NCBI GenBank assembly: GCA_903884345.1
Contig: CAISEE010000032.1
Span: 1 to 35,373, forward strand
Source of the DNA: Candidatus Adlerbacteria bacterium
GTDB taxonomy: Bacteria > Patescibacteriota > Minisyncoccia > Phycocordibacterales > SBAW01
Direction: 5' to 3'
DNA length: 35,373 bases
Position 1 is the stretch's first letter. The number at the start of each line of letters is the position of its first letter. Below the pieces are notes generated by a model, which searched no databases, was not told where the DNA came from, and was given only the letters and a program-made list of their open reading frames with translations. Below are positions 1-35,373 of the stretch, piece by piece. The translations under genes were made by a program, and so were the position numbers.

Positions 1-83
1 ACTACCTTGCGGTATTTAGCAGGACAGACGAGGTGGTAGATGAGGACACTGACGTTGTGGCTTTTATGCAGGTAGATGCTCAC
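1..83 (-). CDS. IS200-like transposase (TnpA), N-terminal fragment at window edge
   Basis: Reading leftward from a GTG at 83-81, with an in-frame stop just upstream, the translation contains YLHKSHNVSVLIYHLV followed by CPAKYRKVV. This matches the beginning of IS200/IS605-family Y1 (HUH) transposases, which open with a conserved His/Ser-rich strand and a 'KYR+' motif and move single-stranded DNA. Only about 27 residues lie inside the window, so the HUH and catalytic Tyr motifs cannot be checked. A short palindrome just upstream of the start (99-114) fits the subterminal hairpins such elements carry. The family call rests on motif resemblance only. Whether the element is intact depends on sequence left of the window. 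Confidence 0.6.
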   Translation of the reverse strand, partial: MSIYLHKSHNVSVLIYHLVCPAKYRKV

Positions 84-90
84 TGCTCAA

Positions 91-118
91 CTCTAACACC
101 GCAGCAAGCTGCGGGGTA
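91..118. repeat. Subterminal palindrome of the IS200-like element
   Basis: CCGCAGC (99-105) and GCTGCGG (108-114) form a perfect 7-bp inverted repeat with a 2-nt centre, extendable with one mismatch to 96-117. IS200/IS605 elements end in short hairpins recognised as single strands by TnpA. The position immediately upstream of the transposase start fits such an end. It is too small to prove an element boundary. Confidence 0.45.
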
Positions 119-148
119 TTGACCCTAAGAGAGAATAAAGATTTAATT

Positions 149-193
149 ACACAAAAACCGCCGCAGCCCACAGAGGTGCGGCGGTTTTTGTGT
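149..193. terminator. Strong bidirectional intrinsic terminator
   Basis: A perfect 17-bp stem (149-165 with 177-193) has a 10-nt loop. Its GC core CCGCCGCA/TGCGGCGG is flanked by A5 on the left and T5 on the right, so it can terminate transcription on either strand. It insulates the IS200-like end from the cassette to the right, whose -35 box begins 4 nt after the stem. Confidence 0.8.
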
Positions 194-196
194 ATC

Positions 197-226
197 TTGA
201 CCGAAGTGCCGTTTCTGTGTTATATT
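197..226 (+). promoter_or_regulatory. Sigma70-type promoter of the 253-696 gene
   Basis: TTGACC (197-202), 18-nt spacer, TATATT (221-226). The predicted start near 233 gives a leader of about 20 nt that carries the GGAGG SD at 239-243. Confidence 0.6.
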
Positions 227-252
227 GCAAACAGTGTTTGGAGGTCTTACCT

Positions 253-696
253 ATGGAAGAAGTTCAGGAAGTGCCGGAAGAACAAACTGAGTCGAGTTTT
301 CGCCATCTTGTTGTGTTTGCGCTTGGTGACCAGGTTAACGTATGCACAATGGCACACCTGGTCGAATCAATCCGCAACCTCGGGTTCGCACTCACCATCG
401 GTCGTCCTGAGACTGATGACGGTGAGGCGCCCTGTAGCTTAGATAAGACCCAGCAGTCGCAGCTCATGGAGGCGGTTGAGATACCGCAGTTCCTTCGGCA
501 CCACGACCCTGTATTACCGAGGCGGAGTTTTGCGTCCGTGTTTATTCGAGCAATGGAGCATATGCCGATGCCGAGAATCGTGCTGCCGCCCGAGGTTATG
601 AACGAGCAGGAACTACCGCCGTGGCGACAAGGGAGGCATGTTCGTAAGTTCAAGAAACGGAAACTACAGAAGTTCTCGACACGAAAGCGCTCCTAG
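253..696 (+). CDS. Hypothetical protein, SD-bearing cassette gene 1
   Basis: This 147-aa protein is not recognised. The ATG at 253 is chosen because GGAGG lies at 239-243 and a TTGACC/TATATT promoter sits just upstream. The N-terminus is acidic (EEVQEVPEEQ). A hydrophobic strand HLVVFAL and the segment MAHLVESIRNLGFALTIGRP suggest a small alpha/beta fold. The C-terminus is very basic (RKFKKRKLQKFSTRKRS), as in nucleic-acid-binding tails. No signal peptide or membrane segment is visible. The gene is a self-contained unit of promoter, SD, ORF and terminator. It resembles the next unit (822-1043), which ends in an identical terminator; a weak similarity between HLVVFALGDQVNV and VVLVFVGSGHADA hints that the two are distant paralogues. 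Function unknown. Confidence 0.65.
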   Translation: MEEVQEVPEEQTESSFRHLVVFALGDQVNVCTMAHLVESIRNLGFALTIGRPETDDGEAPCSLDKTQQSQLMEAVEIPQFLRHHDPVLPRRSFASVFIRAMEHMPMPRIVLPPEVMNEQELPPWRQGRHVRKFKKRKLQKFSTRKRS

Positions 697-704
697 CGAG
701 CGAC

Positions 705-738
705 GACGCCCGGTGGTACATCCCACCGGGCGCTTTTT
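705..738 (+). terminator. Intrinsic terminator, copy 1 of a duplicated terminator
   Basis: CGCCCGGTGG (707-716) and CCACCGGGCG (723-732) make a 10-bp stem with a 6-nt loop, followed by CTTTTT. The 32 nt at 705-736 are identical to 1051-1082, downstream of the next small gene. Confidence 0.85.
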
Positions 739-760
739 ATGCAACGGTGCGGCTTTTTTG

Positions 761-796
761 TTGCACAATCGGCGTAACATTATTATCTGGTATCAT
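761..796 (+). promoter_or_regulatory. Probable promoter of the 822-1043 gene
   Basis: TTGCAC (761-766) is followed after 17 nt by TATCTG (784-789). An alternative extended -10, TGG-TATCAT (788-796), also occurs. Either would give a short leader carrying two purine-rich SD-like stretches (801-814). The choice between the two -10 boxes is uncertain. Confidence 0.4.
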
Positions 797-821
797 AAAT
801 AGGAGGTTCGGAGGATGTACA

Positions 822-1043
822 ATGAGAGAGCGAGAGACACGCAGGCCTGTGGTTCTTGTGTTCGTGGGCAGCGGTCACGCGGATGCCGCGAGAATCGCCG
901 AACACCTCGCGGCACACATGGACGGTGAAGTGTTTATACACCCGATGACACCGATTCCCAGGTGGGTAGGGGGTCCGAGGGCGGAGAAGTTTGATTTGCA
1001 ATTCACGAAACGGGGACGCAACCCCAAACAACACAACTCTTAG
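822..1043 (+). CDS. Small hypothetical protein, SD-bearing cassette gene 2
   Basis: 73-aa protein, not recognised. The ATG at 822 is preferred over upstream GTG options because GGAGG (810-814) lies 7 nt before it and AGGAGG (801-806) lies further up. After a charged start (RERETRR), the strand VVLVFVGSGHADAARIAEHLAAHM looks like beta-strand, Gly-rich loop, helix, i.e. the first unit of an alpha/beta protein. The C-terminus is basic. No membrane segment or signal peptide is seen. Promoter, SD and a private terminator make it a stand-alone cassette like the preceding gene, with which it shares a 32-nt terminator and similar bases around the stop codon. Short length leaves some doubt, but SD and terminator support expression. 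Confidence 0.6.
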   Translation: MRERETRRPVVLVFVGSGHADAARIAEHLAAHMDGEVFIHPMTPIPRWVGGPRAEKFDLQFTKRGRNPKQHNS

Positions 1044-1050
1044 CAAGCCA

Positions 1051-1084
1051 GACGCCCGGTGGTACATCCCACCGGGCGCTTTAT
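1051..1084 (+). terminator. Intrinsic terminator, copy 2 of the duplicated terminator
   Basis: CGCCCGGTGG (1053-1062) and CCACCGGGCG (1069-1078) form the same 10-bp stem and 6-nt loop as at 707-732, followed by CTTTATA. The T-tract is shorter than in copy 1. Confidence 0.8.
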
Positions 1085-1104
1085 ATAGACCCTACCTGTA
1101 AGTC

Positions 1105-1134
1105 AAAACCGCGCTCCCTGGGGAGGGAACGCGG
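1105..1134 (-). terminator. Intrinsic terminator of the 1150-1410 gene
   Basis: Read on the minus strand, CCGCG/CGCGG (1130-1134 with 1109-1113) and the inner TCCC/GGGA pairs (1125-1128 with 1115-1118) form a hairpin with a 1x1 internal mismatch. A TTTT tract (1108-1105) follows. It begins 16 nt past the stop codon of the minus-strand gene. Confidence 0.65.
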
Positions 1135-1149
1135 CGGACGCTCGACCAA

Positions 1150-1410
1150 TTACGTACTCGCGCGCACTTTCCATGCTTTGCGCAGCGCAACCAGACCGAT
1201 TAAGATAAAGCACAACTCGAGGGCAATTGTAGGCCATGCCCGAAGGGGGAGGAGACTATAAGTGATTGCCAGCGCACCGATTACGTTGAGCGTGTTGTAC
1301 ACCAACCCGGCCGAATCCACTTTTCTGTTGGTAACCAGGCCATACGCCACAAGGAGAATGACCATACCCGCCCAACCTATACTTTGTTCCAAGGTACTCT
1401 CCAATAACAA
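1150..1410 (-). CDS. Small CBU_0592-like integral membrane protein
   Basis: 86-aa membrane protein with three predicted transmembrane helices: WAGMVILLVAYGLV, YNTLNVIGALAITYSLLPL and the segment from WPTIALELCFILIGLVALRK. The pattern 'GW.G.v.lL.AY.l...k......Y..lN..G' is typical of the small CBU_0592-type membrane domain found across bacteria; its function is not known. The start is uncertain. A TTG at 1410 gives MLLESTLEQS, while a TTG at 1392 gives MEQSIGW and has GGAGAG 4 nt upstream. A hairpin with one bulged base (about 1412-1433) lies just upstream of the first TTG. The gene is monocistronic on the minus strand with its own terminator, and convergent with the 822-1043 gene. Confidence 0.65.
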   Translation of the reverse strand: MLLESTLEQSIGWAGMVILLVAYGLVTNRKVDSAGLVYNTLNVIGALAITYSLLPLRAWPTIALELCFILIGLVALRKAWKVRAST

Positions 1411-1551
1411 GGGTGCCTCACTGCGAGGACACCATCTGCAGACAGTATGCTATGTTTTACGCATTCATGCCCAAATTTCCGACTATTCGTCTAATATATC
1501 TCTATATTACAAGGATTGTTAAGGACACTCTGTAATAATGTGTCGATTTTA

Positions 1552-1581
1552 TTGACACTTTTGTTCAAAGGAGCATACTAT
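1552..1581 (+). promoter_or_regulatory. Promoter of TrmB paralogue 1, probably leaderless
   Basis: TTGACA (1552-1557), 18 nt, TACTAT (1576-1581). The -10 box ends only 4 nt before the ATG at 1586 (7 nt before the second ATG at 1589). Transcription should therefore begin at or next to the start codon. The AAAGGAG at 1567-1573 lies between -35 and -10, so it would not be in such a transcript. Confidence 0.6.
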
Positions 1582-1585
1582 ACAC

Positions 1586-2344
1586 ATGATGACACAGACG
1601 GATTTTGCGGAGCTACAGCAAGCCCTTCAGGATGTTGGCCTATCGGAAAAGGCGGCGGGCATCTATTTATCGCTTTTGGGCAAAAATCGCCTTGGCATCG
1701 CGGATCTTGCGCGGGAGACCGGGCTCAAACGAGCCACCTGCTATGAGCATGTCGCAGCGCTTTTGGCCCAAGACTTCATTATGCGTGTCCCAATAGGGAA
1801 GCGAACCCTATACGCGGCGCAAGACCCCGAAAAAGTGCTCCAAGCAGTACAGCTGAAAACAGCAATTTTTGCCTCGAAAGTAAAAGAGTTATCAGCTATA
1901 CATGCGCAGACCACTAATAAGCCGCGTGTCACGTTTCATGAGGGGAAGCGCGAGTTGCGCGCAATTTATGAGGACCTTTTCAAAACAATGGGAGACACGT
2001 ACTCCATCTTTCCGGCAGAAGCGTTTTTTAAAAACTTTAGCGACGAAGAGTACAACAACCTCGACAAGCAAAACAGCGCGCACGCAATGAAAACGCACGA
2101 CCTATTCATCGCCGACCCGAAACTGTTTAAGAAATTGAACGCGCTGCGCGAGAAGAATGAGGGATTTGAGCACAAACACGCCAAACGGCTGCCTGATTGG
2201 TTTACATCAAACGTAGATATGTTGCTGTTTAAAGACAAAGTAGCGCTCATTAGCCTGCGCGACCTTACGGCCGTCGTGATTGAAAACCAAGACATCGCCG
2301 AGCTTCTCAAAAACATGCACACGTTTATCTGGAAAGGGGTGTAA
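1586..2344 (+). CDS. TrmB-family transcriptional regulator, paralogue 1
   Basis: 252-aa cytoplasmic regulator. Residues 8-75 form a TrmB-type winged helix: LQDVGLSEKAAGIYLSLL, then IADLARETGLKRATCYEHV as the recognition helix-turn-helix, then the wing (FIMRVPIGKRTLYAAQDP). A helical linker (about 80-105) leads to a C-terminal alpha/beta domain (about 110-252) of the kind that binds effectors in TrmB proteins. That domain contains VTFHEGKRELRAIYEDLF and ends VALISLRDLTAVVIENQDIAELL. TrmB proteins usually control sugar or transport genes, but the ligand here is unknown. Two further paralogues lie at 6549-7283 and 10819-11568. Two adjacent ATGs (1586, 1589) are possible starts. The gene stands alone between a well-formed promoter and a convergent minus-strand gene. 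Confidence 0.85.
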   Translation: MMTQTDFAELQQALQDVGLSEKAAGIYLSLLGKNRLGIADLARETGLKRATCYEHVAALLAQDFIMRVPIGKRTLYAAQDPEKVLQAVQLKTAIFASKVKELSAIHAQTTNKPRVTFHEGKRELRAIYEDLFKTMGDTYSIFPAEAFFKNFSDEEYNNLDKQNSAHAMKTHDLFIADPKLFKKLNALREKNEGFEHKHAKRLPDWFTSNVDMLLFKDKVALISLRDLTAVVIENQDIAELLKNMHTFIWKGV

Positions 2345-2376
2345 AAAATTAAACGCCCCGGATGTACCGAGGCGTT
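2341..2376 (-). terminator. Intrinsic terminator of the 2408-3418 gene
   Basis: On the minus strand AACGCC (2376-2371) and GGCGTT (2357-2352), plus inner CGG/CCG pairs around one mismatch, form a hairpin with a 5-nt loop. It is followed by TTAATTTTTTAC. The T-tract overlaps the stop codon of trmB paralogue 1 on the other strand. Confidence 0.7.
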
Positions 2377-2407
2377 GTGGGCAGAGTGCCCAAGTGATTA
2401 GTGCGGA

Positions 2408-3418
2408 CTATGCGTCCTTTCTGCGCGAACCGAAGACGAACCGAACAGCATTGGCTGTCATAATGAGCGGCCAGAGCAGGAATCGTAGCGCCATAAGCAT
2501 CACGAAGATGATCACCGTCCACACGACGCACTCGACGAGCCAGGGGTTTAAGCCCAGCGTTTGCGCGAACGTCGCCGCGGCGCTTGTGATGACAGATGGG
2601 TGCGTCACTGCCAGGTAGCCCGTGCCGATGATGGTGCCGTACGCTGCGATTTTGGGCAAGGATGCGAACACAAACTGTTTCACACCTCCGGCGACGGCAG
2701 CTTTGGCCGCAATCCCCGAACCGGCAAGCGCTTTTGCCTTAAGCCCCAGCATCAGCGACTTTCCCGCAAGGAAGAACGTCCCCGCGTCGAGCGCCGCCAT
2801 ACCCCACTCGCGTGGCGTCGGCGTCTCTCCGCGTACCTCGCGGCGCTCAATCTGCTGCAAGCCACTCGTGAATATCTCCTTGAGGCTTGCCGCAATCGTT
2901 GAGGCCGGTAGGCGACGCGCGATCCCGTGCTCGTAGTCGATGTCGAATCGGCCCAAGAAATCGGGACCAAGCTCGACCGTGCGAACGACGACGTGCCATC
3001 CGCACTCCTCGGGCTTTTGCGGCCTGGGCGAAGGAGGAGTGTAGCGCTGCAGAGCATCTGCAAGCGCTTTGGCTCGGTCAGCCAGCGTCGCGTTTTGTGC
3101 CACCGCAACGTTGATTCTGAGAATCGAGTCGATGTAGCGATCGAGTGTCGAGACCGCAGCGATGAAGTCGTCACCTCCTTCAAGACACTTCGCGATGATT
3201 GGCACGAGCCGCTGGTGCCCCTCACGCCTCAGCGCGAGTTGGAACTCCGGCGTCTTGCCGTAGAGCGCGAAAATCGCGGGCGCGCGCTCGGGGTACTGCC
3301 AGAACATCGCTCGAATGAGCGGATCTTGACTGTCGGCCGCGGCACTAGCCACTGCCTCATCAAGCGAGCGACTCGGGTGGGTCCAAACGACCGCAACCGA
3401 GAGCCCCGCTGCGAACAC
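2408..3418 (-). CDS. Unknown membrane protein (possible ACG start at 3463)
   Basis: From the first conventional start (GTG, 3418) the product is 336 aa. In frame upstream the sequence reads TKTLYTWLLRALGFLVFAAG, a positively charged cap followed by the missing half of an N-terminal membrane helix. It begins at an ACG (3463-3461) exactly 7 nt after GGGAG (3475-3471), with a stop further upstream, so I suspect the real start is ACG (351 aa). The middle is soluble, helical and charged (about 30-250). The C-terminal third is hydrophobic, with repeated small residues (KALAGSGIAAKAAVAGG) and at least two membrane helices, including the segment around VVWTVIIFVMLMALRFLLWP. It ends in a basic tail (GSRRKDA). 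No family is recognised. It is monocistronic, with an excellent promoter and its own terminator. Confidence 0.7.
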   Translation of the reverse strand: MFAAGLSVAVVWTHPSRSLDEAVASAAADSQDPLIRAMFWQYPERAPAIFALYGKTPEFQLALRREGHQRLVPIIAKCLEGGDDFIAAVSTLDRYIDSILRINVAVAQNATLADRAKALADALQRYTPPSPRPQKPEECGWHVVVRTVELGPDFLGRFDIDYEHGIARRLPASTIAASLKEIFTSGLQQIERREVRGETPTPREWGMAALDAGTFFLAGKSLMLGLKAKALAGSGIAAKAAVAGGVKQFVFASLPKIAAYGTIIGTGYLAVTHPSVITSAAATFAQTLGLNPWLVECVVWTVIIFVMLMALRFLLWPLIMTANAVRFVFGSRRKDA

Positions 3419-3484
3419 CAGGAAACCCAGTGCCCGCAGCAGCCACGTGTAAAGTGTTTTCGTAACTTTTCTCCCTTTTCAACC

Positions 3485-3508
3485 CTTCGCCAGACCATAC
3501 CGGCGAAG
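3485..3508 (-). other. Hairpin in the leader of the 2408-3418 gene
   Basis: CTTCGCC (3485-3491) and GGCGAAG (3502-3508) form a perfect 7-bp stem with a 10-nt loop. It lies between the predicted transcription start (near 3518) and the SD (3471-3475). It could influence translation from the unusual start. No tested role. Confidence 0.45.
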
Positions 3509-3524
3509 TGACTTATTCTTTGCA

Positions 3525-3553
3525 ATCATACTACTTTTGGAGTCGTTTGTCAA
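3525..3553 (-). promoter_or_regulatory. Near-consensus sigma70 promoter of the 2408-3418 gene
   Basis: On the minus strand TTGACA (3553-3548), 17-nt spacer, TATGAT (3530-3525). This is the best promoter match in the window. It predicts a start near 3518 and a leader of about 55 nt down to the ACG at 3463 (about 100 nt to the GTG at 3418). The rest of the 336-bp stretch 3419-3754 holds the leader hairpin, this promoter and the pnp leader; no gene is seen. Confidence 0.8.
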
Positions 3554-3680
3554 TAGCCTTTACTCCTCAGTTGTAACTGGCCGGATGCGCAGTCGGCGGG
3601 GCACTCTGTGACTTTCTTTTTGGGGAATTCTCCTCTACAGTGAGAGTGGGCGATTATTATTCTTATACATAGAGGAAGCG

Positions 3681-3736
3681 CGCAGATAGGTAGGCCTTGT
3701 GTCCCGCAGGTGGGATGCGAAGACCTAAAATCTGCG
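3681..3736 (+). promoter_or_regulatory. Structured 5' leader of pnp (possible autoregulatory hairpin)
   Basis: CGCAGAT (3681-3687) pairs with ATCTGCG (3730-3736), and GGT (3689-3691) with ACC (3723-3725). An inner stem closes with CTTGTGTCCC (3696-3705) against GGGATGCGAAG (3712-3722), with wobble pairs and one bulge. The structure ends 18 nt before the pnp ATG at 3755. In enterobacteria the pnp leader is a long hairpin cut by RNase III and used by PNPase for autocontrol; a similar role here is inference. A possible -10-like TATACA lies at 3664-3669. Confidence 0.5.
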
Positions 3737-3754
3737 TCGTTTCCGAAAAATCGT

Positions 3755-5938
3755 ATGCAAACAAAAACATTCGAGACCGAGGTTGGGGGCAAGAAACTCA
3801 TCGCCGAGTTCACCGACCTGGCCGAGCAGGCGAGTGGGTCGGTCATTTTGCGCTACGGCAACACGGCGGTGTTGGCGACCGCCGTCATCAGCAGCAAGAC
3901 GCGCGACGACATCGACTACTTCCCACTCACCGTCGATTACGAAGAGCGCTTTTACGCCGCGGGGCAGATCTTGGGCAACCGCTTTATGCGTCGCGAAGGG
4001 CGACCGTCAGACCAGGCGATTTTGTCGGGTCGCGTGGTCGACCGCACCATCCGCCCGCTCTTCCCGCAACACATCCGCAACGAAGTGCAGGTGGTGATTA
4101 CCGTCTTGGCACTCGACGAAGAGGATCCTGACACGATTTCGGTCAATGCCGCGTCGCTCGCGCTCGCTACCTCGGACATCTCGTGGAATGGCCCGGTCGC
4201 CTCGGTGCGCCTTGGCAAGAAGGGAAGTGGCGACTTCATCATTAATCCGACGTATGCCGAGCGCGGCGAAACCACGCTCGATATTTTGGCCTGTGGTAAG
4301 GATTCGACCATCAACATGATCGAGGTTGCCGCAAAGGAAGCGGGCGAGGCCGATGTGGCCGCGGGCTTTGCGCTTGCCGCCGCGGAGCACGACAAGATTT
4401 TGGCCTGGCAGCACTCAATTATTAAAGAGCTCGGCAAGACCAAGCGCGACTCGAGCGCACCGGAGTTACCAACAGCACTGACTGAGCTCTACGCCGCTGA
4501 GTTTGAAACGGCGATGGACGCGGCGGTCTTCTGCGGTAAGCCGAACAAAGACGCCATCCACGAGTTGGCTGACCGCTGGTCGGCACGCATCAAAGAGACC
4601 GAAGCGCTCAAAGACTTCAGCAAGGGTGCCGCAAAGCGATTCTTCGAGGACAAAGTCGACGAGTCGATCCACCGCGGTGCGGTCGAGCACAACAAGCGCG
4701 CCGATAATCGCGCGTTTGACCAGCTGCGCCCACTCTTTGCGAAAGCAGGCGGCGTCTCGCCGATTCTCCATGGCTCGGGCATCTTCTATCGCGGCGGCAC
4801 GCACGTCTTTACCGCACTCACCCTCGGCGGCCCCGGCGACTCACAGGTCGTCGACACCATGGAGGAGCACGACATCAAGAAGCGCTTCATGCATCACTAC
4901 AACTTCCCGCCGTACTCCTCGGGCGAGACGGGACGCATGGGCGGCATTAACCGCCGTGCCACCGGACACGGCGCCCTTGCCGAAAAAGCACTCTCGGCCG
5001 TGATTCCTGACGCCAACACCTTCCCGTACACCATCCGTTTGGTCTCGGAGTGTTTGGCATCCAACGGCTCGACCTCGATGGGCTCGGTCTGCGCCTCGAC
5101 CTTGGCGCTCATGGACGGCGGCGTGCCGATTAAGGCACCGGTTGCTGGCATTGCCATGGGCCTTATGCTCTCCCTCAACTACGCGCAGGACAAAAAGTAC
5201 AAAGTGCTGACCGACATTCAGGGCCCCGAGGACGAGTTCGGTGACATGGACTTTAAGGTCGCGGGCACCAAGGATGGCATTACTGCGATTCAAATGGACA
5301 TCAAGCTCGACGGCATCCCGGTTGAAATTTTGGTTGAAGCGCTCGAGGGTGCCAAGAAAGCACGCTTGCAGATTCTCGACGTTATCACCAACGAAATCGC
5401 CGCGACCCGTGACCACATTAGCCCGCGCGCACCGGAGATTCTTACCATGCACGTGCGCCCCGACCAGATTGGCTTGGTCATTGGCGGCGGCGGCAAGACG
5501 ATTAACGGTATCCGCGATGTGACCTTGGTTGAAGACATCACCATCGAGGACGACGGCTCAATCTTCATCACCGGCAAGAACGGCTCGGCAGGGAAGGCCA
5601 AAGAAATGATTGAGGCGCTCGTTAAGGAGTACAAAGCAGGCGAGATGTACGACGGAGAAGTCACGCGCATGATGGACTTCGGCGCCTTCGTCAAAATCGG
5701 CCCCAGCAAAGACGCCGAAGGCTTGGTCCACGTCTCGGAGGTGGCACCCTTCCGTATCGAGAAAGTAGGGGATGCGCTGAAAGTCGGCGACCGCGTGCGC
5801 GTCATGGTCAAAGAAATCGACGAGAAGGGCCGCATCAACCTCTCGATCAAAGCCGCCGACCCCGAGTTCGCAGCTCGCAAGGGATTGGTCGCCTCGACCG
5901 CCCCGGCGCGCCCGTTTACACCACACGCCCGCAGCTAG
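3755..5938 (+). CDS. pnp: Polyribonucleotide nucleotidyltransferase (PNPase)
   Basis: The 727-aa enzyme degrades RNA 3'-to-5' phosphorolytically to nucleoside diphosphates and acts as a cytoplasmic homotrimer. The order is complete: RNase PH domain 1 (from about residue 5, GGKKLIAEFTDLAEQASGSV), an all-helical linker (about 230-310), RNase PH domain 2 (about 320-550), KH (about 565-620, GxxG loop VIGGGGKT) and S1 (about 628-705, MYDGEVTRMMDFGAFVKIGP). Active-site signatures are intact: SNGSTSMGSVCASTLALMDG near 435, and GDMDFKVAG near 495 with the conserved acidic residues. ATG 3755 (MQTKTFETEVGGKK) is chosen because family members start here; an in-frame upstream ATG at 3710 lies inside the leader hairpin. 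No SD is visible. The gene stands alone. Confidence 0.97.
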   Translation: MQTKTFETEVGGKKLIAEFTDLAEQASGSVILRYGNTAVLATAVISSKTRDDIDYFPLTVDYEERFYAAGQILGNRFMRREGRPSDQAILSGRVVDRTIRPLFPQHIRNEVQVVITVLALDEEDPDTISVNAASLALATSDISWNGPVASVRLGKKGSGDFIINPTYAERGETTLDILACGKDSTINMIEVAAKEAGEADVAAGFALAAAEHDKILAWQHSIIKELGKTKRDSSAPELPTALTELYAAEFETAMDAAVFCGKPNKDAIHELADRWSARIKETEALKDFSKGAAKRFFEDKVDESIHRGAVEHNKRADNRAFDQLRPLFAKAGGVSPILHGSGIFYRGGTHVFTALTLGGPGDSQVVDTMEEHDIKKRFMHHYNFPPYSSGETGRMGGINRRATGHGALAEKALSAVIPDANTFPYTIRLVSECLASNGSTSMGSVCASTLALMDGGVPIKAPVAGIAMGLMLSLNYAQDKKYKVLTDIQGPEDEFGDMDFKVAGTKDGITAIQMDIKLDGIPVEILVEALEGAKKARLQILDVITNEIAATRDHISPRAPEILTMHVRPDQIGLVIGGGGKTINGIRDVTLVEDITIEDDGSIFITGKNGSAGKAKEMIEALVKEYKAGEMYDGEVTRMMDFGAFVKIGPSKDAEGLVHVSEVAPFRIEKVGDALKVGDRVRVMVKEIDEKGRINLSIKAADPEFAARKGLVASTAPARPFTPHARS

Positions 5939-5964
5939 TTGCTTCTAAATACATAGAAAGGTGA

Positions 5965-5990
5965 AAGGGCTGCCAGTGATGGCAGCCCTT
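5965..5990. terminator. Hairpin terminator between convergent pnp and the 6004-6336 gene
   Basis: AAGGGCTGCC (5965-5974) and GGCAGCCCTT (5981-5990) give a perfect 10-bp stem with a 6-nt loop. The T-tracts are weak on both sides. Its position between two convergent stop codons supports a shared terminator. Confidence 0.65.
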
Positions 5991-6003
5991 GGGCGTTTAA
6001 ACC

Positions 6004-6336
6004 TTATGGATCAGGTTCCTCAACCTCCCAGTCTGGCAACAGCCGTTGCACTTCCTCTTGGCTGTACGGCCCAAACCGTGCGGACGAGCTAGTTCTAATG
6101 ATTTTGTCGAGTGGCCTCGCAAGCCCACCGCCTGTGATGGTATCGAATGGAATACTGTTTCGCATGGCAATAACGATATGACGTTTTCGTACTTCGCCCC
6201 AGTATATTTTCCCTCCAGCAACAATAAATTTTGCGACAACAGTATGTGGAATTTCTTCCGCAGAATCTTCAAGTCGCATAATCTGAGCCTTCAGTGCAGC
6301 CGCAATCTTTGCGCGCAGTTCTTCGTTGTCTGTCAT
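6004..6336 (-). CDS. Hypothetical protein, SD-bearing
   Basis: 110-aa soluble protein that I do not recognise. ATG 6336 is chosen because TAGGAG (6348-6343) lies 6 nt upstream; the in-frame ATG at 6342 directly abuts the SD and is less likely. An N-terminal helix (TDNEELRAKIAAALKAQIMR) precedes a beta-rich middle (HTVVAKFIVAGGKIYWGEV then HIVIAMRNSIPFDTITGGG). A short acidic C-terminus (DWEVEEPDP) ends the protein. No signal peptide or membrane segment is seen. It is one of the few genes here with a good SD, suggesting it belongs to the accessory fraction. It is convergent with pnp and divergent from trmB paralogue 2. Confidence 0.65.
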   Translation of the reverse strand: MTDNEELRAKIAAALKAQIMRLEDSAEEIPHTVVAKFIVAGGKIYWGEVRKRHIVIAMRNSIPFDTITGGGLARPLDKIIRTSSSARFGPYSQEEVQRLLPDWEVEEPDP

Positions 6337-6391
6337 AACCATCTCCTACCACAGAACCACGATTTGTGGCGCAGATGAACGTTCTGGCACA

Positions 6392-6419
6392 AGCGTACGC
6401 TGATTTTGCTACCTGTCAA
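6392..6419 (-). promoter_or_regulatory. Possible promoter of the 6004-6336 gene
   Basis: On the minus strand a perfect TTGACA (6419-6414) is followed after 16 nt by TACGCT (6397-6392), a poor -10. It faces away from the trmB paralogue 2 promoter within the AT-rich 6343-6548 intergenic region. Confidence 0.35.
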
Positions 6420-6511
6420 TCTTTCTGAATATTTTTGTGACCAATTTATGCGACTTTTCGCATTATATTACAACGTTTTTATAATATATCGACTATTTAT
6501 CATCAAAACTA

Positions 6512-6540
6512 TTGACTATGTTTCACCGCCGAGATATCCT
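6512..6540 (+). promoter_or_regulatory. Promoter of TrmB paralogue 2, probably leaderless
   Basis: TTGACT (6512-6517), 17 nt, TATCCT (6535-6540), then 8 nt to ATG 6549; no SD. The AT-rich DNA just upstream contains TATATTACAA, TAATATATC and CGACTATT. All three words recur upstream of trmB paralogue 1 (about 1483-1512) and may be parts of a regulator site. Confidence 0.55.
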
Positions 6541-6548
6541 TATGATGT

Positions 6549-7283
6549 ATGGAAATACCTGACGCATTGCGCACGATTGGGCTCTCGGAGAAGCAGGCGG
6601 CGGTGTATACGGCGCTTTTGCAGCTGGGGCGGGCGTCGGCGTACTCGGTTGCCGAGAAAAGCGGGCTCAAAAAACCCACCACCTACGTCATTTTGGACGA
6701 ACTCATCGAAAAGGGGTTTGCGCGGCGGGTGCCGCGGGTGCGCAAGCAGTTGTATGTGCCACTCTCGCCCGACCAGGCGTTTGCAATTGCCGAAGAGAAG
6801 CTCTCATTGGCGAAGCGCACCCTGCCTGAACTGACGGCGCTCGTCAAAGGCGAGGCATCCAAGGTCACGACGCTTTATTTTGAGGGGTTACACGGACTCA
6901 AACAGGCCATGGAATATGGGCTCAAGGCGGCAAAAGGGACCGAACTGGTCGGTTTTTATGCCATCCCACCCGCAAACAATCCTGAACTGAGCGCGTATTT
7001 TGCGGAGTGGAACCAGAAACGATTGAAATTAGACATCGCCATGCGGGGGATTGCGCCCGAGCATCCGAGCTTGCAATCGTTTCGCGAGACCGATACCGAA
7101 GCAGGGCGCGTGTTCAAAAGCGTGCCGTACGAGCAGTTCTCGTCAGAAATTGCGATTGATGCAACCCCATCGGTGGTGCGCATCCACGATTACAAAAACC
7201 TGCAGGGCGTCGTGATTGAAAATGCCGATGTGGCCAAGACAGTTCGCGAACTCTTTGAGATGTTGTGGGAGCGACTGGGGTAG
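6549..7283 (+). CDS. TrmB-family transcriptional regulator, paralogue 2
   Basis: 244-aa cytoplasmic regulator. The N-terminal winged helix is very clear: IGLSEKQAAVYTALLQLG (about 9-26), AYSVAEKSGLKKPTTYVIL as the recognition HTH, and the wing GFARRVPRVRKQLYVPLSPD. A helical linker leads to the C-terminal alpha/beta effector domain (about 100-244), with TTLYFEGLHGLKQAMEYGL and the end SVVRIHDYKNLQGVVIENAD. It is closer in style to paralogue 1 at both ends (the '.GVVIEN.D' signature) than to anything else here. ATG 6549 is used because no SD exists and the -10 box ends 8 nt before it; two other ATGs at 6542 and 6545 are out of frame. It lies 36 bp before the proline-rich membrane protein, but that gene has its own -10-like box. 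Confidence 0.87.
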   Translation: MEIPDALRTIGLSEKQAAVYTALLQLGRASAYSVAEKSGLKKPTTYVILDELIEKGFARRVPRVRKQLYVPLSPDQAFAIAEEKLSLAKRTLPELTALVKGEASKVTTLYFEGLHGLKQAMEYGLKAAKGTELVGFYAIPPANNPELSAYFAEWNQKRLKLDIAMRGIAPEHPSLQSFRETDTEAGRVFKSVPYEQFSSEIAIDATPSVVRIHDYKNLQGVVIENADVAKTVRELFEMLWERLG

Positions 7284-7292
7284 GGAATTAGG

Positions 7293-7298
7293 TATACT
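7293..7298 (+). promoter_or_regulatory. -10 box upstream of the 7320-8525 gene
   Basis: TATACT with 21 nt to the ATG at 7320. No convincing -35 at standard spacing and no SD. Confidence 0.4.
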
Positions 7299-7319
7299 AT
7301 ATAGACGCACTTTTATTAT

Positions 7320-8525
7320 ATGGAACCTCAACTCCCACCCACTCCACCTCTACCACCAACTCCGCCTGCGCCGCTGACACCTCCAACACCACCAGCACCT
7401 CCCACCCCACCAGTGCCACCGAAGGCAATAGAGCAGCAACCGAAGGCGGCGCTTGATCCTAATAGTTTTTTGCTGCCGAACAAAGAGGTGCATACACAGA
7501 GTGCGATGCGTGTGGATGCATCAGTACTGCTCAAACAAGAAACCGGGGCAACTTTGCCGCACATACCGCCTGCTCCGGCACCGGCGCCCAAACCTGCAGC
7601 CGAGCCTGCGGTGCGGGCATTTGAAACCTACCAAGATACCGTCGCGAGAACGATAAAAAGCGGCAATGTGTCGATGGTGACCATGGCGGCGGCCGAGGCG
7701 CAGTATCGAACGACCGCAGCAGGGCAGGCCGACGAGGCGCGTATCGAATCCCAGGCGGCGGCGGGGCGCTTCGTAAAAAGAGTCATGCTCTACGGGAGCG
7801 GCGCAGTGCTTCTTCTGGCCGCGTGTGGGATTGTCGCCGTCGTGGCACTGCGGCAAAACAGCGTCACGGCGCAGCAGCAAGTCGACGCGCCATTCATCGC
7901 GACCGACGACACGAAGGCAGTCTCATTCGACGACACAACCACCCGCGGCGAGCTGCTCGAAGCGCTGACCAATGCGGCGCAAAACGAGTCACTTCAGATC
8001 GGGCTCGTTGGGCGCATTGCGCCGGTCGTCGCGTCGACCACGCCGGGCGCAGAACCCGACTTGATGAGCGCAGCGGACTTTTTGACACTGCTACAGCCGC
8101 GCATCCCGGGAGCACTGCTGCGCACAATACAGCCGACATTTTTCTTTGGCGTCCACTCGATCGGCACGAACGAACCGTTTCTCATCTTCAACGTCGACAA
8201 CTACGAACAAGGCTACTCGGGCATGCTCGCCTGGGAGCAAACCATGAAGGACGATTTGTATCCGCTGTTTAACTACCATCCAAACGACCGCATCACAGGT
8301 GTAAGCACCGCAACGTCGAGTGCCACGACGACGCCGACCGATGCCTTCGTCGATCAAATCATCGTCAACCACGACGCGCGTGCGCAACAAACGCCACTGG
8401 GTGAGGCGACCCTGCTATGGATGTTCCTTGACCGAAACACCATCCTCATCGCCACGAACCCGAGCACCGTCAACGAAGTCATCACCCGACTTAAAAACGC
8501 GCCCGTGTCGGCGCAGGTACAGTAA
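7320..8525 (+). CDS. Proline-rich, single-span membrane protein of unknown function
   Basis: 401-aa protein with three parts. Residues 1-40 are almost pure Pro/Thr/Ala repeats (PPTPPLPP-like) and residues about 80-100 add another Pro/Ala run; these would lie in the cytoplasm. A basic segment (FVKR) precedes one transmembrane helix at about 155-180 (VMLYGSGAVLLLAACGIVAVVAL). The remaining 220 residues would be outside the membrane and look folded, with strands around FFFGVHSIGTNEPFLIFNVD and TLLWMFLDRNTILIATNPS. I do not recognise the domain, though similarly built proteins recur in Patescibacteria genomes. No signal peptidase site is seen. It sits between trmB paralogue 2 and the dksA-like gene on the same strand. 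Confidence 0.75.
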   Translation: MEPQLPPTPPLPPTPPAPLTPPTPPAPPTPPVPPKAIEQQPKAALDPNSFLLPNKEVHTQSAMRVDASVLLKQETGATLPHIPPAPAPAPKPAAEPAVRAFETYQDTVARTIKSGNVSMVTMAAAEAQYRTTAAGQADEARIESQAAAGRFVKRVMLYGSGAVLLLAACGIVAVVALRQNSVTAQQQVDAPFIATDDTKAVSFDDTTTRGELLEALTNAAQNESLQIGLVGRIAPVVASTTPGAEPDLMSAADFLTLLQPRIPGALLRTIQPTFFFGVHSIGTNEPFLIFNVDNYEQGYSGMLAWEQTMKDDLYPLFNYHPNDRITGVSTATSSATTTPTDAFVDQIIVNHDARAQQTPLGEATLLWMFLDRNTILIATNPSTVNEVITRLKNAPVSAQVQ

Positions 8526-8541
8526 CGCTCTCGGTGCCATA

Positions 8542-8569
8542 TTGCGCGGCTCTCGCGACTTGGTATCAT
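8542..8569 (+). promoter_or_regulatory. Promoter of the dksA-like gene, probably leaderless
   Basis: TTGCGC (8542-8547), 16 nt, TATCAT (8564-8569) preceded by an extended -10 TGG. Only 6 nt separate the -10 box from ATG 8576. Confidence 0.6.
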
Positions 8570-8575
8570 GGGGGC

Positions 8576-8959
8576 ATGGAACAAGAACGGGTCGCGCATT
8601 ACAAAGAGAAACTAGAAGCAGAACTCCGCGTCGTCGAGAAGGAGCTCGAAGGGCTTGGTCGGCAGGCCCCGGGGAACACAAAAGACTGGGAGGCGACGCC
8701 GGGTGAGATTGATTACTCGGCAACCGAAAGCGACGAGGTCGCTGATCGCATCGAAGCCTTGGAAGAAAACCAGGCAGAGGTCGCGGGTCTCGAAGTTCAG
8801 TGGCACGCGCTCAAGCATGCGATTGATAAGATCGAGAACGGCGGGTTTGGTACCTGCGAGGTTTGCAACATGCCAATCGAGGAGGACCGTCTCGACGCAA
8901 ACCCATCGGCACGCACTTGCAAGGCACACATGAAGGAGGAAGGCGACTTAGTCGACTAA
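8576..8959 (+). CDS. TraR/DksA-type zinc-finger protein
   Basis: 127-aa protein of the DksA/TraR superfamily, whose members bind the RNA polymerase secondary channel and adjust transcription. An N-terminal coiled coil (about 1-35, KEKLEAELRVVEKELEGL) is followed by an acidic linker, a second helix with WHALKHAIDKIENGGFGTCE, and a zinc-finger region, CEVC at about 97-100 then CKAH at about 117-120. The last ligand pair is Cys-His rather than the usual Cys-Cys, so metal binding probably uses C3H. 'I..G.fG.CE.C...I...RL.A.P.a..C..H' is the family consensus. The start follows an extended -10 box by 6 nt and lacks an SD. A large hairpin follows the stop. Confidence 0.85.
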   Translation: MEQERVAHYKEKLEAELRVVEKELEGLGRQAPGNTKDWEATPGEIDYSATESDEVADRIEALEENQAEVAGLEVQWHALKHAIDKIENGGFGTCEVCNMPIEEDRLDANPSARTCKAHMKEEGDLVD

Positions 8960-8977
8960 CCTCGCAACAACTGCTCG

Positions 8978-9018
8978 ACGAACAAACCGCGAGGCATCCC
9001 GCTTCGCGGTTTGTTCGT
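8978..9018. terminator. Long hairpin after the dksA-like gene
   Basis: ACGAACAAACCGCGA (8978-8992) and its complement (9004-9018) form a perfect 15-bp stem with an 11-nt loop. The T-tract afterwards is poor, so this may be a terminator helped by the stem, or a 3'-end stabiliser. Confidence 0.6.
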
Positions 9019-9065
9019 TGTCACTCAACTCGTTCATAACTCGCGTGCGCGTGAAGAAGTGGATG

Positions 9066-9071
9066 TACAAT
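9066..9071 (+). promoter_or_regulatory. -10 box of comM, probably leaderless
   Basis: TACAAT with 6 nt to ATG 9078. No good -35 is seen. Spacing matches other predicted leaderless starts in the window. Confidence 0.4.
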
Positions 9072-9077
9072 AGCGGC

Positions 9078-10649
9078 ATGCAGTACGCTCGCGTGTACGG
9101 CGCGCAAACGTCACTCCTCTCACCCTATCTCGTCTCAATCGAGACCGACCTCTCGCGTGGACTCCACGCGTTCACCCTCGTGGGGCTGCCCGACAAAGCG
9201 GTCGAAGAATCGCGCGATCGCGTATCGGCCGCAATCAAACACGCGGGCTTCGACTCACCGAAAAGTCGCAACCAAAAAATCGTCATCTCGCTCGCACCTG
9301 CGGATTTGAAAAAAGAAGGTCCGATGTTCGATTTGCCGATCGCGCTTTCATACCTCCTGGCCGCCGACGACGTTCGCTTTGACCCCGAGCCCTACCTCTT
9401 CGTCGGCGAACTCTCGCTCGACGGCACGCTGCGCCCGGTGCACGGCGTCTTGCCGCTGGTCGCCGAAGCCAAGCGAGTCGGCAAACGTGCCATCTTCGTC
9501 CCGAAAGAAAACGAGGCCGAAGCAGCGCTCGTCGCCGGCATCGACGTCTATGGCGTCGAGTCGCTGAAAGCGGTGATCGAATTTTTGAACGAAAAGAAAT
9601 CGGCGAGCGAGCATGCACGCGAGACACGACCCACCAAGGCGCGCGAATCGAAGACGCTCGCACCCGCGCCGCAGACAAAATTAGAAACAGCGAACGTCGA
9701 GACGCAGTTTTCGTTCGAGGACATCCGCGGGCAAGAGAGTGCCAAGCGTGCCGCGATCATCGCTGCGGCGGGCGGACACAACCTCGGCCTCTCGGGGCCG
9801 CCAGGCACAGGCAAGACTATGCTTGCGCGTGCACTCGCGTCGATACTCCCGCCACTTCGCTTTGACGAAGTACTCGAGGTCAACGGTATCCACTCGATCG
9901 CAGGCACCTTGCACAAAGGCATCATGACCACGCCGCCGTTTCGCTCGCCGCATCACACGTCGTCGTACGTCTCGATCGTCGGCGGCGGCGCGAACCCGCG
10001 CCCTGGCGAAGCGACGCTCGCGCATCGCGGCGTACTTTTTCTCGATGAGTTTCCTGAGTTTGATCGCCGCGTCATCGAGGCACTTAGGCAACCGCTCGAA
10101 GACCGCGTCATCTCGATCGCGCGCGCCAAAGGCACCGCGCACTTCCCGGCACGATTCACGCTCGTGGCCGCGATGAACCCGTGTCCCTGCGGCAACTACG
10201 GCCACCCGCAGATTGCATGCACCTGTAGCCCCGTCGCACTCGAGCGCTACCGCCGAAAAATCTCTGGCCCTATTGCCGATCGCATCGACCTCTGGAGCGT
10301 GATGGGTCCGGTCGAACTGTCGGACCTCGGGAAAAAATCGGTGCGTGGCACCGAGACCACTCGCGCTCGAGAAAGCGTCTTGCGAGCGCGAGCGACACAG
10401 GCCGCGCGCTACAAAGTAGAAAGTAAAACAAACAGCGACCTTAGCCCGCGCGAGCTCGAAGAATTTGTAAACCTCACCACAAGTGCACGCACAACATTGG
10501 AGCGCGCGGGCCAGCGACTCAATCTCAGCCCGCGCGCATTTCATCGCGTTATCAAAGTCGCGCGCACGATTGCCGATTTAGACGGTGCACCCGACATCAA
10601 TGACTCGCATATCCTCGAAGCACTCCAATACCGCGAGCGAAAAGGGTAG
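9078..10649 (+). CDS. comM: YifB/ComM family Mg-chelatase-like AAA+ ATPase
   Basis: 523-aa AAA+ ATPase. ComM is a hexameric branch-migration helicase that helps integrate DNA during natural transformation. Domains: an N-terminal Lon-protease-like S5-fold domain (1-190, beginning MQYARVYGAQTSLLSPYLVS, with LVGLPDKAVEESRDRVSAAI), then the Mg-chelatase-type AAA+ module with Walker A GPPGTGKT (about 240-247) and Walker B VLFLDEFPEF (about 319-328). A Cys motif NPCPCGNYGHPQIACTCSP (about 370-388) and a C-terminal lid follow. ATG 9078 matches the family N-terminus and lies 6 nt past a -10 box. Full length for the family. A T4SS-like cluster and DNA-uptake potential elsewhere in the window make a role in DNA acquisition plausible, which is inference. 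Confidence 0.93.
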   Translation: MQYARVYGAQTSLLSPYLVSIETDLSRGLHAFTLVGLPDKAVEESRDRVSAAIKHAGFDSPKSRNQKIVISLAPADLKKEGPMFDLPIALSYLLAADDVRFDPEPYLFVGELSLDGTLRPVHGVLPLVAEAKRVGKRAIFVPKENEAEAALVAGIDVYGVESLKAVIEFLNEKKSASEHARETRPTKARESKTLAPAPQTKLETANVETQFSFEDIRGQESAKRAAIIAAAGGHNLGLSGPPGTGKTMLARALASILPPLRFDEVLEVNGIHSIAGTLHKGIMTTPPFRSPHHTSSYVSIVGGGANPRPGEATLAHRGVLFLDEFPEFDRRVIEALRQPLEDRVISIARAKGTAHFPARFTLVAAMNPCPCGNYGHPQIACTCSPVALERYRRKISGPIADRIDLWSVMGPVELSDLGKKSVRGTETTRARESVLRARATQAARYKVESKTNSDLSPRELEEFVNLTTSARTTLERAGQRLNLSPRAFHRVIKVARTIADLDGAPDINDSHILEALQYRERKG

Positions 10650-10738
10650 CCGTGTTTCATCACGCGCATCCGCGTACAAGCCAGTCTGAGTCAGATGCGA
10701 CCAATATATTTTGCAGGCGTTGGTCAGCATGACATGGC

Positions 10739-10765
10739 TTCGTTACTCGGGCATTGGCGTTATTC
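10739..10765. repeat. 27-bp direct repeat, left copy
   Basis: These 27 nt (beginning TTCGTTACTCGGGC) recur exactly at 12162-12188 on the same strand; the match extends to 29 of 30 leftward. Between the copies lie trmB paralogue 3 and the 11691-12083 gene. Here the copy also contributes one arm of an imperfect hairpin (10743-10752 with 10774-10783, one G-U in RNA) downstream of the trmB stop. The 169-bp intergenic stretch 10650-10818 shows nothing else. Confidence 0.85.
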
Positions 10766-10818
10766 CTACACTCGCCCGAATAACCGTTTCACACGAGCGG
10801 GCGGCAAGCCAGCGCTTC

Positions 10819-11568
10819 TTATTGTGCAGATAAAATCCACAGTGCCTTAAACCACTTTCGGTACCCTTCGGCAACGAGTGGATTAACAACTACCGTAAGT
10901 GTCGCCTCATCGTTAAACGTGCCCAGCTCCATGTCGGGAAAAAGAACAGAGTAATCGCCGAATGTGTCGACACTCATTGGGGATGAAAATTCCTTCGGCA
11001 AAAAACGACACCGCACAGCGCTGCCACCTCGAATCTCGCGCTCAAACCGCGTACCCTTGACGCCGTGCTCGAACAAAATATGAAACTGAATTTTTTTGCG
11101 CGCAGCTTCTTTTTTAAACTGTGCCATAAACGGGGCGAGGCGCTCGTCGGTCCACGCTCCCTTGCCGCCGATTGTATAGACATCCTCACCGAGACGCAGC
11201 ACATCGCGTAAATAATTTTTCCAACCTTCAACACCTCGATACAAAAACACTTGCTCGGAAGACTGCTTCTTTTTAAACTTCGCCTCCAACTCGGGCAACA
11301 TGCGCACTAGGGAAGCGCGTTTTTCCTCGACCAACTCGAGCAGTTTGTTTGGGTCGACCGCCTGAAAGCGGCGATCACTCGCGCCGATGATTTCGAAGAC
11401 GAGTCCCTTCTCAATGAGTTTCTCGAGCGTGTCGTACACATTGCGGCGATTGATGCCCGAGTGCGTGGCAACACCGCTGACCGACGACTCGCCATGCTCG
11501 ACAAGCGTCACATAAATTTCGGCCTCGTTTTTCGCGAGCCCCAGTTCTTGAATTGCGTCAGTGTTCAT
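10819..11568 (-). CDS. TrmB-family transcriptional regulator, paralogue 3
   Basis: 249-aa cytoplasmic regulator. The N-terminal winged helix spans about 1-75: IQELGLAKNEAEIYVTLVEHG, VSGVATHSGINRRNVYDTLE as recognition HTH, and the wing LVFEIIGASDRRFQAVDP. A linker helix (about 80-95) precedes the effector domain (about 100-249), which includes QVFLYRGVEGWKNYLRDVLR and ends near TVVVNPLVAEGYRKWFKALW. The ATG at 11568 is 6 nt after TATAAT and has no SD, so a leaderless message is expected. It is divergent from the 11691-12083 gene across a 122-bp region that carries a strong palindrome next to its own promoter. Autoregulation and control of the neighbour are therefore likely. The pair is bracketed by 27-bp direct repeats. 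Confidence 0.85.
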   Translation of the reverse strand: MNTDAIQELGLAKNEAEIYVTLVEHGESSVSGVATHSGINRRNVYDTLEKLIEKGLVFEIIGASDRRFQAVDPNKLLELVEEKRASLVRMLPELEAKFKKKQSSEQVFLYRGVEGWKNYLRDVLRLGEDVYTIGGKGAWTDERLAPFMAQFKKEAARKKIQFHILFEHGVKGTRFEREIRGGSAVRCRFLPKEFSSPMSVDTFGDYSVLFPDMELGTFNDEATLTVVVNPLVAEGYRKWFKALWILSAQ

Positions 11569-11574
11569 AATGAT

Positions 11575-11580
11575 ATTATA
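11575..11580 (-). promoter_or_regulatory. -10 box of trmB paralogue 3
   Basis: Minus-strand TATAAT (11580-11575), a perfect consensus, 6 nt before ATG 11568. Its -35 position falls within the palindrome at 11591-11610. Confidence 0.65.
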
Positions 11581-11590
11581 GTGGTGCTAT

Positions 11591-11610
11591 ATACCACCTT
11601 ACGGTGGTAT
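11591..11610. promoter_or_regulatory. Palindromic operator in the trmB3 divergent region
   Basis: ATACCACC (11591-11598) and GGTGGTAT (11603-11610) are perfect 8-bp arms around TTAC. A further GTGGT (11581-11585) and a CCAC (11613-11616) extend the pattern. The palindrome covers the -35 region of the trmB promoter and touches the -35 of the opposite promoter (11610-11615). A repressor dimer here could shut both genes. TrmB paralogue 3 is the obvious candidate ligand, by position only. Confidence 0.6.
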
Positions 11611-11638
11611 TGGCCACTCAACTATACTACCGTACTAT
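11610..11638 (+). promoter_or_regulatory. Promoter of the 11691-12083 gene
   Basis: TTGGCC (11610-11615), 17 nt, TACTAT (11633-11638). The leader of about 45 nt contains GGCTCAC-A-GTGAGCC (11653-11667), a perfect 7-bp-arm palindrome that may be a second protein site or a small hairpin. Confidence 0.55.
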
Positions 11639-11690
11639 CATCTCGGATACAAGGCTCACAGTGAGCCCCATCAAAGAAAGGAGAAGTGCT

Positions 11691-12083
11691 ATGGACCTGA
11701 GTATCAATGAGGCAGAGCGGGCTCTTGAGAATGCACAGCGCGCCTATGCGGACGAGCTCGTTAGGATTGCAAAAGCCTGCTCCTATCCGCTGCAACATTT
11801 ATTCCCTGATCCTAGTGTACAGCTACAGCCATTCTACGGACAGATGCGACCGGACGACATCAAGCTCTTCGCCCAGGCCGGGGCAAAGATCAGCGAAAGT
11901 GTGGCGCAGTACTTGGTGCCACAGATTTGTAAGGCGCGAACCTTCGACGAACGTCTCCAGCTCGGGCAATTCTACGACTACTGGCGGGTCTGGCGTATGA
12001 TCATTCGTGTGCCAGGTCTCGATCTGGCTGAAATTCGACAAGTTCAGCAGATCGCAAACAATTTCGACGTTACCCCGTGGTAG
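11691..12083 (+). CDS. Hypothetical protein divergent from trmB paralogue 3
   Basis: 130-aa, mostly helical soluble protein that I do not recognise. ATG 11691 has a strong SD (AAAGGAG, 11677-11683, 7-nt spacer). An amphipathic helix (DLSINEAERALENAQRAYAD) opens the protein; the middle has PDDIKLFAQAGAKISESVAQ and the end has FYDYWRVWRMIIRVPGLDLA, an aromatic-rich segment. No signal peptide, membrane span or metal motif is seen. It has its own regulated promoter opposite trmB3 and a good terminator, so expression is probably set by the TrmB protein in answer to an unknown signal. The SD places it with the accessory cassette genes rather than the core genes. Confidence 0.7.
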   Translation: MDLSINEAERALENAQRAYADELVRIAKACSYPLQHLFPDPSVQLQPFYGQMRPDDIKLFAQAGAKISESVAQYLVPQICKARTFDERLQLGQFYDYWRVWRMIIRVPGLDLAEIRQVQQIANNFDVTPW

Positions 12084-12109
12084 CAGACTTTGCTCCACAA
12101 CACTAACCC

Positions 12110-12150
12110 AACCCGCCATGTCTTCGGACCTCTGGCGGGTTGTTCTTTTT
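12110..12150 (+). terminator. Intrinsic terminator of the 11691-12083 gene
   Basis: AACCCGCCA (12110-12118) and TGGCGGGTT (12133-12141) form a perfect 9-bp stem with a 14-nt loop, followed by GTTCTTTTTC. Confidence 0.8.
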
Positions 12151-12161
12151 CACAAACAGGT

Positions 12162-12188
12162 TTCGTTACTCGGGCATTGGCGTTATTC
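12162..12188. repeat. 27-bp direct repeat, right copy
   Basis: Exact copy of 10739-10765, 1,423 bp away in the same orientation, 12 nt after the terminator T-tract. The rest of the 12084-12361 gap shows no gene. It holds this repeat, the terminator and an extended -10 (TGC-TATACT, 12310-12318). Confidence 0.85.
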
Positions 12189-12309
12189 AGGAATATCAAT
12201 ACTCACATTTTTTATGGATGCATACCATTCATAATGCCGCTCGGCAGCACGAAGGTAGAGGCGCGCGACGAGAGATGGAATGCGGGCGTGGTCGCGTTTC
12301 GAAAGTTGA

Positions 12310-12318
12310 TGCTATACT
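12310..12318 (+). promoter_or_regulatory. Extended -10 upstream of the 12362-12673 gene
   Basis: TGC-TATACT, 43 nt before ATG 12362. No clear -35 and no SD. Confidence 0.4.
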
Positions 12319-12361
12319 TTTAGTGTCGTTCCTATTAAGTATTTAATTTTTGAAACATCGT

Positions 12362-12673
12362 ATGGCAGCAGAAAAGGAGATGTCGAAGGAGTGCGGGTGT
12401 GCGAAGAGCGGGCATGTGTGTAACGGCTTCTGCGGCAACCAGCACTGGGGACATCTCGCGATAAAAATCAGCATCGTCATCTTCGTCTTTCTCGCGGGCG
12501 TCGAGTTTGGCGAGATGAAGGCGATGATTCGCAGCGACTACGGGCAGCAGGGGATGATGCGCACCTACGGCAACGCCGAGTTCGCACCCGAGTACACGCA
12601 GTACCACCCGGCGATGATGGTCTCAGCTCCGACGATGCCGACGCCGCCTGCAACGACGACACGTGCGAAGTAA
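12362..12673 (+). CDS. Small Cys-rich single-span membrane protein
   Basis: 103-aa protein of unknown function; an in-frame TTG at 12350 is an alternative start. A soluble N-terminus has the cysteine cluster CGCAKSGHVCNGFCGNQH (about 11-28): four Cys and two His, able to bind a metal or form disulfides. One membrane helix follows (about 31-50, LAIKISIVIFVFLAGVEFGE). The C-terminal part is Met/Tyr/Pro-rich (about 65-103). With Lys/Arg and Cys on one side and no signal cleavage site, the Cys motif is probably cytoplasmic. I recall similar small proteins from Patescibacteria but cannot name a family. A strong terminator follows, shared with the convergent M23 peptidase gene. Confidence 0.65.
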   Translation: MAAEKEMSKECGCAKSGHVCNGFCGNQHWGHLAIKISIVIFVFLAGVEFGEMKAMIRSDYGQQGMMRTYGNAEFAPEYTQYHPAMMVSAPTMPTPPATTTRAK

Positions 12674-12692
12674 ATCGAACCACAATGTTCTA

Positions 12693-12724
12693 AAAAACAT
12701 CCGCCAACTGTGGCGGATGTTTTT
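12693..12724. terminator. Bidirectional terminator between the Cys-rich protein and the M23 peptidase
   Basis: A 14-bp stem (12693-12706 with 12711-12724) around ACTG. Its GC core ATCCGCCA/TGGCGGAT is flanked by A-rich and T-rich arms, suitable for both convergent genes. Confidence 0.85.
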
Positions 12725-12742
12725 GTTTCGCTCTGCGTTTTT

Positions 12743-13855
12743 TTAGTCGCCGCTCTCGCCGACCGAGAGGTCACCGAAGGGGTTGTGTGCGCCGCGCACT
12801 TCAAAGTGCAAATGCGGACCCGTCGCCTCGCCGGTGGCACCAACCTCGGCGATGACGTCGCCTTGCGCGACCGTGTCGCCCGCGGAGACGAGGAGTTTGC
12901 TTGCGTGCCCATAGAGCGTCTGCGTGCCATTGGCGTGTTGAATCACGATGTAGTTGCCGTAGCCGCCGTTCCATCCGCCACCGCCGCGCGCAATGATGAC
13001 GGTGCCTGCTGCTGACGCATAAATGTCGGTGCCGGTGCGCGCGCCAATGTCGACGGCGTCGAATCCGTGGAGGCCCTGCGTGATGACGCCGCCCGCAACC
13101 GGCCACTGGTAGTAGTTGTCGTATTCGGGTCCGCCTGCGCCGTACAGTGGCGCGGTCTGGCGACCGAGGCGCGCAAGCTCGAGCATTGATAGCTTTTTCT
13201 TCGAACCGGTCTTGGTCGAAGTCTTCGGCTTCGCCTTGGCGATTGTCGAACCCGAACCAGTCGACTTTTTCGGCGTTACTTTTGCCGCCGGCGCCGTCGT
13301 CTCACCATTGGGGATGATGACCTGGGTTCCGACTGTGAGCGAGTCGTCATCGGTGAGGTTGTTGTACTGCGCGATGTCGTGCGCGTTGGAGTTATAGGTC
13401 GCTGCAAGTGACGCGAGCGTCTCACCTCGGGCGACGGTGTGCTGAATACCCGCGATCGGGAGGATGACGAGCTCTTGGCCGGGCTTGATTACGCCGTGCG
13501 AGATGTCGTTGGCGCCGAGGATGGTGTTGACTGGGACGTCGAACATGCTGGCGATGTCCGAGAGCGAATCGCCGGGACGCACCACGTAGACGCTAATTTG
13601 CGAGTTGGCCGGGCGACTCTCGATGTCGGCCGCGGTGCCCGAGGGGCCCTCTTGTGCAACCAGTGCGACACCATCGGCGAGCGCGATATCGCCACCACCG
13701 ATCGATGGGCTCGGGTCGATGTTAATCGCCGAGGCTAAGACCGGCACGGTCTGCGAGTTGAGCGAGGTATCTGCGGCGCTCGTAAAGGAGTAGACGACGC
13801 CAAGAAAAACAACCCCAAGCAGAGGGAGGACTACTGCAAACGTCTTTTTTGCCAT
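12743..13855 (-). CDS. LysM-M23 cell-wall endopeptidase
   Basis: 370-aa exported or membrane-anchored peptidoglycan hydrolase. An N-terminal hydrophobic segment (KKTFAVVLPLLGVVFLGVVY) is a signal or anchor. Two LysM peptidoglycan-binding domains follow at about 87-134 (YVVRPGDSLSDIASMFDV) and 138-183 (HTVARGETLASLAATYN). A basic Lys/Ser/Thr linker (about 190-222) leads to the M23 domain (about 255-365). Candidate zinc ligands and catalytic residues are H263 and D269 (HGFDAVD), H317 (LYGHAS) and H348-H350 (HLH). The H-x5-D spacing is one residue pair longer than the usual H-x3-D. No SD is visible. Likely cleaves peptide cross-links, and may help remodel the wall for the nearby secretion machine (inference). 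A 13-bp palindrome (13867-13879) lies just upstream of the start. Confidence 0.9.
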   Translation of the reverse strand: MAKKTFAVVLPLLGVVFLGVVYSFTSAADTSLNSQTVPVLASAINIDPSPSIGGGDIALADGVALVAQEGPSGTAADIESRPANSQISVYVVRPGDSLSDIASMFDVPVNTILGANDISHGVIKPGQELVILPIAGIQHTVARGETLASLAATYNSNAHDIAQYNNLTDDDSLTVGTQVIIPNGETTAPAAKVTPKKSTGSGSTIAKAKPKTSTKTGSKKKLSMLELARLGRQTAPLYGAGGPEYDNYYQWPVAGGVITQGLHGFDAVDIGARTGTDIYASAAGTVIIARGGGGWNGGYGNYIVIQHANGTQTLYGHASKLLVSAGDTVAQGDVIAEVGATGEATGPHLHFEVRGAHNPFGDLSVGESGD

Positions 13856-14068
13856 CTTCGTGAAATACGGTTCAACCGTCGAAGAAGGGTCTGTGTTGAG
13901 GGGAGAAATAAGCCTAATGAAGGGGGTCGACCGGTCAATTTAGTGAAAATATGGCTTAACCACAATAATTCACTGTCCGTTTACTGCTTCCTATTCATCA
14001 TAACCCCACACAAATCGACGTCAATCTTGCCAAAGCACCCATGTGGATATGTGCTATCACCCGATATT

Positions 14069-14077
14069 TGCTATACA
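14069..14077 (+). promoter_or_regulatory. Extended -10 of the uvrD-like gene, leaderless GTG start
   Basis: TGC-TATACA ends 6 nt before GTG 14084. No SD and no good -35. The rest of the 13856-14083 gap shows only palindromes (13867-13879, and GACCGGTC at 13929-13936). Confidence 0.45.
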
Positions 14078-14083
14078 TAGAGA

Positions 14084-16000
14084 GTGAATCACCTTGATGT
14101 ATTGAACGAAGCGCAGCGGGAAGCCGTCATCACCACCGAAGGCCCACTCTTAGTACTGGCCGGGGCGGGAGCGGGGAAGACGCGCGTCATCGCGCACCGT
14201 ATATTAGAGATCGTAAAACGAGGCACCGCGCCGGAGCGGATTCTTGCCATCACCTTTACCAACAAAGCCGCCGCCGAGATGCGCGAGCGTGTGGTCGAGA
14301 TCCTCACCAAAGACCGCGCCGTCGCGGGACTAGGCTCCGAACCCTTCCGCCCACCGTTCGTCTCGACCTTCCACTCGCTGGGACTTCAAATTATTAAAGA
14401 GAATGCCAAGCTCTTGGGCGGCAAGCGCGTGCCGACGATCTACGACCGCTCCGACTCGGTGCGCGAGATCAAAGCGGCACTGAAACAGTTCGGTATCGAA
14501 GACATCGAGCCGCGCACGGCACTGAGCGTCATCTCCAAACAAAAAGGGCAGGGGGTCACGGCCGAGGAGTACGCGCAGAAGGTGAGTAACAGCCGCGACC
14601 GACTCATTGCCTCGGTATGGGGCGTCTATGAGGCGGCGCTGCGCAAAGACCATGCCTACGACTTTGACGATTTGCTGCTTCGCTCGATGCAGCTCCTGCA
14701 AAACCACGAGGAGGTGCGGGCGCACTACCAGGCGAAGTGGCCCTACATCCACATCGACGAGTACCAAGACACCAACCACGTGCAAGCGAAGATGGCGGAG
14801 CTCTTGATTGGAAAGAACAACAACATCTGCTGCGTCGGCGATATCGACCAAACGATTTACGGCTGGCGCGGCGCCGAGATCGCCAACATCCTCTCCTTCG
14901 AGCGCAAGTTCCCGGGCGCCAAGATGGTGCTGCTCGAGCAAAACTACCGCTCGACTAAAATGATTCTCGCGGCCGCCAACGAAATCATCAAGAAAAACAG
15001 CAACCGCCCCGAGAAAAACCTCTTCACCAACAACCGCGAGGGCGAGAAGCTCGGCATCTACCAGGCCTTCGACGAGGACGATGAGGCAGGCTTCATCGCG
15101 CGCAAAATCCGTGAGTTTCGCTTAGAAGGCCGCGAGCCGCGCGACTTCGCGGTGCTCTACCGGGCCAACTTTCAGTCGCGCGCCATCGAGGCCGCGCTGC
15201 TCAAAGCCGGCATCCCGCACCAAGTCTTGGGGACGCGCTTCTTTGATCGCAAAGAGGTCAAGGACGTGCTCTCGTACATCCGCGCCGCACTTTACGACAG
15301 TGGGGTCGACCTGGGCCGCGTCTTGGACGCCACGCCGGGTATCGGCAAAGTCACCAAGTTGAAAATCATCGAAGGCGGCGAAAACGAGCTCTCGGGCAAA
15401 ATCAAGGAGAAGGTCTTGGGGCTGCGCGTCTTTCTTACGCGCATTAAAGACGAGGGAACACGCGCACTGCCGTCGATGCTCGTGCGCTTCGTCGCGGTCG
15501 AGTCAGGACTCGAACGGCTCCTCAAGGAAGACAAGATCGAGGGGCGCGAGCGACTGGAAAACCTACGCGAGTTGGTCTCGTTGGCGTCGCGCTTTGACTC
15601 GATGCCGCTGGGCGAGGGGCTCGAAGCGTTTCTCGAATCCGCAGCACTGGTCTCCGATCAAGATGAGATGAAAGAGGAGAAGAATGCGGTGCGCCTCATG
15701 ACCGTGCACGCCTCCAAGGGCCTGGAGTTCCCCGTGGTCTTCATAACCGGGCTCGAGGAAGGACTCTTCCCTTACGCGCGCGAAGGGGAGAGCAACGACG
15801 ATAAAGAGGAGGAGCGGCGCCTGTGCTACGTCGCCATTACTCGTGCCGAGAAGCGCCTCATCCTGACCCACGCCTCGTACCGCACCGTCTTCGGGCAAAA
15901 GAACGCGACCATTCCCTCGCAGTTCTTGGCCGATATCTCGGCCGAGCTGGTAGAATGGGAGGCACCAGAGCGCATCGGCCGCACCATCTACCTGGAATAG
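14084..16000 (+). CDS. UvrD/PcrA/Rep-type SF1A DNA helicase
   Basis: 638-aa 3'-to-5' SF1 DNA helicase for repair and replication-conflict clearing. All motifs are visible: NEAQREAV (Q motif), Walker A AGAGAGKT (about 27-34), ITFTNKAAAEMRERV (Ia), FVSTFHSLG (Ib), DEYQDTN (about 226-232), GDIDQTIYGWRGA (III), LLEQNYRST (IV), LMTVHASKGLEFPVVFITGL (V) and LCYVAITRAEKRL (VI). It is shorter than typical PcrA (about 720 aa) because the 2B region and C-terminal tail are reduced. GTG 14084 is chosen from the family N-terminus; no SD exists and a -10 box ends 6 nt upstream. It is probably cotranscribed with ksgA, which starts 1 nt after its stop. UvrD, PcrA and Rep cannot be separated by eye. Confidence 0.93.
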   Translation: MNHLDVLNEAQREAVITTEGPLLVLAGAGAGKTRVIAHRILEIVKRGTAPERILAITFTNKAAAEMRERVVEILTKDRAVAGLGSEPFRPPFVSTFHSLGLQIIKENAKLLGGKRVPTIYDRSDSVREIKAALKQFGIEDIEPRTALSVISKQKGQGVTAEEYAQKVSNSRDRLIASVWGVYEAALRKDHAYDFDDLLLRSMQLLQNHEEVRAHYQAKWPYIHIDEYQDTNHVQAKMAELLIGKNNNICCVGDIDQTIYGWRGAEIANILSFERKFPGAKMVLLEQNYRSTKMILAAANEIIKKNSNRPEKNLFTNNREGEKLGIYQAFDEDDEAGFIARKIREFRLEGREPRDFAVLYRANFQSRAIEAALLKAGIPHQVLGTRFFDRKEVKDVLSYIRAALYDSGVDLGRVLDATPGIGKVTKLKIIEGGENELSGKIKEKVLGLRVFLTRIKDEGTRALPSMLVRFVAVESGLERLLKEDKIEGRERLENLRELVSLASRFDSMPLGEGLEAFLESAALVSDQDEMKEEKNAVRLMTVHASKGLEFPVVFITGLEEGLFPYAREGESNDDKEEERRLCYVAITRAEKRLILTHASYRTVFGQKNATIPSQFLADISAELVEWEAPERIGRTIYLE

Positions 16001-16001
16001 T

Positions 16002-16784
16002 ATGAAATTCGAACTGAAAAAATCGCTGGGGCAACACTTTCTACGGGCACCCGCCTACGTGCGTGCCATCGCCGACGCGGCGGCAGTTGGGGTGGGGGAC
16101 ACGGTCTTGGAGATCGGCCCCGGCGACGGCGCATTGACTGCTGAACTGCTCTCGCGCGGCGCGCGTGTCATCGCGCTGGAAAAAGACACGCGTCTCATCC
16201 CAATCCTGAGTGAGAAGTTCTCCCAACATATCGAGACAGGCGCATTCACGGTCATCGAGACGGACGCGCTTGAGGCGGACCCGGCAGCACTTCCGATTAC
16301 CTCGGGCAACTTTAAGTTAGTGGCCAATATCCCGTACTACATCACCGGCGCCCTCTTTCGGAAGTTCCTCTCGGGTGCCGTACAGCCCAGTATCTTGGTG
16401 TTTTTGATCCAAAAGGAGGTCGCCGAGCGCATCGCCCGCAGCAAAAAGGAGAGTATTTTGTCCTTGGCGCTCAAGGTCTACGGGCAGGTGGCGTATGTGA
16501 AAACCGTGCCCCGCGGCGCTTTTAGTCCGGCTCCTGACGTCGATTCGGCCATTCTCGCCATTTCTGGCATTTCCCGTGCCAATTTCGTGGATGCCGCCCA
16601 TGAAAATCGCTATTTTGAGCTCCTTCACGCTGGGTTCGCCCAAAAACGAAAACTTCTGAAGCGCAATATCGAGCCGGTCTACAGCAAAAACGCTCTACTA
16701 TATATGCAGGAGGCAAGCATCCCCGAGCAGGCTCGTGCCGAGGATGTGCCTTTGGAGCAGTGGCTCCTGCTCGCGAACCACTAA
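16002..16784 (+). CDS. rsmA: 16S rRNA (adenine1518-N6/adenine1519-N6)-dimethyltransferase
   Basis: 260-aa KsgA/RsmA, an SAM-dependent enzyme that dimethylates two adjacent adenines in helix 45 of 16S rRNA during 30S maturation. The N-terminus KKSLGQHFL is diagnostic. SAM-binding motif I is VLEIGPGDGALTAELL (about 36-51), the acidic ribose-binding residue follows in VIALEKD, and the catalytic NIPYY is at about 108-112. The C-terminal helical domain is full (FAQKRKLLKRNI). The ATG is 1 nt after the upstream helicase stop, without SD, so translation is probably coupled. Its 3' end overlaps the convergent secreted-protein gene by 4 nt and no terminator is visible. Confidence 0.95.
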   Translation: MKFELKKSLGQHFLRAPAYVRAIADAAAVGVGDTVLEIGPGDGALTAELLSRGARVIALEKDTRLIPILSEKFSQHIETGAFTVIETDALEADPAALPITSGNFKLVANIPYYITGALFRKFLSGAVQPSILVFLIQKEVAERIARSKKESILSLALKVYGQVAYVKTVPRGAFSPAPDVDSAILAISGISRANFVDAAHENRYFELLHAGFAQKRKLLKRNIEPVYSKNALLYMQEASIPEQARAEDVPLEQWLLLANH

Positions 16785-17173
16785 ATCGGACTGGCGCCTT
16801 CGGTGTCCTCGTTAATGCCCCACCAGTAGGTCGGTGGGACGGTGGTCGTCCAGCAGCCAAAGGCATTCTCAGGAGTCGCTACGCCAAGAATCTGCTGGCC
16901 CGGGTGCCAGGCAGGAATGGCAATCATGGGCGGCGTCGCAAAAGTGAGATCGGTCCAGATGTACGCTTCGGGCACATATGGATCAACCCCGCGTGCCGAC
17001 AACTCGAGCGTCCAGATTGAGAACCCTTCGTCGCTGATGCAGGGGATAATCCAGATCACGGTTCCTCCATAGGAAATAGTGACCGGCGTATCGGCGTGCG
17101 CGGGTGCGGTCGGGATGGTGAGCGTGCCGATGAAGAGTGCTGTGGCGAGACAACTAAGCAGGAATCTGCGCAT
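16781..17173 (-). CDS. Small secreted protein of unknown function
   Basis: 130-aa exported protein. ATG 17173 gives a textbook signal peptide, MRRFLLSCLATALFIGTLTI ending TAPAHA, cleaved before DTPV. The mature ~105 residues are rich in Trp, Pro, Gly and beta-branched residues (GGTVIWIIPC, VPEAYIWTDLTFATPP, PAWHPGQQILGV). Two cysteines (in IIPCI and FGCW) may form a disulfide. Short secreted proteins starting 'GG.i....pC' and containing 'yIW' and 'G..ilG' segments are, to my recollection, common beside T4SS/pilus genes in Patescibacteria; no function is known. It is divergent from the first gene of the secretion cluster through a symmetric promoter pair. It is convergent with rsmA. Confidence 0.7.
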   Translation of the reverse strand: MRRFLLSCLATALFIGTLTIPTAPAHADTPVTISYGGTVIWIIPCISDEGFSIWTLELSARGVDPYVPEAYIWTDLTFATPPMIAIPAWHPGQQILGVATPENAFGCWTTTVPPTYWWGINEDTEGASPI

Positions 17174-17183
17174 AGACTCGTTA

Positions 17184-17209
17184 AGTATACACCGATTCTC
17201 TTGTATACT
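17184..17209. promoter_or_regulatory. Symmetric divergent promoter pair
   Basis: AGTATAC (17184-17190) and GTATACT (17203-17209) form an inverted repeat 12 nt apart. Each arm carries a TATACT -10 box pointing outward. The minus box lies 10 nt before ATG 17173 and the plus box 9 nt before ATG 17219. The two polymerase footprints must overlap, so initiation may be mutually exclusive. Confidence 0.55.
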
Positions 17210-17218
17210 GATAGATAC

Positions 17219-18118
17219 ATGAACCTTCGTTCTGCGCTGCCGAGCAGCCACTTCATCTCGATCGTGTCATCACTCGCGCTGGCGGCGTTGCTCATTTTCG
17301 CCGCGGACCGCCTCACTGCGGCGCCGCAGCAATCGGGCACCCTTGCGGCAGTCGCCACAAGCACCGCACCCTACCAGGACAACAATTGGCAGGCGACCCT
17401 CTACGAAATTCAAGGGGGGAACGCCTCGAGTTCGCTGCCTACGCCCGCAAGCCCAGAGACGATCGACCGCATGCTCGCGGCAGCCAAGAGCGACAACGTG
17501 ACCGACACGATTTCCAAATCGCTCTACATCAACCTCGCCAATGCAAAATCGCAGGGCATGGGGGACGACATCCCGACCCAAAACAACATCGTCGCCGACG
17601 CGCTCAGCCGCATCTCGATGCAGCCGGTGCAAAAGACTTACACACAAAGCGATATCACCGTCGTCGATGTCTCGCGCGCGACCGAAAAGCAGTACGGCAA
17701 CCAGGTCATGAGCGTGCTGCACGCGCACACGGTCGCCAGTATGCAGCAGACCCTGCTCGCGATCAGCATGGCGAGCGACCAACACAGCGACGCGCCGCTG
17801 GCGCAGCTCAAACCGATCGCGCACGACTACCAGGCGCTGACCGACGACTTGGCGAAAATACCCGTACCCCAAACCCTCGTGCCGTTTCACCTCCTCTTAC
17901 TCAACAACTACGCGAAGCTGACGGCGACCTATGCCGACATGGGTACGTTCATCGCCGACCCCATCCGCGGCCTGTCGGGGCTTCAACGCTACAAGTCACT
18001 CACCGACGAGACGGTGCGAGTGTTCACAAATATCGCACAAGCTTTCGCTAAAGACGGTATACTTTTTACTAAGGACGAACCGGGGGCAGGGTGGAGCGCA
18101 CTATCGTCGCAGTCGTGA
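17219..18118 (+). CDS. Membrane-anchored/exported helical protein, first gene of T4SS-like cluster
   Basis: 299-aa protein, family not recognised. An N-terminal helix (about 10-35, HFISIVSSLALAALLIFAAD) acts as signal anchor. The outside part is mostly helical and hydrophilic, with YEIQGGNASSSLPTPASPET near the start and a helical core (MQQTLLAISMASDQHSDAPL, LLLLNNYAKLTATYADMGTF) that may be an adaptor or chaperone-like bundle. No cysteine is seen in the mature part. ATG 17219 lies 9 nt after a TATACT box with no SD. The next gene's start (18120) comes 1 nt after this stop, so the two are cotranscribed and probably translationally coupled. A further TATACT at 18058-18063 could add an internal promoter. 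Confidence 0.75.
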   Translation: MNLRSALPSSHFISIVSSLALAALLIFAADRLTAAPQQSGTLAAVATSTAPYQDNNWQATLYEIQGGNASSSLPTPASPETIDRMLAAAKSDNVTDTISKSLYINLANAKSQGMGDDIPTQNNIVADALSRISMQPVQKTYTQSDITVVDVSRATEKQYGNQVMSVLHAHTVASMQQTLLAISMASDQHSDAPLAQLKPIAHDYQALTDDLAKIPVPQTLVPFHLLLLNNYAKLTATYADMGTFIADPIRGLSGLQRYKSLTDETVRVFTNIAQAFAKDGILFTKDEPGAGWSALSSQS

Positions 18119-18119
18119 T

Positions 18120-20351
18120 ATGAACAGAACCACACTTTTTATCATCCTTGGCGCACTCGGCGCGGTGCTGCTTGGCGCACTGCTGTGGTGGTGGTTTCTC
18201 AGCAGCGTACCCAAACCCGCGACCACCAACGGCAGCTTCGGCGCGGCACAAAACCGCACCATTGGCGGCAATGGTGGTGCAGTCACTGGCAATGGCGCGG
18301 CGGGAGCCCTCCCCAATACCGCGGGGCAGCAGGGGACGACGGGGCAAACCTACACCAGCTCAATCTCGATCGGCAGCTCAACGGGCACGCTCGCGCAAAC
18401 CGGCACCTACCAACCCTATGGGGCACAGGCCCAGGTGGGCGTTACGGGCGTCAATTGGATTTCGGGCTCGCCGTACAGTAGCGGCGGCCAGAGCTACAGC
18501 GGCAACAACTACATCCCCCTCGTCATCGGCGGCCCAGATTCGTCGAACACGGGCACGGGCGGCGGTTCCAATGCGAATTCAGGCGCAGACAATGGTGCGG
18601 GTTCAGGATCGACGGGCACAACGAATACCTCGAACACCATCAACGTCGGCGGCTCCGGCACTGTGTTTGACCCGACCGCGATTAACGCCATCGCCAACTC
18701 AAATCCGAACGGGTCGGCGAACATCGATATATCCAGCAGCGGCGGGGGCGGGGGAGGCATGGGTCTGGGTGGTGCTGTTGCCGGCACCCTGGTCGCGGGC
18801 GCGCTGTCATGCACCACATTTCTGGTGTCGAGCATCGCGGGCGTCATGTCGACCGCCTCACTGATTTCGGTCCAAACCAACGTGCCGACTAAAAACGGCG
18901 AAGATGTGCTCGACTGTTTGGCCCGCGCCGTTGCCAAGGCAGCCATCCAGGCGATCACCTCGAGCATCGTCGACTTCATCGACCACGGCTTTCAAGGGAG
19001 CCCCTCGTTCGTGCAAAATCCGACGTCGTTCTTCACCAACGTCGCCGACAATGCCGCGGGGAATTTCATTCAGAGTTCGGCGCTGTCGTTTTTGTGCAGC
19101 CCCTTCCAACTCAAAATCAAGTTGGCGATCGCAAGCAGCTACGCGCACCAAAACCAATACCAGCAATGCTCGCTCTCGAAGGTGGTGTCGAATATGCAGA
19201 ACTTCATGAACAGCGACTTCTCGGCCGGCGGTTGGCCGGGCATGCTCTCGTTTACCACGACGCCCGAAAATAATCCCTATGGTGCGTACATCGGCGCCTC
19301 GGTCGGTATCGAACTGGTCACCAGCAATGCGGTCGCTCGCCAGGCGAATGACCTCGCGAAAAACCAAGACATCTTGTCACTCAAAGAAGAGACGGGCTGC
19401 ACCAATACCGAGAACCCGCCTGATGCGACCACCGACAAAACAGTCGCGCCGGTCACCCTCAAAGGAAGCAATGCGCTTGGATTGGGTAATACCGACGGGA
19501 GCGGCAACACGTTCGTCGGAAGTTCGAACGCTACACGATCGGTCACACAAGTTGACGGCCCGACACAAAGCGGCAAGCCGCTCTACCGCGTGTGCGACCT
19601 CAAAACCACGACACCTGGATCCGTCATTTACGGATCGATTAATAAAACGATGGGGCAGAGCCAGGACTCGCTCGACTTGGCCAAGAGCTTCGACGAGATC
19701 ATCAGTGCGCTCATCCAGCAGCTGGTCAAGGGCGTCATGAATGGCCTCTCGAAGATGAGCGGCTCGGGTGGCTACGCAAGCAACTTCTACTCGACCGACC
19801 AGCTCAACGCGCTTTCGTTGGGGCAATCGCTCGTGACGTCGATGAACAACGACGTCAATATCGCGCAGCAGTACGGTCAGACGCTCCAAGGGGATATTAC
19901 CGACATTCAGACTGTGCAGGCGCAACTAAATGACGAGTCTAACTGTTGGCTCGCGGTCGCGACGCGCAACGCAACAAGTTCATCAAGCACTAATTCCGCA
20001 ACCACCACCGACTCCGCAACCGTGACGACGGCACTTGCGAACGCGGCGGCAGCCTCAAGCACACTTACCTCGCTCAGTGCCCAAGTTGACCAGTACAACG
20101 CTCAAATTACCCAAGTGAACGCCTCCATCGGTACTCTAGAAGGCCTCCAGAGTCAGTCACTCTCGGCCATCTCGACCGATGAGACAACAGCCGTCTCGGA
20201 CGCACTGGCGGCAGGGAAGGCATCGGGAACGATCATCACCCAAGACGGACTCCAGAACGCGCAACAAAACCGCTCCACACTTCAGGCACAGATGGCGTCG
20301 CTCAGCACCCAAACCAGCACCAACCTCAAGCAGTGCCAGTCGTACCCGTGA
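18120..20351 (+). CDS. Large Gly/Asn/Ser-rich membrane-anchored protein of the T4SS-like cluster
   Basis: 743-aa protein not matched to a family. An N-terminal anchor (MNRTTLFIILGALGAVLLGA then LLWWWFL) is followed by a low-complexity Gly/Asn/Ser/Thr linker to about residue 215. A Gly-rich hydrophobic stretch (about 215-245, GLGGAVAGTLVAGALSC) looks like a second membrane or insertion segment. A folded, cysteine-containing domain runs to about 600 (FIDHGFQGSPSFVQNPTSFF, SALSFLCSPFQLKIKLAIAS). The C-terminal 130 residues predict coiled coil (LTSLSAQVDQYNAQITQVNA). Position between the anchored 299-aa protein and the VirB6-like protein suggests an external or channel-lining component. No SD; the ATG is 1 nt after the upstream stop. 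Confidence 0.75.
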   Translation: MNRTTLFIILGALGAVLLGALLWWWFLSSVPKPATTNGSFGAAQNRTIGGNGGAVTGNGAAGALPNTAGQQGTTGQTYTSSISIGSSTGTLAQTGTYQPYGAQAQVGVTGVNWISGSPYSSGGQSYSGNNYIPLVIGGPDSSNTGTGGGSNANSGADNGAGSGSTGTTNTSNTINVGGSGTVFDPTAINAIANSNPNGSANIDISSSGGGGGGMGLGGAVAGTLVAGALSCTTFLVSSIAGVMSTASLISVQTNVPTKNGEDVLDCLARAVAKAAIQAITSSIVDFIDHGFQGSPSFVQNPTSFFTNVADNAAGNFIQSSALSFLCSPFQLKIKLAIASSYAHQNQYQQCSLSKVVSNMQNFMNSDFSAGGWPGMLSFTTTPENNPYGAYIGASVGIELVTSNAVARQANDLAKNQDILSLKEETGCTNTENPPDATTDKTVAPVTLKGSNALGLGNTDGSGNTFVGSSNATRSVTQVDGPTQSGKPLYRVCDLKTTTPGSVIYGSINKTMGQSQDSLDLAKSFDEIISALIQQLVKGVMNGLSKMSGSGGYASNFYSTDQLNALSLGQSLVTSMNNDVNIAQQYGQTLQGDITDIQTVQAQLNDESNCWLAVATRNATSSSSTNSATTTDSATVTTALANAAAASSTLTSLSAQVDQYNAQITQVNASIGTLEGLQSQSLSAISTDETTAVSDALAAGKASGTIITQDGLQNAQQNRSTLQAQMASLSTQTSTNLKQCQSYP

Positions 20352-20359
20352 CCCACACC

Positions 20360-23119
20360 ATGAACACCCGCTTCCTACAAAAATGCATCCTTCTGCTGGC
20401 CCTCAGCGTCTTCGTGCTATCGCCGTTCTTGATGCTTATGCCTTCTATTGCGCACGCAGAACCGGGCAGCCCGACGACGTACGGCGGCGCGAGCCCAGCA
20501 ACACCAGCTACACCCTCGGCAACACCAGCAACACCAGCTACACCAAACACACCAGTGAGCCAACCGGCGGCTGGAGGCGCCGGCAGCACCGCCGTCGGCG
20601 GGGGAAACTCGAACAGCAGCTGCTCCGGATGGAGTCCTAGCACCTGGGGTAACTGTATGATGGACCTCATCTACTTCTTTACGGTGGGTATCACGAGTTA
20701 TTTTGCCTACGCAGCGGGCTACATCTTTAGCTCGGGCGTCCTCATCACCCTCAACAGTGCCTCCTATACGCTCAGTTTCATCACGCAAGGCTGGGCCATC
20801 ATGCGTGATTTGGCCAACATGGGATTCATTCTCATCATCGTCTACATCGCCTTTACTATCATTTTCCAGGCAGAAACCTCGGGCACGATGAAATCGCTCG
20901 CGGCCGTGGTCATCATGGCGCTCCTCATCAATTTCAGCTTCTTCTTCTCGCGTCTGGTCATCGACGGCGGCAACATTCTAGCGATCCAGTTTTATAACGC
21001 CATCGACGTCACGAGTAAAACAACGAACATAGCCGCCTTGATCAAAGTGGGGTCAACCCAAATGAAAGACCTCACCGCCATGATCATGCAGGCGACTGGC
21101 GTGCAAACCATGCTCGGCAGCAACACCTTCGGCACCGCCTTTAGTGCCGGCAACTCGTGGGGGAGCACCTTCATCACGTTTCTCTTCATATACTGCATCG
21201 TCGCGATCGCGCTCATGGTACTTGGCGCAACCTTCCTTGTGGTGGGTATCAAATTCCTTTTGCGCATGGTGGCGCTGTGGTTCGTCATCATCATGGCGCC
21301 GCTTGCCTTCGTTGCGCGCGCTCTCGCCAACAATGCCAAGGCGGTGGGCTATTTCAATCAGTGGTTCGGACTTCTCATCAAGAACGCCTTTTACCCGGCG
21401 TTCTTCCTAGCGATGTTCTGGCTCATCAACCTCTTTGCGAGTGACATGGGGAGCGGCTCGGGAGCACTCGTCCAAAGCACCATGGCGGTCTTGGCAAACG
21501 CCGGCTCGGGAAGCGTCCCGAACGCGTCACTCATCGGCACCACCGCAGCAAATGTTGGCGTCAAAATGGCCATCATCATCGGGATGCTCTACTACGCGCT
21601 CAAACTCTCGGATTTCGCGAGCGGGCAGGGGAGCGCGATGACGAGCCAAGCCTTAGGTTGGACGGGACGCACTATTGCGGGCGCGCCGTTGCGCGGTGCC
21701 TTCGGCATGACGGGCTGGGCGGGTCGCGGCACGATTGGGCGCGCCGGCGCATGGGTCGCCGAGCGACCGGGACTCATTAACTCGGCGGCGGCCAACAACG
21801 TCTTCGCCCGCGGCGCGCTCAGTACGGCAAAAACCCTCAGCAAGAAGACCTTCGACCCGCGCGCACTCTCCTCGGTCGCGACCACGGCAGATAAAATCGG
21901 CATCAACGCCGGCAAGGCGGCACCGGGCGGCTACAAGGATCTCTTTGATGCCCGCGTGAAGCGTCGCGTGGAAGCCCCGGGCAAATATAAGCTGTCTGCA
22001 GCCGCAGTCGCATCGGCACAGCAAAGCGAGATGGACAAATTCGTGGCAAGTCTCACACCGGAGAAGCGCACCGAGCTCCAGGCAAAGAAGGATGCGTACG
22101 ACAAAGCCTACAAGGCAAGGGAGGCCGCAGCACAAGCATACCAAGACAATCCCGAGAAGGACGACAATAAAAAAGCGCTCGGCGTTGCAAAAGAGCAGGA
22201 AAGCGCCGCGAAAAAGGCCCTCAACGGCCAAATGAGTGGCTTCAACGACCGTATGAAGGTGGTCTCGGGGTCGCAGAACGCCGAGAACTATGCCAAAGCG
22301 ATTGAAAGCAGAAACTGGAAGAACGCCTGGGGTGTGGCAAATGGCGGCATGCCGTTTATGATTCCTGCGGCCGACAAAGAGGCGGCGCGACAGATTCGTG
22401 CCAAAAAAAATGATACCGAGCGCCTCTTTGACATCGTCGACCTCTCGCTGCAGCGACACCCGGCAGCCCCAGGAACACCGCCGGCACCGAATCCAACCCC
22501 CGACCAGACGCCGCCGCCTCCGGGCCCAACGCCGACACCGCCACCAACCCCGGGACCAACGCCCACTCCAACCCCAAATCCCGCACCGACTTCTTCTCCG
22601 GCACCAGCGCCCGCTCCGACACCTACCGCAGCGCGTGCCGACCTTGGTGCCAGCAGCGACCATATCGCGCAGGCCCTCAAAGACATGACCGCGGCGCAGG
22701 CGAAATCGGCAACCATGGAGAAAGAGCACCACGATATACAACTCGCCACGATCAAGGGCATCGAAACGCACAGCAAACAGCAGGCCGACCTTGCCGCAAA
22801 AACGCTCGCAACCCTGAAAGAGAGTACGACCGCCGCCAAAGAAAACGCCACCATGTCCAAGGGCATCTTCGAACTCCTGCGCAAGCAAAGCGAAGCTCAG
22901 GCGGTGCAAACCGAAAAACAGGCCGCAACCCCAACCCCCACAACGCACTTCACTGTCTCGACCACACCTACCACATCGACGACGCCCGCCTTCACGCAGC
23001 AACAGATCGGCTACGATTGGCAGGAAAAGACAAACCTCACCATAATCCCCGCCGGCGTACCGTTTGAGACGCGGGTGGTTAACGGGAAGACCGAGATACG
23101 CCTCACACCAAAGCTATAA
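20360..23119 (+). CDS. VirB6/TrbL-like polytopic channel protein with long C-terminal extension
   Basis: 919-aa inner-membrane protein. The signal peptide (ending PSIAHA) is followed by a Thr/Pro/Ala linker and at least six transmembrane helices between about 100 and 420, e.g. IMRDLANMGFILIIVYIAF, SLAAVVIMALLINFSFFFS, TFLFIYCIVAIALMVLGATF and FYPAFFLAMFWLINLFA. This matches the TrbL/VirB6 plan, in which the protein forms part of the translocation channel. After the membrane part come a charged helical region (about 540-680), a Pro/Thr run (about 710-757) and a helical tail (about 760-880) ending in a short beta segment. ATG 20360 is chosen because it starts the signal peptide; an in-frame GTG at 20333 would overlap the previous gene. 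No SD. Confidence 0.82.
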   Translation: MNTRFLQKCILLLALSVFVLSPFLMLMPSIAHAEPGSPTTYGGASPATPATPSATPATPATPNTPVSQPAAGGAGSTAVGGGNSNSSCSGWSPSTWGNCMMDLIYFFTVGITSYFAYAAGYIFSSGVLITLNSASYTLSFITQGWAIMRDLANMGFILIIVYIAFTIIFQAETSGTMKSLAAVVIMALLINFSFFFSRLVIDGGNILAIQFYNAIDVTSKTTNIAALIKVGSTQMKDLTAMIMQATGVQTMLGSNTFGTAFSAGNSWGSTFITFLFIYCIVAIALMVLGATFLVVGIKFLLRMVALWFVIIMAPLAFVARALANNAKAVGYFNQWFGLLIKNAFYPAFFLAMFWLINLFASDMGSGSGALVQSTMAVLANAGSGSVPNASLIGTTAANVGVKMAIIIGMLYYALKLSDFASGQGSAMTSQALGWTGRTIAGAPLRGAFGMTGWAGRGTIGRAGAWVAERPGLINSAAANNVFARGALSTAKTLSKKTFDPRALSSVATTADKIGINAGKAAPGGYKDLFDARVKRRVEAPGKYKLSAAAVASAQQSEMDKFVASLTPEKRTELQAKKDAYDKAYKAREAAAQAYQDNPEKDDNKKALGVAKEQESAAKKALNGQMSGFNDRMKVVSGSQNAENYAKAIESRNWKNAWGVANGGMPFMIPAADKEAARQIRAKKNDTERLFDIVDLSLQRHPAAPGTPPAPNPTPDQTPPPPGPTPTPPPTPGPTPTPTPNPAPTSSPAPAPAPTPTAARADLGASSDHIAQALKDMTAAQAKSATMEKEHHDIQLATIKGIETHSKQQADLAAKTLATLKESTTAAKENATMSKGIFELLRKQSEAQAVQTEKQAATPTPTTHFTVSTTPTTSTTPAFTQQQIGYDWQEKTNLTIIPAGVPFETRVVNGKTEIRLTPKL

Positions 23120-23146
23120 GCCACATTATTGAATAAGCAACCTTCT

Positions 23147-23680
23147 ATGGACGCACAAATCGAGCAAAAGATTAAGACACGACTCGCCGAACTGCCGGCA
23201 GACATCCGACAGGCGATTGAGTCGGCCGAGCTGTCGCAAAAAATCCGCCTCATCGGCGAGACGCACCACCTCCATATCGATCAAATCGGCATCCTCAGCG
23301 ACGAGATTGCGATGATTATGCTCGGCTTCTCGGACCCCGACGACTTTCACCGCGCGATTAGCACGCAACTGGAAATGGGCCCCGACGAGGTCGCACAGAT
23401 CGAGGAGTCGGTCAGCCACGACATATTGCTTCCCATTCGCGAGTCGATGAAGCTCTTTATGGAGGCGCGCGCCGCAAAGGCAAGTGAGCATGGCCCGGCA
23501 GTAGCAATGACACCTGCGGCCGCACCCGTCCCACACACCGCACCTGTGCCAATCGCCACCCCAACGCCCGCACCAGCACCGATGCCGAATGCCGAGACAA
23601 TTCTTCAAACACCGACCATCACCGCACCCGTACCGCAACCTGTGTCGCGACCGGACCCGTATCGCGAACCGATTGCATAA
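23147..23680 (+). CDS. Hypothetical helical protein with Pro/Ala-rich tail
   Basis: 177-aa soluble protein. The first ~115 residues form a compact helical domain (MDAQIEQKIKTRLAELPADI, AIESAELSQKIRLIGETHHL, IMLGFSDPDDFHRAISTQLE, LLPIRESMKLFMEA). The remainder is Pro/Ala/Thr-rich and disordered, so the domain may tether to a partner. To my recollection similar proteins with 'lp.diq.ai.s...........l..dq...l..e......G...p' occur beside T4SS genes in Patescibacteria, function unknown. ATG 23147 is preferred to an in-frame TTG at 23129; neither has an SD. It lies 27 bp after the VirB6-like gene and 41 bp before prgI, which has its own -10 box. Confidence 0.7.
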   Translation: MDAQIEQKIKTRLAELPADIRQAIESAELSQKIRLIGETHHLHIDQIGILSDEIAMIMLGFSDPDDFHRAISTQLEMGPDEVAQIEESVSHDILLPIRESMKLFMEARAAKASEHGPAVAMTPAAAPVPHTAPVPIATPTPAPAPMPNAETILQTPTITAPVPQPVSRPDPYREPIA

Positions 23681-23707
23681 CGCGCGTTGCTGTGCGTGTG
23701 TGTGCGG

Positions 23708-23713
23708 TATACT
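23708..23713 (+). promoter_or_regulatory. -10 box of the prgI gene
   Basis: TATACT, 8 nt before ATG 23722. A GAGGG at 23715-23719 is too close to the ATG for a normal SD. Likely start of the prgI-virB4 transcript. Confidence 0.5.
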
Positions 23714-23721
23714 AGAGGGTA

Positions 23722-24165
23722 ATGCGGTATCAAGTTCCTCAATTCATTGAGGTCGAAGACAAGATATTCGGCCCACTGACGCTGAAGCAATTCATCTACC
23801 TCGCCGGTGGGGCAGGGTTATGTTTGGCGTTCTTCATGCTCTTGCCGATGTACGTGGCAATAACCTTGTCGATGCCGGTGGCCGGGTTCTCGTTGGCGCT
23901 CGCGTTCTACACAGTCAACGGGCGCCCCTTCATCATCGCGGTCGAACATGCGTTTAACTACGTCATTAACCCCAAGCTCTACCTTTGGAAGCAGCGCCCA
24001 CCCTCTGTAAAGCAGCAATCGACCGACGTGGCAGCACAGCCGCAACTCATGAGCGTGCCGCAACTCTCGGAGAGTCGACTCAAAGATCTGTCATGGTCGC
24101 TCAACATCAAAGACCGCGTCAAAATGGGCGTCACCGATTCGGCACGCGACGGGTTCGAGATATAA
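23722..24165 (+). CDS. PrgI-family (VirB3-like) membrane protein
   Basis: 147-aa protein of the PrgI family, the VirB3-like T4SS subunit of gram-positive-type systems, which sits in the membrane next to VirB4. The hallmark start MRYQVPQFIEVEDKIFGPLT is clear. Two transmembrane helices follow (about 25-45, LAGGAGLCLAFFMLL, and 47-70, MYVAITLSMPVAGFSLALAF), then the conserved NGRPF and a cytoplasmic tail with WSLNIKDRVKMGV. It is followed by the TraC-like and VirB4 genes, with stop-CCT-ATG spacing to the next gene (TAACCTATG at 24163-24171), the same junction as between virB4 and the next gene. Confidence 0.9.
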   Translation: MRYQVPQFIEVEDKIFGPLTLKQFIYLAGGAGLCLAFFMLLPMYVAITLSMPVAGFSLALAFYTVNGRPFIIAVEHAFNYVINPKLYLWKQRPPSVKQQSTDVAAQPQLMSVPQLSESRLKDLSWSLNIKDRVKMGVTDSARDGFEI

Positions 24166-24168
24166 CCT

Positions 24169-24831
24169 ATGCCTGATCAAAAAGTAAAATCCGAAGCGAC
24201 GCAGGCGTTCGTACCCATCAAAGAGGTGCGCGACGGCGTCGTCATCCTCAAAGACGGGAGCATGCGCACACTCCTCATGGCCTCGTCGATCAACTTGGCG
24301 CTCAAATCCCAAGACGAGCAGATGGCCATCATCCAGCAGTTCCAAAGCTTTCTCAACTCGCTCGAGTTCACCGTGCAGTTCTTCGTCGAGTCGCGCGGCC
24401 TCGACATCCGCCCCTACATCGCACTTTTGGAGGCCCGCTACACCAGCGAGCTCGATGACCTCATGAAGATTCAGATTCGCGAGTACATCGCGTTCATCAA
24501 AGACTTCACCGAGCGCTCCAACATCATGACGAAGAACTTCTTCATCGTGGTGCCCTACGACCCGGCACTCATCGCGCGCGGCGGGGGACTGAGTGGCGCC
24601 TTGGGCAACCTCGTGCCGACCAGCAACCCCACCTTGGGGACGCTCACCAACGAGCAGTTCGAGGAGTACCGCTCGCAGCTCGAGCAGCGCGTCTCGGTCA
24701 TCGAACAAGGGTTGGTTCGAACCGGCGTGCGCGTGGTGGGCCTGGGCACCGAGGAGGTAATCGAACTCTTCTACAAACTTTTCAATCCGGGCGAGCTTGA
24801 GAAGCCGCTACAATTAAACCAAATAGGCTAA
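24169..24831 (+). CDS. TraC/VirB4 N-terminal-domain-like protein (separate polypeptide)
   Basis: 220-aa cytoplasmic protein resembling the TraC-like domain at the N-terminus of VirB4/TraC ATPases. It begins with a small beta-rich segment (FVPIKEVRDGVVILKDGSMR), followed by 'lMASSINLALKSQDEQMAII' and a helix-rich half (RYTSELDDLMKIQIREYIAF, NIMTKNFFIVVPYD). It ends with a Gln/Leu helix and GVRVVGLGTEEVIELFY. No Walker motifs are present. It lies directly between prgI and virB4 (3 nt after the prgI stop; 4 nt before the VirB4 ATG) and is probably a VirB4 partner that interacts at the membrane. The split arrangement is typical of Patescibacteria-style clusters as far as I recall. Confidence 0.78.
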   Translation: MPDQKVKSEATQAFVPIKEVRDGVVILKDGSMRTLLMASSINLALKSQDEQMAIIQQFQSFLNSLEFTVQFFVESRGLDIRPYIALLEARYTSELDDLMKIQIREYIAFIKDFTERSNIMTKNFFIVVPYDPALIARGGGLSGALGNLVPTSNPTLGTLTNEQFEEYRSQLEQRVSVIEQGLVRTGVRVVGLGTEEVIELFYKLFNPGELEKPLQLNQIG

Positions 24832-24835
24832 TACC

Positions 24836-26647
24836 ATGGGAATGCTCGATTTTCTAAAACAAAACACGACCCCGACCCAGGCCTCGATGGCGCCCATTTT
24901 GCCCGAGCAGATCTACAAGCAGGGCATCCTTGAGCTCCAAGACGTCATCGCGCCCTCGGCGCTAAAAATCACGCCGCGCGAGATCAACCTCGGCGACAAG
25001 ATCGCGCGCACCTTCTTCGTCATGTCCTACCCGCGCACCCTCACCGACTCGTGGTTCGCGCCCATCATCAACCTCGACCGCGTGCTCGACATCTCGGTCT
25101 TCATCCACCCCATCGACTCCTCCGAGATTCTAAAAAAATTCCAAAAGAAAGTGGCCGAGGTGCAGTCACAGATCATGACTCGCGAGGAGAAAGGGCTCGT
25201 GCGCGACCCCATCCTCGACACCGCCTACCGCGACATCGAGGATTTGCGCGACCAGCTCCAACAGGCCGAGGAGAAAATCTTCGATGTCGGGGTCTACATC
25301 ACCGTCTACGGCAGCAAGGTCGAGGAGCTCGACAAGGCCGAGTCCGAGATCAAGTCGATGCTCGAGTCACGCCTCATCTACGTCAAACCGGCGCTCTTTC
25401 AGCAAGAGCAGGGGTTCCGCAGCACGCTTCCCTTGGGCCGCGACGAGTTGGCGGTCGACTCCAAACTGAACTCCTCGCCGCTCTCGTCGATCTTCCCGTT
25501 CGTCTCCTTCGACCTTACGTCAGACAAAGGCATCCTCTACGGCGTCAACCGTCACAACGCCTCGCTCGTCCTCTTCGACCGCTTCTCGCTTGAAAACTAC
25601 AACTCGGTCATCTTTGCGAAGTCCGGCTCGGGCAAATCCTACACCACCAAACTCGAAATCCTGCGCACCCTCATGTTCGATACCGAAGTGTTGGTCATCG
25701 ACCCCGAGCGCGAGTACGAATTCCTAGCCCAGGCCGTGGGTGGGCGCTACTTTAATATCTCGCTCAATTCCGAGCACCACATCAACCCGTTTGACTTGGC
25801 CGTGCCACGCGAGGATGAGAGTGCTGCCGACATTTTGCGCTCCAATATCGTGGCGCTGGTGGGCCTCTTTCGCATCATGCTCTCGGGGCTTACCCCCGAG
25901 GAGGATGCCATCATCGATCGCGCCATCACCGAAACCTACGCGCTCAAGGACATCACGCCGGACTCCAACTTCGCCGAGATCGAGCCGCCGCTCCTCTCCG
26001 ACTTCGAGATGGTGTTGGCTGGCATGGATGGCTCGGAGTCACTCGTGCAGCGCCTCTCCAAGTACACCAAGGGCACCTGGTCGGGATTCATCAACAAACC
26101 GACCAACGTCGATATCAACAAGAAGTTCGTCGTCTTTTCAGTGCGCGACATGGAGGACGACCTCAAGCCGGTGGCGATGTACATCATCACGCACTTCATT
26201 TGGAACGCGGTGCGCAAAGTCCTCAAGAAGCGCCTCTTGGTCATCGACGAGGCGTGGTGGATGATGAAATCCGACGACACCGCCTCCTTCCTCTATGGGC
26301 TCGCCAAGCGCGGTCGTAAGTACTATTTGGGGCTGGCGACTATTACCCAAGACGTCGACGACTTCCTCAAGTCGCCGTACGGGTTGCCGATGATCACCAA
26401 CTCCTCGATTCAGCTCTTGCTGAAGCAGTCGCCGACCACCATCGACAATTTGCAAAAAACCTTCAACCTCTCGGACGAGGAGAAGTTCTTGTTGCTCGAA
26501 TCCGATGTGGGGGAGGGGATCTTCTTTGCCGGCCTCAAACACGTGGCCATCAAAGTCATTGCCTCCTACACCGAGGATCAGATTATCACCTCAGACCCCT
26601 CGCAGATTTTGGCGCTGCGAAAGAAACGCGACGAGGTGCCCCAGTAA
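24836..26647 (+). CDS. virB4: VirB4/TraC-family T4SS ATPase
   Basis: 603-aa cytoplasmic ATPase that powers assembly and/or transport in type IV secretion systems. Residues 1-240 are the N-terminal domain (SALKITPREINLGDKIARTF, QLQQAEEKIFDVGVYITVYG). The RecA-like motor has Walker A AKSGSGKSYTTK (about 261-272), then VLVIDPEREYEFLA, and Walker B RLLVIDEAWWMMK (about 465-477). GLATITQDVDDFLKSPYG is the conserved sensor region. The length is at the small end because part of the usual N-domain is encoded separately just upstream. No SD. The stop is followed by CCT and the ATG of the next gene. No VirD4/TraG coupling ATPase was found in the window. Confidence 0.95.
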   Translation: MGMLDFLKQNTTPTQASMAPILPEQIYKQGILELQDVIAPSALKITPREINLGDKIARTFFVMSYPRTLTDSWFAPIINLDRVLDISVFIHPIDSSEILKKFQKKVAEVQSQIMTREEKGLVRDPILDTAYRDIEDLRDQLQQAEEKIFDVGVYITVYGSKVEELDKAESEIKSMLESRLIYVKPALFQQEQGFRSTLPLGRDELAVDSKLNSSPLSSIFPFVSFDLTSDKGILYGVNRHNASLVLFDRFSLENYNSVIFAKSGSGKSYTTKLEILRTLMFDTEVLVIDPEREYEFLAQAVGGRYFNISLNSEHHINPFDLAVPREDESAADILRSNIVALVGLFRIMLSGLTPEEDAIIDRAITETYALKDITPDSNFAEIEPPLLSDFEMVLAGMDGSESLVQRLSKYTKGTWSGFINKPTNVDINKKFVVFSVRDMEDDLKPVAMYIITHFIWNAVRKVLKKRLLVIDEAWWMMKSDDTASFLYGLAKRGRKYYLGLATITQDVDDFLKSPYGLPMITNSSIQLLLKQSPTTIDNLQKTFNLSDEEKFLLLESDVGEGIFFAGLKHVAIKVIASYTEDQIITSDPSQILALRKKRDEVPQ

Positions 26648-26650
26648 CCT

Positions 26651-27175
26651 ATGTTGTGGCCGCTCTACTTCCTCTTCGCCGGATTCATCGATGCGCTCGA
26701 ATTCGGTCTGACTTCCGCCATTATCGGTATGGTCGGCGCATCGACCGCCCTCGTCGGCACCCCCATCGGTTTCGCGATCGCAATCATCATCGATACGTGT
26801 CTGAGTCTCACTTTTGGTGTTGCCCTCATGACGATCATGCTTTTGTGCGGCAATCTCGACCTCGGGTCTGGCGCGGGCTTCCTTATTTTCAAACTCATCC
26901 CCGGGCTCGACATCATGCCCGGGTTTACCGGCATGGTCGGCATGAGTTACCTCAGAAAGCAGGCAGAGCAGGGTTCGAGCATCCTTTCGAAACTCACACA
27001 AACTGCGCTGGCGGCGCGCGGTCTCGGGAAAAGTAGTGGTACTCTTACTAAGGCGAATCATCCCGCGCCGCCGCGCGCACCCTCGCCGCGCGCACCCGTA
27101 AACACACGTCCTGCGGCAAACGATAACCACCATGTACCCCTTGTTTCGATCGACGGTATCAAAAAAGCCTCGTAA
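26651..27175 (+). CDS. Small polytopic membrane protein of the T4SS-like cluster
   Basis: 174-aa protein, not recognised. Hydrophobic segments at about 1-25 (LWPLYFLFAGFIDALEFGLT), 26-50 (IIGMVGASTALVGTPIGFAI) and 52-70 (DTCLSLTFGVALMTIMLLCG) make up to three or four membrane helices. The segment FKLIPGLDIMPGFTGMVGMS is a re-entrant or short hydrophobic turn. The C-terminal ~70 residues are basic and Pro/Ala-rich (PAPPRAPSPRAPVNTRPAAN), presumably cytoplasmic. Stop-start spacing to virB4 is TAA-CCT-ATG, so it is translationally linked to the motor. It may be a membrane accessory subunit; function is not inferable from sequence. Confidence 0.72.
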   Translation: MLWPLYFLFAGFIDALEFGLTSAIIGMVGASTALVGTPIGFAIAIIIDTCLSLTFGVALMTIMLLCGNLDLGSGAGFLIFKLIPGLDIMPGFTGMVGMSYLRKQAEQGSSILSKLTQTALAARGLGKSSGTLTKANHPAPPRAPSPRAPVNTRPAANDNHHVPLVSIDGIKKAS

Positions 27176-27179
27176 CCCT

Positions 27180-28211
27180 ATGCGTCTCACTCGTATCCTC
27201 CCGCTCCTCGTACTCCTCGCCCTCTTCGGCGGGGGATTGGTTCGCGCACAATCAACCGGCGCCGAGACCGATCCGGTGCGCTATATCATCTCACCCGAAA
27301 ACCCGGGCCCCAACGAGATCGTCGAGATCGAGGTGCAGGGCGTGGGCGACTTCCTCGGCAACTCGACCATCTCGTGGCTGCAAAACGGGAAGACCGCGCA
27401 ATCGGAAATCGGTAAGACCATCTTTACCTTCAGAACCGGCGGCGTCGGCACCCGCACCCTCATTCATTTGGACATCAATTCATCGACACGAGGGACCATC
27501 GCGCACGATTTCGTGTTCGCACCCTCAGTCATGAACCTTGTGTGGGAAGCAGACACCTCGGCCCCTCCGCTCTACCCGGGCAAAACGCTCTACAGCGCCG
27601 GCTCGCAGGTGACCGTCGTCGCCTTCCCGGTGGTGGTCTCGGGCGGCGCGCTCGTCTCGGCAAGCAAGCTCTCGTACCAATGGACGCTCAACGACGAGCT
27701 GCAAACCGCAGATTCGGGACTCGGCAAAAATACCTTCACCTTCGACGGCAACCAGCTCAAGACGGCCGAGTCGATCTCAGTCGACGCATACCTCGGCGGC
27801 ACCGTCGTGGCGCACGGCGATCTTACCATCCCCGCGACGACGCCCTACATCATCTTTTACGACCAAGACCCACTGCGCGGCGAACTCCTCGACCACGCCA
27901 TCGTCGACACCTACAACCTCACCGACAAAGAAATTACGTTCCGAGCCGAGCCCTACTTCTTCTCCAACGCGAGCCTCGCGCGCGGCGCCGTCACGTATGA
28001 CTGGACGCTCAATGGCGACGAAACGACGGGCCCCGAATCCTCGCAGGGGATTCTTACGCTGCGCCAAACGGGGCAGGCGACCGGTGCCGCGAACGTGGCC
28101 GTGAGCATCCAAAACACCGACATCGCCAAAATCATCCAAGGCGCCACCGCCGCCCTCCAGATCACCTTCGGGCAGTCCGGCTCCTCGCTGACACACTTGT
28201 TTGGTTTATAA
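27180..28211 (+). CDS. Exported protein with three Ig-like beta-sandwich repeats
   Basis: 343-aa secreted protein. ATG 27180 gives a signal peptide (MRLTRILPLLVLLALFGGGL, cleavage near VRAQS). The mature part has three similar units, each with an aromatic-Trp-x-x-Asn signature: ISWLQNGKT (about 76-84), YQWTLNDE (about 169-176) and YDWTLNGDE (about 278-286). Each unit ends in a beta-strand pattern such as IFTFRTGGVGTRTLIHLDI or SISVDAYLGG. This is the look of PKD/Ig-like domains that build extracellular stalks or adhesins. A connecting segment (PYIIFYDQDPLRGELLDHA) divides units 2 and 3. A cell-surface component of the secretion/pilus machine is likely. The next gene's -10 (TATAAT) overlaps the stop codon. 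Confidence 0.75.
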   Translation: MRLTRILPLLVLLALFGGGLVRAQSTGAETDPVRYIISPENPGPNEIVEIEVQGVGDFLGNSTISWLQNGKTAQSEIGKTIFTFRTGGVGTRTLIHLDINSSTRGTIAHDFVFAPSVMNLVWEADTSAPPLYPGKTLYSAGSQVTVVAFPVVVSGGALVSASKLSYQWTLNDELQTADSGLGKNTFTFDGNQLKTAESISVDAYLGGTVVAHGDLTIPATTPYIIFYDQDPLRGELLDHAIVDTYNLTDKEITFRAEPYFFSNASLARGAVTYDWTLNGDETTGPESSQGILTLRQTGQATGAANVAVSIQNTDIAKIIQGATAALQITFGQSGSSLTHLFGL

Positions 28212-28212
28212 T
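28207..28212 (+). promoter_or_regulatory. -10 box upstream of the pilin gene
   Basis: TATAAT, overlapping the stop codon of the previous gene, 8 nt before ATG 28221. The pilin could thus be made from its own leaderless transcript, which would suit a subunit needed in excess. Confidence 0.5.
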
Positions 28213-28220
28213 ACGAAACA

Positions 28221-29051
28221 ATGAGACACCTCTTTCGATCACTGATCCTCTGCGCCACAATCCTCTGTGCGGCAGTCTCGGTTGCGCCGGTTGCCAAGGC
28301 AGCTACTTGTGCCGACAATGTCTATCCGAACATCTACGCGAGTGCGAACGCCGACGGCTCCTGCCCGCAAGGCAGCCACTCGGTCGCCGCAGCCGCCACT
28401 TCGGTAAGCTGTCTCGATAATAGGACAAATGTTACGACCGTTGTGCAAGGGCAGTGCCCAAGTGGCTCGACGCAGTTGCAGGACAACATGATTGGGAAAG
28501 GGGCGACAAACACAAACCTCGGGTATGTACCACTCGAACCGTTGCCGGGAGAACCCGACATGACAGCAAGAAACGTTGATTTCGGTTCGATACTCGCGGC
28601 ACTGTTCAAAATACTCATCGTTGTGGGCGGCCTCGTCGCAGTGGCAGCTCTGGTGGTGGGTGGCATCATCTACATGGTCTCGGATGTCGTCAACAAAAAA
28701 ACCGAGGCGAAGCGCCGCATCAAAGCGGCCGTCTGGGGCTTAGTACTCCTCTTAGCTTCCTATCTCATCCTTAATACGATTAACCCACAGCTGATTAACT
28801 CTCACGCAGTGCTCACACCAGCCCCATCAATTGCACTACCGAGTAGACAACAAAACACAAACCCTTTAGCTACCCCTATGGACTGTGTTAATGAAGGCGG
28901 AGATCCATATTATGGACCAAACATGAACTGCAATGCGGCTATCAGCAACACATCAGTTATGGAACAAAGTGGATGGAAGTGGTGCAGGGCTGTGACAGGC
29001 ACACTCACAGGTAATAACAATCAACCGTACGTTTGTATGTTCAAACAATGA
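28221..29051 (+). CDS. T4SS pilin (VirB2/TrbC-like) with Cys-bearing C-terminal extension
   Basis: 276-aa precursor. The signal peptide (about 1-27, ending PVAKA) is followed by a Cys-containing segment. The pilin core has two helices, about 124-153 (ILAALFKILIVVGGLVAVAA onward) and 167-187 (VWGLVLLLASYLILNTI), joined by the basic loop VNKKTEAKRRIK, as in VirB2/TrbC and the T4SS_pilin domain. Unlike ordinary VirB2 pilins (about 100 aa), it has an 85-residue N-terminal segment before the helices. It also has a 75-residue C-terminal extension with four cysteines (C222, C237, C255, C272). The DNA for the extension (about 28,850-29,050) is visibly richer in A/T than its neighbours, hinting at a separate origin. 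The stop overlaps the next ATG (ATGA). Confidence 0.85.
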   Translation: MRHLFRSLILCATILCAAVSVAPVAKAATCADNVYPNIYASANADGSCPQGSHSVAAAATSVSCLDNRTNVTTVVQGQCPSGSTQLQDNMIGKGATNTNLGYVPLEPLPGEPDMTARNVDFGSILAALFKILIVVGGLVAVAALVVGGIIYMVSDVVNKKTEAKRRIKAAVWGLVLLLASYLILNTINPQLINSHAVLTPAPSIALPSRQQNTNPLATPMDCVNEGGDPYYGPNMNCNAAISNTSVMEQSGWKWCRAVTGTLTGNNNQPYVCMFKQ

Positions 29052-30292
29052 ACTCGAAAACGTTTAACATCGTCATTGGCGCGCTGGTACTGCTCGCGAT
29101 TCTCGCGGCACTGTTCTTCGTGTGGATACTGTTCTTCACTGGTTCTCCCGCGCAAACAGGCGCACAAGGTGGGTCGTTTCTTAGTTTGCTGCAGGGGACG
29201 AAAAACACCTCGCCTACAAATGCCACCGACACGAATGTGCCGTTAAACGGTGTGCAGCAACCGGCGATGGGCGGCGTGGTGCAGAAAATCTTCAAAATCG
29301 CGGATGGGCCCATCGTGAGCGCCACGTTCATCCAAACACAAAACCCGACCACCACCATCGCGCGCTACATCACCGCCGACACGGGACACATCCTCGACCT
29401 TGTCATCGACTCGCCGGGCAACATCGCCAAGGTCGTCTCCAACACCACCATCCCGGGGCTCATTTCGGCTAAGTGGGCCGAGCGGGGGAACGCGGTCGTC
29501 GTGCAGTACTTCGAGGGGCGCACGGTCAAGACGCTCTACGAGCAGTTCGCGAGCTCGACCACCGCCATCCCGCCGCGCATCCACTTCTTCCCTGATGATA
29601 TTCAAAGCTACGACGTCTCACCTGATGGCATGAGTCTCACATACCTCCTCAAGACGGCCGGCGGCACGAATGGGTACATCGCCAGCACCACCGGCACCAA
29701 CACAAAGCGTCTGTTCTCGCTGCCACTGACCCAAACCCTCGTGTCCTGGCCTGCCAAAAGTGCGCTCTTGGTGACCTCCAAAGAGGCGGCGGGCGTCCCC
29801 GGTATCGCGTTTTCGATAAAGACAAAGGACGGTTCGGCAACACCGCTGGTCTACGCCAACGGGCTGACCGCGATGGCAAATGTTGATTTCTCGCGTGTCA
29901 TCTACCAAACCATCGCCGACCCAGCGACCCAAGGGCTCACATACTCGCACGACACGCTCAACGGCTTCGATCTGCCGGTGCCCGCAAGCCCTGCACCCGA
30001 AAAATGCCGCTGGAGTAGCGTCGCAACCACAACACTCTACTGCGCAGTGCCAGTCGATTCACGCACCGCAAACTACGTTGACCTTCTCCACGTTGGGGTC
30101 GCGGTCGATGCCGACGATATCGGCGTCTTCAACACCCTCGGCGGGATGACCGAGATCGCCACGGTGCCGGGCAGCAAACAGGGCGGCACTGCGACGCCGA
30201 TTGAAAACATCGCACTGTCGCCCCAAGATACGTATCTGTCCTATGTGACCTACGGCGACCGCAGCCTCTGGGGTGTGCGCCTTACGCAGTAG
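29048..30292 (+). CDS. Membrane-anchored beta-propeller-like protein
   Basis: 414-aa protein. An N-terminal transmembrane helix (about 8-30, NIVIGALVLLAILAALFFVW) anchors it. A linker (about 35-75) precedes an extended beta-rich domain. Repeats such as IQSYDVSPDGMSLTYLL and ENIALSPQDTYLSYVTYGD have the 'sPdg..l.y' pattern of PD40/TolB-like blades, so a beta-propeller is likely; I count too few clear blades to be certain. Start ATG 29048 overlaps the pilin stop. It closes the cluster. Its 3' end overlaps jag by 11 nt, in convergent orientation and without a terminator. Confidence 0.75.
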   Translation: MNSKTFNIVIGALVLLAILAALFFVWILFFTGSPAQTGAQGGSFLSLLQGTKNTSPTNATDTNVPLNGVQQPAMGGVVQKIFKIADGPIVSATFIQTQNPTTTIARYITADTGHILDLVIDSPGNIAKVVSNTTIPGLISAKWAERGNAVVVQYFEGRTVKTLYEQFASSTTAIPPRIHFFPDDIQSYDVSPDGMSLTYLLKTAGGTNGYIASTTGTNTKRLFSLPLTQTLVSWPAKSALLVTSKEAAGVPGIAFSIKTKDGSATPLVYANGLTAMANVDFSRVIYQTIADPATQGLTYSHDTLNGFDLPVPASPAPEKCRWSSVATTTLYCAVPVDSRTANYVDLLHVGVAVDADDIGVFNTLGGMTEIATVPGSKQGGTATPIENIALSPQDTYLSYVTYGDRSLWGVRLTQ

Positions 30293-30752
30293 CAGGGGAG
30301 CCTGCGCCGCGGGACTTCAGCACGATATGGCGAAACTTCCCCTCGCCAGCCGAGGCGGTCTCGATTTCGGGATCATCGGCAAAGAGTTCGTGCACGACCA
30401 AGCGCTCGTAGGAGCTCATGGGCTCCATCTCGACGTCGTGTTTAAACAAACGCGTGCGCTGTGCCAGGAGTCGCGCATTGGTGCGCACTTTTTCCATTTG
30501 AGCCTCGTGGTGGCCGTTGATGTCGATCAAAAAGTCGGTCGATTGGTCTTTGTACTGATGCTCGGCCATGCGGCGGGCAATCGTATTGAGTGCGCGCAAA
30601 TGGTCGCCGTTTGGCCCAATCAGTGCGTCCGCATCACTCGTCGTCACCATGACCACCGTCCGGTGGCCGGTTGAGACCTCGATTGCGGTCGGTGTGTACC
30701 CTAACTTCTCCAATAACGCGCCTACGAACTCTTTGAGAAAGTCAGCTTGCAT
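30282..30752 (-). CDS. jag: Jag/KhpB RNA-binding protein (KH-R3H)
   Basis: 156-aa RNA-binding protein, usually encoded after yidC. It begins MQADFLKEFVGALLEKLGY. A KH-II domain follows (about 10-85, with the GxxG loop in DADALIGPNGDHLRALNTIA). The R3H domain spans about 90-145 (NARLLAQRTRLFKHDVEMEP, then SSYERLVVHELFADDPEIET with R..vH). The N-terminal Jag_N domain found in longer homologues is absent. Jag/KhpB binds RNA with KhpA in other bacteria. Upstream in-frame ATGs exist (30788, 30770), but 30752 fits the family. A TATTGT box ends 6 nt before it. Confidence 0.9.
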   Translation of the reverse strand: MQADFLKEFVGALLEKLGYTPTAIEVSTGHRTVVMVTTSDADALIGPNGDHLRALNTIARRMAEHQYKDQSTDFLIDINGHHEAQMEKVRTNARLLAQRTRLFKHDVEMEPMSSYERLVVHELFADDPEIETASAGEGKFRHIVLKSRGAGSPATA

Positions 30753-30758
30753 AGAGCC

Positions 30759-30788
30759 ACAATACTCCATTGGGGCCCTGGCGCGCAA
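30759..30788 (-). promoter_or_regulatory. Possible promoter of jag, leaderless
   Basis: On the minus strand TTGCGC (30788-30783), 18 nt, TATTGT (30764-30759), then 6 nt to ATG 30752. It lies just after the yidC stop. Confidence 0.35.
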
Positions 30789-30800
30789 CTCTAGACCCTG

Positions 30801-31526
30801 TTAGCGGGCCGCTTTCTGCTGCATCTGGCGCTTGATGAGGAGTTCTTGCCCGATCGAGTAGATATTGCCGACGATGAAGTAGAGGCCCACGGCGGCAGGG
30901 AAGGAGTAGGTCACAAAACCCATAAGCGAGGGGAGGAAGTAGAGAAGCATCTGCTGCTGCATGCGTTGTGCCGCCTCTTTGGCCGGGTCGGCCTTGGCGG
31001 TGCCGTTTTTCATGCGCGAGACTGAGAGTTTTGCCACCACGTACTGGAGCCCCGCGACTAGGAGCGCAAAGAGAAGGTTATGGGGTTTGAGCAGATTGAC
31101 CATCCCTAAAAACTCGGTATTTACGACCACCGGGGTCGGGACGAAGGTGTAGAGGAGGTGGGTCGCGATCTTCGGCAGCCCTTCGCGAAAGAAGGCCCAG
31201 TAGAGCGCAATAAAGACCGGGATTTGTACCAGGAGCGCCAAAATACTACTAAATGGGCGAATGTTGTTGGCTTTAAACAGCTCCATCGTGAGCCGCGCGC
31301 GCTCGTTGGCGTCGTCTTTGTATTGCTCGTTAATGCGATCAACCTCTCCCTGGACGGTCTGCATCCCGATCTGGGTGCGAATCGAGGCGGCGAAGGCGGG
31401 GTAGAAGATGGTGCGAATGAGGAGGGTAAGGACGATGATGGCGAAGCCGACGTCGCCGCCCGGCATAATCCCGATCAGGTACACGAACCCGTTATAGAAA
31501 GGTTGTGTCAAAAAGGTTTGAAACAT
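30801..31526 (-). CDS. yidC: Membrane protein insertase YidC/Oxa1
   Basis: 241-aa short-form YidC (no large periplasmic domain), inserting proteins into the cytoplasmic membrane with or without SecYEG. It shows an N-terminal segment, then the first core helix IIVLTLLIRTIFYPAFAASI containing the conserved groove arginine. A cytoplasmic helical hairpin follows (about 55-85, VQGEVDRINEQYKDDANERA) and three more core helices, VQIPVFIALYWAFF, LFALLVAGLQYVV and a last segment LPSLMGFVTYSFPAAVGLYF. It ends in a basic tail (KRQMQQKAAR). It starts 3 nt after the rnpA stop without an SD, in the classical rpmH-rnpA-yidC-jag order. No yidD gene is inserted between. Confidence 0.95.
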   Translation of the reverse strand: MFQTFLTQPFYNGFVYLIGIMPGGDVGFAIIVLTLLIRTIFYPAFAASIRTQIGMQTVQGEVDRINEQYKDDANERARLTMELFKANNIRPFSSILALLVQIPVFIALYWAFFREGLPKIATHLLYTFVPTPVVVNTEFLGMVNLLKPHNLLFALLVAGLQYVVAKLSVSRMKNGTAKADPAKEAAQRMQQQMLLYFLPSLMGFVTYSFPAAVGLYFIVGNIYSIGQELLIKRQMQQKAAR

Positions 31527-31529
31527 GTG

Positions 31530-31844
31530 TTATTTGAGTTTAGCGAGCAGTGCCGCAATTTCTCCCGAAAAGACCTCTGGTAGCTGTGTTTTGGGCACTG
31601 CGTGGATAAAGAACACGATAGTCCCCCGGACTGAAAGGGGTGTGAGTACACTATACACCGCCCGGCGCACCCGGTTGCGGTCGACCGCCCGTTTGGCGAC
31701 CGACTTTGGCACCACCACCGCGGCGCGCAGGGGTGTGTCGGTGGCGAGGTGGCGCAACGATAAAGTGGCCCCTCTAAGCGAGCGGCCCTTTTGTATCACG
31801 GTGCGAACCTCATGCGCACTAAGACGCCTCCATTTGGGAAGCAT
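31530..31844 (-). CDS. rnpA: Ribonuclease P protein component
   Basis: 104-aa basic protein subunit of RNase P, which with the catalytic RNA matures tRNA 5' ends. The signature RNR motif is present (SVAKRAVDRNRVRRAVYSVL, about 48-67), along with the beta strand AAVVVPKS before it. Total length is in the normal range. It lies 12 nt after rpmH on the minus strand; no SD. The RNase P RNA gene is not in this window. Confidence 0.93.
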   Translation of the reverse strand: MLPKWRRLSAHEVRTVIQKGRSLRGATLSLRHLATDTPLRAAVVVPKSVAKRAVDRNRVRRAVYSVLTPLSVRGTIVFFIHAVPKTQLPEVFSGEIAALLAKLK

Positions 31845-31856
31845 AGATGGGTGTAA

Positions 31857-31991
31857 TTACGCCGAGAGTTTGGCGCGGCCCTTCTGGCGGCGGCGCGCGA
31901 CGGTCTTACGGCCGCCCGGGGTAGCAATCTTCTTAAGAAAACCGTGGGCACGAGCGCGCTTGCGCTTCTTTGGTTGATACGTTTGCGACAT
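31857..31991 (-). CDS. rpmH: 50S ribosomal protein L34
   Basis: 44-aa basic ribosomal protein of normal length. The core [19 protein letters not shown] and [14 protein letters not shown] is the standard L34 motif. It begins [12 protein letters not shown], with ATG 31991 lying 6 nt after TATAGT and no SD. First gene of the rpmH-rnpA-yidC-jag block, divergent from dnaA. Confidence 0.96.
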
Positions 31992-31997
31992 AGGGGC

Positions 31998-32026
31998 ACT
32001 ATACAATATCCCCACGTTCTCCACAA
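31998..32026 (-). promoter_or_regulatory. Promoter of rpmH operon, leaderless
   Basis: On the minus strand TTGTGG (32026-32021), 17 nt, TATAGT (32003-31998), then 6 nt to ATG 31991. The -35 overlaps a DnaA-box-like site (TTCTCCACA at 32017-32025). Confidence 0.6.
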
Positions 32027-32047
32027 CTTGTGCACAAAAGTGGATAT
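32017..32047. promoter_or_regulatory. Cluster of DnaA-box-like sites between rpmH and dnaA
   Basis: TTCTCCACA (32017-32025, 8 of 9 to TTATCCACA), TTGTGCACAA palindrome (32028-32037, 7 of 9 in either direction) and, on the minus strand, ATATCCACT (32047-32039, 7 of 9). They sit across both divergent promoters and suggest DnaA autoregulation of dnaA and rpmH. Confidence 0.5.
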
Positions 32048-32048
32048 T

Positions 32049-32077
32049 TTGACGCTGACCCCACACTCGCGTATCCT
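32049..32077 (+). promoter_or_regulatory. dnaA promoter
   Basis: TTGACG (32049-32054), 17 nt, TATCCT (32072-32077), 15 nt to ATG 32093. The leader would be only about 9 nt and has no SD. Confidence 0.65.
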
Positions 32078-32092
32078 AGAGACACTTCCGCT

Positions 32093-33433
32093 ATGACCAC
32101 CATCAAAGAACTTTGGGAAAACGCATTAGTAGAACTCGAGCTCACGATTTCGAAGCCCAATTTTAATACGTGGTTTAAGGACACACACATCGTCCGGGTC
32201 GAAGATGGGGTCGTCTTCCTCGGCGTCCCCAGTCAGTTCGCCCGCGACTGGCTCTCGACGAAGTTTCACAAGGACATCCTGCGCTCTTTGCGCGGCCTCT
32301 CGGAGAACGTGCGCAACGTTGAGTACGTCATTTCGCGCAACGCCAAAAAGGTCAACGAAGAGGTCCGGGTCGTTCCCGCAACCGTCTCGGAGCTCCCTTT
32401 GGAGAGTATCCACTCCAAAACCAACCTCAACCCGCGCTTTACGTTCAACACCCTTATCGTGGGTGCGTTTAACGAATTAGCGCACGCGGCAGCGCAGGCG
32501 GTGGTGCGCAAACCCGGCATCGCCTACAACCCGCTCCTCATTTACGGCCCCACCGGCCTTGGCAAAACCCATCTCATTCAATCAATCGGCAACCACTTCC
32601 GTATCAACGCGCCCGATCGCAAAGTCCAGTACTGCACCAGCGAGAAGTTCTCGATGGACTACGTCTCGTCGCTCCAGTCGGGGAAGGTGCAGAGCTTCAA
32701 AGAGAAGTACCGCCAGTACGACCTCCTCATCATGGACGACGTGCAATTTTTGGCGAAGATGGAGAAGACCAAAGAGGAATTCTTTCACCTCTTTAACTAT
32801 CTCCACGACGGCAACAAACAGTTGGTCTTCACCTCAGACCAGCACCCCAACATCATCCAAAACCTCGAAGACCGCCTGAAGTCGCGCTTTAACGCCGGGA
32901 TGATTATTTCGGTGACCCCACCCGATCGTGAGTCACGCTTCGCCATCGTGCGCTCCAAAGCCGCGCTCCACAACGTCATCATCCCTGACGAAGTTTTGGA
33001 GTACCTCGCCGACACCATCGAAGGGAACGTGCGGGAACTCGAAGGTGCACTCAACCTCCTCCTCATTCAGCTTGAGATGCGTCAGGAGCCTATTACTGTG
33101 AGCGACGCGAAGGTACTTTTGCGTGGCACCGGTAACGCGACGAAGAAGAGCGTCTCGATCCAAGAGGTGGTCAAAACCATCGCCAACTTCTACGGCATCG
33201 AAGAGGGGAGTATCTACGAGAAGACCCGTCGCAAGGAAATCGTGCGCCCGCGCCAGGTCATCATGTTTCTCCTGCGCGAGGATTTTAAAATCTCGTTCCC
33301 GACAATCGGCGAAAAACTGGGCGGCCGCGACCACACCACCGTCATTCACTCGTGCGAGAAAATCAAGAACGACATCACGAGCGATAGCATTCTCAATCAG
33401 GAGTTAAACCAGATTCGGCTCATGTTGAAATAG
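32093..33433 (+). CDS. dnaA: Chromosomal replication initiator DnaA
   Basis: 446-aa AAA+ initiator that binds DnaA boxes, unwinds the origin and loads the helicase. Domain I (about 1-85, IKELWENALVELELTISKPN, FNTWFKD) is followed by a short linker. Domain III has Walker A GPTGLGKTHL (about 152-161), Walker B LLIMDDVQFL (about 211-220) and the initiator-specific region with TSDQHPNIIQNLEDRLKSRF. Domain IV (about 345-446) binds DNA through the signature GGRDHTTVIHSCEKI. Complete length. ATG 32093 is chosen because family members start near MTTIKELWENA and an upstream in-frame ATG would lie before the promoter. Confidence 0.97.
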   Translation: MTTIKELWENALVELELTISKPNFNTWFKDTHIVRVEDGVVFLGVPSQFARDWLSTKFHKDILRSLRGLSENVRNVEYVISRNAKKVNEEVRVVPATVSELPLESIHSKTNLNPRFTFNTLIVGAFNELAHAAAQAVVRKPGIAYNPLLIYGPTGLGKTHLIQSIGNHFRINAPDRKVQYCTSEKFSMDYVSSLQSGKVQSFKEKYRQYDLLIMDDVQFLAKMEKTKEEFFHLFNYLHDGNKQLVFTSDQHPNIIQNLEDRLKSRFNAGMIISVTPPDRESRFAIVRSKAALHNVIIPDEVLEYLADTIEGNVRELEGALNLLLIQLEMRQEPITVSDAKVLLRGTGNATKKSVSIQEVVKTIANFYGIEEGSIYEKTRRKEIVRPRQVIMFLLREDFKISFPTIGEKLGGRDHTTVIHSCEKIKNDITSDSILNQELNQIRLMLK

Positions 33434-33633
33434 TGTTGATAACCCCACGAATAGCATGTGAAAAACGAATGAAAGAAAGTGGACGAAACCGTTATCCCCA
33501 GAAGTAGTGCGTCGATATCCCCAGGAAGTGCTTCATAAAAATCTCATTTACATGGCGTTAGATAAAGACATTCTCGACTTATCCTGTAATCAACAGCCCT
33601 AGTAGTAATAATAGTCTTTTAATAAGAAGAGAT
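33434..33633. other. Probable replication origin (oriC) with DnaA boxes and DnaA-trio-like run
   Basis: The 200-bp dnaA-dnaN gap has several DnaA-box-like sites. These are TTATCAACA on the minus strand (33442-33434, 8 of 9), TTATCCCCA (33492-33500, 8 of 9), ATATCCCCA (33515-33523, 7 of 9), TTTTTCACA on the minus strand (33465-33457, 7 of 9) and TAATCAACA (33587-33595, 7 of 9). The last is followed by GCCC and then five triplets TAG-TAG-TAA-TAA-TAG (33600-33614) in an AT-rich stretch up to dnaN. This box, GC cluster, triplet order is that of the bacterial basal unwinding element. No protein gene is present. Confidence 0.7.
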
Positions 33634-34731
33634 ATGAAATTCGAGACCAACACCGAACACCTGTTCACAGCCGTATCGACCGCAGCACGATTCGCCGAGA
33701 AGCGCGCCAACCTCCCGGTGCTCGCGAGCATCCTCATCGTCGCCGAAGGTGGTCGTTTGGTGCTGCGATCGACCAACCTCGAGTGTGGGGTCGAGATTCA
33801 GGTCGCGGCGAAGATCAGTGAAGACGGCATTGTCGCCATCCCTGCCAGCGTCCTGTTGGGATTTTTAAGCAACGCCCGCGGCAAGACCCTCACCTGTTCG
33901 CTCGAGGGGGAGGTATGCCGATTTGAGACCGAGCGCGCACAAGCCTCGATCAAGACCATCCCCAACGACGACTTCCCGGTTTTACCCCGCGTCTCGGCCG
34001 AGCGTTCGTTTACCTGTAAAGGTGCCGACCTCGCGAAAGCAATCCACAACGTCGCGTACTGTGCGTCACTCTCGGCTATCAAACCCGAGCTTCAGAGTGT
34101 ATTGCTGTATGGTGAGAGTGGAAAAATTATTGCGGTCGCGACTGACTCCTTCCGTCTGGCCGAGAAGGCGATCCCGCTGCGCTCGGGTGGAGATATCCAA
34201 CAACTCCTCATCCCTGCACGCAATGCGGCAGAACTGATGCGCATCCTCGATGCCGCCTCAGGCGAGGTTGAGCTCTACTACAACGACAACCAGCTCTCGA
34301 CGCACATCGATTCGATCTACTACACCAGCCGCCTCATCGACGGCGCCTTCCCGAACTATCGCCAGATTTTACCGAAGAGTTTCTCGACCGAGGTGGTCGT
34401 CCTGCGCGAGGATTTCGCCGCGGCACTGAAGTCGCTCCAGATATTTGCCGATAAGTTCTCGCACATCTCACTCTCAATTAAACCCGCGGAGAAGGCGCTG
34501 CTCTTAACATCGCGCAACCCCGAGGTGGGGGAGCAGGTTTCGACCATCCGCGCCACTATCGCGGGCGAGGAGCTCACGATGTCGTTTAACGGCCGCTACT
34601 TGGCCGACAGTCTCCAGGCGATTACTGGTGAGTCCATTCGCATCTGCATCAATGGTGCCGGTAAGCCGATTATCATCAAGAACACTGCCGACGAATCCTT
34701 CCTCTATTTGGTGATGCCAATGAACCGCTAG
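33634..34731 (+). CDS. dnaN: DNA polymerase III beta sliding clamp
   Basis: 365-aa ring-forming processivity clamp. It starts MKFETNTEHLFTAVSTAARF and shows the three-domain clamp pattern, with ANLPVLASILIVAEGGRLVL (domain 1), the IPNDDFPVLP segment that precedes domain 2, and the C-terminal FNGRYLADSLQAITG and ending YLVMPMNR. The family ends in 'pm r'. The ATG is preceded by the weak purine run GAAGAG and the AT-rich origin DNA. dnaA-dnaN synteny confirms the assignment. The next gene begins 2 nt after the stop. Confidence 0.96.
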   Translation: MKFETNTEHLFTAVSTAARFAEKRANLPVLASILIVAEGGRLVLRSTNLECGVEIQVAAKISEDGIVAIPASVLLGFLSNARGKTLTCSLEGEVCRFETERAQASIKTIPNDDFPVLPRVSAERSFTCKGADLAKAIHNVAYCASLSAIKPELQSVLLYGESGKIIAVATDSFRLAEKAIPLRSGGDIQQLLIPARNAAELMRILDAASGEVELYYNDNQLSTHIDSIYYTSRLIDGAFPNYRQILPKSFSTEVVVLREDFAAALKSLQIFADKFSHISLSIKPAEKALLLTSRNPEVGEQVSTIRATIAGEELTMSFNGRYLADSLQAITGESIRICINGAGKPIIIKNTADESFLYLVMPMNR

Positions 34732-34733
34732 GT

Positions 34734-35255
34734 ATGCCTCTCAGACGCGCTATATTCGTGCTAGCAGCGTGTATTGGTGCAATGTTGCTCGTGGTACAGA
34801 TTAACGGAACGTATTCGATTCTAGCGGCAATTGGGGAGGTGCCGTTTTCCATTCTCAAACAATGGGAAGAGCAGGGTGCCACCACGCAAGTTATTCGATC
34901 GTTTCAATCAACGCACGAGCTGCTGGTGACAGGGATGATGGACACGAAGACGCGCACCAGTATGAATGGCGCACTGTTTGCACAACTGTGTCCTTTGGCA
35001 ACCACCACAGAACCTAATCTTTCCGATTTCGTCGTCACAAAAACCGTTGGGCTTCCTATTGACTATATTCCCGCTGACTTAGTATCGCTTCAAGGAGTGG
35101 TGCCGGTTGAGCAGGTGTCCTGTGTGACTAAACAAACAAGTGGCGCACTTTCCTTATTGTTTGCAGCGGCGCGTGCTGATGGGGTGATGCTCGCGGTGAC
35201 GTCCGGATTTCGACGTCCCGAGATACAGAGTATTGGGCTTAATGGGAAAATGTGA
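34734..35255 (+). pseudogene. Truncated VanY-like D-Ala-D-Ala carboxypeptidase
   Basis: 173-aa reading frame. A signal anchor (about 5-27, AIFVLAACIGAMLLVVQING) precedes a soluble region. LPIDYIPADLVSL (about 105) and LLFAAARADGVMLAVTSGFR (about 143-162) match the N-terminal half of the VanY/DacB-type peptidase domain (zinc enzymes that trim peptidoglycan stems). The catalytic 'S.HQ.G.a.D' half is missing. The frame ends with a stop shortly after SGFRRPEIQ. In the +2 frame the sequence continues GLMGKCEAMQAAKAVS, as homologues do, before a stop at 35280-35282, so a one-base frameshift plus loss of the 3' half is likely. A minus-strand reading frame begins at the break. Confidence 0.55.
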
Positions 35256-35257
35256 GG

Positions 35258-35371
35258 CTATGCAGGCGGCGAAAGCAGTGTCGTGATAAGTTTCATCCGC
35301 CGCGCATGCGTGAGCCCCGAATGCACGGCAACCGCAAGCTTCACCTTCTTGAACGAACCATCGAGTGAGTT
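35258..35371 (-). CDS. C-terminal part of an unidentified minus-strand gene (partial)
   Basis: An open frame running from the right edge to a TAG at 35258-35260 reads NSLDGSFKKVKLAVAVHSGL then THARRMKLITTLLSPPA. The codon usage looks coding, but only 37 residues lie in the window and no family is recognised. It is convergent with, and directly abuts, the broken VanY-like gene, so it may belong to whatever replaced that gene's 3' half. Weak evidence. Confidence 0.3.
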   Translation of the reverse strand, partial: NSLDGSFKKVKLAVAVHSGLTHARRMKLITTLLSPPA

Positions 35372-35373
35372 GG

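Follow-up and report, generated by a model that had tools for sequence, protein, structure and literature searches.

A DnaA-trio-like array of opposite triplet sense in the dnaA-dnaN intergene of Candidatus Adlerbacteria and its relatives

The DNA that we analyzed (the window, a whole stretch of 35,373 nucleotides from a Candidatus Adlerbacteria draft genome) carries, between dnaA and dnaN, a DnaA box, a short GC-rich spacer and an array of five in-register triplets. The triplets resemble DnaA-trios, except that each is reverse-complemented in place relative to the CTA/TTA seen in published systems, and this type of array is lineage-wide. On the sequence evidence, we give even chances to the reading that this putative unwinding module is a BUS-like variant with an altered trio code. 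More tentatively, we propose that in Patescibacteria the central base of the trio code, read on an unchanged strand, went step by step from adenine to thymine while DnaA lost its Asn187 (B. subtilis numbering).

The dnaA-dnaN intergene as the likely origin

Positions 33434-33633 of the window make up the whole 200-bp gap between dnaA, which ends at 33433, and dnaN, which starts at 33634. The features of this region are the following.

32093-33433, plus strand: dnaA (Pfam DnaA_N, Bac_DnaA and Bac_DnaA_C; aligned over its full length with B. subtilis DnaA, 8btg)
33434-33442, minus strand: inverted DnaA box TGTTGATAA, 1 mismatch, immediately 3' of the dnaA stop
33492-33500, plus strand: DnaA box TTATCCCCA, 1 mismatch
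33515-33523, plus strand: DnaA-box-like site ATATCCCCA, 2 mismatches
33579-33587, plus strand: degenerate distal box of a tandem pair, TTATCCTGT, 3 mismatches; base 33587 is common to the proximal box
33587-33595, plus strand: proximal DnaA box TAATCAACA, 2 mismatches to TTATCCACA
33596-33599, plus strand: GC-rich 4-nt spacer GCCC, as long as the spacers of the canonical controls, for example GCCC in Priestia and GGCC in Latilactobacillus
33600-33614, plus strand (the box strand): triplet array TAG TAG TAA TAA TAG, TAGTAGTAATAATAG; complement, 3'-5', ATC ATC ATT ATT ATC
33615-33633, plus strand: short stretch reaching the dnaN start, A+T-rich by base composition
33634-34731, plus strand: dnaN (Pfam DNA_pol3_beta domains 1-3)

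The dnaA open frame reaches further upstream, to a GTG at 32030. The box, the GCCC and the five in-register triplets named in a preliminary description of this DNA are all present where it had placed them, as are the four further DnaA-box-like sites that it had noted upstream of the proximal box (1, 1, 2 and 3 mismatches). The GC content of positions 33600-33633 is 21%, against 57% for the window, and a search of the window for Rfam elements found none. Even when one mismatch is allowed, the five-triplet array occurs only once in the 35 kb of the window (0.00 expected), and no run of five TAR triplets (TAA or TAG) near a box arose in 5000 dinucleotide shuffles of the window intergene. The arrangement of box, GCCC and triplets is therefore not due to chance.

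Given its synteny (dnaA and dnaN flanks), the clustering of DnaA boxes and the GC skew of relatives, this intergene is, with near certainty, the oriC of the Candidatus Adlerbacteria genome. Genus intergenes hold about 5 boxes with at most two mismatches, compared with 0.8 in shuffles, and 2.3 boxes at one mismatch, compared with 0.06; an inverted box lies within the first few bases past the dnaA stop in 24 of the 34. The window comes from an 887-kb draft of 56 contigs, on a contig that stops 1.7 kb past the intergene, so the skew of this genome itself cannot settle the origin. By its named relatives, the genome is a Candidatus Adlerbacteria-like member of the Paceibacteria/Parcubacteria. We read the GC skew in a relative of the same genus (G024, 200 kb read) and in a complete genome of the same order (G037). 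In the former, the cumulative minimum at 253 kb adjoins dnaA (minus strand, 254.2-255.65 kb), which puts the intergene at the skew minimum. The latter, whose dnaA is at 51 kb, has a broad minimum near 80 kb and its maximum at 492 kb. Read through these relatives, the GC-skew switch falls at the dnaA-dnaN site. The preliminary description had named this interval a candidate oriC and had suggested a skew analysis and a comparison of relatives' intergenes; its call gains support from the flanking genes, from the minimum beside dnaA in G024 and from the conservation of box and triplets across genus and order.

The divergent rpmH/dnaA intergene (window 31991-32092) also holds DnaA-box-like sites, namely TTCTCCACA (32017-32025), TTGTGCACA and GTGGATATT, which could make the origin bipartite. 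We also considered a second array on the rpmH-dnaA side and rejected it, as no TAR array was found there in 29 genus loci.

Triplet sense compared with published DnaA-trios

The published trio, 3'-[G/A]A[T/A]-5', lies on the complement of the box strand, and the box strand beside it is expected to read CTA or TTA (PMC8235120, PMC7561715, PMC10201434). For instance, the perfect trio of H. pylori is 5'-CTA-3' as written on the other strand (PMC8235120), the trios of C. difficile are written CTACTACTATTACTACTA (PMC7561715) and those of B. subtilis 5'-CTACTATTACTTCTACTA-3' (PMC10201434). As polarity controls we used dnaA-dnaN intergenes located in plasmid-labelled records, leaving out the loci of Paenibacillus cellulositrophicus and Monoglobus, which have no dnaN after dnaA. 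From box through spacer to array, the controls read TTATCCACATTTCCACA-GCCC-CTATTACTACTACTA in Priestia, ATATTCACC-GCGC-CTATTACTATTACTT in Paenibacillus cellulosilyticus, AAATCAACA-CTCC-CTATTACTATTACTACTA in Acetoanaerobium, GGTTCCACA-GGCC-CTACTACTATTACTT in Latilactobacillus and, more weakly, GTTTCCACA-GCAG-TTATTAACACTA in Arthrobacter, with a spacer of 4 nt in all five. Canonical YTA arrays thus stand on the box strand at spacer 4 in the Gram-positive controls, and they do so in other Patescibacteria as well. The window, TAATCAACA-GCCC-TAGTAGTAATAATAG, has the spacer of the controls and the opposite triplet sense: its box strand reads TAR, not YTW.

The proximal box of the window, with two mismatches and a spacer of 4, falls within the box rule for a BUS (at most two mismatches, within 16 bp of the array). 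The rule for the trios is at least three consecutive 3'-[G/A]A[T/A]-5' on the box-complement strand, running off the box, and the best canonical run in the window intergene is one. The preliminary description, which had matched the array to the described basal unwinding element, therefore had the trinucleotide right but its strand wrong; the triplets run towards the box. Its suggestion that the minimal module persists in this lineage holds as far as a module lies at the same place and spacing; the triplets have changed, and Asn187 of DnaA is replaced.

Two other ways of reading the triplets have to be weighed. On the box strand they are perfect TAG/TAA trios, and DnaA might engage that strand itself, taking up exact 3'-[G/A]AT-5' trios through a folded-back or reversed oligomer in the geometry of ssDUE recruitment, by which DOR-bound Thermotoga DnaA binds three TAG repeats (PMC10316083). 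We regard such a strand swap as improbable, since published filaments run 3'-5' off the box and there is no dnaN-side box to start a reverse filament. Alternatively, DnaA could stay on the usual strand with its register shifted by one base towards the box. A relaxed published BUS rule, used by programs, asks for at least three 3'-NAN-5' with a spacer of up to 16, and the window fits it only at spacer 3 (3'-GAT-CAT-CAT-TAT-TAT-5'); in the spacer-4 register of relatives and controls, the array has no match to it. Such a register slip would keep the central A and relax the first base to a pyrimidine. In 79% of the order's arrays, a C or T precedes the first triplet, which would yield a canonical first trio, and two loci (L186, L185) resemble spacer-3 arrays. 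We nevertheless consider the slip unlikely in view of the mixed arrays and of residue 187, which are described below.

Conservation of the array and its intermediates

A first set of 101 unique intergenes, nearly all of the window's order, was examined for strict TAR runs of at least three triplets near a box. These runs were found beside a box in 66 of the 101 intergenes, mostly of the window's order, against 0.4 in shuffles, while canonical YTA runs were found in one, from a distant relative (L198). A second set of 213 unique intergenes spans four kinship levels, and about 38% of them fell in no class. At the genus level there were 32 TAR-type, no canonical and 2 unclassed intergenes; the corresponding numbers were 42, 1 and 25 for the order, 24, 10 and 40 for the class, and 2, 21 and 14 for the rest of the phylum.

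The base-frequency matrix of the order reads TATCCACA, four GC-rich bases and then TAA TAG TAA TAA, and that of the canonical genomes has the same box and spacer followed by YTA YTA CTA CTA CTA. Most relatives carry TAATCCACA or TATCCACA at the place of the proximal box, and the tandem box at the place of TTATCCTGT is kept. The order's arrays begin 4 nt from the proximal box, as do those of canonical Patescibacteria and of the Gram-positive controls.

Within the order, the array lies 13-68 nt ahead of the dnaN start, and its distance and phase to dnaN vary; we therefore rejected tandem stop codons or a leader peptide. An A+T-rich array so close to dnaN could also serve that gene as a melting or promoter element, flexible and rich in TA steps, without being bound by DnaA as trios, and TA steps are known to destabilise duplexes (PMC10316083). 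We hold this to be very unlikely because the triplet register is strict and the 4-nt box spacing is fixed across many families, the same variation in distance and phase to dnaN speaks against it, and the array is homologous in place to proven Gram-positive DnaA-trios.

One locus from another genus of the same family (L036) departs from its TAR-type relatives in having CCCCCTTCTTACTTCATTTT at the array place, a sequence rich in pyrimidines on the box strand. Three loci (L179, L181 and L183) have TATATATAATA-type repeats after the proximal box in place of the triplet array.

In the class, several arrays mix the two types of triplet in one frame: CTA TAA CTA CTA CTA (L302, L315), CTA TAA TAA CTA CTA (L294, L298) and CTA TAA CAA CTA CTA (L296, L301). 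Near boxes we counted 20 cases of YTA-(TAR or CAR)-YTA and 4 of YTA-RTA-YTA. These mixed arrays and counts fit a substitution of the central base in place and are unexpected under a block inversion or a one-base slip; at the level of sequence, the mixtures show an apparent stepwise replacement in place. Block inversion of the array was rejected because the mixed CTA/TAA arrays share a single frame. The register slip meets the difficulty that TAA stands in frame with CTA at spacer 4, the 4 cases being those of the slip-predicted type, and the strand swap would need consecutive trios to be read on different strands.

DnaA residue 187 and array type

The B. subtilis structure shows DnaA capturing two bases per trio, the first and the central one: Arg202 and Glu228 bond the first, and Asn187 hydrogen-bonds the amino group of the central adenine. 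A central T in the trio impairs origin function in B. subtilis, and Asn187 is not universal among DnaA proteins (PMC10721633). An alignment with B. subtilis DnaA (8btg) shows that the DnaA of the window has the arginine finger and a canonical domain IV box motif (LEDRLKSRF, GGRDHTTV). Glu228 is kept and Arg202 is replaced by Lys, and the adenine-reading residue of the initiator-specific motif, Asn187, is absent, with Met in its place. The first-base contact positions are Lys202/Glu228 in both array types.

Asn187 is present in 24 of 29 genomes with mainly canonical arrays and in 5 of 74 with mainly TAR arrays. Within the class the figures are 13 of 13 and 4 of 20 (Fisher p 5e-6), and most genomes whose arrays are mixed in the CTA-TAA-CTA pattern retain the residue. 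There are exceptions in both directions, such as TAR-array genomes with Asn187 (L205, L289) and a canonical one without it (L254). The association between array type and residue 187 is confounded by ancestry: the DnaA tree has only about 6-7 changes of array state, and the 4-6 independent pairs averaged 2.3 agreeing and 0 opposing for residue 187, too few for significance. The columns of the initiator-specific motif are weakly enriched within the class (p 0.038). Over the whole set they show no enrichment, so ancestry dominates there, and we rejected them as the main discriminators at that scale. The A. aeolicus DnaA has Gln at the 187 position, and E. coli DnaA is likewise not known to have Asn there.

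The loss of Asn187 bears on both alternatives: it is unexpected under a register slip that keeps the central A, and under the strand swap the same trios would be read, so that Asn187 should persist, yet it is lost.

Candidate mechanism and known systems

Under the altered trio code, DnaA would bind the tandem boxes closest to dnaN, and its oligomer would cross the GC-rich spacer of 4 nt and continue along one of the two strands of the array, with DnaA-dependent opening proceeding towards the A+T-rich dnaN leader. In the window's order, the array would have been altered in place, from CTA/TTA on the box strand to TAA/TAG. DnaA would keep the strand and register used in B. subtilis and read a central T, that is, 3'-A-T-[T/C]-5' and not 3'-[G/A]-A-T-5'. 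A central-T reading fits the loss of Asn187, because this residue contacts the amino group of a central adenine, and residue 187 may be the cause of the code change. We base this proposal on the observed origin context, conservation, polarity, spacing, mixed intermediates and residue 187 association.

The window resembles the B. subtilis oriC BUS (DnaA-boxes 6/7 and DnaA-trios) in its dnaA-dnaN place, same-orientation tandem boxes, GC-rich spacer, in-register trinucleotide array and A+T-rich flank. It differs in having TAG/TAA and not CTA/TTA on the box strand, Met for Asn187 in its DnaA, and degenerate proximal and distal boxes. Canonical Patescibacteria arrays (for instance L254, L255, L263 and L276) share the boxes and the 4-nt spacing, but theirs are YTA triplets on the box strand and Asn187 is mostly kept. 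The eTrio of Thermotoga maritima (three TAG repeats, ssDUE recruitment) likewise has essential TAG repeats in the DUE beside a box and a GC-rich motif, a likeness that concerns the TAG repeats irrespective of the orientation of box 1 to the TAG strand; its DnaA-box sequence differs, and its DnaA keeps Asn at the 187 position.

TTATT is the motif named for the E. coli DUE (PMC10316083). The complement of the window array, 5'-CTATTATTACTACTA-3', is T-rich and contains TTATT, and the complement strand of the window is the equivalent of the E. coli upper strand. However, the E. coli oriC lies outside dnaA-dnaN, with IHF and many boxes, and the likeness need not reflect homology of the arrays. The E. 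coli DUE may thus offer a parallel (TTATT, and no Asn at 187).

According to an earlier proposal, DnaA-trios are an ancestral origin-opening element that is broadly conserved and keeps its central adenine; the papers that we found do not take them up for Patescibacteria. If the altered code is true, the origin-unwinding code is evolvable, with residue 187 helping to set it. A large bacterial group with the same box and spacer, reverse-complemented triplets, intermediates and a matching DnaA change would show how such a code drifts, and the TAR-array group provides a direct test of base capture. Across much of the candidate phyla radiation, unwinding sites may be misread or overlooked by programs that follow the published consensus. 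With the polarity corrected, a lineage-wide DnaA-trio variant with intermediates and a candidate matching DnaA change takes the place of a plain BUS match and is more interesting than it.

Further observations

Six genomes, G186 and G276 (single contig, 99-100% complete) together with G053, G161, G177 and G228, have no above-cut-off match to the DnaA AAA+ domain and no match to the C-terminal domain, which possibly reflects loss of dnaA or an assembly artefact. G165, a congener of G186, has both domains. In a 96%-complete draft of the window's genus, full dnaA is missing and the only trace is a DnaA_C domain standing alone in a frame of 253 aa (G031:C12:5549-5746). In the window, dnaN is followed by a small gene (34734-35255) with a weak match to a peptidoglycan-binding domain (E 2e-4, below the Pfam cut-off).
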